Shown: positions 1-58,377 of the stretch, piece by piece | How the letters are laid out: each line of letters begins with the position of its first letter | Numbering within the stretch: position 1 is the stretch's first letter | NCBI GenBank assembly: GCA_944391515.1 | Contig: CALXTW010000012.1 | Span: 1-58,377 of the forward strand | Direction of reading: 5' to 3' | DNA from: an uncultured Alphaproteobacteria bacterium | Lineage (GTDB): Bacteria; Pseudomonadota; Alphaproteobacteria; RF32; CAG-239 | Length of the DNA stretch: 58,377 bases | The notes under the pieces: model-generated | The model's database searches: none | What the model was told of the DNA's origin: nothing | What the model saw: the letters and a program-made list of their open reading frames with translations, nothing else | Position numbers and translations under genes: made by a program

Positions 1-41
1 TGGAGCGCTTTGTCATCCTCACCGCTATAAGCTTTACTGAA

Positions 42-64
42 CCACGCGTCTAACGCGTGGTTTT
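42..64 (+). terminator. Small GC-rich hairpin at window start
   Basis: An 8-bp perfect inverted repeat (CCACGCGT / ACGCGTGG) with a 3-nt loop is followed by TTTTCTT. It probably ends, or lies in the tail of, a gene running in from the left. A frame open from base 3 stops with TAA at 51-53 inside the hairpin, but it is too short to identify. Confidence 0.4.
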
Positions 65-80
65 CTTGATACAATAAGAA

Positions 81-110
81 GCCTCCTTAATTTTAAGGAG
101 GCTTTTGTTT
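81..110 (+). terminator. Rho-independent terminator
   Basis: A 10-bp perfect stem (GCCTCCTTAA / TTAAGGAGGC) with a 2-nt loop is followed by TTTTGTTTT on the plus strand. It would terminate a plus-strand gene lying to the left of the window. Confidence 0.7.
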
Positions 111-159
111 TATTTGTCGCTTAAAAAATTTAAAGTTTACAATGACATTATTTAAAATA

Positions 160-189
160 AAAAAACCGGACATGAAAGCCCGGTTTTTT
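160..189. terminator. Bidirectional terminator after typA
   Basis: AAAAAACCGG and CCGGTTTTTT pair around a 10-nt loop, with A and T tracts on both sides. It lies just past the typA stop codon and can act on either strand. Confidence 0.7.
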
Positions 190-192
190 GCT

Positions 193-2013
193 TTAGGCCA
201 TAATTTCCGGTTTGGCGCGTTTTCTGGCAATCGGATCCAAAATTCTTTTACGCAGGCGTAAAGTTTTGGGTGTGACTTCCAGCAGTTCATCTTCTTGAAT
301 GTAAGACAAGGCTTGTTCAAGAGAGAGTTTGCGCGGCGGAATGAGGTCAATTGCTTCATCCTTACCGGCGGCACGAATGTTGGTTAATTGTTTTGCCTTG
401 GTGGGGTTGACTTCCAAGTCATTGGACTTGGTGTGTTCACCAATAATCATTCCGATATAAACCGGAACGTTGGCATCAATAAACATTGGGCCGCGGTCTT
501 GCAATTTCCACAAAGAATAAGCAATGGCCGTACCGTTTTCGGAAGAAATCAAAACACCATTACGACGGCTGTCAATTTCGCCTTTGTAGGGTTCATAGTC
601 CTTGAAAATACGGTTCATAATACCGGTACCACGAGTATCGGTTAAAAATTCGGAGTGATAACCAATAAGACCGCGAGAAGGTGCATTAAAAATAAGTCTG
701 ACTTTATTTCCGATTTGAGAAGGAATCATTTCAACAAGTTCGGCTTTGCGTTGACCGAGTTTTTCAACAACGTTGCCGGAAAATTCTTCATCAACGTCAA
801 TAACGACTTCTTCAAAAGGTTCAAGAAGTTGTCCATTCTCATCTTTTTTCATCAAAACGCGAGGACGAGAAATTGAGAGCTCAAAACCTTCACGGCGCAT
901 GGTTTCAATCAAGACGCCTAATTGGAGTTCACCCCGACCGGCAACTTCAAACGAATCTGAAGAATCGGTACGGGAAATTTTAAGGGCAATGTTACCTTCG
1001 GCTTCTTTGCATAATCTGTCCCAAATCATACGAGAAGTAACTTTGTCGCCTTCACGTCCGGCTAAAGGAGAATCGTTGATTGAGAAGGTCATAGCCAAAG
1101 TCGGTGGGTCTATCGGTTGAGCCTTAATGGCTTGGTTGACTTCCATTGCGCAGATGGTGTCGGCAACAGTGCCTTTAACCACACCGGCAACGGCGACGAT
1201 GTCTCCGGCGTGAGCTTCTTCCAAAGCAACACGCTCTAAGCCGCGGTAAGCCAAAATCTTACTGATGCGGACACGCTCTAACTCTTTATTTTCGCCATCC
1301 AAAACCTTAACGGTATCGTTGACGTGCAGAGTTCCGGTTTGGATTTTTCCGGTGAGCAAACGACCGATGAATTTGTTGGCTTCCAAAGTGGTGGCCAGCA
1401 TTGAGAATGGTGCATTCAAATCACAAGCCGGTTCCGGAACATAGTCCAAAATAAGTTGGAAAAGAGGGGTTAAATCTTTCTTTTCATCGGCCATATCTTT
1501 AACAGCCCAACCATTACGTCCTGAAGCGTACAAAACAGGGAAGTCGAGTTGTTTATCATTGGCATTAAGGCTGACGAATAAGTCAAAAATCTCGTCTAAT
1601 ACTTCATCAACACGGGCATCTGCTTTGTCGGCTTTGTTGATGACTACAATCGGGCAAAGACCTAATTTGAGGGCTTTTCCTAAAACGAATTTGGTTTGAG
1701 GCATTGGACCTTCGGAAGAATCGACCAATAATACAACGCCGTCAACCATTGATAAAATACGTTCTACTTCACCACCAAAGTCTGCGTGTCCCGGTGTATC
1801 TACAATATTAATGTGGGTGCCGTTCCAGTTTACGGATGTGCATTTTGATAAAATGGTAATACCTCTTTCTCTTTCGAGGTCGTTGCTATCCATAACGCAT
1901 TCGGCAACTTTTTGGTTGTCACGGAAAGTTCCGCTTTGTCTTAAAAGGCCATCGACCAATGTGGTTTTGCCGTGGTCAACGTGGGCAATGATGGCAATGT
2001 TTCTCATATTCAT
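193..2013 (-). CDS. typA: Translational GTPase TypA/BipA
   Basis: Ribosome-associated GTPase of the EF-G-like family, acting in ribosome assembly and stress adaptation in the cytoplasm. The 606-aa length is normal. The P-loop [10 protein letters not shown] lies at residues 10-19, the switch II DTPGH near 73 and the NKAD base-specificity motif near 126. The EF-G-like domains V and C-terminal BipA domain follow, including the GRGELQLG stretch. I chose the first ATG because AAGGA sits 8 nt upstream. It is a single-gene unit with its own candidate promoter and terminator. Identification is firm from sequence motifs and length. Confidence 0.95.
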
Positions 2014-2118
2014 ATTCGAAATCCTTGTATGCTGGCAATTGGGTTAAATACCACTAGGCCCGTGAAATCTGTCCTCACAGGGAAAATTGCCTTAAACTCT
2101 TGTTTTGTAATTCGCTTT

Positions 2119-2146
2119 ACAATAGCAAGTTTAATTTATTTTTCAA
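2119..2146 (-). promoter_or_regulatory. Candidate sigma-70 promoter of typA
   Basis: On the minus strand TTGAAA is followed by a 16-nt spacer and TATTGT, giving a leader of about 100 nt before typA. The leader contains a small hairpin around 2057-2082. This is a consensus match only. Confidence 0.4.
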
Positions 2147-2173
2147 GAAAATCCTGAAAAAAATAATGTTTTT

Positions 2174-3196
2174 TTATGAAAAAGATTTGCCGTAACTTCT
2201 TAATTGGTTGCGGACGAATCCTCTCAAAGATACTTCAGCTCGGGCACCGTAGTGGCCGATGATTTCGGCAGCGGCAATACCACCAATCATGGCACAAGTG
2301 CCAAGGCTGCGTCCTTGCGTGTAACCATATAAGAATCCGGCAGCATATAAATCTCCGGCTCCGGTCGAATCTACAACTTCGTTTACTTTTTCGGCATCAA
2401 TGAAAATTTTAACACGTTGGTTGACAACGACCGAACCTTGAGCATTGCGCGTGATGGCTGCAATTTCAACCTTGTCTTTGACGATGTCTAAGCACTCAAT
2501 TAAATCGTCTTTTTGATAAAGAGATTTGATTTCTTCTTCATTGCCAAACAAAATATCAACCTCATTGTCAACAAATTGGCAAAATTCTTCACGATGGCGT
2601 TCAATACAGCTCTTGTCGGACAAACTAAACGCAATCATGCGGTCGTATTTGTGTGCTATTTCACAAGCCTTAAACAAGGCTTCGCGAGCTGAAGCACTAT
2701 CCCATAAATATGCTTCAAGGTAGATAATACGGGAACATTTGATGACGTTTTCATCTATGTCATCAGCAGAAAGTTTTTGGGCCGCACCAAGATAGGTGAA
2801 CATTGAACGTTCGGCGTCAGGGGTTACCAAAACAATACTCCGTCCGGTGGAAGGACCTTGATATAAAGGAGTGGTGAAGAAATCAACACCGGCCGCACCG
2901 ATGGAGCGTTGAAATTCTTGACCTAATTCATCATCGTGAACTTTTCCGATAAAAGCCGGCGTGCCTCCCAGTGAAGCAATAGCTGCGACCGTATTGGCTG
3001 CGGAACCGCCCGAAACTTCTCTTTCAGGCATAAGATCGGTATATATGGCTCCGGCCGTCGGGGCATCAAGCAAGGTCATGGAACCTTTTTCTAATTTGCG
3101 TTCGCTTAAAAAGCCGTCGCCAACTTTGGCCAAAACGTCAACTATGGCATTGCCTATGCCGGTTACGTCGTAAATGATATCACTCTTATTGCTCAT
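2174..3196 (-). CDS. PfkB-family sugar/adenosine kinase
   Basis: Ribokinase-fold kinase that phosphorylates a sugar or nucleoside hydroxyl using ATP. The 340-aa protein has the N-terminal GNAIVD strand (residues 15-20), the GGSAANT substrate-binding motif near 62-68 and the anion-hole/catalytic signature DSTGAGDLYAAGF near 270-282, whose Asp is the catalytic base. Overall it looks closest to the alphaproteobacterial 'adenosine kinase' group of PfkB proteins, but the substrate cannot be read from sequence. It stands alone between typA and the ferredoxin gene. Confidence 0.85.
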   Translation of the reverse strand: MSNKSDIIYDVTGIGNAIVDVLAKVGDGFLSERKLEKGSMTLLDAPTAGAIYTDLMPEREVSGGSAANTVAAIASLGGTPAFIGKVHDDELGQEFQRSIGAAGVDFFTTPLYQGPSTGRSIVLVTPDAERSMFTYLGAAQKLSADDIDENVIKCSRIIYLEAYLWDSASAREALFKACEIAHKYDRMIAFSLSDKSCIERHREEFCQFVDNEVDILFGNEEEIKSLYQKDDLIECLDIVKDKVEIAAITRNAQGSVVVNQRVKIFIDAEKVNEVVDSTGAGDLYAAGFLYGYTQGRSLGTCAMIGGIAAAEIIGHYGARAEVSLRGFVRNQLRSYGKSFS

Positions 3197-3278
3197 TATT
3201 TTCTCTTAAAAATTAAAGGTTAAACTTGATTCTTTTGTAACTTGCTTTGATTTATTCTGCAAGTCCTATTTCATAAAA

Positions 3279-3304
3279 AAAGCCTTTACTTTCGCAAAGG
3301 CTTT
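3279..3304. terminator. Bidirectional terminator between kinase and ferredoxin genes
   Basis: AAAGCCTTT and AAAGGCTTT form a 9-bp stem with an 8-nt loop. An A-run precedes it, so on the minus strand it ends the ferredoxin transcript. Confidence 0.7.
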
Positions 3305-3324
3305 ATTAATTCCCAAAGCTTGAA

Positions 3325-3564
3325 TTAAGCTTCTGCTTCCGGCCATTCAACGGCTTTTTCAGCGTTGAAATCAACCCATTTCGGGTCAGCATCAGCATCA
3401 TTGCTGATTGCTTCTTGTGGGCATTCAGAAATGCATACACCGCAGTCAATGCAAGTATCTGGATCAACAACCATTTGGGTTGGGCCTTCACGGAAAGCTG
3501 AAACCGGGCATACTTCAACGCAAGATTTGCATTTTACGCAAGCGTCATTTACAACAGAAACCAT
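3325..3564 (-). CDS. 2[4Fe-4S] ferredoxin
   Basis: Small acidic electron carrier of 79 aa. Two complete CxxCxxCxxxCP motifs are visible, CVKCKSCVEVCP at residues 9-20 and CIDCGVCISECP near 38-49, so two [4Fe-4S] clusters are expected. The SAFREG stretch between them and the acidic C-terminal tail resemble the FdxA type common in proteobacteria, where one cluster is sometimes 3Fe-4S; here all eight cysteines are present. It is monocistronic with its own terminator. The electron partner is unknown. Confidence 0.9.
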   Translation of the reverse strand: MVSVVNDACVKCKSCVEVCPVSAFREGPTQMVVDPDTCIDCGVCISECPQEAISNDADADPKWVDFNAEKAVEWPEAEA

Positions 3565-3668
3565 TAATTTAACTCCTAATTGTTGTTCAACAGTTCAGAG
3601 GTTAATCTAGACCGATTTGACATAAAATCAAGCAAAAAAACTTTTGTGTGTCGATTTATTCTCTCACC

Positions 3669-3697
3669 CTTGCGTTTTGCTTCATGAGTTCCCATAT
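3669..3697 (+). promoter_or_regulatory. RpoH (sigma-32)-type promoter of htpG
   Basis: CTTGCGT, a 15-nt spacer and CCCATAT match the heat-shock sigma factor consensus (CTTG at -35, CCCATnT at -10). The predicted start is about 30 nt before the htpG ATG. groES upstream DNA has CTTGACA with the same 15-nt spacing. Confidence 0.6.
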
Positions 3698-3731
3698 ATT
3701 GGATAATGGTTTTTTATAAAGGACAAAAGTT

Positions 3732-5570
3732 ATGAGTGATAAAATGAATTTTCAAGCCGAAGTCGGCAAATTGTTGGATATTGTGGTCAATTCTTTGTAT
3801 TCCGAAAGACAAATTTTTTTAAGAGAGTTGATTTCTAATGCCAGTGATGCGTGCGATAAGCTCAAATATTTAGCTTTGACACATCCTGATATCGCAAAGG
3901 CTTCCGGACAGATGAAAATTAAGATTATCCCTGATGCCAAGAATCGGACCTTGGTGATTGAGGATAATGGTATCGGTATGAACAGAGAAGACCTTATCAA
4001 TCATTTGGGAACAATTGCAAAATCAGGTACGGCTGAATTTGTGAAAAATGTGAAAGATAATGGTTCGGCGGTTGATTTAATCGGGCAATTCGGTGTGGGT
4101 TTTTATTCGGCCTTTATGGTGGCTGAAAAAGTCGAAATCACAACGCGCAAAGCAGGTGAAGATAAGGCTTGGGTTTGGATTTCGGATGGTGTCGGCGGGT
4201 TTGAAATCAGTGAAGGAAAAAGAGATACCAATGGTACGGCTATCAAATTGTTCTTAAAAGAAGACGCTAAAGAATTTACCGATACGATTTATTTGCGTCA
4301 GATTATCAGAACTTATTCCGACCATATTGATTATCCAATTGTTTTGGATTTGGCTGAAGCCGGAGAAGAAACTGTTAACTCAGGTTCGGCTTTGTGGGCA
4401 AAGCACAAGTCCGAAATCACTCAAGAGCAATATAAAGAATTTTATCACCATATTTCCAAAAATTTTGATGAGCCTTGGATGACGTTGCATTTTAAGGCTG
4501 AGGGAAATATTGAATATACTGGTTTGCTCTATATTCCTTCAACCGCTCCTTATGACTTGTTCCAACCCGATAGAAAGACCGGCTTGAAACTCTATGTCAA
4601 CAAGGTGTTTATTTCCGATAAGGTTGAAGAATTAATGCCGGCTTATTTGCGCTTTGTGAGAGGCGTGATTGACTCGGCTGATTTGCCGTTGAATATTTCG
4701 CGTGAGATGCTGCAACAATCGCCTTTGATTGCCAAAATTAAAACCGGTACGGTTAATCGCTTGCTCAAAGAATTAAAGAATCGCAGCCAAGATTATGACG
4801 ATTATAAAAAATTCTGGGATGCGTTCGGTATTGCCTTTAAGGAAGGTATTTATGAAGATTTTGCGAATCGAACCGAGATTGCAGAATTGTCTCGTTTCTA
4901 TTCAACAAATGATATCAATAAACTGACCTCACTCGATGAATATATCAGCCGTGCTCAGCCGGAGCAAAAAGCGATTTATTATATTACGGGTGATGACGTT
5001 AATACTTTGGTTAATAACCCGCAGTTGGAAGCCTTTAAGGCAAAAGGAATCGAAGTCTTGCTTCTTGTAGACCCGATTGATGAGTTTTGGACACAGACGT
5101 TGCTCAATTATAAAGATTTTGCCATTAAGCATATTTCGCAAGCCGATATTGATTTGGGACTTAAACGTGATGAGGCTAAGGCAGATGAGGGTTCGCTTAA
5201 AAAATTGACTGATTTGATGAGCGAAATGTTTAAATCCGAAGTAGCAAAAGTTACTACAACCGATAAATTGACTAAATCTCCAGTCAGCTTGACAGTAGAA
5301 GATGGACAGATGAGTATTCATTTGGAAAGATTAATGCGTAACCACCAGCAGCAGACGGCTTTTGCAAGCTCAAGAATCTTGCAGCTTAATCCGTATCATC
5401 CGTTGATTATTAAGCTCTCAGAAGCGGTTAATGATGAGGCCATGCGGGCTAAGGTTGAAGAAGTGGCTAAAATTTTGCTCGACCAAGCCAAAATTGCCGA
5501 AGGGGAGGCTATTCAAGATTCCTCTTTCTATAGCGAAAAAGTCAGCGAATATATTTTGAAGGCTTTTTAA
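3732..5570 (+). CDS. htpG: Molecular chaperone HtpG (Hsp90)
   Basis: ATP-dependent cytosolic Hsp90 chaperone. The 612-aa length is typical. The N-terminal GHKL ATPase domain shows NASDACDKL (about 35-43), DNGIGM (about 80) and GQFGVGFYSAFM (about 117-128). The middle domain follows, with the segment NISREMLQQ that carries the catalytic-loop Arg, and then the dimerisation domain. It is preceded by a good RpoH-type promoter and followed by its own terminator, so it is probably a monocistronic heat-shock gene. Confidence 0.95.
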   Translation: MSDKMNFQAEVGKLLDIVVNSLYSERQIFLRELISNASDACDKLKYLALTHPDIAKASGQMKIKIIPDAKNRTLVIEDNGIGMNREDLINHLGTIAKSGTAEFVKNVKDNGSAVDLIGQFGVGFYSAFMVAEKVEITTRKAGEDKAWVWISDGVGGFEISEGKRDTNGTAIKLFLKEDAKEFTDTIYLRQIIRTYSDHIDYPIVLDLAEAGEETVNSGSALWAKHKSEITQEQYKEFYHHISKNFDEPWMTLHFKAEGNIEYTGLLYIPSTAPYDLFQPDRKTGLKLYVNKVFISDKVEELMPAYLRFVRGVIDSADLPLNISREMLQQSPLIAKIKTGTVNRLLKELKNRSQDYDDYKKFWDAFGIAFKEGIYEDFANRTEIAELSRFYSTNDINKLTSLDEYISRAQPEQKAIYYITGDDVNTLVNNPQLEAFKAKGIEVLLLVDPIDEFWTQTLLNYKDFAIKHISQADIDLGLKRDEAKADEGSLKKLTDLMSEMFKSEVAKVTTTDKLTKSPVSLTVEDGQMSIHLERLMRNHQQQTAFASSRILQLNPYHPLIIKLSEAVNDEAMRAKVEEVAKILLDQAKIAEGEAIQDSSFYSEKVSEYILKAF

Positions 5571-5590
5571 GGATATTGTGTTGTTTAAAG

Positions 5591-5625
5591 AGAACCTCGG
5601 GTTGTGAAATTCGGGGTTCTTTTTT
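5591..5625 (+). terminator. Rho-independent terminator after htpG
   Basis: AGAACCTCG pairs with CGGGGTTCT (one T-G pair) and is followed by TTTTTT, 20 nt past the htpG stop. Confidence 0.75.
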
Positions 5626-5682
5626 AATCAAATTTTATGCTTTTGATGGATAGAATAGCGGAAATTGTTAGGGAGAATCGAT

Positions 5683-6360
5683 ATGCTTTATTTGATATGC
5701 GGATTTTTATTTGGGATGCTTATTCCTTATATGGCGCGGCGTTTTGCTAAATTTATGCCGGCAACCGCGGCCTATGCTTTGGTGCGCTTGATTTGGCCGG
5801 TAAAAACAGTTTCGGCAGAGAGAAAAAGAAATAATCCGCGCTATCAAAAACTTATCAGTGACTATGTTATGCGTAGTCTTGGCTATGGTATTTTGGTGGC
5901 AGCAATCTCTTATGGGGCTTATTGGCAATTCGGGAGTGAGCATTTGTGGTGGATGCTCTCCTTTATTTGGATTTTGATGTTGTTGTTTGAGGTTGACTAT
6001 AAAACTTACTATTTGCCGGATATTCTTACTTTCCCGTTGTTGTTGGTTGGGTTTTTATATGCGGTTTTGGTGAGTGGAATCGTAGGCCCTGCAGAAAGCT
6101 CTATCGGGGCAGTAGCGGGATATGTGTTGCCAGTGCTCGCCAGCCTTTGCTTGGTTTGGAAAAATAAAGATGTGTTCGGCGGCGGTGACATTAAGCTTTT
6201 ATCCGCCGTTGGGGCTTGGCTCGGTGTGGAAAATTTGCTCTATGTAATTATTCTCTCCTGCATTGTTTTCGGGTCTTATGCGCTTTTTACCCGCAAGCGT
6301 TCAGGTGCGTTTGGTCCGGCTATTGCAATTTCTGCAATAATTGTTGCTTTTTACGCGTAA
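5683..6360 (+). CDS. Prepilin peptidase (A24 aspartyl protease family)
   Basis: Inner-membrane aspartyl protease that cleaves class III leader peptides of type IV pilin-like proteins. About 225 aa with six or more hydrophobic segments. The two catalytic Asp regions are visible: VDYKTYYLPD near 105-114 and GGGDIKLL near 165-172 (the GxGD motif). The N-terminal GFLFGMLIPYMARR replaces the family's GSFLNVVIYRLP, and the cytoplasmic cysteine-rich methylase domain is absent. I use the ATG at 5683, preceded by GGGAG, rather than an in-frame TTG 18 nt upstream. No pilin gene is near, so the substrate is unknown. Confidence 0.8.
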   Translation: MLYLICGFLFGMLIPYMARRFAKFMPATAAYALVRLIWPVKTVSAERKRNNPRYQKLISDYVMRSLGYGILVAAISYGAYWQFGSEHLWWMLSFIWILMLLFEVDYKTYYLPDILTFPLLLVGFLYAVLVSGIVGPAESSIGAVAGYVLPVLASLCLVWKNKDVFGGGDIKLLSAVGAWLGVENLLYVIILSCIVFGSYALFTRKRSGAFGPAIAISAIIVAFYA

Positions 6361-6395
6361 TGAGGTAATATCTTAAAATAATTAAAGATTTCCAG

Positions 6396-7127
6396 TTGAG
6401 GATGATGAAAATGATGAAAAAAGCTTGGGAAAAAGATAAGCGTAAAGTCAAAAAATTGGTCGAAGGCACAAATTTTGACTTGTTTATTTTATCACTGATT
6501 TGTATAGACGCCGTGGCTCTCGGGTTTATGACTTCGGAAATTACCAATGTCTTTTTTGACCATGTCTTGTTTGTTTTGGATAGGTTATGCATGGCTATCT
6601 TCATTATGGAAATGTTGATGAAGATTTATGCTTATGGCAAAGGGTTCTTTAAAAATGGTTGGAATATTTTTGATTTTGTGATTGTGGCTATTTCTTCCGT
6701 ACCGTTTGCTAGTTACTTTATTGTTTTGAGAACGTTTAGATTGTTCCGTTCACTCAAGTATGTTAATAAATTTTCCAGACTAAAATTCATTATTAATACC
6801 TTTATTGCTTTGCTCCCAATCTTTGGGGCTATGTTGGCGGTATTTGCAATCTTCTTCTATGTTTTCTCAATTATTGCCGTTTGCTTGTTTGGTGATATTT
6901 TTGTGGAGTTTGCTTCTTTGGGCGATTCAATGTTTACGCTCTTGCAAGTCTTTTCTTTGGATGGTTGGGCTGCCAATATTGCTCGTCCGGTCATGTCGGT
7001 CTTCCCACATGCATGGATTTTCTTTGTATCTTTCTTGTTTATCTCTTTCTTGATTATTTTGAGCTTTGTGCTCAGCGCACTCGGGGAAGTGGTTCGCAGA
7101 GAATTTCAACTAAAATCCAGATTGTAA
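6396..7127 (+). CDS. Voltage-gated cation channel, single-domain NaChBac-like
   Basis: Six-transmembrane subunit expected to form a homotetrameric voltage-gated cation channel in the inner membrane. It has 243 aa. The S4 helix carries the gating charges as RTFRLFRSLK (about 110-119), positives every third residue. The pore helix and selectivity filter read TLLQVFSLDGWA (about 186-197), aligning with TLFQVVTLESWA of NaChBac. The filter has Asp for Glu and Gly for Ser, which may alter ion selectivity. A short basic C-terminal tail follows S6, with no long coiled coil. It starts 36 nt after the prepilin peptidase stop and ends before a shared terminator. Confidence 0.85.
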   Translation: MRMMKMMKKAWEKDKRKVKKLVEGTNFDLFILSLICIDAVALGFMTSEITNVFFDHVLFVLDRLCMAIFIMEMLMKIYAYGKGFFKNGWNIFDFVIVAISSVPFASYFIVLRTFRLFRSLKYVNKFSRLKFIINTFIALLPIFGAMLAVFAIFFYVFSIIAVCLFGDIFVEFASLGDSMFTLLQVFSLDGWAANIARPVMSVFPHAWIFFVSFLFISFLIILSFVLSALGEVVRREFQLKSRL

Positions 7128-7142
7128 AATCCATATAAAAAC

Positions 7143-7176
7143 AAAACCCCGGAAGAATTGCTCTTCGGGGGTTTTT
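7143..7176. terminator. Bidirectional terminator between convergent genes
   Basis: AAACCCCGGAAGA pairs with TCTTCGGGGGTTT with one G-G mismatch, flanked by A and T runs. It separates the plus-strand channel gene from the minus-strand hypothetical gene. Confidence 0.75.
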
Positions 7177-7192
7177 GTTTGGGACTATCTTC

Positions 7193-7786
7193 TTATACTG
7201 CGCATTTGATGCATAGTTTGAATATGGTTTTGACTGTGTCTTTGGCTTCTTCATAATTAAATTTATTGGCCAAAAGGGAGTCATTAAAACAAATCATGGT
7301 GCGGAACACCATACAGATGGTCGGGCAATCAACCCCTTGAGAGGTTTGCCGGACGCCGTTTTCATCATCAACTTGAGAGCCTAGAATTGCTTTAATCATA
7401 TTGTATTCGGCTTCGGAAATTTGAAGCGGAAGATTAAAGCTCTTATGCTCTTTGTTGATTTCTTTCATGTATCTCAGCGCAATTTGGTAGCCGGTGAGGA
7501 ATGGAGAGTTTGGATTTTCTTTGATTAATTTTTGCAGTTTGGCAATGTCATACTTTAACTGCATTTTTGCAAGCAATTTGAATTCATCATAAGCAATGTG
7601 TTTGGGGTCGCTTATGATTTCTTGCTGCTTTTGTGAATCCGAGACAAAAGACCTCATCTCTTGTTCAATTTGCGACTTGCTGCCGAAACGAGCTGTTACG
7701 GTGTTGAAATACTGTTCAATTACTTTCTGGCTGAATTTGAGTTTGAAGTTCAATACCTCAAACATCATGAGTTGTAATTTTTCCAT
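7193..7786 (-). CDS. Hypothetical protein, 197 aa
   Basis: I do not recognise this protein. It is predicted largely alpha-helical and soluble, with a lysine- and glutamine-rich N-terminal half and a cysteine-containing C-terminal quarter (VDCPTICMVF near 150-159, LCIKCAV at the end). No signal peptide or membrane segment is visible. It stands alone, convergent with the channel gene and divergent from groES, with the groE promoter in the gap. Coding status is supported by a long single frame and codon use like its neighbours. Confidence 0.65.
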   Translation of the reverse strand: MEKLQLMMFEVLNFKLKFSQKVIEQYFNTVTARFGSKSQIEQEMRSFVSDSQKQQEIISDPKHIAYDEFKLLAKMQLKYDIAKLQKLIKENPNSPFLTGYQIALRYMKEINKEHKSFNLPLQISEAEYNMIKAILGSQVDDENGVRQTSQGVDCPTICMVFRTMICFNDSLLANKFNYEEAKDTVKTIFKLCIKCAV

Positions 7787-7903
7787 GATTTTTTTTGAGT
7801 TAATAGTGAAACATAAAAATTATTCAATTGCGTTCTAAAATACGCTTTTTTGTATTTTTGTCAAAAACTTTTTGAATATTTTTGCTGAATTTTGTTTTCC
7901 CCG

Positions 7904-7932
7904 CTTGACAAGGCGGTTTTTGATACCTAACT
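7904..7932 (+). promoter_or_regulatory. Candidate groESL promoter (RpoH- or sigma-70-type)
   Basis: CTTGACA, a 15-nt spacer and CCTAACT resemble the htpG heat-shock promoter in spacing. TTGACA with TAACTA 17 nt on also fits sigma-70. No CIRCE inverted repeat (TTAGCACTC-N9-GAGTGCTAA) is present, so HrcA control is not supported. Confidence 0.5.
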
Positions 7933-7978
7933 AAATGTCAGATGAAAAAACTTTTGAATTAAACAAAGGAGTTTACTT

Positions 7979-8266
7979 ATGAAAATTAGACCATTACATG
8001 ACCGTGTCTTGATTAAAAGAGTTGAGGAAGTTACTAAAACTGCTGGCGGTATTATCATTCCGGATACGGCAAAAGAAAAACCAAGCGAAGGTATTGTTGA
8101 GGCCGTCGGAAACGGTTTTCGCGCTGAAGACGGAAAAATTATTCCGATGAGTGTGAAAGAAGGCGATAAGGTCTTGTTTGGTAAATGGTCGGGAACTGAA
8201 GTTAAAATCGACGGTGAAACAAGATTGATTATGAAAGAAGCCGATATTCTCGGTGTGATTGAATAG
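7979..8266 (+). CDS. groS: Co-chaperonin GroES
   Basis: Seven-fold ring lid of the GroEL folding chamber. The 95-aa protein starts with [17 protein letters not shown], contains the mobile loop around [18 protein letters not shown] (residues 21-38) and ends with the usual [19 protein letters not shown] lies about 9 nt before the ATG. It is followed after 31 nt by groL and forms the standard groESL operon. Confidence 0.97.
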
Positions 8267-8282
8267 TTTTTTAATTTTTTAG

Positions 8283-9938
<1,656 letters not shown>

Positions 9939-9962
9939 TTTAAGTTGCTTGCTTTTTATATC

Positions 9963-9997
9963 AAAAACACCTCTGATGTTTTCAGAGGTGTTTTTTT
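9963..9997 (+). terminator. Rho-independent terminator after groESL
   Basis: AAACACCTCTGA pairs with TCAGAGGTGTTT around a short loop and is followed by seven Ts. It lies inside the longer open frame upstream of the TM2 gene, which argues for that gene starting further down. Confidence 0.85.
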
Positions 9998-10049
9998 AAT
10001 GCTTAATGGGTTGTTTTCTGCTATACTCTTTAGATGTGAGGATGATGTT

Positions 10050-10490
10050 ATGGCAGATTTTAATAATTTAGATGAACTGAAAGCTCTGAAAGCCAGAGGC
10101 GTTGTAAGTGATACGCAATACGAGCAACTTAAAAGCCAAATTGCTAAGCGTATTATTCGTGGGCGGCGTGAGGAGGCTTACGCTAAAAGCGGAATAATTT
10201 ATATCTTATTGGCATTCTTTTTAGGCACAATCGGCTTGCATAATCTTTATGCCGGTTATGCTAAACGAGGGTGGACGCAAGCTATTTTGACTCTTGTCTC
10301 TCCGTTGTTTGCTTTTTTGCCTCTGCTTTTGACAGCTGCTTGGGCTTGGGTGGAATTGTTTGTGGTTAATAAAAGTGCAAATGGTGTTTTTTTCAAAGGT
10401 TCAAAAATTGTTCTTTGGAGTTTGAGAATCTTGTCAATCATTGTGTTTGTTTTGGTTTGGCAAAATGCCGAATTGGTAACCGAATCTTAA
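10050..10490 (+). CDS. TM2 domain-containing membrane protein
   Basis: About 146 aa. A short helical N-terminal region (MADFNNLDELKALKARGVVS) resembles the SHOCT-type motif, followed by a basic stretch and a TM2 domain: AFFLGTIGLHNLYAGYAKRG with the G-xxG-xH-xFYxG pattern, two close hydrophobic helices and then a third and fourth segment to the C terminus. Function is unknown for most bacterial members. I chose the ATG at 10050, which has GAGG 8 nt upstream; a longer frame from 9945 would run through the groESL terminator. Confidence 0.75.
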   Translation: MADFNNLDELKALKARGVVSDTQYEQLKSQIAKRIIRGRREEAYAKSGIIYILLAFFLGTIGLHNLYAGYAKRGWTQAILTLVSPLFAFLPLLLTAAWAWVELFVVNKSANGVFFKGSKIVLWSLRILSIIVFVLVWQNAELVTES

Positions 10491-10526
10491 GTCTGTGTAT
10501 GGCATAGTGTCGATTGAGAGGTTAGA

Positions 10527-11150
10527 ATGATGAAAAAACATTTTTATATTTTTCGACATGGACAAACAATTTGGAATGCTGAAGGACGGCCGCAAGGGCA
10601 ACACGAATATCCCGTTCCTTTAACCGTGGAGGGGCAAGAACAAGCGCAAAAATTGGCCGAAAAACTCAAAGACAAAAAAATTAAGCTCATCATCAGTTCG
10701 GATTTGTTGCGTGCTCAGCAAACTGGCGAAATTGTGGCTAAAACTCTTAAAACGCCGATTGTGTTTGATAAAAGATTGCGCGAGGTTAATTATGGAATCT
10801 TGAATGGTCTTTATACAATTGAGAGAGAAGAAGTTTATCCTGATTTCAAAAAATCTTATGAGAATCCCGAAATCCCATTCCCCGAAGGAGAGAGTTTGCG
10901 GCAAGTGGCTTTGCGAATGATAGAGATGATTAAAGATGCTTGTGATAAATATTCTTATCGGGCTATAGGCTTATCTTCTCACGGGCATGCTATAACTTCG
11001 CTGATTCAGGAAATTTTTGGTTATCCCGTACAAAGAGTCGAAAATTGCGACTATGTTCATATCACTTATGATTTGGATAAGGATAAATTTGAAGGTATTG
11101 AGCTTCCTCAAAAAAGAGAAATTTATAAACCTATTATTCCAAACTATTAG
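10527..11150 (+). CDS. Histidine phosphatase family protein (phosphoglycerate mutase-like)
   Basis: About 207 aa, cytosolic. The catalytic motif FRHGQTIWN lies at residues 9-17, where His is the phosphorylated residue. The second conserved region SSDLLRAQQTGEIV (about 58-71), Glu in LREVNYGILNG, and the late His in GLSSHGHAITSL (about 150-161) complete the active site. Substrate cannot be assigned; such proteins include cobalamin ribazole phosphatases and sugar phosphatases. GAGAGG precedes two adjacent ATGs, at 10527 and 10530; either could start it. Confidence 0.85.
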   Translation: MMKKHFYIFRHGQTIWNAEGRPQGQHEYPVPLTVEGQEQAQKLAEKLKDKKIKLIISSDLLRAQQTGEIVAKTLKTPIVFDKRLREVNYGILNGLYTIEREEVYPDFKKSYENPEIPFPEGESLRQVALRMIEMIKDACDKYSYRAIGLSSHGHAITSLIQEIFGYPVQRVENCDYVHITYDLDKDKFEGIELPQKREIYKPIIPNY

Positions 11151-11267
11151 TAAAAACAAATTGTTAGCTTGAACCTGTTGGCGAGTCTGCAAAAAAAATG
11201 AAAAAATTTAAATTTTATGCTTGCATTTTTTTTTGAATATGGTAATTAATATCTCGTTCTAGTTAAT

Positions 11268-11342
11268 GCGGGCGTAGCTCAGGGGTAGAGCGCAACCTTG
11301 CCAAGGTTGATGTCGAGGGTTCGAATCCCTTCACCCGCTCCA
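11268..11342 (+). tRNA. tRNA-Gly (GCC)
   Basis: The cloverleaf folds with anticodon loop TTGCCAA and an encoded 3' CCA. The T-arm is GAGGG-TTCGAAT-CCCTT. The acceptor stem has one C-A mismatch at positions 6-67 (5' strand GCGGGCG, 3' strand CACCCGC), whereas the second tRNA-Gly at 58178 has a perfect pair there. It is followed by a terminator and by tail-regenerating repeats. Confidence 0.95.
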
Positions 11343-11605
11343 TTTTCAAACCTCCCATTGTGGAGGTTTTGTTGTATCTGGGTGAAGGGATTGCATCCCT
11401 TTCTGGCTTGTAAGTTCAAGTCTAAAGACTTTCACTAACTGCGCTGCGGTCACTTGATTTGTAAACGCTTTTTTCGGCGGCGCTGTTTCTTGCCTCAAAG
11501 CTAACAAATCTGCGCCTGTCGTCAAAATAACCTCCACCGGAGGTTATTTTCTTCTCCAGCCCGCTCCAATTTTCAAACCTCCCATTGTGGAGGGGAGTTG
11601 TAAAC
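11343..11605 (+). repeat. tRNA-Gly tail-regenerating repeat (one full unit plus partial)
   Basis: After the tRNA comes a terminator hairpin (AACCTCC / GGAGGTT, 11347-11367), then a core of about 90 bp shared with the tRNA-Arg repeats (about 11440-11527: GCTGCGGTCACTTGATTTGT, TCTTGCCTCAAAGCTAAC, AAATCTGCGCCTGTCGTCA). A 12-bp perfect hairpin follows (AAAATAACCTCC / GGAGGTTATTTT, 11525-11551) and then a new copy of the tRNA end CCGCTCCA at 11561-11568. The unit is 226 bp. The terminator sequence restarts at 11569 but is cut short where the 107-bp repeats begin. Confidence 0.85.
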
Positions 11606-11965
11606 GCGGCGCGTTTAATCGCAAGACTTAGCTGTTTGGGTTCGGTTGCCCTGACGTCGCGATGCTTGCTTCTTGCTGTGCTTAATCTTTGAGGCTTATA
11701 GATGTCTTTAATGCGGCGCGTTTAATCGCAAGACTTAGCTGTTTGGGTTCGGTTGCCCTGACGTCGCGATGCTTGCTTCTTGCTGTGCTTAATCTTTGAG
11801 GCTTATAGATGTCTTTAATGCGGCGCGTTTAATCGCAAGACTTAGCTGTTTGGGTTCGGTTGCCCTGACGTCGCGATGCTTGCTTCTTGCTGTGCTTAAT
11901 CTTTGAGGCTTATGGGTGTCTTTAATGTGGCGCGTTTAATCGCAGACTTAGCTGTGTATTCGTGC
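11606..11965. repeat. 107-bp tandem repeat, 3.3 copies
   Basis: The sequence starting GCGGCGCGTTTAATCGCAAG recurs at 11606, 11713, 11820 and (partial, GTGG variant) 11927, exactly 107 bp apart. Copies 1-3 are almost identical and end in ATGTCTTTAAT. Each contains a T-arm-like GGGTTCGG and a CG-rich ACGTCGCGATGC stretch. I see no open frame of note. It directly follows the tRNA-Gly repeat and precedes the glycosyltransferase gene's 3' end. Confidence 0.9.
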
Positions 11966-12004
11966 TTAGATATTGTGATGTTTTTCTTTTACTCTTAGGA
12001 TTGG

Positions 12005-12925
12005 TTATTTTTTATCAATCGCAATAAAAGGACCTTTCTTTTCAGACATTTCTAGGAATATTCCCGGATTATTAGATAAGGTGCCGATAACTATGTCTGA
12101 GTGTTTTAATATTTCTATTGAGGCCAAAAGTTTAATATGCTCTTGATAGATAAATTCTTTATCTGCAGTGTAGAGTTTGGTAATGTCATATCCTGTTTCG
12201 TCCGTATGGCAAGTGGTATAAAATTTATATTGCGGGTAGTTGTCCAACAAATACTGAAAACATCTGTAGTCGTCGGTTAATACGAAAATATCTTTGCTGT
12301 GGGGATGTTTTTCAATTTCTTCCATATAGGTTTTAGGATGATAGAGCGGTGCTTCTATTATTTTATCCCCACTGCGTATGTGTATTGAAGAATAGTCGGT
12401 TGGGAGATTAAGTTGGTTTATAAGATTTTCTATTCCTTGTTGTGTTTGAGGTGAGAATTTATAAATTATTTTATTGAGTTCTAGACCAAGTTGTTGAACA
12501 TTACCTTTCATCCCTAATTCGGGAAAATCAAAAATTTTGTTCTGGAACTCCGATGATGTAATTTCATCCCAAATATCTGATGTGTAATAATCAAAATTGT
12601 AGAGCTTTTTGTATAGACAAGCCTTAATGCGACGAGATAATTTTCTCTTTTTCCATATTTGTCGAACATTGTAGTGCGAATGAAATTTTTGGTTTTTTTC
12701 AGGGCAAAATGGTAAAAAGTAATCTTGCCAACCTTTTTCTTTGGTTAGAAAACCAAATTTTGAACATAAGTTGAACTGAACTTTATGTTCCAGACACCAT
12801 ATCATAGCATATATCATATTGTTGTATTCTGAGAAAAAGCCATTGCCGCAGTTAAATCTAAAAATTAATTTTTGTTTGTAGCTTTGATTTAGGTTTTGGT
12901 ATTGTTCCAATGTTAGTGTAGTCAT
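12005..12925 (-). CDS. GT-B glycosyltransferase, NodZ/FUT8-like fucosyltransferase candidate
   Basis: 306 aa, no signal peptide. Three features resemble the alpha-1,6-fucosyltransferase (GT23) and related nucleotide-sugar donor folds: SIHIRSGDKIIEAP near 182-195 (compare HVRRTDK), FVLTDDYRCF near 214-223 (compare LATDDP), and SDIVIGTLSNNPGIFLE near 277-293 (compare the Ser-rich acceptor of donor phosphate). The N-terminal region FRFNCGNGFFSEYNNM fits the glycine-rich donor start. Its likely role is decorating a surface glycan, but the sugar is unknown. AT content is a little higher than the housekeeping genes, and it lies between repeats and a lone beta-barrel gene, so recent transfer is possible. 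Confidence 0.55.
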   Translation of the reverse strand: MTTLTLEQYQNLNQSYKQKLIFRFNCGNGFFSEYNNMIYAMIWCLEHKVQFNLCSKFGFLTKEKGWQDYFLPFCPEKNQKFHSHYNVRQIWKKRKLSRRIKACLYKKLYNFDYYTSDIWDEITSSEFQNKIFDFPELGMKGNVQQLGLELNKIIYKFSPQTQQGIENLINQLNLPTDYSSIHIRSGDKIIEAPLYHPKTYMEEIEKHPHSKDIFVLTDDYRCFQYLLDNYPQYKFYTTCHTDETGYDITKLYTADKEFIYQEHIKLLASIEILKHSDIVIGTLSNNPGIFLEMSEKKGPFIAIDKK

Positions 12926-13036
12926 GATATTATTCCCAGAATATTAGAATTAGACAATCTATACGCTAATATTAAAGGTTATAATATACATTTATGGTTG
13001 TTTCAAATGTAATTTTGTTTTAATGCAAGATAAAAA

Positions 13037-13060
13037 AAATCCGCTGGATTACAGCGGATA
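13037..13060. terminator. Terminator after beta-barrel gene
   Basis: ATCCGCTG and CAGCGGAT pair around a 5-nt loop. On the minus strand it follows the beta-barrel stop codon, with the A-run giving a T tract. Confidence 0.7.
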
Positions 13061-13079
13061 TATTTGTTGTACTTAAATT

Positions 13080-13640
13080 TTAAAAAATGATTCTTATACC
13101 GCCGGAAAATTCGCTTATTCCGTCGTAAAAATCTGTTTCGCCGGAGTTGAGAGAGGTATAGTGGAACATGCCTCGTAAAGCTATGTGAGGAATGATTTCA
13201 TATTGTAATCCAATACCAAAACGCGGACCAGAGGCATCTTGCTCAAAATTCCAGCCATTGGTTTGTTTGATTTTGAAGGTGTATTCTGCTAACCCTAGTG
13301 ATAAAATTAGCGAGAAATTATCTGTTAATGGGGATTCTCCCATTAAGTCAATTCCGTAGCCGGAGAGCTTAGATTTTATACCGAAGCTATTATCAGATTC
13401 ATCTGAAAATAAATACCAACCTTCTAATCCGATACCGTAAGAACTGAATCCCATAACCGCAGAAACACCATTGTAGCCATCGTCCATTTCAAATTCTGTA
13501 TTGTTTTTGTATTTTATGTCTGAATAAACGTAATCCGCTCCTATGTAGATTTTTGAGCGGTTGCTGTACGCAAATGCGTTGTTTGTGGCGCTAAATGTAA
13601 ATATGCATGTTAAAAGTATGGTTATAATAGCTTTTTTCAT
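13080..13640 (-). CDS. Outer-membrane beta-barrel protein (OmpW/opacity-like)
   Basis: 186 aa with a clear Sec signal peptide (residues 1-24, cleavage after NNAFA). The mature part has alternating hydrophobic strands separated by charged turns, such as SKIYIGADYVYSDIKY, LSGYGIDLMGES and HIALRGMFHYTSL, and ends with the aromatic C-terminal residue (GGIRIIF) typical of BAM substrates. About eight strands can be drawn. It is similar in size and strand order to the protein at 47133-47726, so the two look paralogous. The role is probably structural or adhesive; no specific function is visible. Confidence 0.75.
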   Translation of the reverse strand: MKKAIITILLTCIFTFSATNNAFAYSNRSKIYIGADYVYSDIKYKNNTEFEMDDGYNGVSAVMGFSSYGIGLEGWYLFSDESDNSFGIKSKLSGYGIDLMGESPLTDNFSLILSLGLAEYTFKIKQTNGWNFEQDASGPRFGIGLQYEIIPHIALRGMFHYTSLNSGETDFYDGISEFSGGIRIIF

Positions 13641-13789
13641 TAGAATTTCTCAAACTGTTTTTTTTGTTTAATTTGTCTACATTATAGACAAATTCAATAA
13701 AAGGTCAAGGCTTTTTTTGTAATGCCTTGTTTTCTTTATTAGAAGGTATATATTATTATTTAATATTTTGTTTATTGGGGAGAAAATAT

Positions 13790-14389
13790 ATGGTTGCTTG
13801 TTGGGATGATGTGATTGAAAAAAGGCGTTCAATTTATGATTTGGGTAAAAAAGAAGTTATTTCGCAGGAAAAACTCATTAATCTTGTTAAGCATAAGGTA
13901 ATGCATTGTCCGAGTGCTTTTAATTCTCAGTCGGCCAGAGCGGTTGTTTTGCTAAGTGAGGCGCATTTAAAATTGTGGGGATTGGTTTATAATGCCTTGC
14001 GTGAAATTGTGCCCGAAAATAAATTTGCCCCAACGGAGGAAAAGATTAAAAGTTTTGCTGATGGTTATGCCACTATTTTGTTTTTTGAGGATTTTTCGGT
14101 GATTGATGCTTTGGAGAGAAAGTATCCGGCTTATGCGAAGAATTTTTCGGTATGGGCTCAGCAATCTAATGGTATGTTGCAATATATGGTATGGACTGCG
14201 GTTGAAGCTGAGGGGGCTGGGGCAAGTTTGCAGCATTATAATGAACTGATTGAAGAGAAGGTGAAAGAGGAGTGGAATTTACCTCAATCTTGGAAATTGA
14301 TTGCGCAAATGCCAGTTGGAAGTGTGGAAACTTCGGCTGATGTGAAATCTTTTGAAAATATTGAAAAAAGAGTGAAAGTCTTTAAATAA
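13790..14389 (+). CDS. Nitroreductase family protein
   Basis: 199 aa FMN-dependent oxidoreductase of the nitroreductase fold, resembling the small Frm2/YdgI-type group. Visible hallmarks are the N-terminal EKRRSIYDLG (residues 9-18), CPSAFNSQSARAVVLLSE (about 41-58) for FMN binding, ATILFFED in the dimer core, and the late EAEGAGASLQHYNELIEE (about 145-162) followed by the C-terminal PVG loop. I chose the ATG at 13790 because GGGGAG precedes it; an in-frame TTG at 13727 lacks a ribosome-binding site. Substrate unknown. Confidence 0.8.
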   Translation: MVACWDDVIEKRRSIYDLGKKEVISQEKLINLVKHKVMHCPSAFNSQSARAVVLLSEAHLKLWGLVYNALREIVPENKFAPTEEKIKSFADGYATILFFEDFSVIDALERKYPAYAKNFSVWAQQSNGMLQYMVWTAVEAEGAGASLQHYNELIEEKVKEEWNLPQSWKLIAQMPVGSVETSADVKSFENIEKRVKVFK

Positions 14390-14431
14390 CTCTTGCCAAA
14401 ACCTAAACTTCATTTTACAAATAGCTCTCAT

Positions 14432-14521
14432 GGAGAGATGGCAGAGTGGTCGAATGCGGTTGACTCGAAATCAATTGTACTCTTACGGGTACCGGGAGTT
14501 CGAATCTCCCTCTCTCCGCCA
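14432..14521 (+). tRNA. tRNA-Ser (CGA)
   Basis: A class II tRNA with a long variable arm. The anticodon loop is CTCGAAA, the acceptor stem GGAGAGA / TCTCTCC is perfect, and 3' CCA is encoded. The T-arm is GGGAG-TTCGAAT-CTCCC. A terminator follows at once and then tail-regenerating repeats. Confidence 0.95.
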
Positions 14522-14812
14522 TAAACAAAGCCCTGCCGAAGTGCGGGGCTTTGTTTTTGTTGAGGAGAGATGAGGTTCGAACTCCCGAAAAAGGGAGTTT
14601 GATAAGGAGGAGCAGGCGAGACGAAGTATCGCCGCACTTGCGACGACGCAGTGCGTTAAGAAAACTTGAAAAGTTTTTAGCCATCTCCCTCTCTCCGCCA
14701 TAAACAAAGCCCTGCCAAAGTGCGGGACTTTTTTTGTTGAGGAGAGATGAGGTTCGAACTCCCGAAAAAGGGAGTTTGATAAGGAGGAGCAGGCGAGACG
14801 AAAGGGGCTTAT
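14522..14812 (+). repeat. tRNA-Ser tail-regenerating repeats (1.6 units of 179 bp)
   Basis: The first unit (14522-14700) contains the tRNA terminator hairpin (AACAAAGCCCTGC / GTGCGGGGCTTTGTT, 14523-14558), a hairpin AACTCCC / GGGAGTT, an imperfect CGCACTTGCG / CGCAGTGCG stem, and AAAACTT / AAGTTTT just before a new copy of the tRNA 3' end (ATCTCCCTCTCTCCGCCA, ending at 14700). The second copy starts identically at 14701 and stops after about 110 bp. The layout matches the Gly and Arg arrays although most of the sequence differs. Antisense frames here are the familiar spurious tRNA-Ser reverse ORFs. Confidence 0.85.
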
Positions 14813-14815
14813 TGT

Positions 14816-14850
14816 AAAAAAACGCTTTCTTTTTTAGAAAGCGTTTTTTT
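14816..14850. terminator. Strong bidirectional terminator
   Basis: AAAACGCTTTC and GAAAGCGTTTT pair around a 7-nt loop, with A and T runs outside. It ends the minus-strand redox/Tat operon at the flavodoxin gene and also any readthrough from tRNA-Ser. Confidence 0.85.
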
Positions 14851-14855
14851 TGAGA

Positions 14856-15410
14856 TTAAAAGTTGAGAGATTTTAGCCAATCATCTAGACCTTGAAGACT
14901 TGTTTGGTAGCCGTCCCAGCTGGGTCTTATTTGGCAACCTTTGCATTGAGTGGTGAGGTCTGAAATGGTATTTTGCAGTCCGCCGCCACCATGGGTGATG
15001 AAAGGAATTACAGTCTTTCCTGACAAATTATATTGTTCTAAAAAACTACTGACTTGCGGTGCAATTGTGCCCCACCAATTGGGTGAACCGATAAAGACAA
15101 TATCATACTGCGCAATATCTTTAACCGAAGAGGTTAACTTGGGACGAAAGTTTTGAGCAATTTCTTCTTTGGCTTGTTGAACCATCTCGTGATAATCTTG
15201 TGGATAGGTATGGTCACTGGTGATGGCAAATAAGTCACCGCCGATTTTTTGTTGAATTGCTTTGGCGGCTTGAGCGGTGTTGCCACTGTATGAATAATAA
15301 GCAATTAAAATTTTGGGAGTGTCCGGTGGTGTTGTTTCTTGAGCTTGGCTCAAGTTTGGAGAAATTGTCAGCCCTAAGGCCAATCCTAATAACGTTAAAA
15401 GTTTTTTCAT
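14856..15410 (-). CDS. Exported flavodoxin
   Basis: 184 aa. A Sec-type signal peptide (residues 1-23, ending NLSQA) precedes a flavodoxin fold. The FMN phosphate loop is YYSYSGNTAQAA (about 39-50). The second FMN loop is GSPNWWGTIAP (about 111-121), where the Trp residues would stack on the isoalloxazine. The third is THGGGG near 145. This places an electron carrier in the periplasm, which is unusual since most flavodoxins are cytosolic. It is the last gene of the minus-strand block and follows the Tat-exported reductase by 12 nt, so the two probably share electrons. Confidence 0.85.
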   Translation of the reverse strand: MKKLLTLLGLALGLTISPNLSQAQETTPPDTPKILIAYYSYSGNTAQAAKAIQQKIGGDLFAITSDHTYPQDYHEMVQQAKEEIAQNFRPKLTSSVKDIAQYDIVFIGSPNWWGTIAPQVSSFLEQYNLSGKTVIPFITHGGGGLQNTISDLTTQCKGCQIRPSWDGYQTSLQGLDDWLKSLNF

Positions 15411-15422
15411 AGCTTATCTCCT

Positions 15423-16661
15423 CTAGGATTCAAAAGTTTTGGCGACTTCTTTCATCCATTTACTGATTTCAATGTGTTGCGGACAATGTTGTTCGCAGAG
15501 TTTACAGCCAATGCAAGATGAGGCTTTGCCATGTTTTTTGGTGAGGTTGGCATAGTACATCTTTTGAGCGGTAAAGGGTTTGTTGCTGATTTCTTGTTTC
15601 TCGGCATTGTAAAGCGCAAAATAATCAGGAATAGCAATTTTCATTGGGCAAAATTCAGTGCAATAATGGCATGAGGTGCAAGGAATTGTAATTGAGGCGT
15701 GCAGTGCCTTGATGGCTTCTTCAATCGTGGCTTGCTCTTGTTTATTCAAAGGTTTGAAGTTTTGCATATAAGAGGTATTGTCGTTTAATTGCTCGGGAGT
15801 GGACATACCGCTTAAAACCATCATGACACCCGGAAGGCTGGCCGCATAACGTATTGCCCAAGAGGCTACCGACATGTTAGGTTCGGCATCTTTAAAGATT
15901 TTTTCAACACGTGGAGGAACTGTTGCTAAAGTTCCGCCTTTGACAGGTTCCATTACAATCACCGGTTTGTTGTATTTTTGCGCAATTTCATAGCATTTAC
16001 GAGATTGGATACTAGCGTTGTCCCAGTCAATGTAGTTGATTTGGAGTTGAACAAATTCCATCTCGGGGTGGGCTTTTAAGATTTCTTCCAACATCTCGGG
16101 GCCGTCGTGAAAAGAAAAGCCAATGTGTTTGACTTTGCCTTGCTTTTTCTTCTCAGCTACAAATTTGAAACTGTCAAATTTTTCAGCATTACCTATGGTG
16201 TTGGTATTTAAGTTATGGAGCAAGTAGTAGTCGAAATATTTAAGTCCGGTTTTTTCTAATTGTTTGTTGAAAATTTCTTCTTGATCGGAGGCTTTTTTGA
16301 GGTAGCCAACGGGGAGTTTGCTTGCAACCGTATATTTATCTCTGGGGTGTCTTTTGACTAAAGATTCTTTGATGGCAATTTCACTCTCGTAGCCCATATA
16401 CATCCATGCGGTATCAAAATAAGTGAAGCCTCTTGCCAAAAAGGTATCTACCATTTGGTTGAGGGTTTTGTAGTCTATACTGGTAGGGTCATTGGGGGTT
16501 AGTGTAGGTAGGCGCATAAAGCCAAAACCTAACTTATTGTTGGGGTTGATTTGTTTTTTGACCGAATCGGACACGGCGATGGTTTCGGCAATGGTGAGTT
16601 TGGGCAAAGCGCTTAATGCAAAAGCGGCTAAACTACTGAGTAAAAATTCACGACGGTTCAT
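15423..16661 (-). CDS. Tat-exported aldo/keto reductase with C-terminal 2[4Fe-4S] domain
   Basis: 412 aa. The N terminus [10 protein letters not shown] is a twin-arginine signal followed by a hydrophobic core and an A-x-A-like site near 25. Residues 40-310 form an AKR barrel with the tetrad regions FDTAWMYMG (Asp, Tyr), VASKLPVG (Lys) and YYLLHNLN (His). The C-terminal part carries [12 protein letters not shown] (about 331-342) and [12 protein letters not shown] (about 381-392), so two [4Fe-4S] clusters. Tat export fits cofactor loading before transport. It lies 59 nt downstream of tatC and next to an exported flavodoxin, suggesting a periplasmic redox chain. The substrate is unknown. Confidence 0.85.
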
Positions 16662-16720
16662 TTTTTTCTTCCTTGAAGAATCAGGTTGATTTGAGTGTAA
16701 TTTTTAGAGGGTACTCTAAG

Positions 16721-17431
16721 TCAAGACTTTTTTTGATGTTTTTTGCAGGCGATGTATAAGCCTCCTTCAAATAATAGATAAGTCGGGGTGGCAAGCATGA
16801 GTTGGCTGACAACATCCGGCGGTGTCAAAAGGGCTGCAATAATCAAAATCGCAACTAAAACATAAGGGCGTTTTTGTTTGATTTGTTCGCTCGAAATTAT
16901 GCCGTGACTTACAAGGGCGTACACTATGAGCGGAAACTGAAACATGAGCCCGAATACGGTTGAAAGCCACAAAGACAAGCTGATGATGTTGCTGATGCCA
17001 AGCGTTGCTTGAATATGAGCCGAGGTAAAACTCAGGCCAAAGTCAATTATCATCGGGAGGATAAAAAAGAGGCAAAACAGCGCGCCTAAGATAAATAAAC
17101 TTCCCGAACTTATAACTATTGATTTGATAAAGCGGCGTTCATTATCATAAAGAGCGGGTAAGGCAAACTGCCAAATTTTATAGCAAATAAAAGGAAAACA
17201 AATTAAAAAATCTAAAAAGACTGCGGTTTTTATTTGTAGGATAAAAACTTCCATCGGGCTAAAGTAATTGAGGGTAACTTCATGCGAAGAAAGCATTATT
17301 TGAATGAGCCAATCAATCACATAAGGTGCGCAAAAAAACATAGGGACCAACCCTAACGCTAAAGATAAAATACAGCTGATGAGGGTTTTGCGCAGGGCTT
17401 CAAGATGAGAGATGAGGCTTTCGTCTTCCAT
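16721..17431 (-). CDS. tatC: Sec-independent translocase protein TatC
   Basis: 236 aa, six transmembrane helices. TatC is the receptor for twin-arginine signals. Family marks are SHLEALRKTL (residues 8-17, the HLxELR signature), YFSPMEVFILQIK (about 55-67) and FPFICYKIWQFALPALYDNERR (split across about 79-100). It ends with TGA. Its ATG overlaps the tatA stop as TAATG, so the pair is translationally coupled. No tatB is visible, suggesting a minimal TatAC system. Confidence 0.95.
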   Translation of the reverse strand: MEDESLISHLEALRKTLISCILSLALGLVPMFFCAPYVIDWLIQIMLSSHEVTLNYFSPMEVFILQIKTAVFLDFLICFPFICYKIWQFALPALYDNERRFIKSIVISSGSLFILGALFCLFFILPMIIDFGLSFTSAHIQATLGISNIISLSLWLSTVFGLMFQFPLIVYALVSHGIISSEQIKQKRPYVLVAILIIAALLTPPDVVSQLMLATPTYLLFEGGLYIACKKHQKKS

Positions 17432-17643
17432 TATTTTTTCTCGGATTTTTCATCTTCCTTTTGGGCGGCTTTTTCAACGCTGTCTTTGAAATCTTTGGCT
17501 TCGGTTTCAAGCATTTCTTTGGCTTTTTTGTATTCATATTGGGCTTTGCCTAAAGCCTTGGCTAGTTCAGGAATGCGTTTGCCTCCGAATAAGACTAAGA
17601 CAACAACTAAAATCAGAGCAATTTCTGTTAATCCTAATGACAT
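17431..17643 (-). CDS. tatA: Sec-independent translocase protein TatA
   Basis: 70 aa. One N-terminal transmembrane helix ([16 protein letters not shown]), the FGG-hinge with [13 protein letters not shown] forming the amphipathic helix, and a charged tail. The size and the FGGKRIPE motif place it with TatA/E rather than TatB. GAGAAAAAAATG gives its start. It sits 10 nt after the TAG that would end the extended polyferredoxin frame. Confidence 0.93.
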
Positions 17644-17652
17644 TTTTTTCTC

Positions 17653-17778
17653 CTATTCTTCTAAAACTATTTGGGTTGAAAGACCTTTAATGGTGATGGC
17701 TTTTACCGGACAAGCATTTTGGCATAAGCCACATCCGATGCATTTGTCGGTTAAAACTTGTGGCACGGTATGCCCTTC
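17653..17778 (-). other. In-frame continuation of the polyferredoxin after a TGA codon
   Basis: Immediately past the TGA at 17779-17781 the same frame continues for 41 codons to a TAG at 17653-17655, ending 10 nt before tatA. The translation includes the ferredoxin motif CIGCGLCQNACPVKAI preceded by VPQVLTDK. This is what is expected at the end of a NapG/NapH-type polyferredoxin. There is no ATG and no ribosome-binding site to start it separately. Either the TGA is read through or recoded, or the gene carries a nonsense mutation or sequencing error. Confidence 0.75.
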
Positions 17779-18933
17779 TCAGGTGAGGGCTTCTCTTGGG
17801 CATTTCATGATGCATAAACCACATTTGACACATTGGTCGGGATTGATTTGGGCAATGCCGATTTGGGTTCTTCTTTTGAGTTCCAAGGTCATTTTTTGCA
17901 AAGCACCTGATGGGCAAATGTCTGAGCATTTATGGCACTTATAACTGCAGAAATTTTCTGAATAGTCCAGATGAACAAAGGGGTATTCTTTATTAGCGGG
18001 CTTAATGACTTGGTGTGGGCAGTTTTGAACACATAAATTACAGTTAAGGCATGTATTGGCAAAATGATCTAAGTTTTGGGCTCCGGCGGGAAGTATTGCC
18101 GCTTTGATAGATTGGAGGGCTTTTTCGCCAAATTTAATACCGCTTTTGGCGGCTAAAACAAATAGAGCCAAGGCTGAACCGCCAATGAGCAGTTGGCGAC
18201 GTTGAGGGCTGAATTTGACTTCTTTTTTAGCTTTGTGGGTGTGATAGCTGAGAGCTTTTTGAGGGCATGTGTTTAGGCAATTAAAACATTTGATGCAGGT
18301 TTCGTTATCAACGGTTTTGTCTTTAAAGAAAATACTTCCGGTCGGGCATTTGCGGCTGCAAGCTCCACAACTGACGCATTTGTCTTTATCTATTTGGACT
18401 TGATAAAGAGCATGCTTGGAGATGAGACCAAGTAAGGTACCAATCGGGCAGATGTTGGCACAGAAGACTCGTCCCCATAACCATACTAAAGCGACAATGA
18501 TTAAGAGTGTGGCAATACCTAGGATATTGGCACCGATAACAGAACCAAAGATACTGTATGGGTCAAGTTGGCGAAAAATCAGAGCGCTTCCGCCAAATAA
18601 GGTACCAAAGGTAACGGCGGCAATCAGATATTTCCAACAGCGTGAGCGTTTAGGGGAAAGAGGACGTTTGAACACTAACATCAAAAGTTCTTGTAATAGT
18701 CCTAAAGGGCAGAGGGTTGAACAATAAATTCTTCCCATAAAAAAGGTGAGAATTATGAGGACAATCAGCAAGGCGGCTGAAGCTAGTGTCAGTTCCAGCC
18801 AATTTTTTTGAATTAAGGCGCCAAGTTGTATATCCATAATGTGAATAGGATAAAATAGTCCGGCAAAGCAAAGAATCGTCAGCAAACCAATAATGGTGGC
18901 TAAAGTTATTCTTAAAATGCGAAGTTTTTTCAT
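17779..18933 (-). CDS. Membrane polyferredoxin, NapH/MauN-like 4Fe-4S protein (interrupted by TGA)
   Basis: 384 aa up to the TGA. The N-terminal half has four to five transmembrane helices with the NapH-type cysteine pairs STLCPLG and ANICPIGTLLG. After this come ferredoxin motifs CVSCGACSRKCP, CIKCFNCLNTCP, CLNCNLCVQNCP, CSYKCHKCSDICP and CVKCGLCIMKCP. A Tat-like RRQLLIGGSALALF segment near 250 precedes the second module, making it look like a NapH-NapG fusion. It would carry electrons from quinol or a cytosolic donor across the membrane. Position just upstream of tatAC, the Fe-S reductase and the exported flavodoxin supports that role. The last ferredoxin motif lies beyond the stop. Confidence 0.8.
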   Translation of the reverse strand: MKKLRILRITLATIIGLLTILCFAGLFYPIHIMDIQLGALIQKNWLELTLASAALLIVLIILTFFMGRIYCSTLCPLGLLQELLMLVFKRPLSPKRSRCWKYLIAAVTFGTLFGGSALIFRQLDPYSIFGSVIGANILGIATLLIIVALVWLWGRVFCANICPIGTLLGLISKHALYQVQIDKDKCVSCGACSRKCPTGSIFFKDKTVDNETCIKCFNCLNTCPQKALSYHTHKAKKEVKFSPQRRQLLIGGSALALFVLAAKSGIKFGEKALQSIKAAILPAGAQNLDHFANTCLNCNLCVQNCPHQVIKPANKEYPFVHLDYSENFCSYKCHKCSDICPSGALQKMTLELKRRTQIGIAQINPDQCVKCGLCIMKCPREALT

Positions 18934-18941
18934 TTTTCCTC

Positions 18942-20300
18942 TTATAGACTATTTAGAATTTGGTTGGTGCGGGCAAGATTGGTCATGATTTCTTTGATTT
19001 TGTCTTCTTGTCCGGCGTTTTCAAAAATATATAAGGCATCATGAAAACATTCTAACGCGTCCTCCAGAGAAGAGCGGTCCTCGTTTTGACGGCCGAGGCG
19101 ATAGCAAATTTCGCCGATGCTTTCTTGGATAAGAGCCCAATTAATCGGGTCTCTTTTTTCGGTGATGACACGTTGTTGATTGCGGTAGCTCGTGATGGCT
19201 AATTCGTTGATTTCATTGCTCTTGGTTATGTTCCCGAGTAAGGCTAGTTTTTGTCCTAGGTTTCCTTGAAGAATTGCCCAAAAGTTCGGAAATAGAGCGT
19301 AGGTATAAATCTTTTCGGCTTCTCGCAAATGGAAAACAGAATCGCGTAAGGCTTGAAGGTCTTCCTTTTGTTTCCAATAATTAAAATAGAGGAGGGATAA
19401 TTTGTAAGAAATGTATCCGTAATCGTAAGGGTAGGTATATTTGCCAAGGTAGCGTTGCGCTTGGTGGTAATATTCGATTGCTCCTTTGAAGTACGCTATC
19501 GGTCTTGTTTCCATCTTATAAGTGGCATTGTCGTATAGTTGTCCGAGATGGTAGTAAATGCAACCTAAATGGAGGGGGGAACTTATTAAATCTTGGTGCT
19601 TGATGGCGGTTTCAAACAAACTTTTGGTGATTTTGAAATCTTTTTCCTCTTTATTGTCATGAGCATAACTTAAGTAAATTATTCCTAAAAAGTTCATGAT
19701 ATAGGGCATATATTCAACCGAAACGGCTTTGGCTGAATTATCTTTGGAAAGCTTATCAATTACTTTTTTGAGCAAATATTTTTTTTGAATGCGGGCCGCT
19801 CCATTCGTAGGGATTATGGCACTGATGATTGCTCCGTAAATTACATCCAAAATTGCCGGCGGAAATTGGGCCGGATTTTCAAAAAAAGAAGCAGGAAAGT
19901 AAAAACTATCTAACAAAGACAGATAGCTTCCTTCCGGGTGCTCATATTGTTGGGCTGTTTGAAAATTGAGGCGGATACGGTTGTTTTCGCGATAGCCCCA
20001 GATGATGACATCGGCATGTGTGCGCTCAATGATGCTTTGACCATTGTCAATCAAGTCAAAGAGTGTTTTGCTCTCAAAATTAAGAAAGTTTTTGGGAAAA
20101 ATTTCATCATAAAATCCAACAGCAATACCTTCTTTTGTGCTGAGAAGACGAGCTAAATTTTCTCCGCCGTTACTTTCAATATTATCCAAAAAATCAATCA
20201 CAACCACGCGAAATTTTATCGCATTGTAAGAGGGTAAAATTTCTGTTTTACCATGCGGTGCGGAAAAGATTTTTTTTAAGGTAGAGAGAATGCTCATCAA
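18942..20300 (-). CDS. TPR-like protein, 452 aa
   Basis: No signal peptide or membrane segment. The first 150 residues form an alpha/beta domain (FRVVVIDFLDNIES, ADVIIWGYRENNRI) resembling domains found with TPR arrays. Residues 200-450 are helical with tetratricopeptide-like spacing, for example CIYYHLGQLYDNAT, AIEYYHQAQRYLGK, LIQESIGEICYRLGR and DALECFHDALYIFE. It is likely a protein-protein interaction factor. The gene starts 3 nt after the PNPT-like gene ends and sits 8 nt from the polyferredoxin start, so it is part of one operon. Function not assigned. Confidence 0.65.
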   Translation of the reverse strand: MMSILSTLKKIFSAPHGKTEILPSYNAIKFRVVVIDFLDNIESNGGENLARLLSTKEGIAVGFYDEIFPKNFLNFESKTLFDLIDNGQSIIERTHADVIIWGYRENNRIRLNFQTAQQYEHPEGSYLSLLDSFYFPASFFENPAQFPPAILDVIYGAIISAIIPTNGAARIQKKYLLKKVIDKLSKDNSAKAVSVEYMPYIMNFLGIIYLSYAHDNKEEKDFKITKSLFETAIKHQDLISSPLHLGCIYYHLGQLYDNATYKMETRPIAYFKGAIEYYHQAQRYLGKYTYPYDYGYISYKLSLLYFNYWKQKEDLQALRDSVFHLREAEKIYTYALFPNFWAILQGNLGQKLALLGNITKSNEINELAITSYRNQQRVITEKRDPINWALIQESIGEICYRLGRQNEDRSSLEDALECFHDALYIFENAGQEDKIKEIMTNLARTNQILNSL

Positions 20301-20303
20301 TCT

Positions 20304-21374
20304 TTACTCGTCTTTCTTGTTTTGTCTTTTGATGCTGTTGAGGTTGTTTTTGAGGTCATTAAAGACTTCTTTGTTTATTTCGGAAAAACTTTGTTCCGGT
20401 GTTTGCCAATTCAACAGATGGTGTAAAAACCATAAACTTAAAATGATACCTAAAACCAAAAGAGAATAATTGTTGGGTGAGTAAGCTTGAAAACAGCCAA
20501 AAATAAGCAAGATGCAATTGAGTTTGGCTATATTTTCGCAAATTAAACTCGGCTCTAATCCGGAAACATTGGTTTGATAGGTGATGGTGTTGGCTTGGAT
20601 ATTTTGATATTGGTCTTTGAGGGAAAGTTTTTTTATCAGAGCTAAGCCGGTATCAATAATATATGATATACTGAAGATTAAAATAGGGGTTGCACAGCCT
20701 TCTTGAGCACAAAGCAGATAAAATCCGGTGATGAAAAAGGCCAAAGCTTGGCATCCTGCCGTATTTAAGCGTAGTTGAGAAGGATACCAGTTGTAAATTG
20801 CAAAAGATAAGGTTATGGCAAGTAAGATACCGCTCATGCCACCAAACAAAATAGGAAGAGCCCCGATGAAAGAAAGGATAATCGCTCCTATAAGGGGAAA
20901 AGAGGTTTGTGTTGGCAAGAGACCATCCAGGCCATTGAGATATTGATAGCAAAAAACAAAAGAACAAAAAATTGCTAAAGTTAAAAGTCGGTCCACTATT
21001 AAAGGTAAGGTACCGTTAAACAGCAGAAAGCCTTGCGGTAAAAAGATAGTTAAAATCAGTGCTGATACTGTAAGTAAAATAATCCCCATAATTTGAGAGC
21101 GGCAAAAGCCTAAAAAAGTTAGCAGGCTACCGCCAAAGATAAGTCCAATATTGGTGAGGGAGATGTCAAATAGTTGGTCATATTGCGGGGGTAAAAACCA
21201 ATAAAGGCCAACAAAACCGATGGTAGATGTGGTTATGAATGGAACAACGGGATTGTTATAGACTTTTTGTTCATCGGCAAAAGCCGGGTTTTTATTGAGT
21301 ATGGCATACCAAATATAAGACAAGAAAAAACAACTCACTACAATGGCAAAAATTAACAAAAATGTTGTATCCAT
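20304..21374 (-). CDS. PNPT-like integral membrane protein (WecA/MraY relative, degenerate)
   Basis: 356 aa with about ten transmembrane segments. CYQYLNGLDGLLPTQ near 141-155 matches the NxxDGIDGL motif of polyprenyl-phosphate sugar-1-phosphate transferases such as WecA. However, the DDxxD metal-binding motif expected about 40 residues earlier is replaced by LGFCRSQIMG, and the late HHH-type loop is not visible. It may therefore be an inactive or strongly divergent family member. It lies in the operon with the TPR and polyferredoxin genes. No other cell-surface polysaccharide genes are adjacent. Confidence 0.55.
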   Translation of the reverse strand: MDTTFLLIFAIVVSCFFLSYIWYAILNKNPAFADEQKVYNNPVVPFITTSTIGFVGLYWFLPPQYDQLFDISLTNIGLIFGGSLLTFLGFCRSQIMGIILLTVSALILTIFLPQGFLLFNGTLPLIVDRLLTLAIFCSFVFCYQYLNGLDGLLPTQTSFPLIGAIILSFIGALPILFGGMSGILLAITLSFAIYNWYPSQLRLNTAGCQALAFFITGFYLLCAQEGCATPILIFSISYIIDTGLALIKKLSLKDQYQNIQANTITYQTNVSGLEPSLICENIAKLNCILLIFGCFQAYSPNNYSLLVLGIILSLWFLHHLLNWQTPEQSFSEINKEVFNDLKNNLNSIKRQNKKDE

Positions 21375-21462
21375 CTTAAACCCCTTACATCAATATGGTT
21401 GTTTTATTTGTTTTTTATAATCTATTTTAGCTTTTTCTTCAATAATGAAGTTTTATTGTTCC

Positions 21463-22443
21463 TCAGGAAGATTGGTCTTTTAAGATTTGTTCGTACAAGT
21501 CTTTAAGCAACAAGTTTATGGTGGGAAGTTGGCACTTGTGTTCAAAGGCGGCTTGTTGAATGATGGAACTTAAAAAGTCTAAATCTCCGGCTTGAGAGTT
21601 TTGAATTTGCTCTGCAAGTGGAAAATTATATTGTGACGGAATGTTGAATATTTGTTTGAGGAGCTCGTCGGGGTTATATGGCGGAAGGGTTTTGGGGGGC
21701 AGAAGAGATATTTCTTGCAGGCAAGATAATAGTTGCTCCCGAAGAGCTTTGTTTTTGGTGATTTCAAAAATGTTTTTACCAGAGGCGGCCGTCATGAGAG
21801 AGCATGGAGCATAAATGCAAAAAGAATTCCAAAAAGCCAGTGTGTCTAAGCTGCAATTTTGGAGCTCAATATTGGCCTTTTGCGCCAGTTCGGAAAAGGC
21901 TTGATAATTATATGATGAGGTTTCGGCGCATAATGTGATTTTGGGCGCCTGACCGTAAACGGTGATTTGTTGGCTGCCAGATTTTAGCCAGCCTTCATAG
22001 TAGGCTTTGGTGACGGGGCAGCCTAAAATATCAGAAATTAGATTTTCATCTTTGGCCGGGGTAAAGCTGATGATAGGGACGTTTTTTAGTTTGCTTTTGG
22101 TTAGAGACAGTAAATTGGATTTTAACAGTGTCGGGGTGGTGGCAATGATAACCATTTGTGGGTCTTCTTTTTGCCAGACGGCCGTTTCTAATCTGCAATG
22201 GAGTTTTTGTAATTGATAGTCTTCTTTGATGGTGATGCCGTTAGTGCTTAAGCTGGTGTTGTCTTTTTCTCCGGCAAGAATGATGGTGCGAATACCTGAG
22301 GTGGTAAATTTGGCTGCTAAAAAGCAAGCAATCGGTGTGTTGCCTAAAATATATACAGGGCTTCCCATCAAGGCGAGAGGCTGTTCGGGTGACGAAATTG
22401 GTTTTTGGGCGGTTTGAGCTAGAGTAATTTTTTTAAACAGCAT
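21463..22443 (-). CDS. Ketopantoate reductase (PanE/ApbA)-like protein
   Basis: 326 aa. A Rossmann-type start (VYILGNTPIACFLAAKFTTSG, about 30-50) is followed by the mid-region MVIIATTPTLLKSNLL and a C-terminal domain whose segment DLDFLSSIIQQAAFEHKCQL resembles the PanE end (E-hD-x-h-x-G--h...G---P-N). The glycine-rich loop and catalytic Lys region are weakly conserved, and the N terminus carries about 25 extra residues. It could be a divergent NAD(P)-binding dehydrogenase rather than a true PanE. Its ATG abuts the rsmB stop codon, so they are coupled. Confidence 0.55.
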   Translation of the reverse strand: MLFKKITLAQTAQKPISSPEQPLALMGSPVYILGNTPIACFLAAKFTTSGIRTIILAGEKDNTSLSTNGITIKEDYQLQKLHCRLETAVWQKEDPQMVIIATTPTLLKSNLLSLTKSKLKNVPIISFTPAKDENLISDILGCPVTKAYYEGWLKSGSQQITVYGQAPKITLCAETSSYNYQAFSELAQKANIELQNCSLDTLAFWNSFCIYAPCSLMTAASGKNIFEITKNKALREQLLSCLQEISLLPPKTLPPYNPDELLKQIFNIPSQYNFPLAEQIQNSQAGDLDFLSSIIQQAAFEHKCQLPTINLLLKDLYEQILKDQSS

Positions 22444-23709
22444 TTATTTTACCTTGGTTAAGCGCGCAACGAAAAAGGCATCACATCCGCCATATGATTG
22501 GAGATGGAAGGGAAGAGTCCTAATGAAGCCTTCGGGCGTTATGATAGCAGGAAATTTTTTGGAAGTTAACGGCGAAATTTTGAATTCGTTATGAGTTGTT
22601 AAAAAGTCTGATATTTGTTTTTCGCCTTCCTCTTTAGCAATGGAACAAGTGCAATAAATGAGCGTTCCTTGCGGGACAAGAGCTTTGGAAATGTGCTCTA
22701 AAATTTGTTTTTGGAGCTCGGCTTGGCGCAAAACGTCAAATTTGGTTTTGAGGTGCAAAACTTCAGGATGACGGCGGAAAATTCCGGTTGCCGAACAGGG
22801 AGCGTCCAGCAAAATTACGTCAAAAGGCTTATCTGTAAAAGTTTGCAAATAATTGAGAGCATCGGCGCAGATAATTTTTTGGGGCGAAAAATGCAAGCGC
22901 TCCATATTTTGTCTTAGAGTATTTAGTCTTTGTTGCGAGTTATCAAGCGAGGTAACTATGGCTCCTTGGTTGATGAGTTGGGCTGTTTTTCCGCCAGGGG
23001 CAGCGCAAAGATCGAGAACTCTTTTGCCTTTTAGGTCAGGTAAAACAGATACGGCTAATGAGGCGGCGTAGTCTTGTACCCACCATTGGCCGCTTGCGTA
23101 TCCTTCTAAAGATTGTATTTTTCCTGCGTTCGGTAAGGTAATGGAATTTTCGGAAATCCATTGCCCTTCAAGCTTTTCTGCCCAGCTTTGCGGGTTATCT
23201 TTGACGCTGATGGTCAGAGCTGGTTCCTGAAGAGCTGAAACTTGTAGTTGGCTAATGGTTTCTTTTGAATAAGAATTGTTTAATATCTCTAAAAAAGAAT
23301 CGGGAAAAACTTCGCTTCTGTTATGTTTTAATAAGATGTCTTTTTCAGATGAAATGCGTCTTAAAACGGCGTTGGCAAAGCCCGCGAGGTATTTGTCGCA
23401 GTGCTTTTTTACCAGATTAACATAGGAGTTAATTACCGCATAGTCCGGTGTATCCATAAACAAAAGTTCGCAAGCGCCGGCCTCTATGGCAGAATCGGCA
23501 AAAGCAGCTTTGGCGGGGAGTTTCTTTTTTATGAATTGACGCATTACTTTGCGCAGAAAAACATGGCGGCGCAGAGAGGTTAAGGTCAACATCTTAATAA
23601 AACCATGCTCCGTGCCTGAGGATTGCTCTAAATCTTGGAGTGAAGATGGGTCTTTTTGAGTGAATATTTGGCGCAAAATTTCGGTTGCGATTTCTCTTGG
23701 GTCTGCCAT
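22444..23709 (-). CDS. rsmB: 16S rRNA (cytosine-967-C5)-methyltransferase RsmB-like
   Basis: About 421 aa. An N-terminal NusB-like helical domain (residues 1-140) precedes a SAM-dependent m5C methyltransferase domain. Motif I is VLDLCAAPGGKTAQL, motif IV is LLDAPCSATGIFRRHPE (release cysteine) and motif VI is LIYCTCSIAKEE (catalytic cysteine). It modifies rRNA in the small subunit. I chose the ATG at 23709, which has AAAAGGAAAG just upstream; an in-frame ATG at 23766 would add 19 residues. It heads the minus-strand block and is divergent from the DUF3576 gene. Confidence 0.88.
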   Translation of the reverse strand: MADPREIATEILRQIFTQKDPSSLQDLEQSSGTEHGFIKMLTLTSLRRHVFLRKVMRQFIKKKLPAKAAFADSAIEAGACELLFMDTPDYAVINSYVNLVKKHCDKYLAGFANAVLRRISSEKDILLKHNRSEVFPDSFLEILNNSYSKETISQLQVSALQEPALTISVKDNPQSWAEKLEGQWISENSITLPNAGKIQSLEGYASGQWWVQDYAASLAVSVLPDLKGKRVLDLCAAPGGKTAQLINQGAIVTSLDNSQQRLNTLRQNMERLHFSPQKIICADALNYLQTFTDKPFDVILLDAPCSATGIFRRHPEVLHLKTKFDVLRQAELQKQILEHISKALVPQGTLIYCTCSIAKEEGEKQISDFLTTHNEFKISPLTSKKFPAIITPEGFIRTLPFHLQSYGGCDAFFVARLTKVK

Positions 23710-23852
23710 ATTTGTCTTTCCTTTTGTTTGCTTCGACATTTTAAGCAGATATTTGCCTAAATACAAGTGAGAAAATTATTTATGACTCTTGTCAAAACAA
23801 GAAAAATCATATACCTTTGTGCAAAAGTTAATTTTTTGCAGGAATACTGAAA

Positions 23853-24317
23853 ATGAAAAAACAATTACTTTGTTTGTTGGGCTCGGTTTTGCTCATATCC
23901 GGGTGCTCTTGGTTCTCGGCTCTTAATCCTTGGAGTGAAGAGAAAAGACCTCAAGCTCAACCACAAGAACAAAATATCGTTGCTCAAAAGATTGTTAATC
24001 GCTATTTGTGGCAGGCCAGCATGGAAAAAATGTCTAAAATGCCATTGCAAAATACTGATTTGCAAAATGGGGTGATTACCAGTGATTGGATGGTGGTTAA
24101 CGGTGTTCCTAATGAAAAATTCAAAATCGTTACAAAAGTCTTGGGTCCGGATTTGCGGGCCGACGGCCTGAAAGTTGAAGTTTTAAAAATGGACAGAGTT
24201 AACGGTGAGTGGGTTGAAGCTCAGCCTAACCAAAGACTCGCTTCCGAAATCGAAAAAATTATATTGAAACAAGCTAGTATTTTATACCGCAGAGCTGTTG
24301 CGGCTGGAGAGGAATAA
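23853..24317 (+). CDS. DUF3576-type lipoprotein
   Basis: 154 aa. The signal peptide ends in the lipobox LISGC (Cys at residue 18), so it is a predicted lipoprotein. The remainder (IVNRYLWQASMEKMSKMPL, ITSDWMVVNGVPNEKFKI, ILYRRAVAAGEE) corresponds to the alphaproteobacterial DUF3576 family, usually found directly before leuS, as here (6 nt gap). It is likely an envelope protein of unknown function. The order DUF3576-leuS-lptE-holA is a strong alphaproteobacterial marker. Confidence 0.85.
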   Translation: MKKQLLCLLGSVLLISGCSWFSALNPWSEEKRPQAQPQEQNIVAQKIVNRYLWQASMEKMSKMPLQNTDLQNGVITSDWMVVNGVPNEKFKIVTKVLGPDLRADGLKVEVLKMDRVNGEWVEAQPNQRLASEIEKIILKQASILYRRAVAAGEE

Positions 24318-24323
24318 AAAATA

Positions 24324-26810
24324 ATGACAAAAAACGCTAGATATAACGGTAAAGAAACTTTTGATGAATGGAAAAAAGAGTGGGCTTTAGAAGAACGCTA
24401 TAATTTCCATACAATAGAAGAAAAATGGCAAAAAATTTGGGATGATGAAAAAGCCTATAAGGTTGAAATTGATAAAAATAAGCAAAAATTTTATGCTTTG
24501 GTTGAGTTTCCTTATCCGTCAGGTGCCGGATTGCACGTCGGTCACCCGCGCTCTTATACCGCTTTGGATGTGATTGCCAGAAAAAAGAGAATGCAAGGCT
24601 TTAATGTTTTGTATCCGATGGGATTTGATGCTTTTGGTTTGCCGGCTGAAAACTATGCTATAAAAACCGGTGTGCATCCGGCTGTTTCTACCGAAGCAAA
24701 TATTAAAAACTTTACCAGACAGATGAAATCTATCGGTTTTAGCTTTGACTGGGACAGATGCATTAATACTTCTGATCCAAGCTATTATAAGTGGACCCAA
24801 TGGATGTTTATTAAACTCTTTGAAAAAGGGTTGGCTTACAAAGATAAAATGGCAATTAACTGGTGTCCGAGCTGCAAAGTCGGTTTGGCTAACGAAGAAG
24901 TTGTGAACGGTTGTTGCGAACGTTGCGGTGCTCAAGTTATTCGTCGTGATAAAGAGCAATGGATGGTCGCTATTACCAAATATGCCGACAGATTAATTGA
25001 TGATTTGAAAGATTTGGACTTTATTGACCGCGTAAAATCTCAGCAAATTAACTGGATTGGCCGCTCAGAAGGTGCTGAACTTGATTTTGGTTTGGTTGAT
25101 GAAAACGGTAGTGCAATGGATGGCAAAAAATTAACCGTATTTACCACCAGACCTGATACGGCCTTTGGTGTTACTTATATGGTTTTGGCTCCGGAACATC
25201 CGTATGTGGCTGAACTTATGGGGCGTTTTGAAAACCAAGACGAAGTTAAGGCATATGTCGCAAAGACGGCGACAAAGTCTGACCTGCAACGCTCTATGGA
25301 TGATTCAAAAACCGGTGTGGAATTAAAAGGTATTAAAGCCAAAAATCCATATAATGGCAAACTTATTCCGGTCTTTATTTCAGATTATGTTTTGATGGGA
25401 TATGGAACAGGTGCCATTATGGCGGTTCCGGCTCATGACCAAAGAGACTATGACTTTGCCAAAGCTTTCAATTTGCCGATTATTCAAGTTTTGGCAGGCG
25501 GTGATATCTCTCAACAAGCTTATGAGGAAGATGGTGAACATATTAACTCATCTTTCCTTGACGGCATGAACAAAGAAGAAGGGATGAGAGCGGCAATTGA
25601 TTATGCTGTTAAACAAGGTTTTGGTCGCTCAAAAGTAAATTATAAACTCAGAGATTGGGTATTCTCTCGTCAACGTTATTGGGGGGAGCCAATTCCGATG
25701 GTTTATTGCGAACACTGTGGTTGGCAGCCAATTCCTGAATCTGAATTGCCGCTGACTTTGCCGCCGGTTCCTGATTATCATCCGAATGACGAAGGTGAAT
25801 CTCCGCTTTCTAAGGCTGATGAAAGCTGGCTTTATACCAAATGTCCGAAATGCGGTGCAAGAGCTCGCAGAGAAACCGATACCATGCCGAACTGGGCCGG
25901 TTCTTCTTGGTACTTCTTGCGTTATTGTGATCCACACAATGATAAAGAATTTGCCTCGAAAGAAGCTTTGGATTATTGGATGAATGTGGATTGGTATAAC
26001 GGCGGTATGGAGCATACCACGCTTCACTTGCTTTATTCTCGTTTTTGGCACAAGTTTTTGTATGATTTAGGTTTGGTTCCGACTAAAGAACCTTATCAGC
26101 GCAGAACCTCTCATGGTATGATTTTGGCTGAAAACGGCGAAAAAATGTCAAAATCGCGCGGTAATGTGATTAATCCTGATGATATTATCGCATCATATGG
26201 TGCTGATACTTTCCGTTTGTATGAAATGTTTATCGGGCCGTTTGATCAAGTAGCTATGTGGTCAGATGAAAGCTTGATGGGTGTTTATCGTTTCGTTTGC
26301 AAAGTATATGCTTTGTTTGCGAAAGTTGATGAAACTCTTGAGCCGAGTGCCGATGATTTGCGTGCTATGCATAAGTGCATTTTGGAAGTAACGGAACGTG
26401 TTGATCAAATGAAGTTTAATACTGCGGTTTCTTCTTTGATGACTTATGTAAACTACTTGAGCTCAAAAGAGAAAATTGCAAAAGAGCTTTATGCTAATTT
26501 GATTAAACTCTTATCTCCATTCACACCGCACTTGGCTGAAGAAATGTGGGCTCGTTTGGGTAACACAACTTTGGTTATTGCAGAATCTTGGCCGAAAGGT
26601 GATGCAAAGTTGGCTGAAGATACGGAAGTAACCTATGCTGTACAAATTTGCGGTAAGATGCGTGGAACCATTCAAATGCCTAAAGATGCTTCCAAAGAAG
26701 AAGTTGAGGCTAAGGCTTTGACTTTGGAAAATGTTAAGAAGCAACTTGAAGGCAAAGAAATCAAAAAAGTGATTGTGGTTCCCAATCGTTTGATTAATTT
26801 GGTTGCTTAA
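24324..26810 (+). CDS. leuS: Leucyl-tRNA synthetase
   Basis: 828 aa class I synthetase charging tRNA-Leu. The HIGH signature appears as GLHVGHPRSYT (about 66-76) and the KMSKS loop as GEKMSKSRGN (about 604-613). The CP1 editing domain contains the TTRPDTAFG threonine-rich motif (about 273-281), and zinc-type CxxC pairs are present (WCPSCK, CCERCG). The N terminus has about 25 residues before the usual RYNFHTIEEKWQ start. Length is slightly under the common 860. First long gene of an operon with lptE and holA. Confidence 0.97.
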   Translation: MTKNARYNGKETFDEWKKEWALEERYNFHTIEEKWQKIWDDEKAYKVEIDKNKQKFYALVEFPYPSGAGLHVGHPRSYTALDVIARKKRMQGFNVLYPMGFDAFGLPAENYAIKTGVHPAVSTEANIKNFTRQMKSIGFSFDWDRCINTSDPSYYKWTQWMFIKLFEKGLAYKDKMAINWCPSCKVGLANEEVVNGCCERCGAQVIRRDKEQWMVAITKYADRLIDDLKDLDFIDRVKSQQINWIGRSEGAELDFGLVDENGSAMDGKKLTVFTTRPDTAFGVTYMVLAPEHPYVAELMGRFENQDEVKAYVAKTATKSDLQRSMDDSKTGVELKGIKAKNPYNGKLIPVFISDYVLMGYGTGAIMAVPAHDQRDYDFAKAFNLPIIQVLAGGDISQQAYEEDGEHINSSFLDGMNKEEGMRAAIDYAVKQGFGRSKVNYKLRDWVFSRQRYWGEPIPMVYCEHCGWQPIPESELPLTLPPVPDYHPNDEGESPLSKADESWLYTKCPKCGARARRETDTMPNWAGSSWYFLRYCDPHNDKEFASKEALDYWMNVDWYNGGMEHTTLHLLYSRFWHKFLYDLGLVPTKEPYQRRTSHGMILAENGEKMSKSRGNVINPDDIIASYGADTFRLYEMFIGPFDQVAMWSDESLMGVYRFVCKVYALFAKVDETLEPSADDLRAMHKCILEVTERVDQMKFNTAVSSLMTYVNYLSSKEKIAKELYANLIKLLSPFTPHLAEEMWARLGNTTLVIAESWPKGDAKLAEDTEVTYAVQICGKMRGTIQMPKDASKEEVEAKALTLENVKKQLEGKEIKKVIVVPNRLINLVA

Positions 26811-26820
26811 CTTGAATTAT

Positions 26821-26852
26821 TCGGAGACGGATTAAAAATAGTTCGTCTCCGA
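26821..26852 (+). other. Stem-loop between leuS and lptE
   Basis: TCGGAGACG and CGTCTCCGA pair perfectly around a 14-nt loop in the 66-nt gap, followed by only four Ts. It may partly terminate or stabilise the leuS message. Confidence 0.5.
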
Positions 26853-26876
26853 TACTTTTGAAAAAAAGGATGTTTT

Positions 26877-27422
26877 ATGAAAAAGAAACTGATTGCGATA
26901 ATTGGTATTTGTTTTCTTAGTGCTTGTGGCTTTGAGCCTTTGTATGTACAGAAAAAAGGTGGTGGCTTTTTTGGTGGGGAGTACGACCAATCAATCAGTT
27001 CTGAAATGTCTCAAGTTAAGATAGAGGCCTCAGGAGAGAGGTTTGGACAACTTATTCGCAATGATTTGTTGGATTTGATGACGCCTCTAGGGGTGCCGCA
27101 CAAGCCCAAATATCGACTGGTGATTACACCTTTAGAGCCGCTCGTCTATGACCAAGCTTTGCGAAATGATATTACAGCCACCAGAAAACGCGTAGAATAT
27201 ACCGTAAACTATACAATGTATGAAGATGGCAAGGAGATAGTTAAAGGTAATTCGGTGGCCTTTGGTAGCTATGATATTTTGGCAAATCCGTATTCTATGA
27301 CAATTGCTCAGAAAAAAGTTATGAAAGATTCTGCGCAAATTATTGCAAATGATATTAGTTTACGCATTGCCGCTTACTTTCACTCTCGTATAACCAAACG
27401 AGGCTCAACAAGTGATTTTTAA
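26877..27422 (+). CDS. lptE: LPS-assembly lipoprotein LptE
   Basis: 181 aa outer-membrane lipoprotein that plugs the LptD barrel during lipopolysaccharide export. The signal peptide ends in the lipobox FLSACGFEPLY (Cys near 17), and the CGFxPLY sequence is characteristic of LptE/RlpB. The rest is a small alpha/beta domain. It overlaps the next gene by 11 nt, so it is coupled with holA, as is usual in proteobacteria. Confidence 0.88.
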   Translation: MKKKLIAIIGICFLSACGFEPLYVQKKGGGFFGGEYDQSISSEMSQVKIEASGERFGQLIRNDLLDLMTPLGVPHKPKYRLVITPLEPLVYDQALRNDITATRKRVEYTVNYTMYEDGKEIVKGNSVAFGSYDILANPYSMTIAQKKVMKDSAQIIANDISLRIAAYFHSRITKRGSTSDF

Positions 27423-28449
27423 GCAAGTTCAAATTGATAAATTTTTGAAAAAGCCAGATCCTCAGATTAAGGCGGTATTGATTTATGGCACTAATGAGGG
27501 GTTGGTGGCCGAATATGTCAAAAGTTTTGTAAAGTCGGTTTGTGAGGATGTGAACGATCCTTTCAGAGTGGCTTATTTGAATGGTGCGGACGTTAATGCA
27601 GATTCCGGAATTTTATTCGGCGAATATGGTAGTCAATCCCTTATGGGGGGACAACGCGTGGTCGTGGTCAGTGATGCGGACAATAACTTAACAAAAGTTA
27701 TTAAGTCTTTATTTGAGACCACGAAATCTGATACTTTACTTATTATTTCTTCAGGAAGTTTGAATAAAAAATCATCTTTGGTGAAGTTGGGTGAAGACAG
27801 CGAAGATATTGCCGTTATTCCTTGCTATGAAGACAGAGATGAGGATATTTTTGCGGCGGCTCGTGCTAAATTTGTGGAAGGCGGTTATACGCTTGGTAAT
27901 GATGCCTTACAAGTTTTGTGTTCGCGCTTGTCAAACGACCGTAAAAGTTCAATGAGTGAAATTGACAAGCTGATGACTTATGTCGGAGACAGAAAAAATA
28001 TTACGCTTGAGGATGTGATGAAAGTCATTAGCGATAATTCCGCTGCAAGCGGTGATGATGTTTGCTATTATGCTGCAAGCGGGCAAGTGGCTAAGGCGTT
28101 GGCTGCTTATACAAAATTGTTAAATGAAGGTAATGAGCCTATTTCCATTATACGCAGTGTTACCTATCATTTTAACAAACTCCTTACTTGTCTGGGCTAT
28201 ATGGAGCAGGGAGAGACCATTGATAAGGCGATTATGAAACTCACACCGCCGGTGATATTTTTTAGAAAAAATACGTTTAAATCGCAAGTCTCTTTATGGC
28301 CGAAAGATAAGCTCTTTAGTGTGTTGGAACTTTTATATAAATGTGAGAGAGATTGCAAGACAACCAATATGCCGGTGGAAGAAATTGCCAGTTATACATT
28401 AATGCAGATTGCTTCTGCGGCGGCTAAGCTTAATCGTCGCGGATATTAA
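27412..28449 (+). CDS. holA: DNA polymerase III subunit delta
   Basis: 345 aa clamp-loader subunit. The N-terminal AAA-like fold shows VLIYGTNEGLV (about 22-32) in place of a working P-loop, as is typical of delta, which binds but does not hydrolyse ATP. The helical C-terminal collar domain includes CYYAASGQVAKALAAYTKLL. The start is a GTG at 27412 inside the lptE 3' end; this gives the natural N terminus IFKQVQIDKFL. It ends the operon before a strong terminator. Confidence 0.88.
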   Translation: MIFKQVQIDKFLKKPDPQIKAVLIYGTNEGLVAEYVKSFVKSVCEDVNDPFRVAYLNGADVNADSGILFGEYGSQSLMGGQRVVVVSDADNNLTKVIKSLFETTKSDTLLIISSGSLNKKSSLVKLGEDSEDIAVIPCYEDRDEDIFAAARAKFVEGGYTLGNDALQVLCSRLSNDRKSSMSEIDKLMTYVGDRKNITLEDVMKVISDNSAASGDDVCYYAASGQVAKALAAYTKLLNEGNEPISIIRSVTYHFNKLLTCLGYMEQGETIDKAIMKLTPPVIFFRKNTFKSQVSLWPKDKLFSVLELLYKCERDCKTTNMPVEEIASYTLMQIASAAAKLNRRGY

Positions 28450-28450
28450 A

Positions 28451-28489
28451 AAAAAGAGCTTTCCTTATGACAAGAAAAGCTCTTTTTCT
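28451..28489 (+). terminator. Terminator after holA
   Basis: AAAAGAGCTTT and AAAGCTCTTTT form a long stem with further inner pairing (CCTT / AAG), followed by T-rich sequence. Confidence 0.75.
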
Positions 28490-28584
28490 GACTAATTCCA
28501 TAATTTCCTCCTAAAATTAATTTTCAAATTAATCCGAGTATGATATAGCTATCAAAAATTAACTTTCAATCGGTGGATGAAGAA

Positions 28585-29283
28585 ATGTATAGCGAAAGAT
28601 TTCAAACCTTTATTGAAATGTGGCAAAAAGATTTTGCCATTGAACGAACTATTGATGAAAAAATTTGTGTGGACAGAGATGGAAAACCTATTCCTTGGTA
28701 CACCTATCCGGCAATTGAATATTTGTCTCAATTTGATTATGGGACTAAAAAAATATTTGAATTTGGGTGTGGTAATTCATCTTTGTTTTGGGCAAATCGG
28801 GCGCAAAGCGTGACCAGCATTGAAGATAATTTGAAGTGGTTTGAAAAATGGCAACAAGAATTTCATCATGAGAATTTGGACATTCGTTGGCGTGATGAAG
28901 GCGAGATTTATGAAAACGCTATTTTTGAAGATGACACGCTCTATGATGTGATTGTGGTGGATGGTAAGCGTCGGGCTGAATGTGCTGCCACAGCAGTACA
29001 AAAAATGGCGCCGAACGGGATGATTATTTTAGATGACAGTGATAGAATCAACACCAGCCAAGAATATGTCAAAGCCGTGGAAAATTTGCGCAAGGCGGAT
29101 TTGATTCAGGTGGATTTCTATGGTTTTTGCCCGATGAATTGCTATACCAAAACCACGTCGGTTTTCTTGTCGCGAAAGTTTGATTTTGTTTCAAAATATC
29201 CGGTACAGCCGATTAACGGAATCGGTAATCTATGGTCAATGCAAAGAAAAGACCGTAAAGAGTTCTTTAAGAAAAACGGCTGA
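28585..29283 (+). CDS. SAM-dependent methyltransferase-like protein
   Basis: About 232 aa. A Rossmann methyltransferase motif I is visible as FEFGCGNSSLFWAN (about 57-70), the acidic strand 2 as VTSIEDN, and the motif IV region as YDVIVVDGK followed by GMIILDDSD. It lacks transmembrane segments. The fold resembles class I methyltransferases linked to glycan or small-molecule methylation, but the substrate is unclear. I prefer the ATG at 28585 (GGTGG 8 nt before it) over a GTG at 28573 that has no ribosome-binding site. It ends with TGA, 3 nt from the convergent CCA gene. Confidence 0.7.
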   Translation: MYSERFQTFIEMWQKDFAIERTIDEKICVDRDGKPIPWYTYPAIEYLSQFDYGTKKIFEFGCGNSSLFWANRAQSVTSIEDNLKWFEKWQQEFHHENLDIRWRDEGEIYENAIFEDDTLYDVIVVDGKRRAECAATAVQKMAPNGMIILDDSDRINTSQEYVKAVENLRKADLIQVDFYGFCPMNCYTKTTSVFLSRKFDFVSKYPVQPINGIGNLWSMQRKDRKEFFKKNG

Positions 29284-29285
29284 TG

Positions 29286-30527
29286 TTAGGCTGACTTTTG
29301 GGTGATGAGCTCAGGCAACTTATCAAGCAATTCTTGGTGGGTAAGGTGAAAGTCGCTTTCAATCCATAATTCTTCCAACTCATCCAAAACTTCTCCGATT
29401 TTGCGGTTGTCTTGAATGCCGGCGGCAATGACGTCACGACCTTTAACAGAAAATTCAGGTAAGCTGATTTCGGTAATGTGTTGCAAGCGGTCGCGCAAGT
29501 CGGGGAGCATTTGGTGCTTGAATGCGCAAGTCAAAATCAGTTTGTCTCTGGCAAAATCGTTGCCATGGCGGTAGATGATTTGGCGGAGCTTTTTCTCGTC
29601 TAAAAAGTCGTTTAACTCATAGTTATATCTTGTCCAGCTCAGAAAATCATCTTTTTGTTTGTTGCTGAGTTTGAGGCGAGAGGCCAGATTTTGAGCCAAA
29701 GATTCATCAGGGTTATAAAGCGTAAACAAACGGCGAAGCGGAGCGTTGGCAAGGTCCGGCGTGTGAATGGTGTTGATTAAAAAGTCAAGCTCCGATATGG
29801 TTTGAGAATCGGGCAGGACGTAGCTTAAAATCTCATTTTCACGCATGATGTTTAGGGTCTCAATGACTTTGGGCGTCATGAATAATTTGAATAATTCATC
29901 GCGAATACGCTCAAGCGAGAGTTGGCGTAAGCCTTCTTTGTTATCGCGGCAGGCGTGGAGGGCTTTTTTATCAATCGGGGCTTTTGAAAAAATAGAGTAG
30001 AAACGGAAAAAACGCAAAATACGAAGGTAATCTTCTTTAATACGTTGGTTAGCATTGCCGATAAAGCGGACAATGCCTTTTTCTAAATCATCAACCCCGT
30101 TGTAGTAGTCAAAAACATTGCCTTTTTCGTCGGCATAAACCGCATTAATCGTTAAGTCGCGGCGAGAGGCATCTTCTTCCCAATCAGAAGTGAAGATAAC
30201 TTCGGCATGGCGCCCATCGGTTTTGACGTCTTTTCTTAAAGAGGTTACTTCCAAAACTTGATTATCAATCACCACGCCAAGGGTTCCGAATTTTATGCCG
30301 ATTGGAATGGTTTTTATGCCGTTTTCTTCGCAAATTTCTACTAACTCGTCCGGAGATAAATCTGTGGCAAGGTCAAGGTCAAATCCTTTTAGTCCGGCAA
30401 TGGCATCGCGTACCGCACCACCGACAAAGCGCAAAACACCACCATGGGTTTCTACAATGTTAAATAAATGTAAGACATTTTTATTGGTTGTCAGATTTGA
30501 GATATCTAAATATTTATCCTTAAACAT
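29286..30527 (-). CDS. cca: CCA tRNA nucleotidyltransferase
   Basis: 413 aa polymerase-beta-fold enzyme that adds or repairs the tRNA 3' CCA. The nucleotidyltransferase signature is LRFVGGAVRDAIAG (about 32-45), followed by the catalytic acids in GFDLDLATD (about 48-56). The RRDLTINA motif (about 122-129) and the NTase helical neck follow. The tRNAs in this window encode CCA, so repair is its likely main role. The assignment to CCA-adding rather than poly(A) polymerase is by overall similarity and size. Confidence 0.88.
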   Translation of the reverse strand: MFKDKYLDISNLTTNKNVLHLFNIVETHGGVLRFVGGAVRDAIAGLKGFDLDLATDLSPDELVEICEENGIKTIPIGIKFGTLGVVIDNQVLEVTSLRKDVKTDGRHAEVIFTSDWEEDASRRDLTINAVYADEKGNVFDYYNGVDDLEKGIVRFIGNANQRIKEDYLRILRFFRFYSIFSKAPIDKKALHACRDNKEGLRQLSLERIRDELFKLFMTPKVIETLNIMRENEILSYVLPDSQTISELDFLINTIHTPDLANAPLRRLFTLYNPDESLAQNLASRLKLSNKQKDDFLSWTRYNYELNDFLDEKKLRQIIYRHGNDFARDKLILTCAFKHQMLPDLRDRLQHITEISLPEFSVKGRDVIAAGIQDNRKIGEVLDELEELWIESDFHLTHQELLDKLPELITQKSA

Positions 30528-30629
30528 ATTCTTCAGACTCGTTGTTAGCTTTCGGCCTTATTGTTAACAGTTTTTATAACTTTTTCCAATATATTATTTT
30601 CTAAATTATAACTTTGTGGGTAGATAGGT

Positions 30630-31139
30630 ATGAAAAATTTTATTTTTGCAATTTTGGTAACTTTCTTGGCTCATGTTTCTATGGCTCAGGCCGCTCCTCA
30701 ACTCATCGGAGAATATGATGATTGGGCCGCGTATTATTCTAAAGACGGTAAAGGTATAATTTGTTATATGGCTTCAACGCCAAAAAAAGATGAGGGCAAA
30801 TATACCAAACGCGGCGATATTTACGTGGTTATTACCCATCGTCCGGCAGAAAAAAGCTTTGACGTGGTAAATTTTGTTGCCGGTTATACTTATAAAAACG
30901 GTTCAGATATTGAAGTCAAAATCGGGAAAGATACTTTCGGGCGTTTCTTTACCGACGGCGATAAGGCTTGGGCAATTGATGATAAAGCCGATAGAGAATT
31001 GGTTGCTGCTATGAAACGCGGAAACCGAATGATTGTTCACGGAACATCAAGCAAAGGAACAGCCACCAAAGACACTTATTCTTTGAAAGGCTTTACGGGG
31101 GCTTACAAAGCTATTAGTTCTAAATGTAAGAAGAAATAA
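30630..31139 (+). CDS. Invasion-associated locus B (IalB)-like exported protein
   Basis: 169 aa with a Sec signal peptide (residues 1-21, ending MAQAA). The mature domain starts LIGEYDDWAAYY and contains ICYMASTP and VVITHRPAEKSFDVVNFVAGY, as in the IalB family of alphaproteobacteria. The C-terminal GFTGAYKAISSKC fits too. The family is periplasmic; the name comes from Bartonella, and an invasion role should not be assumed here. It is 2 nt before rlmN, a conserved alphaproteobacterial pairing. Confidence 0.8.
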   Translation: MKNFIFAILVTFLAHVSMAQAAPQLIGEYDDWAAYYSKDGKGIICYMASTPKKDEGKYTKRGDIYVVITHRPAEKSFDVVNFVAGYTYKNGSDIEVKIGKDTFGRFFTDGDKAWAIDDKADRELVAAMKRGNRMIVHGTSSKGTATKDTYSLKGFTGAYKAISSKCKKK

Positions 31140-31141
31140 TC

Positions 31142-32206
31142 ATGAGTGAAAAAATCGAATTAGTCGGCTTAAATCTGGAAGAATTGACCGCTCATTTGGC
31201 AGAAATCGGTGAGCCAAAATTTCGTGCTAAGCAAATTTATCAATGGGTTTATGTGCACGGGGCAACCAATTTTGAACAAATGACTAACTTGTCCAAAGAT
31301 TTGCGGGCTCGTTTGTCCGAAAAATTTAGCTTGACCAGACCTAAAATCGTAACCGAGCAAATCTCTAAAGATAAAACGCACAAGTGGCTTTTGGAGTTTG
31401 CTGACGGGCAGAGAATCGAGACGGTTTATATTCCGGAAGCCGACCGTGGTTCGGTTTGTATTTCAACTCAAGTCGGTTGTGCTGTTGGATGCACATTTTG
31501 CCATACTGGTTCGCAAAAAATTACGCGTAACTTAACAGCCGGAGAAATTGTCAGTCAATTTATGGTGGCGCGTGATGTTTATAAAGAATGGCCCAGCACT
31601 AGCCAAGAGAATCGTATGATTTCCAATATTGTGGTAATGGGAATGGGTGAGCCTTTGCACAATGTGGATAATGTGATTGCCGCACTCAAACTCCTAACCG
31701 ATGGCGATGGAATTGCCATTTCCAAACGCAAAGTTACTCTGTCAACTTCGGGAATTGTGCCGAATATGTTGCGGATTGCCAAAGAAACCGGTGTGAAATT
31801 AGCCGTGTCTTTGCATGCCCCGAATAACGAAAAACGCTCGCAGATTATGCCAATAAACAAGCGTTATCCAATTGAAGAAATTTTGCAGGCTTGCCAAGAA
31901 TATCAAAAGATTGTTACCAGTCGTTTTATCACTTTTGAATATTTGATGTTAGACGGCATAAATGATTCACTTGATGATGCACGTCAACTGATAGATTTGA
32001 TGAAGAAATTCAAGATCGGAGCAAAGTTTAATTTGATTCCGTTTAATCCTTGGCCAGGTTGCCCCTATAAGCCATCGTCTAATAATCGTGTGCATGCCTT
32101 TGCAAAAGAGCTAGAGAAAGCCGGTTTTGCCGCCCCTATTCGTATCGCCCGCGGGCAAGATATATTGGCGGCTTGTGGTCAGCTCAAAAGTAAAAAACTT
32201 GTATAA
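31142..32206 (+). CDS. rlmN: Dual-specificity 23S rRNA/tRNA C2-adenosine methyltransferase RlmN
   Basis: 354 aa radical SAM enzyme that methylates A2503 of 23S rRNA and A37 of some tRNAs. The radical SAM cysteines are in CAVGCTFCHTG (CxxxCxxC, about 117-127). The conserved GMGEP motif is near 163-167, and the mechanistic C-terminal Cys is in AACGQL. The last codons (KKLV, stop) lie inside the downstream palindromic repeat, which may therefore shape the C terminus. Confidence 0.95.
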   Translation: MSEKIELVGLNLEELTAHLAEIGEPKFRAKQIYQWVYVHGATNFEQMTNLSKDLRARLSEKFSLTRPKIVTEQISKDKTHKWLLEFADGQRIETVYIPEADRGSVCISTQVGCAVGCTFCHTGSQKITRNLTAGEIVSQFMVARDVYKEWPSTSQENRMISNIVVMGMGEPLHNVDNVIAALKLLTDGDGIAISKRKVTLSTSGIVPNMLRIAKETGVKLAVSLHAPNNEKRSQIMPINKRYPIEEILQACQEYQKIVTSRFITFEYLMLDGINDSLDDARQLIDLMKKFKIGAKFNLIPFNPWPGCPYKPSSNNRVHAFAKELEKAGFAAPIRIARGQDILAACGQLKSKKLV

Positions 32207-32628
32207 TGGACGACTAGTACAGAAATTGCGGGTCGAAAGTGTCCTCACGTACTAAAAGTGTACGCTGCGGTACTTTCGCCTTTATTTCTTACTATTCGTC
32301 TCATTCTCCAAGTTTTTTGTAAAAACTCGTATAATGGTCATCTAATACAGAATTGGCGATTGGTAAAAACTCGTCTAGTTGGTAACTAGAGTAATTTTAC
32401 GCGGTCTCGAAAAATTCACGTACGTTTTATGTACGCTAAAATTTTTCTTGCCGCTAGAAATCACTCTATATTATACACGCTATCCAAGCTTTTTGTAAAA
32501 AAACTCGTCTAGCAGGTAACTAGAGTAATTTTACGCGGTCTCGAAAAATTCACGTACGTTTTATGTACGCTAAAATTTTTCTTGCCGCTAGAAATCACTC
32601 TATTTATGCACGCTATCCGAGTTTTTTG
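32192..32628. repeat. Tandem large palindromic repeats between rlmN and a lipoprotein gene
   Basis: The gap and both gene ends hold three near-complete units of about 130 bp (32192-32319, 32363-32494, 32495-32628) and a 44-bp fragment at 32320-32362. Each unit is an imperfect palindrome starting with AAAAACTyG and ending with CAAGTTTTTTG-like sequence. In the last two units pairs include AGAGT/ACTCT, GCGG/CCGC, GAAAAATT/AATTTTTC and CGTAC/GTACG. Unit 1 keeps the same shape with different arms (CGAAAGT/ACTTTCG). The final T-runs on both strands make each a possible bidirectional terminator. Confidence 0.85.
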
Positions 32629-33077
32629 TCAGAATTTATTTTTTTATTTGCAATAGGTATCAATTTACCAGAAGAAGATATTTCATATCCCATTTGTTGA
32701 AGTTCTTCTATGCCGGCTTCATTAAAAGTATAAAAATATACTAATTCCCTTTGATTAATCGTTTCGGCGTCAATAGCTGCTTCCGGAATGCCCCAAAGAA
32801 TCGATATGGGCCAAGTTAAAAGGTTTAGTGAGCCGTAAAGGTAGTGGCTGCTATCTCCGCCGTTGCCTGATGCCAGATAAAAATTGCCAAATCCAGGAAG
32901 AATGTTTAGAGCTGCGGCTCCTGCCGGATTGGCTGGTCTTTCCCAGTTGCCTTTGGGTTTATCTACGCTTATTCCTTTGGATTCCAGACTGCGAATAGTG
33001 TTCCTTTCGCTATAACTTAATGAAGTGCAAGCAGAAAGGGTTAGTATTAATGCTGTATAAAGTACGATTTTTTTCAT
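32613..33077 (-). CDS. Hypothetical lipoprotein, 154 aa
   Basis: The signal peptide ends in lipobox LSACTS (Cys at residue 16). A middle glycine-rich hydrophobic part, ILPGFGNFYLASGNGG followed by LYGSLNLLTWPISILWGIPEAAID, could associate with membrane and recalls small TM2-like or YjfL-type lipoproteins. I do not recognise the family. The last codons (DKKLG, TAG) lie in the palindromic repeat shared with rlmN. The upstream region holds a separate palindromic element. Confidence 0.65.
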   Translation of the reverse strand: MKKIVLYTALILTLSACTSLSYSERNTIRSLESKGISVDKPKGNWERPANPAGAAALNILPGFGNFYLASGNGGDSSHYLYGSLNLLTWPISILWGIPEAAIDAETINQRELVYFYTFNEAGIEELQQMGYEISSSGKLIPIANKKINSDKKLG

Positions 33078-33133
33078 TAGAACATCCTTATTTGTGGTTA
33101 AAATAAAACCCGCGCTTTTTTAGTAAAAGGCGG

Positions 33134-33307
33134 GCGGATGTTCGAAAACCGTATACGTTTAGACGGCTCGGCTTATTTGGCCAAAGCCTTATTCGCCGAC
33201 ATCCGTCCGAAAACAGACTAAACGTCGGCACAATCTTTTAAGTCGTGTGCACACGACTAAACGTATTAAGGGTTTTCGAAGCCCTGGGATATGTTTTTTG
33301 ACATATC
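33134..33307. repeat. Intergenic palindromic element with several inverted repeats
   Basis: The 297-bp gap between engB and the lipoprotein gene holds nested inverted repeats: TTCGAAAACCGTATACGTTTAG (split at 33141-33162) against CTAAACGTATT/AAGGGTTTTCGAA (33257-33280); an inner CTAAACGT at 33218-33225 that competes for the same arm; CGGATGT / ACATCCG; a perfect 18-bp palindrome AGTCGTGTGCACACGACT at 33241-33258; and GATATGT / ACATATC at 33288-33307. No gene is visible. It could be an engB terminator, a regulatory cruciform or a MITE-like repeat. Confidence 0.75.
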
Positions 33308-33374
33308 TTGCGTGTAGACTAGAGATTAATTTTGCAAATGTAAAGTAAAAATAAGCTAATAAAGCTGAAATTAT

Positions 33375-34016
33375 TTAAATGAGGGAGGCAATTTCAGCGC
33401 GGACCTCGTCCAGACCTTCACGTTTTTCCGAGCTGGTGGTGAGTGCCTTAACGTAGGCGGCCGGGTGCTTGGCGATTTTTTCTTGTGTGGCTTTTAAGAC
33501 CTTTTCTAGTTCTTTGGCACTGATTTTATCGCTCTTGGTTAAGATGATTTGATAGGTGACGGCGGCTTTATCCAGCATCTCCATTATCTCTTCATCAACC
33601 TTTTTAATGCCGTGGCGCGAATCGATTAACACAAAAACGCGTTTGAGATTTACTCTTCCTTGCAGGTAAGTAAAAATGAGTTTTTGCCATTGTTTGACCA
33701 GTTTTTCAGGGGCTTGGGCATAGCCATAGCCGGGCAGGTCAACCAGGTGTAATTTATCACCAAGATTAAAATAATTAAGCTGTTGGGTACGCCCCGGGGT
33801 GTTCGAGGTTTTGGCCAAGCCTTTTTGTTGGGTAACGGCGTTTATCAGACTCGATTTGCCAACGTTGGATCGTCCGGCAAAAGCCACTTCAGGCATATCG
33901 GTTAAAGGCAATTGCGATAAATTGGCAACGCCTAAGACAAATTGCGCCGGAGTACTGAAAAGTTGTTTTCCAGCTTCAAGTTGTTCTTTTGAATATTCCT
34001 CCGGCGCAAAGTCCAT
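33375..34016 (-). CDS. engB: Ribosome biogenesis GTPase EngB/YsxC
   Basis: 213 aa TrmE-Era-like GTPase acting in 50S subunit assembly and cell division. The P-loop is [16 protein letters not shown] (about 45-60), the DxPGYG motif is [10 protein letters not shown] (about 93-102), and the base-specificity motif is TKSDK (about 160). Its start overlaps the yidC stop (TAATG). It ends the rpmH-rnpA-yidD-yidC-engB block. Confidence 0.93.
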
Positions 34017-35695
34017 TAGTTTACTCCATTTTTACGCATAATGGCTTTTTGTTGAATGATGGAGAGAATGTTGCTCAATGTCCAGTAAATGACCAAACCT
34101 GAAGCGAAATGTCCCAACATAAAGGTGAAGATAACCGGCAGAAGGGCAAACATGCGTGCTTGGTCTTTGTTGGTCGGGGCGGGATTGAGCTTTTGTTGAA
34201 TATACATGGTTAATCCCATAATTATCGGCCAAACACCAATATCTAGCAAGCTTGGAACCGGGAAATGCAAAATGGTGGATAATACCAACGGGTCGGGTGC
34301 TGAAAGGTCTTTAATCCAACCAATGAACGGTGCGTGGCGAATTTCAATTGAGATATTCAAAACCTTGTACAAAGAGAAGAATACCGGAATTTGAATCAAC
34401 ATCGGTAAGCAACCTGCTGCCGGATTGATTTTTTCGCGACGATACATCTCCATCGTTTCTTGTTGGAGTTTCATCTTATCGTCTTGGTAACGTTCTTGCA
34501 GTTCTTTTAATTTGGGTTGAATTTTCTTCATCTTAGACATGCTGTCATAAGACTTATTGGCAATCGGGAACATAACCAAACGGAGTAAGGCCGCAAACAG
34601 CAGAATAGCCCAGCCCATGTTGCCGATGAAGTTGTATAAAAAGTCTAAGATATAGAAGAACGGTTTGGTTAAGAAATAATACCAACCAAAGTCAACCGCT
34701 AAGTCAAACTTAGGAATATTGAGCGAGGTGGTATATTTATCCAATAGCTTAATTTCTTTAGCACCGGCAAAGAGCTTAACATCGGCATTACCGACATCAC
34801 CCGAAGCAATTGTGATAGGAGAGCCGACATAATCGGTTTGGAAAGTGTTTTCTCCGGTGCTGGAGAATTTAACCGTATTGGGGGTGGAACTGTTTACAAT
34901 CAAAGCACTAAACCAATAGCGGTCAGAAAAACCGGCCCAGCCTTGTGCGGTTTTATATTCTTTGGCTTTGTCTTCAACCAAATCAGGATATTTGATTTCT
35001 TGTAAGTTGTTGTCAACCACACCGATAAGACCTTCGTGAACGACACTGGCAGAAGAGTTAACATTTGCCAGTTTGCGATTGATTAAACCATAAGGATAAA
35101 GGGTGACGGCTTGGTTTGAGTTATTGATGACGTTTTGTTGAATGGTGAACATATAGTTATCATCAAGGCTGATTTTGCGAATGAATTTCAAGCCTTGGCC
35201 GTTATTCCATTCCATAACAATCGGGGTTTCGGGGGTGAGCTTTTGTCCTTTAACGCTCCAAATCGTGTCCTTATTGGGCAAGTTTACTTTAGGATTGGTG
35301 CTCAGCCAGCCAAACTCGGCATAATACGGAGCTTGGGTTTGAGCCGGAGCAAACAGCTCAACATTGGGGCTACCTTCTTCCAAAGTTTGTTTGTATTTTT
35401 CAAGCATAAGATTGTCTAAGCGACCGCCTTTGGTGCGGATGGAACCACTCAAAGCAGAACTTGAAATTTGAATGCGAGAATCTTTAGCTATCACCTCTTG
35501 GGTCGTTTCCGGTTCGGCTTGCAACAGCTCTTTGGCATCCGTATCGGTTACGGGTGTGGAGGGCAAGTTGGCTTGTGGAGCTGAAACTTCAGGAGCTTGG
35601 CTCGGAGTTTGACTTGGGAAAAAGTAGTTGGTTATGAAAATGACGGCTATGGACAGGACAATTGCCAAAAACAAGCCTTTCATTTCGTCTCGCAT
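34016..35695 (-). CDS. yidC: Membrane protein insertase YidC
   Basis: 559 aa inner-membrane insertase. The N-terminal transmembrane anchor ([20 protein letters not shown]) and a proline-rich linker precede the large periplasmic beta-domain. The Oxa1-like core starts around 365 ([20 protein letters not shown]) and includes the positively charged groove region [16 protein letters not shown] (about 410-425) and further helices. AGGAG 8 nt upstream supports the first ATG. The neighbour order is the usual dnaA-proximal set. Confidence 0.95.
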
Positions 35696-35775
35696 TATAA
35701 ATATCTCCTATTTTTTTGTTTGTTATGGCTTGGTTTTACATTATATTCTTGCTTAACGCAAGGATTTATCTTGGG

Positions 35776-36024
35776 TTATTCTTTTGAGTTGTCGGTTTTC
35801 TTTGGCGGTACGGGGTCAAAACCTTGTCCTCCCCAGGGGTGGCAACGGAGTAATCTTTTGGTGCCGAGCCATAGACCCTTAACAATTCCGTGGATTTGAA
35901 TGGCCTCAATCATATATTGCGAACAAGTGGGACAATAGCGGCAACAGCCCGGAAACAAAGGGGAAATGAACTTTTGATAAAACCTAATCAGTGCTATCAG
36001 AAGATGTTGGAACAGCTTGCTCAT
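35776..36024 (-). CDS. yidD: Membrane protein insertion efficiency factor YidD
   Basis: About 82 aa. Family motifs are [26 protein letters not shown] (split across about 12-37) and the C-terminal [12 protein letters not shown] (about 63-74). It is an inner-membrane-associated partner of YidC. I chose the ATG at 36024 (GAAGG 7 nt upstream); it overlaps rnpA by 41 nt, a common arrangement. An in-frame ATG at 36039 is the alternative. Confidence 0.9.
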
Positions 36025-36379
36025 CAGCTTTGCCTTCAAACTGCTTGTTGAGTTTTTTTAAGCTCCATTTCAAATCTTCACAGAGCTTGGAATAGGGACA
36101 ATCGGCCGTGTTGTAACGCCCAATCAATATATATTCATAGCCAGGTAAAAGTCGGTCGTAGTGTTCTCTTAATACGGCACGCAATCTGCGACGGGCGCGA
36201 TTGCGAATATGGGCTTTGCCTAGTTTTTTTGTGGTGGTAAAACCAATTTTGGCAATTTGTTCAGACCCACATAAACTTTGAGCCGCCTGCAGGATAAGTG
36301 TTGGTGTTACCATCTTCAATCCCTGCTTGGCGACTCTTAAAAAATCTTTGCGTTTCTTTATTGTTAAAACGGCAGTCAT
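35984..36379 (-). CDS. rnpA: Ribonuclease P protein component
   Basis: 131 aa basic protein assisting RNase P RNA in tRNA 5' maturation. It has the N-terminal [12 protein letters not shown] start, the [21 protein letters not shown] core (RNR motif, about 47-67) and [11 protein letters not shown]. The gene sits between rpmH and yidD as usual. The RNase P RNA gene itself was not found in this window. Confidence 0.92.
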
Positions 36380-36385
36380 TTTTTA

Positions 36386-36520
36386 TTATGCTGAAAGTTT
36401 AGCGCGACCATGTTTACGACGAGCGGCTAATACTTTGCGTCCGCCGGCGGTGGCCATGCGTGCGCGGAAACCATGACGGCGTGCGCGGACCAATTTACTT
36501 GGTTGATATGTGCGTTTCAT
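36386..36520 (-). CDS. rpmH: 50S ribosomal protein L34
   Basis: 44 aa: it begins [17 protein letters not shown], continues [18 protein letters not shown] and ends KHGRAKLSA, a full L34 by sequence. It was too short to stand out among other frames but is unmistakable. It lies 6 nt upstream of rnpA on the minus strand and heads the block, with AGGAG-like GGAGAAAAT before its ATG. Confidence 0.97.
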
Positions 36521-36642
36521 TTATTTTCTCCGGTTAAAAAGCAAGTCAGACTTGCTTGAATTATTATTGATTATTTAAGCCTTTTAACTACAAAAGGCCT
36601 CGGACATTTCGTCTTATAGCCAAATATTTGATATCTGTCAAT

Positions 36643-36676
36643 AAAAAACCTCTCGCTTGCGGCAAGAGGTTTTTCT
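36643..36676. terminator. Bidirectional terminator after BI-1 gene
   Basis: AAAAAACCTCT and AGAGGTTTTT pair, with inner CGC/GCG-type pairs. It follows the minus-strand BI-1 gene and precedes the rpmH promoter region. Confidence 0.75.
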
Positions 36677-36690
36677 TGTGTCTTGCTTAA

Positions 36691-37422
36691 TTAGCGGCGA
36701 TCGCCAAATAATCTTAACAGAGCCAAGAACAGGTTGATGAAGTCCATATACAAGGCTAAAGCACCTGAGATGGCTTTGCGTGAAGACATATCTCCTGTAT
36801 CGCTTTCGGCATAAATTTCGCGAATTTTTTGAGTGTCATAAGCGGTTAAACCAGTGAAAACAATAACGCTCAAAATTGATAAAGCAAAGTCTAAGCCGCT
36901 GCTTTTCAAAAAGATGTTTACTAAGCTGGCGATGATTATACCCCACAAGCCCATAATCATAAATGAGCCCATAGAGGTTAAATCTTTACGGGTGGTGTAG
37001 CCATAAATGCTCATGCCACCGAAAGTAGCCGCAGTTACCAAAAAGATGCGGGTAACGCTAGAGCCGGTATAAGCTAACAAAATGGGGGTTAAGGCAACGC
37101 CCATCAATGCAGCATAGCCCCAATATACTCCTTGGACTTGTGCAAGTGAGCCACGATTTAAAACCCAACCAAAAGCAAATACCATAATAAATGGTGCCAA
37201 CATTGCCAGCCAACCTAAACCAGATAAGCCGACGGCACCATTAGCGCTAATGGTGAAAAACAATTTTAAGAGTGCCGGAGTGTTCATAATTATATATGAG
37301 GCAAGAGCCGTAATGCAAAGTCCACCGGCCATGTAGTTGTAAACACGCATCATGTATTGGCGCAGACCTTGGTCAACATAAACTTGTGCTGAGGTTTGAG
37401 CAACATTGCGGTTAGTAATCAT
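36691..37422 (-). CDS. Bax inhibitor-1 (BI-1)/YccA family membrane protein
   Basis: 243 aa with seven predicted transmembrane helices. Conserved family segments are GLCITALASYIIM (near 34), ATFGGMSIYGYTTRKDLTSMGSF (split at about 132-154) and FTGLTAYDTQKIREIY (about 190-205), whose Asp corresponds to the di-aspartyl pH sensor of bacterial BI-1 homologues. It may modulate inner-membrane proteostasis (FtsH interplay) or calcium leak. Single gene with its own terminator. Confidence 0.88.
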   Translation of the reverse strand: MITNRNVAQTSAQVYVDQGLRQYMMRVYNYMAGGLCITALASYIIMNTPALLKLFFTISANGAVGLSGLGWLAMLAPFIMVFAFGWVLNRGSLAQVQGVYWGYAALMGVALTPILLAYTGSSVTRIFLVTAATFGGMSIYGYTTRKDLTSMGSFMIMGLWGIIIASLVNIFLKSSGLDFALSILSVIVFTGLTAYDTQKIREIYAESDTGDMSSRKAISGALALYMDFINLFLALLRLFGDRR

Positions 37423-37522
37423 TGTTTATTTTCTCCTTACATTCGTTGTTTGTATTTAAAATATAGGGAGGATTTTGGCGATTATCAAGTTTTTTATTGC
37501 TGGCTTGAATTGTGAGGGGGAT

Positions 37523-38230
37523 TTATTCGTAGGTATAAAGCTCTTTGCCGTGGCGGTGGAGCCAATCTTTTCCGGCTTCGGCTTGGGGATAAAGTTCAAC
37601 TACACATTTCCAAAAGGAGTGTGAATGGTCTTGGTGTAAAAGGTGCGAAACTTCATGGGCTACCAAATAGTTTATGGCTGTTTCGGGAGCCAGAGATATG
37701 CGCCAATTATAGTTTATGTTATGCAAAGATGAGCAGCTGCCCCAGCGGGATTTGGTGTCTTTTATGGTGACATCTTTGAGCGGGCAACCAAGCTTATCAG
37801 CGAGGGCTTTGGAGCGTGTCCAGAGCTCTTTACGGGCTTGACGTTTCAAATAATCTTTAACCCGACGGTGCAAAAATTCGCTTTGTCCGGAAATATATAA
37901 GCAGCCGTTTTCTTCACGTGAACCTCTTTGTTGCGGGGCGTGGCGAATGGTAAGTGCTTTTCCAAAAAAAGTGATTTGTGTGCCGTCTTGAAATTTTTGA
38001 GTTTGCGGAATTTTATTTAGGCTTTGTTCAATCCAATCTTTATATTCCACAACAAAGTCTATCGCTCTTTTGGCTGAACAGCGATTGGGAATGGTTAAAA
38101 TGGGGAGACGTTCCTTTTGGTCAATGCGCAGGGTCAGACGTTTGGCTCGCGGAGATTTGACTACCTTGAGCGGAAAGTCAACTGCTGCTTCAATATCATA
38201 AGTCTTCCCAGTCAACAAGGTAATCTTCAT
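37523..38230 (-). CDS. YgjP-like metallopeptidase-domain protein (DUF45)
   Basis: 235 aa. The zinc-protease signature HEVSHLLHQDHSHSFW (about 191-206, HExxH with a distal His) and the preceding KSRWGSCSS motif (about 162-170) define the YgjP/DUF45 group. The N-terminal beta-rich region carries SPRAKRLTLRID. Its ATG overlaps the end of the upstream YcgN-like gene by 35 nt, so they are cotranscribed. No signal peptide; acts in the cytosol. Confidence 0.85.
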   Translation of the reverse strand: MKITLLTGKTYDIEAAVDFPLKVVKSPRAKRLTLRIDQKERLPILTIPNRCSAKRAIDFVVEYKDWIEQSLNKIPQTQKFQDGTQITFFGKALTIRHAPQQRGSREENGCLYISGQSEFLHRRVKDYLKRQARKELWTRSKALADKLGCPLKDVTIKDTKSRWGSCSSLHNINYNWRISLAPETAINYLVAHEVSHLLHQDHSHSFWKCVVELYPQAEAGKDWLHRHGKELYTYE

Positions 38231-38711
38231 AATCTTTTACTTTCGTTTCACATACAAGGGGGCGATTGCTTAAATCCATGCCTGCTTCTTTGACTGAAGC
38301 TGCTTTTTTGGTGATAAGCGGATGCCAAGAAGGGAGGTCATAGCCGTTATCTAACAACCAATAGGCACAAGTTTTGGGAAGCCAACGTGGTTTTTCACGG
38401 ATGGCCGCCAAGTCAATATCACGACAATCAGGGACTTTTTCGAAGCGGTTAGGATAAATTTTGCATAAACAACTTTGGCAATCCAAAAACCGGCAATAAG
38501 TGTTGGTGAATTTGATTTTACCTTTAATCTCTAACTTGTTTAAGCAGCATTTGCCACATCCATCGCAAAGCAATTCCCACTCGGCTTTGCTCATTTCTTC
38601 GAGTTTTTTATGTTTCCAAAATTCGGGTTCAATTTCGGGGGGAATATTATCAAACCGTGATTGCGGGTCGTATTCTTCCTCTAGTTCGTAAGTTGTGTTT
38701 TGAGAGGTCAT
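38196..38711 (-). CDS. YcgN-family cysteine-cluster protein (UPF0260), copy 1
   Basis: About 171 aa. The CDGCGKCCLNKLE (CxxCxxCC) and downstream cysteines in CRFLDCQSCLCKIYPNRF and VPDCRDID match the YkgJ/YcgN family of cysteine-cluster proteins, which may bind Fe-S or zinc. The tail KTCAYWLL then YLVDWEDL is typical. I set the start at 38711, where ATG overlaps the stop of the second copy (TAATG). A second, shorter paralogue lies directly upstream. Confidence 0.82.
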   Translation of the reverse strand: MTSQNTTYELEEEYDPQSRFDNIPPEIEPEFWKHKKLEEMSKAEWELLCDGCGKCCLNKLEIKGKIKFTNTYCRFLDCQSCLCKIYPNRFEKVPDCRDIDLAAIREKPRWLPKTCAYWLLDNGYDLPSWHPLITKKAASVKEAGMDLSNRPLVCETKVKDYEDYLVDWEDL

Positions 38712-39091
38712 TAGAGCTCCTCCCAATCAACAATATGGTCTTCAAGCTCTTCTTCAGAGACCAAAAGCTCGGATACGCAGCGTCCCGAAATGCTTTGGCG
38801 TTGGGGGCGAGGGCGACCTTCAACCAGTGCGCGGTAAGCGCAAGTCTTAGGCATCCAAGAGATTTTATCAACATTATCAGGTGTGAGTTTTAGGCAAGTC
38901 GGAACAAGAGTGCAACGCTCATTATAGCGTGTGCAATCGCAAGTGTCTGGATCCATATAGCGGCAGACAACATCGGTGTAGTAGATTTCTTCGGTGCCGT
39001 CATCTTGAAGTTTTATCAGGCAACATTTGCCACAGTGATTGCAAATGGCTTCCCATTCTTCGGGGGTATATTCGTTTAAGGGTTTACTCAT
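38711..39091 (-). CDS. YcgN-family cysteine-cluster protein, copy 2
   Basis: 126 aa. CNHCGKCCLIKLQ, DPDTCDCTRYNERCTLVPTC and MPKTCAYRAL match the same family as its downstream neighbour, and both end in a WE(D/E)L motif. Two adjacent paralogues are uncommon and suggest a tandem duplication followed by divergence, copy 1 having an N-terminal extension. Translation is coupled both ways: its ATG overlaps an upstream small ORF (ATGA) and its stop overlaps copy 1. Confidence 0.82.
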   Translation of the reverse strand: MSKPLNEYTPEEWEAICNHCGKCCLIKLQDDGTEEIYYTDVVCRYMDPDTCDCTRYNERCTLVPTCLKLTPDNVDKISWMPKTCAYRALVEGRPRPQRQSISGRCVSELLVSEEELEDHIVDWEEL

Positions 39092-39222
39092 GGATGCAAT
39101 TTCTCCTCAATGGTTTTGTATAAACCACGCAGTAAAGAAACGCTTATCATTACAAAGGCAAAAGTAAACATGCAACAGTACCCAAACAGTAAAATGAAGT
39201 ATTTTACTGCTGTTTCAGCCAA
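39088..39222 (-). CDS. Candidate small single-span membrane protein (44 aa)
   Basis: In the gap between dnaB and YcgN copy 2 a frame from a TTG at 39222 encodes about 44 residues with one strong hydrophobic helix (YFILLFGYCCMFTFAFVMIS) and a charged end (YKTIEEKLHP). Its stop codon overlaps the next ATG (ATGA), suggesting coupling. The start codon and ribosome-binding site are weak, and it may be chance or a leader. Confidence 0.4.
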   Translation of the reverse strand: MAETAVKYFILLFGYCCMFTFAFVMISVSLLRGLYKTIEEKLHP

Positions 39223-39238
39223 TTGTGCCAGATATGTC

Positions 39239-40711
39239 TTAACCGATTTGCTCAGGGAGGTACTCCTCTTTGGTAAGGTTGCCGAATTGGGCGAAGTCGC
39301 CGTTCCAGAATAGTTGAACCGTACCGGTCGGACCGTGACGTTGTTTACCGATAATGACTTCACCAATGTTTGCTGTGGCTCTGACGCGGTTTTGCCATTC
39401 TTCCATACGGTGTTGTAAGTGTTCGGGGGTTTCGCCGGCTTTTTGTTTCGGCTCTTCGTTTTGAATATAGTAGTTTTCACGATAGACGAACATTACAATA
39501 TCCGCGTCTTGCTCGATAGAGCCTGATTCACGCAAGTCTGACATTACGGGGCGCTTGTCATCTCTTTGTTCAACACCACGGTTTAATTGTGATAAGGCGA
39601 TGACCGGAACGTTTAGCTCTTTGGCTAAAATTTTCAGACCACGAGAGATTTCGGATAATTCTTGCACACGGTTGCCTTCGTTCTTCTTGCTGCCGCTACC
39701 GACAATTAATTGAATATAGTCAATGACAATCAGGCCCAAACCTTTGTTGCGTTTGAGGCGACGGGCACGGGTGCGAATCGTATTAATATTAAGACCCGGG
39801 GTGTCGTCAATGTATAGAGGAATCTTTTCCAATTCTCGGACTGCGGCGGCAATACGCGTGAATTCGGCATTGTCTAACTCGCCGGTACGCATTTTGTGAC
39901 CATTGGTTTGGGTAACCGTGGCAAGAATACGGCTGGCCAATTGGTCGGCGGACATTTCGAGTGAGAAAAAGGCAACACCTTTGGATTTTGGGTCCATGTT
40001 TTTTTCGTGACTCATGTATTCGGCAACATTGTAAGCCATATTGGTTGCCAGAGCGGTTTTGCCCATAGCCGGACGGCCGGCGATAATAATTAAGTCGGAA
40101 TTGTTCAAACCACCGGTCTTGTTATCCAAAGCGTCAAGCTGGGTGGGAAGTCCTGAAATTTTTCCGTCTTTTTGGTAGGCTTCTTCAATGTGGCCTAAAG
40201 AGGTTGTTAGCGCTGTTCCAAAGTCAACAAATCCACCTTGGGCATCGCCTTCGTTTGAAAGGTCAAAGAGTTTCTTTTCGGCCATTTCAATTTGAGAGGT
40301 GGCGTCATTATCCAAGTCTTCCTTCATGGCCTCGTTGACAATCTCGTAACCGGTGTTGATGAGCTCGCGTCTTAAATATTTGTCATAAATAAACTGAGCA
40401 TAGTATTCGGCATTGGTGAGAGGAGAGGCGCTGTCGGCCAATTTTACTAAGTATTGGTGACCGCCGACTTCGGCTAAAGATCCTTCTTGCTCAAAGTAGT
40501 TCTTAAGAGTGATAACGTCGGCAACGTGCCCTCTTTGGATGAGCTTGGCGATGACTTCAAAAATTTTTGAGTGAATCGCATCGGCAAAATGCTGCGGTTT
40601 GAGAAATTCAGAGACTCGCTCAAAGGCCTTGTTATTGGCAAGAATCGCTCCAAGTAAGGCTTGTTCGGCTTCTAGGTTTTGCGGCAATAGCGCAGCATCT
40701 GGTTTTTCCAT
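39239..40711 (-). CDS. dnaB: Replicative DNA helicase DnaB
   Basis: 490 aa hexameric helicase that unwinds DNA at the fork. The N-terminal domain (QNLEAEQALLGAIL) is followed by the RecA-like motor with the P-loop IIAGRPAMGKTALATNMAYN (about 207-226), the Walker B-type GLIVIDYIQLI (about 320-330) and the DLRESGSIEQDAD arginine-finger region (about 390). The fold and motifs are complete. It carries no intein. Confidence 0.95.
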   Translation of the reverse strand: MEKPDAALLPQNLEAEQALLGAILANNKAFERVSEFLKPQHFADAIHSKIFEVIAKLIQRGHVADVITLKNYFEQEGSLAEVGGHQYLVKLADSASPLTNAEYYAQFIYDKYLRRELINTGYEIVNEAMKEDLDNDATSQIEMAEKKLFDLSNEGDAQGGFVDFGTALTTSLGHIEEAYQKDGKISGLPTQLDALDNKTGGLNNSDLIIIAGRPAMGKTALATNMAYNVAEYMSHEKNMDPKSKGVAFFSLEMSADQLASRILATVTQTNGHKMRTGELDNAEFTRIAAAVRELEKIPLYIDDTPGLNINTIRTRARRLKRNKGLGLIVIDYIQLIVGSGSKKNEGNRVQELSEISRGLKILAKELNVPVIALSQLNRGVEQRDDKRPVMSDLRESGSIEQDADIVMFVYRENYYIQNEEPKQKAGETPEHLQHRMEEWQNRVRATANIGEVIIGKQRHGPTGTVQLFWNGDFAQFGNLTKEEYLPEQIG

Positions 40712-40832
40712 AGTCTTTCTCTTTAGATGTGGTTGATTAGATGAACAAGGTTATAACGTAAATTTTAAGAAAGGCAATCGCTTTTTTGTAAGATAAATTT
40801 AACCCCTGTGAATTGTGGGGATAATGGGGATA

Positions 40833-40870
40833 AAAAAAATCCTCCTTCACGAGGAAAGAGGATTTTTTTA
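40833..40870. terminator. Terminator after rpmB
   Basis: AAAATCCTC and GAGGATTTT pair with A and T tracts on both sides. It ends rpmB on the minus strand and could stop readthrough from dnaB-side transcription. Confidence 0.7.
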
Positions 40871-40886
40871 GCTTTTAAGCTGATAA

Positions 40887-41174
40887 TTATTTAGAAGCTT
40901 TTGATTTTGCAATGCTTTTTTTGATTTTTTTAGCTTCTTCAGTCAATTTGCTGTTAGAGGTAGATTCGAGATAAGAATCTAAACCGCCATTGTGTTCAAT
41001 GGTGCGCAAAGTTGCAGAAGTAACTTTCAGCTTGAAAATTTTACCCAAAGTTTCGCTCAAAAGAGAAACTACTTGAAGATTCGGCAAAAAACGACGACGA
41101 GTTTTGTTGTGAGCGTGGCTGACATTGTTGCCGCTCATTGCGCCGGTGCCGGTTAAATCACATTTTTTAGCCAT
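40887..41174 (-). CDS. rpmB: 50S ribosomal protein L28
   Basis: 95 aa. Starts MAKKCDLTGTGAMSGNNVSH, contains the basic NKTRRRFLPNLQ segment and ends with a lysine-rich tail (KKIKKSIAKSKASK). This is the normal alphaproteobacterial L28 length. Single gene with its own terminator, upstream of dnaB in the reverse direction. Confidence 0.95.
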   Translation of the reverse strand: MAKKCDLTGTGAMSGNNVSHAHNKTRRRFLPNLQVVSLLSETLGKIFKLKVTSATLRTIEHNGGLDSYLESTSNSKLTEEAKKIKKSIAKSKASK

Positions 41175-41269
41175 GTCAAAATATCCTTAATTAGCTTGAT
41201 AAATAAATCTTGTTGCTTGTTAATAGCCATAAAACTGTTCGGAAGTCAAGAAAAATTTGCGTAAAAATC

Positions 41270-41297
41270 GAAATTATTGTAGAAATATAATAATTTC
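41270..41297. repeat. Inverted repeat upstream of tRNA-Arg
   Basis: GAAATTATT and AATAATTTC pair perfectly across a 10-nt loop, 27 nt before the tRNA. It overlaps where a promoter should be, so it could affect tRNA expression or be incidental in AT-rich DNA. Confidence 0.5.
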
Positions 41298-41323
41298 TGG
41301 TGTAAAAACGTCCAATATCTTAT

Positions 41324-41400
41324 GTACCCGTAGCTCAGTTGGATAGAGTGTTGGCCTCCGACGCCAAAGGTCGTGGGTTCGAATCCCCCCGGGTACGCCA
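41324..41400 (+). tRNA. tRNA-Arg (CCG)
   Basis: Anticodon loop CTCCGAC, perfect acceptor stem GTACCCG / CGGGTAC, discriminator G and encoded CCA. T-arm GTGGG-TTCGAAT-CCCCC. It is followed by terminator AAGAGGTC / GGCCTCTT and a long array of tail-regenerating repeats. Confidence 0.95.
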
Positions 41401-42147
41401 TAAACAAAAGAGGTCGCTCGTCGGCCTCTTTTTTTATGCTTCCGGTGGGTCGAACCCAGGGTTCGTTCTGGCTCGTAAGCTCATAATATTCGCTAACTCG
41501 CTGCGGTCACTTGATTTGTAACACTTTTTCGGCAGCGATATCTCTTGCCTCAAAGTTAACAAATCTGCGCCTGTCGTCAGAAAATTCTTTGAGTGAGAAT
41601 TTTCTTTCCTTCAGCCCCTCGGGTACGCCATAAAATAAAAGAGGTCGCTTGTCGGCCTCTTTTTATTTATGCTTCCGGTGGGTCGAACCCAGGGTTCGTT
41701 CTGGCTCGTAAGCTCATAATATTAGCTAACTCGCTGCGGTCACTTGATTTGTAACACTTTTTCGGCAGCGATATCTCTTGCCTCAAAGCTAACAAATCTG
41801 CGCCTGTCGTCAGAAAATTATTTGAGTGAGAATTTTCTTTCCTCCAGCCCCTCGGGTACGCCATAAATAAAAGAGGTCGCTCGTCGGCCTCTTTTGTTTT
41901 ATGCTTCCGGTGGGTCGAACCCAGGGTTCGTTCTGGCTCGTAAGCTCATAATATTCGCTAACTCGCTGCGGTCACTTGATTTGTAACACTTTTTCGGCAG
42001 CGATATCTCTTGCCTCAAAGCTAACAAATCTGCGCCTGTCGTCAGAAAATTCTTTGAGTGAGAATTTTCTTTCCTCCAGCCCCTCGGGTACGCCATAAAT
42101 AAAAGAGGTCGCTTGTCGGCCTCTTTTTATTTATGCTTCCGGTGGGC
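41401..42147 (+). repeat. tRNA-Arg tail-regenerating tandem array, 3.2 units of 231-232 bp
   Basis: Units end at 41632, 41863 and 42095, each with a new copy of the tRNA 3' end (CTCGGGTACGCCA) and then TAAA-plus-terminator; a fourth unit stops after the terminator and TGCTTCCGGTGGG at about 42147. Each unit holds: the terminator hairpin; TCGAACCC/GGGTTCG palindrome; a core shared with the tRNA-Gly unit (CGCTGCGGTCACTTGATTTG, TCTTGCCTCAAAG, TAACAAATCTGCGCCTGTCG); and a hairpin AGAAAATTCT / AGAATTTTCT just before the new tRNA end. Units differ at only a few positions. Antisense frames of about 65 codons run through units 2 and 3; unit 1 has a TGA in the same frame. Confidence 0.92.
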
Positions 42148-42218
42148 AATATTATAGTGCTTAGGTTTTATGATTCTTTAAAGCTTTTATGTTTATATTT
42201 GGCTTTGAGGAGAAGATG

Positions 42219-42788
42219 ATGATTGTTTGTGAAAATATCAAGCCAGATGAATATAATCAAGTTGTTGATTTGGCGGTGGAAGTGTTTATGGAAGATAAGT
42301 TTTTTATGAAATATTTGCCGGATGAACAAAATCGGCGCAAAACCTTGGCTGAAATTTATCGAGACGGGGTGGAAATTTGTGATAAAAATTTTGGCGGAAC
42401 ACTTGTGGCAAAACTTGATGGAAAAATTGTCGGCTTCTTGATGTATTTTGATTATGTGAAATTTCGTAAAACAAATTTGGCAGATTTTAAAAAAATTTTC
42501 GGGGTTGAAATTCAGCATAATCATGTTGCCCCGATATCGTTTGCAAAAATTCATCGCTTGGTGCTTAAATCTAAGCAAAACCCTGTTTATGTGTTGGCTA
42601 TCGGCGTGGGTAAAAATTATCAACATCAAGGAATCGGAAAGTCTTTGTTTGCCGATTTTTTGAAATGCTTTGAGGACAGAGTTATTATGAGTGATATTTC
42701 CGGACTGTTCTTCTTGCGCTTGTGCCAGAAATATGGTTTTGATTTAGCGCCGATTTCAGATGTTTGTTATGTGGCAATCAGTAAATAA
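42219..42788 (+). CDS. GNAT-family N-acetyltransferase
   Basis: About 189 aa. The acetyl-CoA-binding motif A reads VLAIGVGKNYQHQGIGKSL (about 127-145, the R/Q-x-x-G-x-G/A type), preceded by the beta-strand VGFLMYFDYVKF. Substrate unknown; typical targets are small amines or protein N termini. I chose the ATG at 42219, which has GAGGAG 6 nt upstream; two ATGs are adjacent. It directly follows the tRNA-Arg array. Confidence 0.78.
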   Translation: MIVCENIKPDEYNQVVDLAVEVFMEDKFFMKYLPDEQNRRKTLAEIYRDGVEICDKNFGGTLVAKLDGKIVGFLMYFDYVKFRKTNLADFKKIFGVEIQHNHVAPISFAKIHRLVLKSKQNPVYVLAIGVGKNYQHQGIGKSLFADFLKCFEDRVIMSDISGLFFLRLCQKYGFDLAPISDVCYVAISK

Positions 42789-42803
42789 TTTAGGGAGGAA
42801 AAT

Positions 42804-43145
42804 ATGCCTTTTATCGTTATAAATACGAATGCAGATGTCAAAGTTTCTGAAGAAATGTTGAATGATTTTTCTAATCTGGCAGTAGAAGTTTTAGGTAAGC
42901 AAAAAAACTATATCAGTGTGATGATTAATACTAAACAAAAGATTTTGTTTGGTGATAGTTTACAGAATATTGGGGCTTTGATTGAATTTAAATCTATCGG
43001 TTTTGGGGATAAACGTCTCGTTTTGGCAGAGAAAATTAAAGAGTTAGCTATTAGATATTTTGATGCTCAGGGACTGTTTGTCGGAATTGAATTTGTTGAT
43101 ATGAGCGCCCAAAACGTTAGCCATGATGGAAAATTAATGGAATAA
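42804..43145 (+). CDS. Tautomerase/MIF-family protein
   Basis: 113 aa. Begins with MPFIVINTNADV, giving the catalytic N-terminal proline after Met removal. GALIEFKSIGFGDKRLV (about 54-70) and AIRYFDAQGLFVGIEFVDM (about 82-100) follow the macrophage migration inhibitory factor pattern. It would tautomerise an enol/keto compound such as phenylpyruvate. It starts 15 nt after the GNAT gene and is probably cotranscribed. Confidence 0.75.
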   Translation: MPFIVINTNADVKVSEEMLNDFSNLAVEVLGKQKNYISVMINTKQKILFGDSLQNIGALIEFKSIGFGDKRLVLAEKIKELAIRYFDAQGLFVGIEFVDMSAQNVSHDGKLME

Positions 43146-43228
43146 AGGACAAAATTGACAAAAATAATTGCTTTTTAACGTTTTTTATTTTATAGTTAAA
43201 TAAAGGCGTTTGTTAGTGAGAGGTTTGT

Positions 43229-44083
43229 ATGAAGTCGGAATATAAAGATAAATTATTGCAAGAATATAAAGATTACAAAATAAAACCTGTAGCAATAAAG
43301 CTTAATAATGAAGAGCTTATTATTCCGGCAGAATATGTGGTCGACAAAGAAAAAGAAGATGCGCAAAAGTCTTTCTTTAGAGATTATTTTGATTTACAGA
43401 AAAAAGAATTGAAGAGCTATAAGAGTGCCGGCATTAAACCTCAAACAGTCGAAATGAACGGAGTGTCTTATATTGTGCCGTTTAAGTGGCGGAATAAAGA
43501 ATATAAAGATACAAAAGTCGTTGAATATGTTTTGAAAAAAGCCAAAGCCAAATATAATCATGCGGTTGCCTTAACATGTAAGTTGGATAAAGCATATCCT
43601 AAAAGAAAATATACGGTTGAAGTTGATGCCGACCATGTTGAGAATATGCAAAAGGCTTATAATCGCTATATTTTGAATAAATGTATTGATAAGTCAAAAT
43701 ATGCTGTGTTAAAAGCCACGGAGATGATTGTATCCTCAGTTAGCTCAATGCAGGGAGAAAAGTCTGCATTTAACATAACTAAACTACAACGTAATCTCAA
43801 ACATGTCGCCATCGGGAGTTTGATTGTTGGTGGTGCTGTTGTAGGAGGATACGGATTTTTGTTTGCTCGTCAAAATGTGCAACAAAAAGATAGTCCGTCA
43901 AGTAAAGACAAAGAGAAAGTTGAGATTGAGCAAAATAATCAGATGGCCGAGACTTCTGAAACTATGGTTAAATTTGAAGAGGCTCAAAAAAGGCTTAATA
44001 AAAAATCTCAAGATGCAAAAGCTGAATCAAATGCGGAAAGACAGCAAAAAGAAAACAAGAAAGAAACCTTGCAAAAAGTTTAG
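43229..44083 (+). CDS. Hypothetical membrane protein upstream of and in frame with a lysozyme domain
   Basis: 284 aa to the TAG stop. The basic, lysine-rich N-terminal 190 residues (repeated I/VxxNG/Ex-IVP-type segments: LNNEELIIPAEYV, MNGVSYIVPFKW) look like small beta-hairpin units. A single transmembrane helix (HVAIGSLIVGGAVVGGYGFL, about 194-213) is followed by a charged, coiled-coil-like linker. The reading frame continues after the TAG straight into the GH108 domain at 44117. As one protein it would be a membrane-anchored muramidase. Confidence 0.65.
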   Translation: MKSEYKDKLLQEYKDYKIKPVAIKLNNEELIIPAEYVVDKEKEDAQKSFFRDYFDLQKKELKSYKSAGIKPQTVEMNGVSYIVPFKWRNKEYKDTKVVEYVLKKAKAKYNHAVALTCKLDKAYPKRKYTVEVDADHVENMQKAYNRYILNKCIDKSKYAVLKATEMIVSSVSSMQGEKSAFNITKLQRNLKHVAIGSLIVGGAVVGGYGFLFARQNVQQKDSPSSKDKEKVEIEQNNQMAETSETMVKFEEAQKRLNKKSQDAKAESNAERQQKENKKETLQKV

Positions 44084-44116
44084 ACGCCGAATGTTAAACG
44101 TTCAGACGCTGCAAAA

Positions 44117-44734
44117 TTGAGGTTGTTTAACAAATTTATGGCAGATATTTTTGAAAGTGAAGGCGGTTATGGCGATGAAAAGACGATTGACCAACCGACA
44201 AATATGGGAATTATTAAGCCGACACTGAATGCTTTTATGGAAAGATATCCTGATTTGGCAAAGGCAAATCATATTTCAAGAGATTTGAAAAAATTGAAAC
44301 GTAGTCAAGCAAAGCTGATTTATCAGAAACTTTATTTTGAGCAGTACAAAATAGGAGATTATAAAAACGAGAGTATCGGATTGTTGATTTTTGATATTTA
44401 TGTAAACCATGAACCGAGTACTGCCAAAAAGTTTATTGATCAAGCCTTGAAAGCTGCACGCAAAACAGGTGTTGAGCTTGGTCTTCCAACATCAACCACT
44501 CAAAGAGTAAATGTTGTTAATTCTTTGGCCGATTATCCCGAAGCTGAAGCTGCTTTTTACGAGCAAATGATGAAAGAGAGAAAATTCCATATGTATAAAG
44601 TAACCGGTAAATGGAGTTCAAAATTTGCTGATGGACTGAAAAATCGGGCGAATAAGTATGATAAACGCTATGTTCCGACTGTTCGTCAAAATACTATGTT
44701 AGCAATGAGTTCGGAAAGAGTAAAACAAAATTAG
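44117..44734 (+). CDS. GH108-type muramidase (TtsA-like), separated from upstream part by TAG
   Basis: 205 aa from a TTG at 44117, or 198 from ATG 44138. MADIFESEGGYGDEK carries the catalytic Glu of the GH108 family (EGGY motif), followed by QPTNMGIIK in place of PGGATNxGI, and IFDIYVNHEPSTAKKFIDQAL. The C-terminal FYEQMMKERKFHMY fits the PG_binding_3 end. The family includes endolysins and the Salmonella TtsA muramidase. No ribosome-binding site precedes either start. The frame is contiguous with the upstream membrane protein, with a single TAG at 44081-44083 between them. Confidence 0.75.
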   Translation: MRLFNKFMADIFESEGGYGDEKTIDQPTNMGIIKPTLNAFMERYPDLAKANHISRDLKKLKRSQAKLIYQKLYFEQYKIGDYKNESIGLLIFDIYVNHEPSTAKKFIDQALKAARKTGVELGLPTSTTQRVNVVNSLADYPEAEAAFYEQMMKERKFHMYKVTGKWSSKFADGLKNRANKYDKRYVPTVRQNTMLAMSSERVKQN

Positions 44735-44753
44735 CATTTCTCTTAACGTGAGA

Positions 44754-44782
44754 TTGACATTAAGCCGTTGTTGTGCTAGAAA
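44754..44782 (+). promoter_or_regulatory. Sigma-70 promoter of cysS
   Basis: TTGACA, a 17-nt spacer and TAGAAA lie 37 nt before the cysS ATG. Spacing and -35 are near consensus. Confidence 0.6.
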
Positions 44783-44818
44783 ATTTGCGGTTTAAATTTT
44801 TATTTAAGGACAACAACA

Positions 44819-46243
44819 ATGACATTGAAATTATACAATACATATTCTCGCAAGGTCGAGGAACTGGTTCCCTCTAATCCTGATGGGGTTATCAGAATGT
44901 ATTGTTGTGGTCCTACGGTTTATAATTTTGCGCATATTGGTAATTTGCGCACTTATGTGTTTGAAGATGTTTTGCGCAAAACTATTAAACGTGCCGGTTT
45001 TGCTCTTAAGCATGCTATGAATATTACCGATGTCGGACACTTAACAAGCGATGCCGATGAAGGTGATGATAAAATGGTTTTGGCCGCTGAAAAAGAGCAC
45101 AAAAGCGTGATGGATATTGCTCGCTTCTATGAAGATACTTTCTTTAAGCACACAAAAGCTTTGAATATTGACAGACCGGATGTCGTTTGTCGTGCAACTG
45201 AGCACGTTCAAGATATGATTAAATTTGTAGAGAAATTGGAAGAAAAAGGTTTTGCTTATTTCTCTAATGGTAATGTGTATTTTGATACGGCTAAATTTCC
45301 GGCATATGGTGCTTTGTCAGGACAAAGAAGAGATGACTTGCGCCATGGTGCACGCGTGGAAGAAGATGAAAATAAGCGTAACAGTTCCGACTTTGTGTTG
45401 TGGTTTACGGTTTCTAAGTTTAAGAACCAAATTTTGCAATGGGATACAAAGTGGGGACGCGGTTATCCAGGATGGCATATTGAATGCTCAACCATGTCTG
45501 TAAAACACCTTGGCGAACATTTGGATATTCACTGCGGCGGGGTTGACCATGTTGCCGTTCACCATGAAAACGAAATTGCCCAAAGTGAGGCTTATCTCGG
45601 TCATAAGTGGTGCGAATGCTGGATGCATGGCGAATTTTTGCAGATGAAGAATGATGAAAAAATGTCAAAATCAAAAGGAAATTTCATCACTCTTGATACC
45701 TTGATTGAAAAAGGATATCTGCCTGAGGCATATCGCTATTTGTGCCTGACATCGCATTATCGTTCTCCTTTGGTATTTTCTTATGAAAACTTAGATGCTT
45801 CAGCCAGTGCTTTGAAAAATTTGTATGCTAAGTATTTGGAATTAAAAGATGCCGAAAAAGTTAGCGCAACAGATGAGCAAAAAGCATTGTTGGCTAAATA
45901 TTTGGAGCAGTTTGACGGTTTCTTGTTTGATGATTTGAAAACACCGCAAGCCTTGGCTTTGGTTTGGACGGTTTTGAAAGACAAGAATTTACCGGCAGAG
46001 CTGAAATTAGAATTTCTGAATAGCGCAGATAAAGTTTTATCTTTGGGGTTGGAAAAAGCTCAAAAAGAAGAAAAAGCTGAAGTCGTGCTCAGTGATGATG
46101 TGAAAGCAAAACTGGAAGAACGCAAGCTTGCTCGTCAAAATAAAGATTGGGCGAAGTCTGATGCCATTCGTGATGAATTGGCGGCTCAAGGTATAATCGT
46201 TAAAGATTTACCGGGTAACGCCTATGAGGTGATAAAACAATAA
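44819..46243 (+). CDS. cysS: Cysteinyl-tRNA synthetase
   Basis: 474 aa class I synthetase. HIGH appears as FAHIGNLRTYV (about 39-49), and the KMSKS loop as DEKMSKSKGNFI (about 279-290). The zinc ligands are in YCCGPTVY, in CSTMS and in HxxE-type residues CGGVDHVAVHHENE. The C-terminal anticodon-binding domain ends ERKLARQNKDWAKSDAIRDEL. It has its own promoter and terminator. Confidence 0.96.
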   Translation: MTLKLYNTYSRKVEELVPSNPDGVIRMYCCGPTVYNFAHIGNLRTYVFEDVLRKTIKRAGFALKHAMNITDVGHLTSDADEGDDKMVLAAEKEHKSVMDIARFYEDTFFKHTKALNIDRPDVVCRATEHVQDMIKFVEKLEEKGFAYFSNGNVYFDTAKFPAYGALSGQRRDDLRHGARVEEDENKRNSSDFVLWFTVSKFKNQILQWDTKWGRGYPGWHIECSTMSVKHLGEHLDIHCGGVDHVAVHHENEIAQSEAYLGHKWCECWMHGEFLQMKNDEKMSKSKGNFITLDTLIEKGYLPEAYRYLCLTSHYRSPLVFSYENLDASASALKNLYAKYLELKDAEKVSATDEQKALLAKYLEQFDGFLFDDLKTPQALALVWTVLKDKNLPAELKLEFLNSADKVLSLGLEKAQKEEKAEVVLSDDVKAKLEERKLARQNKDWAKSDAIRDELAAQGIIVKDLPGNAYEVIKQ

Positions 46244-46273
46244 AAAAAAGCGGCTGAAAAGCCGCTTTTTTTG
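46244..46273 (+). terminator. Terminator after cysS
   Basis: AAAAAAGCGGC and GCCGCTTTTTTT form a GC-rich stem with a 6-nt loop, immediately after the stop codon. Confidence 0.85.
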
Positions 46274-46297
46274 TGAATTGATGTGAATATTTATTAG

Positions 46298-47011
46298 TTA
46301 AAACTCTCGTTCTTGCTTTTCTTGGAATTGACGGTTTTTTTCTTTGACATAAGCTGTCAATTCAGCGTTGGTGGACCAAGTCGTGTGGAAAGATGGTGTG
46401 AATCCTTCTCTCTTCAGTGAAATATTTAAGTATTGTTGCCAGGCAAGGTAATTGTCATTTAAGACAATCGGCGAGGTGGCTTGAAGCGAAATTTCCTCAT
46501 CTCCGAGAACCAAAATCAGACTTGCGACAAATCCGCTGCGTTTGTATGTTTGCTGCAACATAGTCGAAAGTCGATTGAGGTGGTATTTGTAGTTTTCAAG
46601 GCTCGGGTTCTTATCAATGGTGCAATAGAGCGTTTTGGTGACTTGTCCAAGTCCTGCAGCTGTTACGGAATATAAAGGTATCGTATATTCATCTGATTTG
46701 AATAAGTCATTAGTGCTTAGTTCTTTTTCAAGAATTTGCATGGCTTTGACATATTCCATTTGATGAGGATGTGCAAGGGTTAGCAGACAACCAAGCTTGA
46801 AATCCAAAGTTTGTTTTTGAGGTTGAAACCTCAATTGACAAGCAATCTCTACAGTGTTTTCAATACCGCTTTTTTGCAGAAGTTCTGAAAGGTATTGTTC
46901 CCTTTGTGAAAGAGATTCTACAAATTGTTTTTTCTCTGTGTGATAAACTAATAAATTTACATCTTCAAATAAGGGAATAAAAATTCCCGGTACATTTGTT
47001 TTCATATCCAA
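46298..47011 (-). CDS. Hypothetical protein, 237 aa
   Basis: I do not recognise it. No signal peptide or membrane helix. It looks like a mixed alpha/beta soluble protein with several glutamine- and leucine-rich helices (ERQxxL-type: SQREQYLSELLQKSG, YKYHLNRLSTMLQQTYKR) and a charged C-terminal helix (YVKEKNRQFQEKQEREF). An alternative ATG lies 6 nt in (MKTNVPG). It is isolated between cysS and a beta-barrel gene on the opposite strand. Confidence 0.6.
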   Translation of the reverse strand: MDMKTNVPGIFIPLFEDVNLLVYHTEKKQFVESLSQREQYLSELLQKSGIENTVEIACQLRFQPQKQTLDFKLGCLLTLAHPHQMEYVKAMQILEKELSTNDLFKSDEYTIPLYSVTAAGLGQVTKTLYCTIDKNPSLENYKYHLNRLSTMLQQTYKRSGFVASLILVLGDEEISLQATSPIVLNDNYLAWQQYLNISLKREGFTPSFHTTWSTNAELTAYVKEKNRQFQEKQEREF

Positions 47012-47083
47012 TAATATTTAAGTGAGTAAATAATATTTTTTATGAGCGGAAGGTAAAATATTTTTATGCTTTTGTCAAATAAA

Positions 47084-47106
47084 AACCCGACTGGGGAGGT
47101 CGGGTT
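47084..47106. terminator. Terminator between beta-barrel and hypothetical genes
   Basis: AACCCGAC pairs with GTCGGGTT around a 7-nt loop. On the minus strand it follows the beta-barrel stop codon, with the A-run giving a T tract. Confidence 0.7.
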
Positions 47107-47132
47107 GAAAGGTGTGTGTCGTATAGTATATT

Positions 47133-47726
47133 TTAGAAGCTATAACGCAGACCAATTGTGAATTCTTTGAAGTTATCAATCTTTTCAATATTGGTGAAGG
47201 AGTATCTGCCCATGGCGCGAATTGAATAGCTGTCGCTTAAATTAATTTGGGCGCCTAAGCCAAAACGAAGACCTTCCCCACTGTAGGTCTTGGTGGTATG
47301 TCCTCCGGTTTGGTTGAAGTAGTAGTCTTGTGAGACTTTTACATCATATTTGGCAATACCGGCTGAGCCTAAAATTTCAACTATTCCAAGGTTTAAAAAG
47401 TCACTGACGACATCGACACCATAGGCTTGTAGGCTCATGTTGGATTTGAGAGAATCGCCAGCTAAAATGACGTTTGAAGAGGTATTTTCTTCTTCTCCTG
47501 ATTTTTGGTAGAAGCCTTCAATGGAAAGTCCGGGAAGAACTTTGATGCCGGCTGAAAGAATGTAAGAATCGGTTTTATCATCAAAAGCTTTTGATGGGTA
47601 ATTGCCATAACCAGCGTCTGTGTAGGCATAGTCTATTCCAATATAGGGATTAAGCCAATCTGTGGCATGGGCTTGAGAATAGCTGAAAAAAGAAAATAAA
47701 AAAGCGATGACGGATAGTTTTTTCAT
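47133..47726 (-). CDS. Outer-membrane beta-barrel protein, paralogue of the 13 kb protein
   Basis: 197 aa. Signal peptide of 21 residues (ending SQAHA). Alternating strands include NPYIGIDYAYTDAGY, SIEGFYQKSGEEE, SLQAYGVDVVSDF and SIRAMGRYSFTN, and the C terminus is FTIGLRYSF with terminal Phe. Size, strand order and a QAYGVD / LSGYGID match suggest the same family as the protein at 13080-13640. Both lie next to accessory-looking genes. Possible adhesin or porin-like surface protein. Confidence 0.75.
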   Translation of the reverse strand: MKKLSVIAFLFSFFSYSQAHATDWLNPYIGIDYAYTDAGYGNYPSKAFDDKTDSYILSAGIKVLPGLSIEGFYQKSGEEENTSSNVILAGDSLKSNMSLQAYGVDVVSDFLNLGIVEILGSAGIAKYDVKVSQDYYFNQTGGHTTKTYSGEGLRFGLGAQINLSDSYSIRAMGRYSFTNIEKIDNFKEFTIGLRYSF

Positions 47727-47945
47727 GGTTAAATCCTCTAATGGTTCTTTTTATCTTACTTTAATGAGAAAGAGTAAAAAAACGGTTATGTTTTTTGAAA
47801 ATTTATGAATCTTTTCAAGGCTTAAGAGATTGTTTAGAATCTTGGCTTATAGTGTTGTCCATAGCAGAATATGGCTTGCATTTATAATGCGAGGATATAA
47901 ACTACTTTTGTAACAATTTGTTTTAACATTATAAGGAAATTTAGG

Positions 47946-50375
47946 ATGTTAGCGTTGAAAAAAATGTGTAATGCCGCCTTTTTGACCTTGCTCTTTACTG
48001 TTGTATTGGTCAATGGCGCATTTGCTTCCGAAATTGACCTCAAGGTTCCAGATTTGGGTGTTGGGTACAATTTTTGGGGCTACGCAATTACCGGCAGCCA
48101 AATTTTGATGTATGGAATCGGAATTTGTGTGCTCGGAATGTTGTTTGGTCTCTATGAGTTCGTTAAAATTAAAAAAATGCCGGCTCATGAGTCTATGTTG
48201 AAAATCTCTAATTTGATTTATGAAACTTGTAAAACTTATATGCGTCAACAAGCAAAACTCTTGCTCTTGCTCGAAATCTTTATTGCCGCATGTATCTTTT
48301 ATTATTTCTTCTATCTCAACGCAACTCCTATGGCTAAGGTTTTGACTATCTTGGGATGGTCAGTCTTGGGTATCTTGGGCTCTTTTGCTGTTGCATGGTT
48401 TGGTATGCGCATTAATACCTATGCTAACTCCAGAACCGCTTTCTTGTCCTTGAAGGCTAAACCTTATGAGGTTATGAGTTTGCCTTTGCGCTCCGGTATG
48501 TCTATCGGTGTATTGTTGATTTGTGTCGAACTTATCATGATGATTGTGATTTTGTTGTTCGTACCGAAAGATAGTGCCGGTGCTTGCTTTATCGGTTTTG
48601 CTATCGGTGAATCTTTGGGTGCTTCCGCTTTGAGAATTTGCGGTGGTATCTTTACCAAAATTGCCGATATCGGTGCCGATTTGATGAAGATTATTTTCAA
48701 AATTGATGAAGATGATGCCAGAAATCCGGGCGTGATTGCCGATTGTACCGGTGATAATGCCGGCGACTCCGTTGGTCCGACTGCCGATGGTTTTGAAACA
48801 TATGGTGTGACCGGTGTGGCTCTTATCAGCTTTATTGTTTTGGCTGCAGGTATGATGTATGCTCCAAACGGCGAATTAACCCAAATGGCCGGCGGTATTG
48901 ATATTCAAGCCCGCTTGATTGTTTGGATTTTTGCTATGCGTTTGTTGATGATTGTTACATCAATCGTGGCTTATATGATTAACAACGGTGCTTGCAAAAT
49001 GATTTTCGGTAAAGCTAAATCATTTAACTTTGAAACACCGTTGACCTCTTTGGTTTGGTTAACCTCAATCATCTCTATTTTGGTAACATTTGGTGTTTCT
49101 TATTTGATGATTGGTGATATGGGTGAAGATTTGTGGTGGAAATTGGCTGTGATTATCAGCTGTGGTACTTTTGCCGCTGCAATTATTCCCGAATTTACCA
49201 AAATCTTTACCTCATCTAAATCTAAACATGTTCAAGAAATTGTTAATGCCAGCCGTGAAGCCGGTGCTTCCTTGAATATTATTTCAGGTATTGTTGCCGG
49301 TAACTTCTCCGCTTTCTGGAAAGGTTTGGTTATGGTTGGCTTGATGGTTGTGGCTTTCTTTGCCGCTCGTGAAGGATTAGATGCTTATATGGTTTATCCG
49401 ACCGTGTTTGCCTTTGGTTTGGTTGCCTTTGGTATGCTCGGTATGGGACCTGTTACCATCGCCGTTGACAGCTATGGTCCGGTTACCGATAATGCTCAAT
49501 CCGTATTCGAACTTTCTCAAATTGAGCAAATTAAGGGAATCGATAAACAAATTAAGAAAGAATATGGTTTTGAACCTGAATTTGAAACCGGTAAGCAATT
49601 GCTGGAAGAAAATGATTCGGCCGGTAATACCTTTAAGGCTACTGCTAAACCGGTGTTAATCGGTACGGCCGTTATCGGTGCAACAACCATGATTTTCTCT
49701 ATCATCTTGTTGCTCAATCTGCAACTCAACTTGCTTGACCCAATGGTATTGTTTGGTTTGATGCTCGGTGGTGCGGTTATTTACTGGTTCTCGGGAGCTT
49801 CTATGCAAGCTGTTTCAACCGGTGCTTATCGTGCTGTTAACTATATTAAAGAGCATATTAAACTCAATACCAAAAAAGCCGCATCTATTGAAGATTCTAA
49901 GAGCGTGGTTAAAATCTGCACAATCTATGCACAGAAGGGAATGCTCAATATCTTTATTGTGATTTTCTCTTTCACAATCGCTTTTGCTTGCTTTGATGCG
50001 AACTTGTTTGCAAGCTATTTGATTTCAATTGCTATATTTGGCTTGTATCAAGCTCTGTATATGGCTAATGCTGGCGGTGCTTGGGATAATGCTAAAAAAG
50101 TGGTTGAGGTTGATTTGCACGAAAAAGGTTCAGCTCTACACGATGCCGCTGTTGTCGGTGATACCGTGGGCGACCCGTATAAAGATACTTCATCGGTTGC
50201 ATTAAACCCGATTATTAAGTTTACGACCTTGTTTGGTTTGTTGGCCGTAGAAATGGCTGTGGCTGCGCCGCGTTGCGTTTCTTTAGGACTTGGTATCGTA
50301 TTCTTCCTGATTGGTTTGATTTTCGTATGGAGATCTTTCTATAGAATGCGTATTGAACCTAAAAAGATGGATTAA
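47946..50375 (+). CDS. hppA: Membrane-bound proton/sodium-translocating pyrophosphatase
   Basis: 809 aa, about 16 transmembrane helices. PPi hydrolysis drives H+ or Na+ export. The catalytic loops are DEDDARNPGVIADCTGDNAGDSVG (split at about 254-277) and GAWDNAKKVVE (about 710-720) with the late VGDTVGDPYKDT. The region SAGNTFKATAK (about 555-565) carries Lys at the position linked to K+-independence in this family. An extended N-terminal part of about 100 residues, starting with a signal-like helix, makes it longer than the common 660-710. The transported ion cannot be settled by reading alone. Confidence 0.9.
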   Translation: MLALKKMCNAAFLTLLFTVVLVNGAFASEIDLKVPDLGVGYNFWGYAITGSQILMYGIGICVLGMLFGLYEFVKIKKMPAHESMLKISNLIYETCKTYMRQQAKLLLLLEIFIAACIFYYFFYLNATPMAKVLTILGWSVLGILGSFAVAWFGMRINTYANSRTAFLSLKAKPYEVMSLPLRSGMSIGVLLICVELIMMIVILLFVPKDSAGACFIGFAIGESLGASALRICGGIFTKIADIGADLMKIIFKIDEDDARNPGVIADCTGDNAGDSVGPTADGFETYGVTGVALISFIVLAAGMMYAPNGELTQMAGGIDIQARLIVWIFAMRLLMIVTSIVAYMINNGACKMIFGKAKSFNFETPLTSLVWLTSIISILVTFGVSYLMIGDMGEDLWWKLAVIISCGTFAAAIIPEFTKIFTSSKSKHVQEIVNASREAGASLNIISGIVAGNFSAFWKGLVMVGLMVVAFFAAREGLDAYMVYPTVFAFGLVAFGMLGMGPVTIAVDSYGPVTDNAQSVFELSQIEQIKGIDKQIKKEYGFEPEFETGKQLLEENDSAGNTFKATAKPVLIGTAVIGATTMIFSIILLLNLQLNLLDPMVLFGLMLGGAVIYWFSGASMQAVSTGAYRAVNYIKEHIKLNTKKAASIEDSKSVVKICTIYAQKGMLNIFIVIFSFTIAFACFDANLFASYLISIAIFGLYQALYMANAGGAWDNAKKVVEVDLHEKGSALHDAAVVGDTVGDPYKDTSSVALNPIIKFTTLFGLLAVEMAVAAPRCVSLGLGIVFFLIGLIFVWRSFYRMRIEPKKMD

Positions 50376-50390
50376 TCTTTAAGTTCACAA

Positions 50391-50423
50391 AAAAGCCCCG
50401 TCGAAAATTCGGCGGGGCTTTTT
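50391..50423 (+). terminator. Terminator after hppA
   Basis: AAAAAGCCCCG and CGGGGCTTTTT, with TCG/CGG inner pairs, followed by a T-run. Confidence 0.85.
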
Positions 50424-50487
50424 GTTTGGCAGAGGATGGTCTATAATACATTGTAATATCGTCTTTTTTTGCTTTTAAATTTTTTTG

Positions 50488-50516
50488 TTGACAAAATTGT
50501 AAAAAAAAGTTACAGT
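50488..50516 (+). promoter_or_regulatory. Near-consensus sigma-70 promoter for an RNA gene
   Basis: TTGACA, exactly 17 nt, TACAGT. The start would be around 50523. No open frame of useful length follows, but a structured sequence and a terminator do. Confidence 0.75.
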
Positions 50517-50522
50517 GCGCTC

Positions 50523-50877
50523 AATTTTGAATTATTTGGTTATTAGTATGTTTTAGTCCCTCGTGATGAGTCGCTAAAATATTTCATCTCAAATTTTAGC
50601 CAAGGAAACCTTACAGCCATTGAGGTTTCCCTCTGTGAAGAAGCGTAACATCTTTGCAGAGTATAGCTTTACTTGTTTATTTAACTTTAACAAATAAAAC
50701 GCTGCGACTGTTTTTTTTGTTAAAGTTGCTCCAATTCTTGGTTGTGATAATTAGGGGTTGGAGTTTTATATAGATTTACTTCTGGCTTATATATATTGGA
50801 TACCGCCCAGTTGTGAAATTCGGCCGTGTTCAACAAAAAGACAATTTCAGGATAATTAAAAGGAATTGTCTTTTTTT
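50523..50877 (+). ncRNA. Candidate structured small RNA, about 355 nt, unidentified
   Basis: Between the promoter at 50488 and a strong terminator (AAAGACAATT / AATTGTCTTT at 50837-50873 with T-run) lies a region rich in pairing: AGTCGC / GCGACT (50569-50574, 50704-50709) closing a multibranch domain; hairpins CTAAAAT / ATTTTAG, GGAAACCT / AGGTTTCC (50604-50630), CTCTG / CAGAG (50631-50661) and TTTATTT / AAATAAA (50676-50698). The 9-nt loop of the last, AACTTTAAC, is fully complementary to GTTAAAGTT at 50719-50727, giving a possible pseudoknot. CTCCAA / TTGGAG follows. No tmRNA, RNase P, SRP or 6S signature was recognised. Confidence 0.65.
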
Positions 50878-50956
50878 ATAAGAAAAGAAAAAAATAAAAT
50901 ATATGTGCAACTTCTTGTGGCAGATTTGTTTGTGAAAATAGGTTTGCCAAGCCATT

Positions 50957-50994
50957 AGAGCCCTTATTCCTTTGGAGTTTGGGCTCTTTTTTTA
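50957..50994 (+). terminator. Plus-strand terminator near the CDF gene end
   Basis: AGAGCCC and GGGCTCT pair around a 17-nt loop and are followed by seven Ts. It converges with the minus-strand CDF gene. A 10-codon frame starts at about 50902 upstream of it. It may end a second short transcript or readthrough from the RNA gene. Confidence 0.6.
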
Positions 50995-51939
50995 TGCTTT
51001 TTTATGTTTCTTTTTGTTGTTTAAGATGATGTGGTCGAGGCGTTTTTCTTTGATGCCGGCCGGATCTTGGTGGATGATGATTTGTGAGTTGGGGTAGGCT
51101 TCCAAGATTTCATCTTCAACCATATCGGTTAAGTCATGTGCATCATAAAGTGATAAATTACCATCAAGTTCTAAGTGAAATTCAAACATGTATGAACTGC
51201 CTAAATCACGGGTGCGTAAGTCGTGTATGCCTTTGGTGAAAGGACAGGTGCGAACAATGCGGATTATATTGGTGCGGATGTCATCGCTTAATTCCGTATC
51301 CATCAGGAGGCCAATGGCATCACGGGCTAATTTGTAGGCGTTGAACAAGAGATAGCCTGAGATGATGAATGCTGTGAGCGTATCAAACCAGCCAATGTTG
51401 AAAAATTTTACAACCAACAAGCTCAAAATAATGGAGGCATTAGTTAAAACGTCAACAGTGTAGTGCGCACTGTCGGCTGAAATGGCTTGTGAGGTGGTGC
51501 GGCGGGTTACATATTTTTGGAAGAATATTAAGCCTAGAGTTGCTACGAGGCTGATAACCATGATGAGAATACCGGTATCGGTCTTTTCTAAGGTAACGGG
51601 GGAGATAAGGCGGCTAAAGCCGTCATACATAACAAATATTCCCGAGCCGGCAATAAAAGCTGATTGCACCAGAGCACTCAGAGATTCGGCTTTGCCATAG
51701 CCGTAGCGGTGATTATCACTGGCCGGACGTGATGAATATTTGACGGCAATAAATGTGATGGAAGAAGCAAAAATATCGGCCAAAGAATCGATGAGTGATG
51801 ACAAAACCGCCAAAGAACCAGTATATAATGCGCCAAAGGTTTTCAACAAGCTTAAACTTACCGCTAAAGAAACGCTGGCTACGGTGGCTATCTTTTTAAG
51901 ACGGTTAGTTTGCTCTTGGTTCAGAGGTTGTAATGTCAT
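50992..51939 (-). CDS. Cation diffusion facilitator transporter (FieF-like)
   Basis: 315 aa. Six transmembrane helices in the CDF pattern. Metal-site motifs are LSSLIDSLADIF (about 45-56) in TM2 and SADSAHYTVDVLTN (about 154-167) in TM5, giving the D-xxx-D and H-xxx-D type site of FieF. The C-terminal domain (GIHDLRTRDLGSSYMFEFHLELD) is the cytosolic dimerisation/metal sensor fold. Likely exports Fe2+ or Zn2+ in exchange for protons. Its start lies within the last 35 nt of the Gld-like gene, so they share an operon. Confidence 0.85.
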   Translation of the reverse strand: MTLQPLNQEQTNRLKKIATVASVSLAVSLSLLKTFGALYTGSLAVLSSLIDSLADIFASSITFIAVKYSSRPASDNHRYGYGKAESLSALVQSAFIAGSGIFVMYDGFSRLISPVTLEKTDTGILIMVISLVATLGLIFFQKYVTRRTTSQAISADSAHYTVDVLTNASIILSLLVVKFFNIGWFDTLTAFIISGYLLFNAYKLARDAIGLLMDTELSDDIRTNIIRIVRTCPFTKGIHDLRTRDLGSSYMFEFHLELDGNLSLYDAHDLTDMVEDEILEAYPNSQIIIHQDPAGIKEKRLDHIILNNKKKHKKA

Positions 51940-54900
51940 GGGTTATTTGCTCCATATCTGATTTTGATATTGCATAAAATTTGTCTTTAGCGTAGGAGGC
52001 AAAAAATTGCAAATGTTTTCCTTTAATTACGCTATCAAAAAGATAACGAATATAAATTTTTTCACCGCTAGAATAGAACTCAATGCGTACTTGGTCTTGG
52101 TTTTCGGTTAAGATATCAAGCCAAGATATAGGCTCTTTGGTGTTAAGGCTTTGTACGGGAGAATTAAGCTGTGTGATGAGCAAATCTCTTGCCAGAAGAG
52201 TAAGTTGTTCAGGCGTGAGGGATTTTTGTGTCTTGACCAGACGACCAAAGCGCAAGTTCCAAAGCGAGTTGTATGTCCACTGGCGCCAATCCGACGAGAG
52301 GTCTATAAAATCTGCCTTAATGAGCCAAACTTGAAATTGGTTCGGAAATTTGAGGTAGGCTCCTTTAGCGCCACGGCCAATGTCAAGGTTGATGGTTCCT
52401 AATTCAAATTGCGAGAGAATATCTCCTTTGTCATTGCTTAGCGTTACTTGGGTGGTGGTGGAAAAGGGGGATTGCAATGGCAGCAATCCAAAGTTTGATA
52501 AAAACTTCGGGTCTGCTGTTCTTTTTTCATAATATCTGGCCTCAAGCAAAACATTTAGGAAACGGCGAATCCGTTCTTGATAAACCGGAAAAGCAGGGTG
52601 CTCTTGCAAGACCCAAGTGCCTGATTGATTGACAAAGGTGAGCTCTTGGGTGCGGGTTTTGAGTTTTATTTGATGCAGGGTGTTGATGGTTTGCGGAAGC
52701 TTGTCAAAAACCAATTGGTTTTCAAAGTTTTCCGTGGTAGAGGGGGTGGAATATTTGATTGAGATTATTCCCATAACAAGCATGAGCAAACTTAAGCCCA
52801 ACAGTTTGAAAAAAGCTCGGTTAAAGCGTGCTTTTTCAGCAATATTTCGGTGACGGAGACGTGTAACCAAAGATGTCAGCAGAAAGCCTAAAACTATTAG
52901 TGTCGGAATGAGGTAAATTCCGATGAGTTTGACCTTAAACTCAAGTGCGTGAATATTTTGATTAAGTTCTTGGCGAATTTGTGAAAGCTCTTGGCGCAGG
53001 CTGTCTAATTGCTGGCGATAGCTCGAGATGACGGCCATTTCATCGGCAGAGAAAATATCTCTTTGCTCAAAGTCTTTTTTCTCCCAAACTTCGTTGATTT
53101 TTTGATTGGTTTGTTCGATTTTAGAGATGATTTCGGCTTCTTTGAGTTTGAAACGAAGTTGATTGTCGCGGCGCATTTTTTCGACCCCTTTGAATGGGTG
53201 GTCGGCCGCAGTTTTGCCTCTAACATCAGCTAAAGATGGGGTGTGGCTTAAACTCTCTAAGGCGTTCAAAATAAAATTACCATTGTCTAAAATCGGAATA
53301 TTATATGCGGTATCTAAAATGGAGGCCGGACGCGTCCAAAACGAATCGTATATGAAGTCGGTATCGGCAACGGCAATGACGGTAAAAGGTTTGCTTTTAT
53401 CTTGGCTAATGATTTTGGCGGCGATGGTTTTGGATTGGTTGTCAGATTGAAACCAACGGAGAATATCGGCCGGATTCATCCCCCTACGCACAACGTCTGC
53501 CGGCATGAGCGCCGAATTGGTGCTAGTGGTGATGAGTGGGATGAACAGGTTGTTTGATGACGGCAATGGCTGCAGAGCAGAGGCAGATGAAAAAAGCAAA
53601 TTCTTTAGGCCTGATGTTTCAGTGGCACTTTGATTGAGGTTTTCGGCGGAAAGCGAAAATTGAATCACGTCTTGGGTGAAATTGGGATTGGATTTGTAGT
53701 CGGTGGTGGCGTCAACCGTAATGGAATTATCCAAGTCGGCAACGACAATATCTGGAAAATATTCAAATCCCCAGAGTGTGCTCAGTTCGCCCAATTGAGA
53801 AGGAAGAAGGTCGTTGTTCATAGAGGAAAACAGGCGCGGCGCCTCAGCCGTGGCATCTAACAAAACAAGTGTGTTGCCGCCGTTGAGTGTGTAGGTGGTT
53901 ATGTGCTCAATGAGCTCAGGTGATAAATCCTGTGGATGGATCATGAGCAGAACATCAATATCCTCGCCAAAGTCTTGGGCGGTTTTAATTTTTTTGATGT
54001 TATAAAACTCAGAAATTTGTTTGATGATTTCCCATTGCTGAGTAACCCGATTGGGCGAAGCCTCATCGATTTGGTCAAAAAGCGGCAAAGAGGTGATGAT
54101 GCCTAAATTGGGCTTGCTGTGAAAAAGTTGATAGAGTTTGGAAGTGAGGTCTTGCTCCAAAAAAGCGGCTCTTTCGAGAGAAAACATCGGGATAGTTTGT
54201 TTTTGACCTGTTTCATCAATGAGGGTTAGGCCAAAAAAGCCGTTTTGATTGAGGTCTATTAAAGGAATTGGTTGCAAACCGGAGGCAATGGCCATATCTT
54301 CGGTATTATCCAACATTTGCGGATAATAGATATTAAAATTAAAGTTGCCGTTTGATAGCCTTTGGTATTTTTTGAGCAAAAGGTAAAGCTTGTCCATCAA
54401 AAGACGGATGTCGGGGTTCCTTTGCCCGAGGGTAGGTGTGTAATAAACTTTGGCCGTGACTTGGTGGGGAAGATTTTTGAGCAAATTTTGGGTGGATGAG
54501 GACAGAGTATAAATCTTGTTTTGCGTAAAGTCGTATTGAATATCTCGCAGATAGGCATTGGCGGCAAGGTTAATTCCCGTAAAGCCTAATAACAAAGCAA
54601 TAAAGGCGGCAATATATGTCCAGCGAGATGAGGATTGAAGCCAGCCGGATGTGCCGGATGTTTTGAAGTTGATTATCATAACCGAGGTGGCGTTGAACAA
54701 GATAATGACAGAGGCAAAAAAGATAATATCTCTGCCCTCAATTAGGCCGTTGGCAATGGCGTTAAAGTGGCTCAAAAAGCTAAATGAAGCAACTAAGTCA
54801 ATAAGGGTTTGTGATGAAAAACCACGAATTACCGAGAGCACAAATTCTAAGCCACTTAAGAAAAATATCAGGTTGGCAAAAACTGCCAAGACTAAGGCAA

Positions 54901-55384
54901 TAACCTGATTTTTTGTGAGTGCTGACATGGTTTGAGAAATGGATAGCATACACCCCGACAGTAAAATACAACCCAGATAGCCGCCAAAAATAACGCTGTT
55001 ATCGGGGGAGCCTAACAGGTTTACCAGTATTATAAATGGAAAAGTAAGCGCTAAGCCCAGCGTGCAAAACAGCCAAGAAGCCAAAAATTTTCCCCAGACA
55101 AAGGAGGCAGTGCTGACGGGCAGCGTCATTAAAGAAACAATCGTGCCAAGGCGGAATTCTTCAGCCCATAAGCGCATGGCAATACCCGGTATGAAGAGTA
55201 GAAATATCCACGGAATAAATGAAAACATAGCGCTGAGGTCGGCTTGTCCGCGATTGAAAAAATCACCCAGATAAATTGCAAGAGAGCCGTTAAGGAGTAA
55301 GAAAACAACCAGATAAATATAGGCCAAAGGGGAGATGAAAAAACGTTTGAATTCGGTTTTGGTTATGGTGAATAAATTATGCAT
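51905..55384 (-). CDS. Fusion: ABC-2 permease (GldF-like) + GldG-like domain + DUF4340
   Basis: 1159 aa. Residues 1-240 form an ABC-2 permease (six transmembrane helices; KTEFKRFFISPLAYIYLVVF at the start). A transmembrane helix near 255 begins the GldG-like (ABC_transp_aux) periplasmic region: ANAYLRDIQYDFTQNKIYTLSS then LIMIHPQDLSPE. A central coiled-coil (EAEIISKIEQTNQKINEVWEK) and two helices near 850-900 lead into a DUF4340-like C-terminal domain (about 905-1150: QTINTLHQIKLKTRTQELTF). In many bacteria these are separate genes. With the upstream ATPase it forms a complete exporter of unknown cargo. Confidence 0.8.
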   Translation of the reverse strand: MHNLFTITKTEFKRFFISPLAYIYLVVFLLLNGSLAIYLGDFFNRGQADLSAMFSFIPWIFLLFIPGIAMRLWAEEFRLGTIVSLMTLPVSTASFVWGKFLASWLFCTLGLALTFPFIILVNLLGSPDNSVIFGGYLGCILLSGCMLSISQTMSALTKNQVIALVLAVFANLIFFLSGLEFVLSVIRGFSSQTLIDLVASFSFLSHFNAIANGLIEGRDIIFFASVIILFNATSVMIINFKTSGTSGWLQSSSRWTYIAAFIALLLGFTGINLAANAYLRDIQYDFTQNKIYTLSSSTQNLLKNLPHQVTAKVYYTPTLGQRNPDIRLLMDKLYLLLKKYQRLSNGNFNFNIYYPQMLDNTEDMAIASGLQPIPLIDLNQNGFFGLTLIDETGQKQTIPMFSLERAAFLEQDLTSKLYQLFHSKPNLGIITSLPLFDQIDEASPNRVTQQWEIIKQISEFYNIKKIKTAQDFGEDIDVLLMIHPQDLSPELIEHITTYTLNGGNTLVLLDATAEAPRLFSSMNNDLLPSQLGELSTLWGFEYFPDIVVADLDNSITVDATTDYKSNPNFTQDVIQFSLSAENLNQSATETSGLKNLLFSSASALQPLPSSNNLFIPLITTSTNSALMPADVVRRGMNPADILRWFQSDNQSKTIAAKIISQDKSKPFTVIAVADTDFIYDSFWTRPASILDTAYNIPILDNGNFILNALESLSHTPSLADVRGKTAADHPFKGVEKMRRDNQLRFKLKEAEIISKIEQTNQKINEVWEKKDFEQRDIFSADEMAVISSYRQQLDSLRQELSQIRQELNQNIHALEFKVKLIGIYLIPTLIVLGFLLTSLVTRLRHRNIAEKARFNRAFFKLLGLSLLMLVMGIISIKYSTPSTTENFENQLVFDKLPQTINTLHQIKLKTRTQELTFVNQSGTWVLQEHPAFPVYQERIRRFLNVLLEARYYEKRTADPKFLSNFGLLPLQSPFSTTTQVTLSNDKGDILSQFELGTINLDIGRGAKGAYLKFPNQFQVWLIKADFIDLSSDWRQWTYNSLWNLRFGRLVKTQKSLTPEQLTLLARDLLITQLNSPVQSLNTKEPISWLDILTENQDQVRIEFYSSGEKIYIRYLFDSVIKGKHLQFFASYAKDKFYAISKSDMEQITHDITTSEPRAN

Positions 55385-56108
55385 TTATTTTCTCCGCTTG
55401 GGTTAATTTTTTAAATGCTTGTTCTATATCAGAGCTGTTCGTTTGAGCTAAAATTTCTTTTAGAGTGCCGTCGGCTTTAATTTGTCCTTGGGCAATTAAA
55501 ATAATGCGTGTGGCCAAAGTTTGTGCCTCATCTAACAAATGGGTTGAGATGAGAATGGTTTTGTTTTGGCCTTGGTGTTTAATTTCTTGGCGAATATGCT
55601 CTTTTTGGTTGGGGTCTAGACCATCGGTGGGTTCATCAAGCAACAAAATTTCGGGATTGCTTAAAATGCTTTGTGCAAAACCGACACGGCGACGATAGCC
55701 CTTAGAAAGAGTTTCAATTTTTTGATGCATAACATTTTCAATTTTGGCAATATGCGCAACTTCTTGCAGGCGGGTTTTTATATGGGGTGTGTTTTTTAAT
55801 TCGCCCATGTATTGCAAAAAGGCTTGGACGCTCATGTCAGGATAAAGCGGAGAACCTTCCGGCAAAAATCCGATTTGGGATTTGGTACTCAAACTGTCGG
55901 TGCTGATTTCTTGGCCTAAAATTTTGATTGAACCTGAAGAGGGGGAAAGGTAGCCCGCTATCATATTCATAAGGGTGGATTTGCCTGCGCCGTTGGGGCC
56001 GAGCAGGGCGATGATTTCTCCTTTTTGGGTTTGGAAACTCATATCTTGTACGGCGCAAAGGGAACCGAAATTTTTGCTCAAATGTGTGATTTCAAGTGTT
56101 GCAGACAC
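55377..56108 (-). CDS. ABC transporter ATP-binding protein (GldA-like)
   Basis: 243 aa. Walker A LLGPNGAGKSTLMNMIAG (about 33-50), the ABC signature LSKGYRRRVGFAQ (about 134-146) and Walker B with D-loop EILLLDEPTDGLDPNQ (about 153-168). The H-loop is in LISTHLLDEAQ. It couples with the permease fusion gene directly downstream (overlapping by 8 nt). The pair resembles GldA-GldF/G systems, which in Bacteroidetes act in gliding; here a gliding role should not be assumed. Confidence 0.88.
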   Translation of the reverse strand: MSATLEITHLSKNFGSLCAVQDMSFQTQKGEIIALLGPNGAGKSTLMNMIAGYLSPSSGSIKILGQEISTDSLSTKSQIGFLPEGSPLYPDMSVQAFLQYMGELKNTPHIKTRLQEVAHIAKIENVMHQKIETLSKGYRRRVGFAQSILSNPEILLLDEPTDGLDPNQKEHIRQEIKHQGQNKTILISTHLLDEAQTLATRIILIAQGQIKADGTLKEILAQTNSSDIEQAFKKLTQAEKINA

Positions 56109-56171
56109 AGCTCTTTCTCCTTGTTTTGGTAAAGCAAGGCTAACAAAAAATGTTAAAGATATGGTGAATCT

Positions 56172-56942
56172 TTATTTTTTATTTATTTCATAAAGTGCAA
56201 TGGCGGCAGCAGTGGCAACATTGAGGCTTTCCACTTTTTCAGATATCGGCAGACGAACCGTAATGTCGCAACTCTCTTCTATGAGCCGGCGCATGCCTTT
56301 GCCTTCACTGCCCATGATAATTGCTGATTTGCCGCCTTTTTTGAGCTGGTCAATGGTAGTGGTGGCGTAGCCGTCCATGCCGATGGTCCAGAAACCGGCA
56401 GCTTTTAATTGCTCAATTGCGCGAGCGAGGTTGGTTACTCGGCAAATGGGCAAGTGTTCTATCATGCCGGCAGAGGCTTTGGCCATGGCGCCGCTTTCAT
56501 TTGGAGAATTTTTATCTTGCAGAATAAGAGCTAAGGTATTGAAGGCGACACTTGAACGGATGATGGCGCCGATGTTTTGCGGGTCGGTAACTTGATCTAA
56601 AATCAAGACATGGCAATCCTCAAGAGAATCGGCTAAACGGATGATGTCTTCCAAGGCATAATTCTCCAGCTCTTTGACATAAGCGGCAAAGCCTTGATGA
56701 ACAGAATCGGATGGTAAAAGTTTATCGATTTCTTTGCGCTCAGTCACAGAAATAATACTTTCGTTGCGTTTGGCTTTTTGGCAAAGTTTGCGGATTTCTG
56801 CTTCGTTTTCTGGGGTGCAGAGAATCTTTGTGATTTGGCGCTTGGGATTATTAATAGCCGCCGTGATGGGGTGGCGTCCATAAAACAAAAGACCATTGAA
56901 GGTAGTGTTTGTGCGAGGGGTGTTAAAATGTTTTTTTGGCAT
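56172..56942 (-). CDS. rlmB: 23S rRNA (guanosine-2'-O-)-methyltransferase RlmB-like
   Basis: 256 aa SpoU-type methyltransferase. The N-terminal L30e-like substrate-binding part has GLLFYGRHPITAAINNPKR. The trefoil-knot SAM site shows LDQVTDPQNIGAIIRSSVAF (about 116-135), IIMGSEGKGMRRL (about 205-217) and RLPISEKVESLNVATAAAIALYE (about 229-251), the complete motifs 1-3 of the SPOUT fold. It likely modifies G2251 of 23S rRNA, though TrmH-like tRNA activity cannot be excluded. Single gene. Confidence 0.88.
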   Translation of the reverse strand: MPKKHFNTPRTNTTFNGLLFYGRHPITAAINNPKRQITKILCTPENEAEIRKLCQKAKRNESIISVTERKEIDKLLPSDSVHQGFAAYVKELENYALEDIIRLADSLEDCHVLILDQVTDPQNIGAIIRSSVAFNTLALILQDKNSPNESGAMAKASAGMIEHLPICRVTNLARAIEQLKAAGFWTIGMDGYATTTIDQLKKGGKSAIIMGSEGKGMRRLIEESCDITVRLPISEKVESLNVATAAAIALYEINKK

Positions 56943-57007
56943 AATCTGTTCTTCTTATTGTTTATTGATGATTCTTTCGTAGCGTATTTTGAGAGAATTG
57001 TAAATGA

Positions 57008-57892
57008 TTAGATGATACGGCGCAAAATCCCTCTTTCTTGAGCTAAGAGTTTTCTGGCATCTTCGGCAGAACACTGTTTGATGGCTATAACGCAGGCGGT
57101 TTTTACTTCATTGTTGGCCTGGGCGAGATAGTCCTCTGCCTGAGATGGTGTGCAGTCTGCAATTTCACAGACAAAACGAATCCCGCGCTTTCTTAATTTT
57201 TCGTTGACCATGCGGAGGTCAATCATATAGTTTTTATAGACTTTTCCAATGCGAATCATGGCACCCGTGGAGAGCATGTTTAAGACCATTTTTTGTGCCG
57301 TTCCGGCTTTGAGGCGGGAAGAGCCGGTAATGGCCTCAGGACCAACTATCGGATTAATGAATATGTCTGAGATGTCTTTTATCGGTGCATCGGGATTGCA
57401 AGAAATGCTGATGGTGTGGGCTCCTTGCTTTTTTGCTTCTTGTAAAACGGCAATTAAATATTTAGGTGTGCCACTTGAAGATATGGCAACAACAACATCT
57501 TTGGGAGTAGGGGAAAAGTGGGTGATGTCTTCTAAGCCAAGTTGGGCGTTGTCTTCCGCATTTTCAATGGAGTAGCGCAGAGCTTGGTCGCCGCCGGCAA
57601 TAAAACCTTGAACCATTTTGTGATTAACACCAAATGTCGGCCAGCACTCCGAGGCATCCAAAACACCTAATCGTCCGCTGGTGCCCGCACCAAAATAGCA
57701 GAGCCTTCCGCCTTCTAAAAAAGACTGAGCGATAAGCTCTATTGCCTGAGCAATTTGCGGGAGTGTTTGTTCTACAGCCAGGGCTACTTTTTGGTCTTCT
57801 TTGTTTATGGTTTGGGCAATTGAGAGCGAATCCATTAAATCAATATTTTCGGTGGCGGGATTTTGGGTCTCGGTTAAAGAGAGCTTGTTCAT
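57008..57892 (-). CDS. murQ: N-acetylmuramic acid 6-phosphate etherase MurQ
   Basis: 294 aa SIS-domain lyase that cleaves the ether of MurNAc-6-phosphate in cell-wall recycling. Visible motifs are TETQNPATENIDLMDS (about 6-21), CYFGAGTSGRLGVLDASECWPTFG (split at about 64-87) and VAISSSGTPKYLI (about 134-146). The catalytic Glu is in DASECWPT. No sugar kinase AnmK or MurP transporter is adjacent. The presence of this enzyme shows peptidoglycan recovery. Confidence 0.93.
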   Translation of the reverse strand: MNKLSLTETQNPATENIDLMDSLSIAQTINKEDQKVALAVEQTLPQIAQAIELIAQSFLEGGRLCYFGAGTSGRLGVLDASECWPTFGVNHKMVQGFIAGGDQALRYSIENAEDNAQLGLEDITHFSPTPKDVVVAISSSGTPKYLIAVLQEAKKQGAHTISISCNPDAPIKDISDIFINPIVGPEAITGSSRLKAGTAQKMVLNMLSTGAMIRIGKVYKNYMIDLRMVNEKLRKRGIRFVCEIADCTPSQAEDYLAQANNEVKTACVIAIKQCSAEDARKLLAQERGILRRII

Positions 57893-58050
57893 TGTTTTCT
57901 CCGTATATTTTTTTTATGTGAAAAATAATAATGCGGATAAGTTAATAAATATGTAAAAAAAAGGTTGACAAGAAGGCAAAAATACGTTTATTTGCCTACT
58001 AGTGAATTAAAAAACGGATGTGTGAATCCGACCCTGTTCACAAATATAAT

Positions 58051-58136
58051 GGAGGGGTGGCAGAGCGGTCAAATGCAACGGACTGTAAATCCGTCGACTT
58101 CGGTCTACGAAAGTTCAAATCTTTCCCCCTCCACCA
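58051..58136 (+). tRNA. tRNA-Tyr (GTA)
   Basis: A class II tRNA with a long variable arm. Anticodon loop CTGTAAA, acceptor stem GGAGGGG / CCCCTCC, encoded CCA. T-arm CAAAG-style helix with TTCAAAT loop. No tail-regenerating repeat follows it; tRNA-Gly(TCC) comes 41 nt later. Confidence 0.95.
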
Positions 58137-58177
58137 TTTGGTTTTTAAAGCAGGGGTGCTTGTTAGAAGCGTTTTAA

Positions 58178-58251
58178 GCGGGTGTAGCTCAATGGTAGAG
58201 CAGAAGCCTTCCAAGCTTATGACGGGGGTTCGATTCCCCTCACCCGCTCCA
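58178..58251 (+). tRNA. tRNA-Gly (TCC)
   Basis: Anticodon loop CTTCCAA, perfect acceptor stem GCGGGTG / CACCCGC, encoded CCA. The first anticodon-stem pair is G-A. It precedes tuf by 55 nt, an arrangement common in proteobacteria for tufB-type loci. Confidence 0.93.
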
Positions 58252-58306
58252 AATTTTTCCCCTCCTTTGAAAATACTGTAACAACGTAAATTTAGGATTT
58301 TTTAAA

Positions 58307-58377
58307 ATGGCAAAAGAGAAATTTGAGCGCACAAAGCCTCACTGCAACATTGGTACCATTGGTCACGTAGACCACGG
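58307..58377 (+). CDS. tuf: Elongation factor Tu (5' end, runs off the window)
   Basis: The first 24 residues, [20 protein letters not shown] then VDHG, match EF-Tu, including the beginning of the P-loop GHVDHG. AGGA lies about 10 nt before the ATG. The gene continues past the right edge. Confidence 0.95.

Follow-up and report, generated by a model that had tools for sequence, protein, structure and literature searches.

The 226-bp unit that follows tRNA-Gly(GCC) in this uncultured alphaproteobacterium is built around D, a noncoding element of ~155 bp (150 to 160 bp) with ends TCTGG/CCAGC, which we read, with moderate confidence, as a nonautonomous mobile element that targets hairpins and whose unit duplicates the end of the tRNA gene. 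Several components of this reading are shown. The folded single-strand form of D is conserved, with three variable hairpins, conserved linkers, and discrete ends; D sits in or beside target hairpin arms; at tRNA loci, D is enclosed between directly repeated copies of the tRNA end and its flank; and, on comparative evidence, D has moved between sites.

The unit at tRNA-Gly(GCC) and its shared core

The window (the whole 58,377-nucleotide stretch that was analyzed) is contig C12 of a genome of 1.67 Mb in 44 contigs. The order within the Gly unit is terminator, inverted piece of the Gly T arm and acceptor, core, and CCCGCTCCA again, with a second terminator beyond. The features of this locus are as follows.

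11268-11342, + strand: tRNA-Gly(GCC), intact, adjoining the unit (ARAGORN and Rfam RF00005)
11334-11376, + strand: direct-repeat copy 1, comprising the tRNA tail CCCGCTCCA, the terminator, and TTGTA (read from the sequence)
11343-11568, + strand: unit 3′ of tRNA-Gly(GCC), exactly 226 bp, ending in the regenerated CCCGCTCCA, with the second terminator copy next
11380-11401, + strand: inverted copy of the tRNA-Gly T-arm/acceptor region (GGGTGAAGGGATTGCATCCCTT), a small hairpin (13-nt antisense match to the tRNA 3′ end)
11402-11561, + strand: D element, TCTGG...CCAGCC (150.8-bit match to covariance model R1; alignment A1)
11410-11439, + strand: hp1 of this D element, a variable hairpin with a conserved GTAA..TAAC frame
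11456-11510, + strand: P2 stem, GATTTGT ... ACAAATC, with a variable apex (covariation, helices 1 to 4)
11524-11550, + strand: hp2, an A/T-rich hairpin, AAAATAACCTCC/GGAGGTTATTTT (covariation, helix 6, with variation at both bases of each of its 12 pairs)
11560-11602, + strand: direct-repeat copy 2, comprising the regenerated tail CCCGCTCCA (11560-11568), the second terminator, and TTGTA (read from the sequence)

The direct repeat at 11334-11376 and 11560-11602 is single in the orthologous Gly locus of the sister genome G006. That locus is an empty site, in which the tail and one terminator are followed by TTGTAAACG, and the same TTGTAAACG flank follows the second terminator, and hence direct-repeat copy 2, in the window. 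Inverted copies of the tRNA end like that of the Gly unit are present in many other units.

After the Gly unit, a 107-bp tandem repeat occupies 11603-11944 in three copies. Related sequence is found after tRNA-Arg(tct) on contig C5 and at the empty Gly site of G006, and this repeat is likely another small repeat family. Elsewhere in the window, at 32365-32603, there are two direct repeats of 105 nt each, 98% identical and spaced by 134.

The core of the Gly unit recurs in three units of ~232 bp that follow tRNA-Arg(CCG).

41324-41400, + strand: tRNA-Arg(CCG) (ARAGORN and Rfam RF00005)
41401-41630, + strand: Arg unit 1, with its D element at 41467-41616
41631-41863, + strand: Arg unit 2, with its D element at 41700-41849
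41864-42095, + strand: Arg unit 3, with its D element at 41932-42081

The Gly core matches these units with E values of 1e-27 to 1e-29, at 83% over ~120 bp in two of them and 90% over ~90 bp in the third. The string CTTGCCTCAAAGNTAACAAATCTGCGCCTGTCGTCA occurs four times in the window with no mismatches, and none is expected from shuffles. Chance is excluded as the source of the shared core. A sequence-only reading of the window had claimed a core of about 90 bp shared between the Gly and Arg units, ends specific to each tRNA, and one family adapted to two tRNA genes. The sharing held for all three Arg units, and so did the specificity of the ends, to which the inverted tRNA 3′ copy at the left end of the Gly unit (11380-11401) can be added. 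The shared part is corrected to ~155 bp, and two tRNA genes proved too narrow, as at least seven tRNA genes in this genome have a D-family copy next to them.

Among named sequences, the core most closely matches those of metagenome-assembled genomes (MAGs) of uncultured Alphaproteobacteria and “Azospirillum sp.” Names of this kind suggest that the family probably comes from the gut, an inference and no more than that. The exact core pattern had no match among viral contigs, so no phage vehicle was found.

Distribution of D and of tail-regenerating units

The copies of D in the window's genome are found in both orientations. A covariance model of D, built from 21 copies, also has matches there on the 3′ side of the tRNA genes for Asp, Val(gac), Leu(cag), Arg(tct), and Thr(tgt), all in reverse. 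In other genomes, D lies beside Gly(gcc), Gly(ccc), Arg(ccg), Arg(cct), Arg(acg), His, and Leu(caa), and also beside Asp, Glu, Lys, Met, Val, and Pro, in the same orientation as the tRNA or the opposite one. The model matched 121 of 128 genomes and all 16 genera in the family sample, and 118 of 125 genomes in the order-level sample, every one of them in the same family. Outside the family, D was found in 1 of ~140 alphaproteobacterial genomes (G186), where it lies between tandem tRNA T-arm/tail repeats (L282), a single case at a contig end. G080, G036, G037, and G073 are rich in D, and G012, G025, G053, G062, G076, and G100 are free of it. The large-sample searches used stricter filters, and their counts are best read as lower bounds. 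Most of the genomes are fragmented MAGs, whose assembly may have merged tandem copies, and a number of their contigs stop beside a tRNA.

The best copy of D lies 43 to 264 bp from a tRNA in 26 of 30 genomes, on the 3′ side in 20 and on the 5′ side in 6. Five of the six 5′-side copies are at Pro(ggg), where the duplication covers the tRNA 5′ head, outward from its anticodon loop (L188). In the other four genomes, the best copy is at a contig edge (two cases), has a 6.2-kb island between it and its tRNA (one case), or belongs to G080. At two loci (L185 and L173) no tRNA was called, yet tRNA tail sequence or a contig end is present. One core match (L187) was set aside as chance, and that region reads as coding.

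G080 carries at least 23 copies scattered at a distance from tRNAs, and almost every one is within a small palindrome of the type CCCTCCC..GGGAGGG (CCCTCCC..ACCT, D, CTAAGTCTTTAGGGAGGG, and variants), and it is possible that they multiplied along with these host palindromes. Finding the core mainly outside tRNA loci would have refuted a tRNA-specific element. Such a finding fails in most genomes and is met in this one, where the copies are in other palindromes; D is therefore better called hairpin targeting, usually of tRNA arms, than strictly tRNA specific. Its usual targets are copies of the T arm on the 3′ side, with anticodon-arm sequence 5′ of tRNA-Pro used in some cases and small palindromes in G080. 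The rule itself is inferred from inspection and from a flank test only modestly above shuffles, in which complementarity around D was 6.3 versus 5.0 at tRNA loci and 6.8 versus 5.1 in G080.

The presence and copy number of units differ between orthologous tRNAs of sister genomes. At Arg(ccg), for example, G000 has three D units, G003 has an E-type and then an A-type unit, and G006 has only a remnant. In a tree of D, the tRNA-Val copy of G080 nests within the dispersed G080 clade and the Arg-ccg copy of G028 nests among Gly copies, although the tree rests on short sequences without support values and is an indication only. Gly and Pro clades are also present; D tends to keep the same tRNA across genomes, and its transposition is therefore not frequent. 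Overall, the mobility suggested by the sequence-only reading is supported by >10 tRNA types, 16 genera, both orientations, and presence or absence at orthologous tRNAs.

Two other sequences were seen at such loci. In G003, an ordinary 6.2-kb integrative element with an integrase of ~607 aa lies in the tRNA-Gly T arm, upstream of an intact D unit (L139, C12:88235-96500). In G000, a gene for an IS200-like Y1 transposase separates the terminator of tRNA-His from a D unit that is truncated (L035, C4:35585-35950).

Regeneration of the tRNA tail extends beyond D. The analysis covered the 3′ flank of each of the 38 tRNA genes identified in the window's genome, of which 37 had enough flank for the count. 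A tail copy, defined as a match of ≥15/17 bases located 100 to 320 bp downstream, follows 14 of these 37; with tails swapped between tRNAs (100 trials), the mean was 0.04 and the maximum was 1. Among control loci from other families of the class, none of 48 tRNAs had a tail copy even at ≥14/17. From six genomes of the genus, 52 tail-regenerating units were extracted. In the typical unit, a terminator comes first, then an antisense T arm accompanied by a short piece of T arm in sense; the body, 80 to 150 bp long, is followed by a hairpin and by the tail of the tRNA that the unit adjoins, beginning in the T loop. The anatomy is the same across body families A, B, D, and E, each of which is common to different tRNAs. 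Only D was modeled; A, B, and E were recognized by eye. The window contains a unit of a body family other than D.

14522-14700, + strand: 179-bp tail-regenerating unit after tRNA-Ser(CGA) (14432-14521), with a 17/17 tail match

After tRNA-Trp (L017), a second segment of ~450 bp closes with a perfect tail of that tRNA (17/17) and contains a short open reading frame with the pattern CPEC..CPFC, which makes it resemble a gene-bearing cassette.

Folded structure, proposed mechanism, and rival explanations

Across 69 distinct copies of D, 96.3% of pair cells are standard, compared with 74.7% in shuffles and 43 to 51% in slid controls, and 29 of the 31 modeled pairs have changes on both sides. This alignment was fitted to the model and is hence biased toward it; in the independent MAFFT alignment A1, the corresponding figure is 22 of 31. 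G-T pairs outnumber A-C pairs 48 to 15, which indicates that the modeled strand is the one that folds and is under selection. The hp1 hairpin, which is outside the model, has a mean folding energy of −6.9 kcal/mol versus −3.4 kcal/mol in shuffles, and 42% of copies individually reach P ≤ 0.05. Selection on a single strand could fit either RNA or single-stranded DNA. A product of tRNA read-through is unlikely to be the folding strand because in many copies this strand of D is antisense to the tRNA. The alternative offered by the sequence-only reading, a conserved RNA with interchangeable ends, is thus supported as a conserved folded strand with target-specific ends, the “interchangeable ends” being recast as duplicated target sequence.

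In the mechanism that we propose, an unidentified trans-acting enzyme or process would recognize the folded D strand, as single-stranded DNA or an RNA copy. Insertion, or template switching associated with it, would duplicate the tRNA end and terminator and create the inverted arm copy, and the duplicated end would leave the host tRNA intact. The tRNA-specific ends would then be target derived and outside D proper, since insertion is proposed to duplicate the tRNA end. Tandem arrays may have arisen by later unequal crossing-over, and D may flip by recombination between inverted tail copies. One point against this reading is that ordinary DDE transposons duplicate a short target of fixed length, which D does not. 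No enzyme for D was found in the six genomes of the genus, where reverse transcriptase (RT) and Y1 transposase domains each occur in only three. Both were rejected as drivers because they do not track D; G001 has 20 copies of D without Y1, and G003 has D without RT. An integron attC site was also considered for GTAA..CTAAC and was rejected on reading the sequence, in which the RYYYAAC/GTTRRRY boxes are absent.

The rival that survives best, although we consider it unlikely, is a functional structured RNA, like the RNA proposed for Escherichia coli rtT, that is kept by selection at tRNA loci and copied by local duplication with occasional gene conversion between tRNAs through shared T-arm sequence. 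The strong covariation, the one-strand excess of G-T over A-C, the presence of D in ~94% of genomes of the family, and the same anatomy in E. coli rttR all favor it. However, D is found in both orientations relative to the tRNA, is missing at orthologous tRNAs of sister genomes, is dispersed away from tRNAs in G080, and lies behind the tRNA's own terminator.

Enzyme-free template switching is less likely still, and we give it little credence. Replication would stall at the terminator and T-arm hairpins, fold back to copy the inverted tail, and return to the tail, with the core copied from another locus by microhomology. The order of tail, terminator, and inverted tail is that expected from fold-back synthesis at a terminator hairpin, and the right junction falls at a C run common to D and the T arm. 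Nonetheless, this leaves unexplained both why there is a conserved, covarying, discrete element of ~155 bp with fixed ends and how that element reached at least 23 copies in G080. That the units are scars of ordinary integrase islands with the tRNA T loop as the attachment site is next to ruled out: normal islands do use the same tRNAs, as does the 6.2-kb element at tRNA-Gly of G003, but the junctions of that island are tail repeats only, without an inverted arm or D, the unit beyond it is intact, and the structure of D is under selection, unlike a scar.

Relation to known systems

The closest parallel to the units is the tyrT/tyrV locus of E. coli K-12 (rttR/RtT RNA, Rfam RF00391, with tpr), in which three tandem 178-bp units follow tRNA-Tyr. 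Each ends in the 19-nt tRNA tail AATCCTTCCCCCACCACCA (at 178, 356, and 534), and ahead of the body each has the tail in antisense, GGGGAAGGAT, and part of the T arm in sense, AAGGTTCGA, the same anatomy as here. Tandem units that each close with the tRNA tail are thus common to E. coli RtT and to this genus. The body of the Arg(acg) unit aligns with that of RtT with a z score of 5.4, the best of all units tried, which is suggestive only. The RF00391 covariance model found no match at E < 5 in 11 loci of the genus (mostly of body families other than D) and matched only E. coli itself (L231; 133 to 138 bits). D was not filed as RtT because this model misses the units tested. Furthermore, RtT is known only from loci of the tyrT/tyrV kind, whereas here there are many tRNAs, several body families, and, in G080, dispersed copies. 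Knowledge of the E. coli repeats goes back to about 1980, and it has been proposed that rtT RNA plays a part in the stringent response. Searches of the open-access literature for tyrT, rtT, and tRNA tail repeats found no relevant paper.

REP, BIME, and REPIN sequences and CGTC-tagged palindromic repeats, including the Rickettsia RPE (PMC3733652), are small, noncoding, and hairpin rich, like D. The CGTC repeats are found in alphaproteobacteria and have no dedicated transposase (PMC3733652), and most, though not all, copies of D have CGTC just before hp2. However, REPs are 20 to 40 bp with a terminal tetranucleotide (GTAG/CGTC), a criterion that D, at ~155 bp with three hairpins, does not meet. 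Unlike REPs, D is tied to tRNA arms and the tRNA end is regenerated, and the likeness does not rest on sequence relation.

Integrative elements such as islands and prophages also insert at the T loop or anticodon loop of tRNAs, displacing and restoring the tRNA end (Islander; PMC4383910). Their criterion of a displaced tRNA end as the far boundary is met by the units, as the tail copies show. In contrast, D units of ~160 to 260 bp have no room for an integrase (those of the genus are elsewhere or in separate islands), and they carry an inverted arm copy and inversion relative to the tRNA. Prokaryotic miniature inverted-repeat transposable elements (MITEs; reviewed in PMC10969869) are likewise short, nonautonomous, and structured. 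They have imperfect terminal inverted repeats, to which the TCTGG/CCAGC ends of D, of only 4 to 5 bp, may correspond. The fixed short target-site duplication of MITEs is not met, since D duplicates tail and terminator (~43 bp at tRNA-Gly, with other tRNAs differing). D also differs from MITEs in lacking any cognate transposase that could be found and in a structure constrained on one strand.

A bolder reading, which we put forward only as a possibility, is that D and its sister bodies make up a single class of mobile folded-strand elements whose points of entry are hairpin loops, that tRNA arms serve as safe havens, since with its tail duplicated the tRNA still works, and that E. coli tyrT/rttR is a stranded member. 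If this is true, the long-standing tyrT/rttR puzzle would be one of mobile DNA and not of a tRNA-linked regulator. Apart from this reading, the findings make of the tRNA tail repeats, a one-locus curiosity in E. coli, a widespread and testable phenomenon with presence/absence polymorphism. They also point to an enzyme or process, as yet unidentified, that acts on DNA or RNA hairpins, and they show how short noncoding DNA is able to enter essential tRNA loci and still leave them intact.

What the first reader, a model, noticed from the sequence alone, without database searches (positions are those of the whole stretch)
11525..11551. Hairpin before the regenerated tRNA end is kept while its sequence changes
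Just before each new tRNA end there is a hairpin: AAAATAACCTCC/GGAGGTTATTTT (Gly, 12 bp), AGAAAATTCT/AGAATTTTCT (Arg units 1 and 3), one mismatch in Arg unit 2, and AAAACTT/AAGTTTT (Ser). The stems are different sequences in the same place, which is what covariation in a functional RNA (or a DNA cruciform used in duplication) looks like.
Basis: partly seen in the sequence, partly recalled or inferred. Interest (0 to 1): 0.7.

Follow-up and report, generated by a model that had tools for sequence, protein, structure and literature searches.

The report
Covarying hairpin of tRNA-linked mobile repeat
The hairpin is one end of a roughly 160-base structured DNA repeat that, in one family of uncultured Alphaproteobacteria, sits inside the stem-loops of partial tRNA copies next to intact tRNA genes; its sequence changes freely but its 12-base-pair stem is kept, which points to a small, apparently undescribed mobile element.

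Summary
In 28 aligned homologues, 97.9% of stem cells pair (74.8% shuffled, 43-57% when slid) and 12 of 15 pairs change on both sides. The hairpin ("hp2") is not free-standing. It is the 3' end of a ~160-nt structured core with further covarying helices, found in 97 of 101 genomes of this family and almost nowhere else, with no Rfam match. The core lies inside hairpin arms (T-arm, anticodon arm) of partial tRNA copies, 3' or 5' of an intact tRNA, in both orientations. In one genome it also lies in an unrelated palindromic repeat that occurs uninterrupted elsewhere in that genome. More than half of the window genome's 38 tRNA genes carry such units. hp2 stems have few G-U pairs, no promoter fits inside the core, and orientation relative to the tRNA varies. 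I therefore favour a DNA element (non-autonomous, moved by an unidentified enzyme) over an RNA gene, but this is not proven. Y1 transposase, IS110 and reverse transcriptase do not track copy number. The Arg hairpins belong to the same core; the Ser hairpin is in a different core occupying the same place.

The parts
11268..11342 (+). intact tRNA-Gly(gcc)
   Evidence: ARAGORN and Rfam tRNA model
11342..11370 (+). tRNA terminator hairpin (AACCTCCCATTGTGGAGGTT), repeated at 11569-11593 after the regenerated end
   Evidence: direct repeat D8
11380..11401 (+). inverted copy of the tRNA T-arm 3' strand/acceptor (GGGTGAAGGGATT), forming the outer hairpin AAGGGAT-TGC-ATCCCTT (11385-11401)
   Evidence: inverted repeat I6; follows the sequence of the tRNA in other species
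11398..11564 (+). class-1 core (hp1, long stem P3, hp2, tips TTCTGGC...CTCCAGCC)
   Evidence: covariance model R1, 148.9 bits; helices from mutual information
11524..11550 (+). hp2, the hairpin of the finding: 12 bp, 3-nt loop
   Evidence: covariation
11560..11570 (+). regenerated tRNA-Gly 3' end (GCCCGCTCCA)
   Evidence: sequence
41324..41400 (+). intact tRNA-Arg(ccg)
41463..41619 (+). class-1 core, Arg unit 1; hp2 at 41579-41605
   Evidence: R1 152.1 bits
41696..41852 (+). class-1 core, Arg unit 2; hp2 with one mismatch at 41812-41838
   Evidence: R1 150.5 bits
41928..42084 (+). class-1 core, Arg unit 3; hp2 at 42044-42070
   Evidence: R1 155.3 bits
14432..14521 (+). intact tRNA-Ser(cga)
14522..14700 (+). 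Ser unit (terminator, inverted T-arm, unrelated class-2-like core, hairpin 14661-14677, regenerated 3' end CTCCCTCTCTCCGCCA)

Best explanation
hp2 is one structural end of a ~160-bp non-autonomous mobile DNA repeat (the class-1 core). SHOWN: the core folds into hp1, a long stem P3, hp2 and a short helix that pairs the right tip (CAG) with CTG before hp2; hp2 is held at 12 bp while its sequence is replaced. SHOWN: the core lies inside hairpin arms of partial tRNA copies (T-arm; anticodon arm) or of other palindromes, in either orientation, and in the tRNA-linked units examined it is accompanied by a spare 3' half (with CCA and terminator) or 5' half of that tRNA, plus a short inverted copy of the arm, so that one intact tRNA gene remains. 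INFERRED: an unidentified recombinase or transposase acts in trans on the folded core strand and places it in stem-loop targets; at essential tRNA genes only insertions that carry or create a replacement tRNA half survive, and tandem arrays grow by repeated insertion or unequal crossing-over. hp2 would be the recognition hairpin for one end.
For: Covariation of hp2 and the tip helix (97.9% paired, 12 of 15 pairs changed on both sides, 0 of 500 shuffles). Further covarying helices hp1 and P3. Core in 97 of 101 genomes of the family, 1 to 28 or more copies each. G074: about 22 near-identical cores not at tRNAs inside a palindrome whose uninterrupted form has about 60 copies in the same genome against 3 for the control pattern. 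Units behind 20 of 38 tRNA genes here, in many genera and tRNA species. 5'-side units at tRNA-Pro and tRNA-Val with the 5' half duplicated and a congener without the unit (G015, L209). Both orientations at tRNA 3' ends (35 same, 5 opposite). L103: two tandem units alike except that hp2 is wholly replaced. Low G-U and rough G-U/A-C parity in the core as a whole (41 to 26) against 72 to 6 in tRNA stems.
Against: No mobilising enzyme found. Y1 transposase (PF01797) is absent from several high-copy genomes including G074; IS110 is absent from all 16 tested; reverse transcriptase is absent from G041 and G009. Within hp2 alone G-U exceeds A-C 14 to 2, which a folded RNA would also give. No target-site duplication or constant target word was found. 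Movement is inferred from copies and uninterrupted sites, not seen. P3 and hp1 counts come from an alignment fitted to the model, so alignment error may blur the G-U/A-C ratio.
Confidence: 0.52

Rival explanations
1. The core is a functional RNA (a small RNA or a processed piece of the tRNA transcript, like rtT RNA of E. coli tyrT); hp2 is its 3' terminator or stability hairpin, and the acceptor-like ends make it tRNA-like.
For: Strong covariation of several helices. hp2 has terminator shape (A-rich 5' arm, T-rich 3' arm). In some reversed units the tRNA's own terminator lies where hp2 would be (L058, L059, L098, L053). In hp2, G-U exceeds A-C 14 to 2 in the core strand.
Against: The conserved part starts within about 15 nt of hp1, so no promoter lies inside it. 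Flanks of the dispersed G074 copies offer none in common by eye. Orientation to the tRNA varies. The core lies behind a strong terminator in 3' units. G-U pairs are 2.5% of hp2 pairs against 8.3% in tRNAs. No Rfam match.
Confidence: 0.28
2. hp2 is a by-product: template switching within imperfect palindromes (quasi-palindrome correction) keeps re-making perfect hairpins, so compensatory changes arise without selection.
For: Stems are almost perfect, and intermediates (G-T, A-C) are rare outside one position. Outer hairpins made of an inverted plus a direct copy of a tRNA arm show that fold-back copying leaves traces here. Whole hp2 replacement occurs in L103.
Against: Length (10-12 bp), a 3-nt loop with the YCNCMGGR motif in most copies and the distance to both tips are held constant across genera. 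The separate tip helix on the far side of hp2 covaries too, and P3 also covaries.
Confidence: 0.12
3. Ordinary attachment-site duplication: remnants of phage or island integration at tRNA genes by tyrosine integrases, later tandemly repeated.
For: T-loop and anticodon-loop breakpoints with partial plus intact tRNA copies are the known mark of such integration (PMC9897764; PMC1762012).
Against: No element of kilobase size between the copies. The same conserved core recurs at many tRNA genes, in both orientations, and in non-tRNA palindromes.
Confidence: 0.08

Closest known systems
E. coli tyrT tandem repeats / rtT RNA (Rfam RtT; recalled from memory)
   Same: Tandem units of about 180 bp behind a tRNA gene, each carrying a copy of the tRNA 3' end.
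   Different: There one tRNA; here about half of all tRNA genes of a genome. The core is shared between tRNAs, occurs in both orientations, also 5' of tRNAs and away from tRNAs. No Rfam hit.
Integrative elements at tRNA genes (tyrosine integrases; partial plus intact tRNA copies, PMC9897764)
   Same: Breakpoints in the T-loop or anticodon loop; intact tRNA kept by a duplicated half.
   Different: Mostly under 250 bp, no integrase, an inverted copy of the arm next to the core, same core at many tRNAs.
REP/BIME, MITEs and IS200/IS605-derived repeats
   Same: Short, non-coding, dispersed, hairpins near both ends, insertion in palindromic intergenic repeats.
   Different: Stem sequence is not conserved. 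No Y1 transposase in G074, G045, G041, G010, G001 or G020 despite many copies. Targets include tRNA stem-loops.

Membership tests
rtT RNA (Rfam RtT) | match to the Rfam covariance model | tested here: not met
   No RtT match at gathering score in the window, nor with E up to 1 in ten unit-bearing loci
rtT RNA (Rfam RtT) | tandem units each with a tRNA 3' end | tested here: met
rtT RNA (Rfam RtT) | discrete transcript | not testable with these tools
   no expression data
IS200/IS605-derived repeat | a Y1 (HUH) transposase in genomes with recent copies | tested here: not met
   PF01797 absent in G074 (near-identical copies) and five other high-copy genomes
IS200/IS605-derived repeat | hairpins near both ends of the element | tested here: met
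   hp1 and hp2 covary
IS110 element with bridge RNA | IS110 transposase in the genome | tested here: not met
   PF02371 absent in 16 of 16 genomes
tRNA-targeting integrative element | direct repeat of tRNA half at both ends with intact tRNA kept | tested here: met
tRNA-targeting integrative element | integrase encoded in the element | tested here: not met
   units are 135-250 bp with no room for a gene
MITE-like non-autonomous mobile repeat | dispersed near-identical copies with uninterrupted target sites | tested here: met
   G074
MITE-like non-autonomous mobile repeat | target-site duplication | tested here: not met
   G074 junctions show insertion with loss of about 2 bp and no duplication (my reading)

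The most novel reading that the evidence does not exclude
A new kind of micro-element: a ~160-bp structured DNA that targets stem-loops (tRNA T- and anticodon arms and other palindromes) by structure rather than sequence, carries a replacement half of the tRNA it interrupts, and is moved by a recombinase that is none of Y1/HUH, IS110 or reverse transcriptase.
Probability: 0.3. Interest if true: 0.85.

Novelty: new variant of a known kind. Interest (0 to 1): 0.7.

Why it matters
If right, one bacterial family carries a structured repeat that has reshaped the surroundings of about half of its tRNA genes while always leaving a working copy. That would link the long-unexplained tRNA-end tandem repeats (tyrT) with mobile DNA that chooses targets by shape, and it gives a clear comparative test (G-U against A-C intermediates) for telling DNA from RNA hairpins. 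It may also explain why some assemblies of these genomes break at tRNA genes (several G013 contigs end inside such units).

Tried and rejected
Rfam: nothing but tRNA. IS200/IS605 as mover: a single Y1 transposase lies directly behind tRNA-His here, but its ends do not resemble the core and high-copy genomes lack it. IS110 bridge RNA: no transposase. Retroelement: reverse transcriptase patchy. Phage origin: no IMG/VR match to a 23-base core pattern; the single "phage" hit MT837050.1 is a bacterial fragment with tRNA-Pro and housekeeping genes. Plasmids: none. Integron attC and Xer dif: considered by eye, boxes do not fit, not tested formally. Shared flanking helix as a general rule: observed mean 12.5 against 9.6 for swapped flanks, but largely explained by duplicated terminators. 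Literature searches for a description found none.

Full report
What was checked. The Gly hairpin lies at 11524-11550, one base left of the given coordinates: 12 perfect pairs around ACC. It folds far better than shuffled DNA (z -5.6). The three Arg hairpins and the Ser hairpin are as described. Among 23 distinct units of this genome, 10 have such a hairpin with z of -2 or lower immediately before the regenerated tRNA end.

The surroundings. Of the 38 tRNA genes of this genome, 20 are followed by one to three units of about 135-250 bp ending in a copy of that tRNA's own 3' end. A typical unit reads: tRNA 3' half with CCA, terminator, inverted copy of part of the T-arm/acceptor region, direct copy of the T-stem 5' strand, core, T-stem 3' strand to CCA, terminator. 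The core thus sits in the T-loop of a partial tRNA copy. The inverted piece follows the sequence of the tRNA when that changes between species (Gly in G000, G003/G005 and G015).

The core. Gly and Arg units share one core (class 1); Ser-cga, Met, Trp, Lys and Ser-gga units carry a second kind, and Gln, Ser-gct and Thr-ggt a third (and my reading). Hence the Ser hairpin is in the same place but not homologous. Twenty class-1 cores gave a covariance model. It finds the core in 97 of 101 genomes of the same family. Of 240 genomes drawn across the class, only three from this family (G000, G012, G018) and one from another family (G122) have it. Named records carrying an exact core pattern are all uncultured proteobacterial, mostly alphaproteobacterial, MAGs.

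Covariation. In 47 distinct hp2 hairpins there are 538 Watson-Crick pairs, 14 G-U, 2 A-C and 3 others. On 28 ungapped homologues, 97.9% of cells pair against 74.8% in shuffles and 43-57% when slid; 12 of 15 pairs change on both sides. Mutual information also recovers hp1, the long stem P3 and a helix between CTG before hp2 and CAG in the right tip. Relatedness of sequences is not corrected for, but the slid control keeps it.

RNA or DNA? In tRNA stems of the same loci G-U is 8.3% of pairs (72 G-U, 6 A-C); in tRNA terminators 4.8% (36, 3). hp2 has 2.5%, most of them at the second pair from the loop, where GG is nearly fixed. Over the whole core G-U and A-C are 41 and 26 (p 0.09). This is less than RNA evolution usually leaves, but hp2 by itself still favours G-U (14 to 2, p 0.004). 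I read it as leaning to a folded DNA strand, without settling it. The anatomy points the same way: no space for a promoter inside the core, both orientations at tRNA 3' ends (35 same, 5 opposite), and a terminator in front of it in 3' units.

Not only tRNA 3' ends. At tRNA-Pro(ggg) (L122, L129, L133, L134) and tRNA-Val (L130, L199) the 5' half of the tRNA is present twice, and the upstream copy is interrupted by a reversed core after the anticodon or after the variable loop. A congener (G015) has tRNA-Pro(ggg) without that upstream copy. In L204 a tRNA-Pro(tgg) copy is interrupted at the anticodon loop. In G074 about 22 nearly identical cores are not at tRNA genes at all but inside palindromic repeats whose uninterrupted form, e.g. 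AAACCCTCCCCGACCCTCCCTAAG, has about 60 copies in that genome against 3 for the control pattern. In L103 two neighbouring units are alike except that hp2 is replaced wholesale.

Mechanism. I conclude that hp2 is the end hairpin of a small, non-autonomous, structured mobile repeat whose targets are stem-loops (inferred from positions), and that tRNA arrays are the surviving outcome of insertions in tRNA arms, in which a spare tRNA half keeps the gene intact. The enzyme is unknown: Y1 transposases, IS110 and reverse transcriptases do not follow copy number. Whether the tRNA half is brought by the element (as in integrative elements, PMC9897764) or made by fold-back duplication cannot be told here; inverted copies next to direct copies of a tRNA arm fit the second.

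Limits. The copy counts are capped by the number of candidates scored per genome. No expression data were available. The alignment used for P3 and hp1 was fitted to the model. Class-2 and class-3 cores were not followed into other genomes.

Noticed in passing
window 11606-11955: 107-bp tandem repeat, 3.3 copies, directly after the Gly unit; its start (TAAACGCGGCGCGTTTAATCGCA) also follows tRNA-Gly in G006 (L064), which lacks the unit.
   Followed up: partly
window 32365-32629: 134-bp tandem repeat, two copies at 95%, not examined.
   Followed up: no
L045 1680-2108 (G000 contig 4, 35585-35950): The only Y1 (IS200/IS605-type) transposase of this genome lies directly behind tRNA-His, followed by a truncated core left end.
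   Followed up: partly
L027, about 190-670 bp after tRNA-Trp: A 485-bp insert between two regenerated tRNA-Trp ends with a small ORF that looks like a zinc-ribbon protein.
   Followed up: no
L214 (G122, another family): A core flanked by two copies of a repeat of about 107 bp made of tRNA 3' half, terminator and inverted T-arm; the last copy has the inverted arm but no core.
   Followed up: partly
L204 (MT837050.1): Record called 'Bacteriophage sp.' is a bacterial chromosome fragment with tRNA-Pro, sugar-nucleotide enzymes and a methionine aminopeptidase-like gene.
   Followed up: yes
L046 (tRNA-Gln-ttg), L052 (tRNA-Ser-tga): Integrase-like reading frames start shortly after these tRNA genes (ordinary islands, judged by eye).
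   Followed up: no
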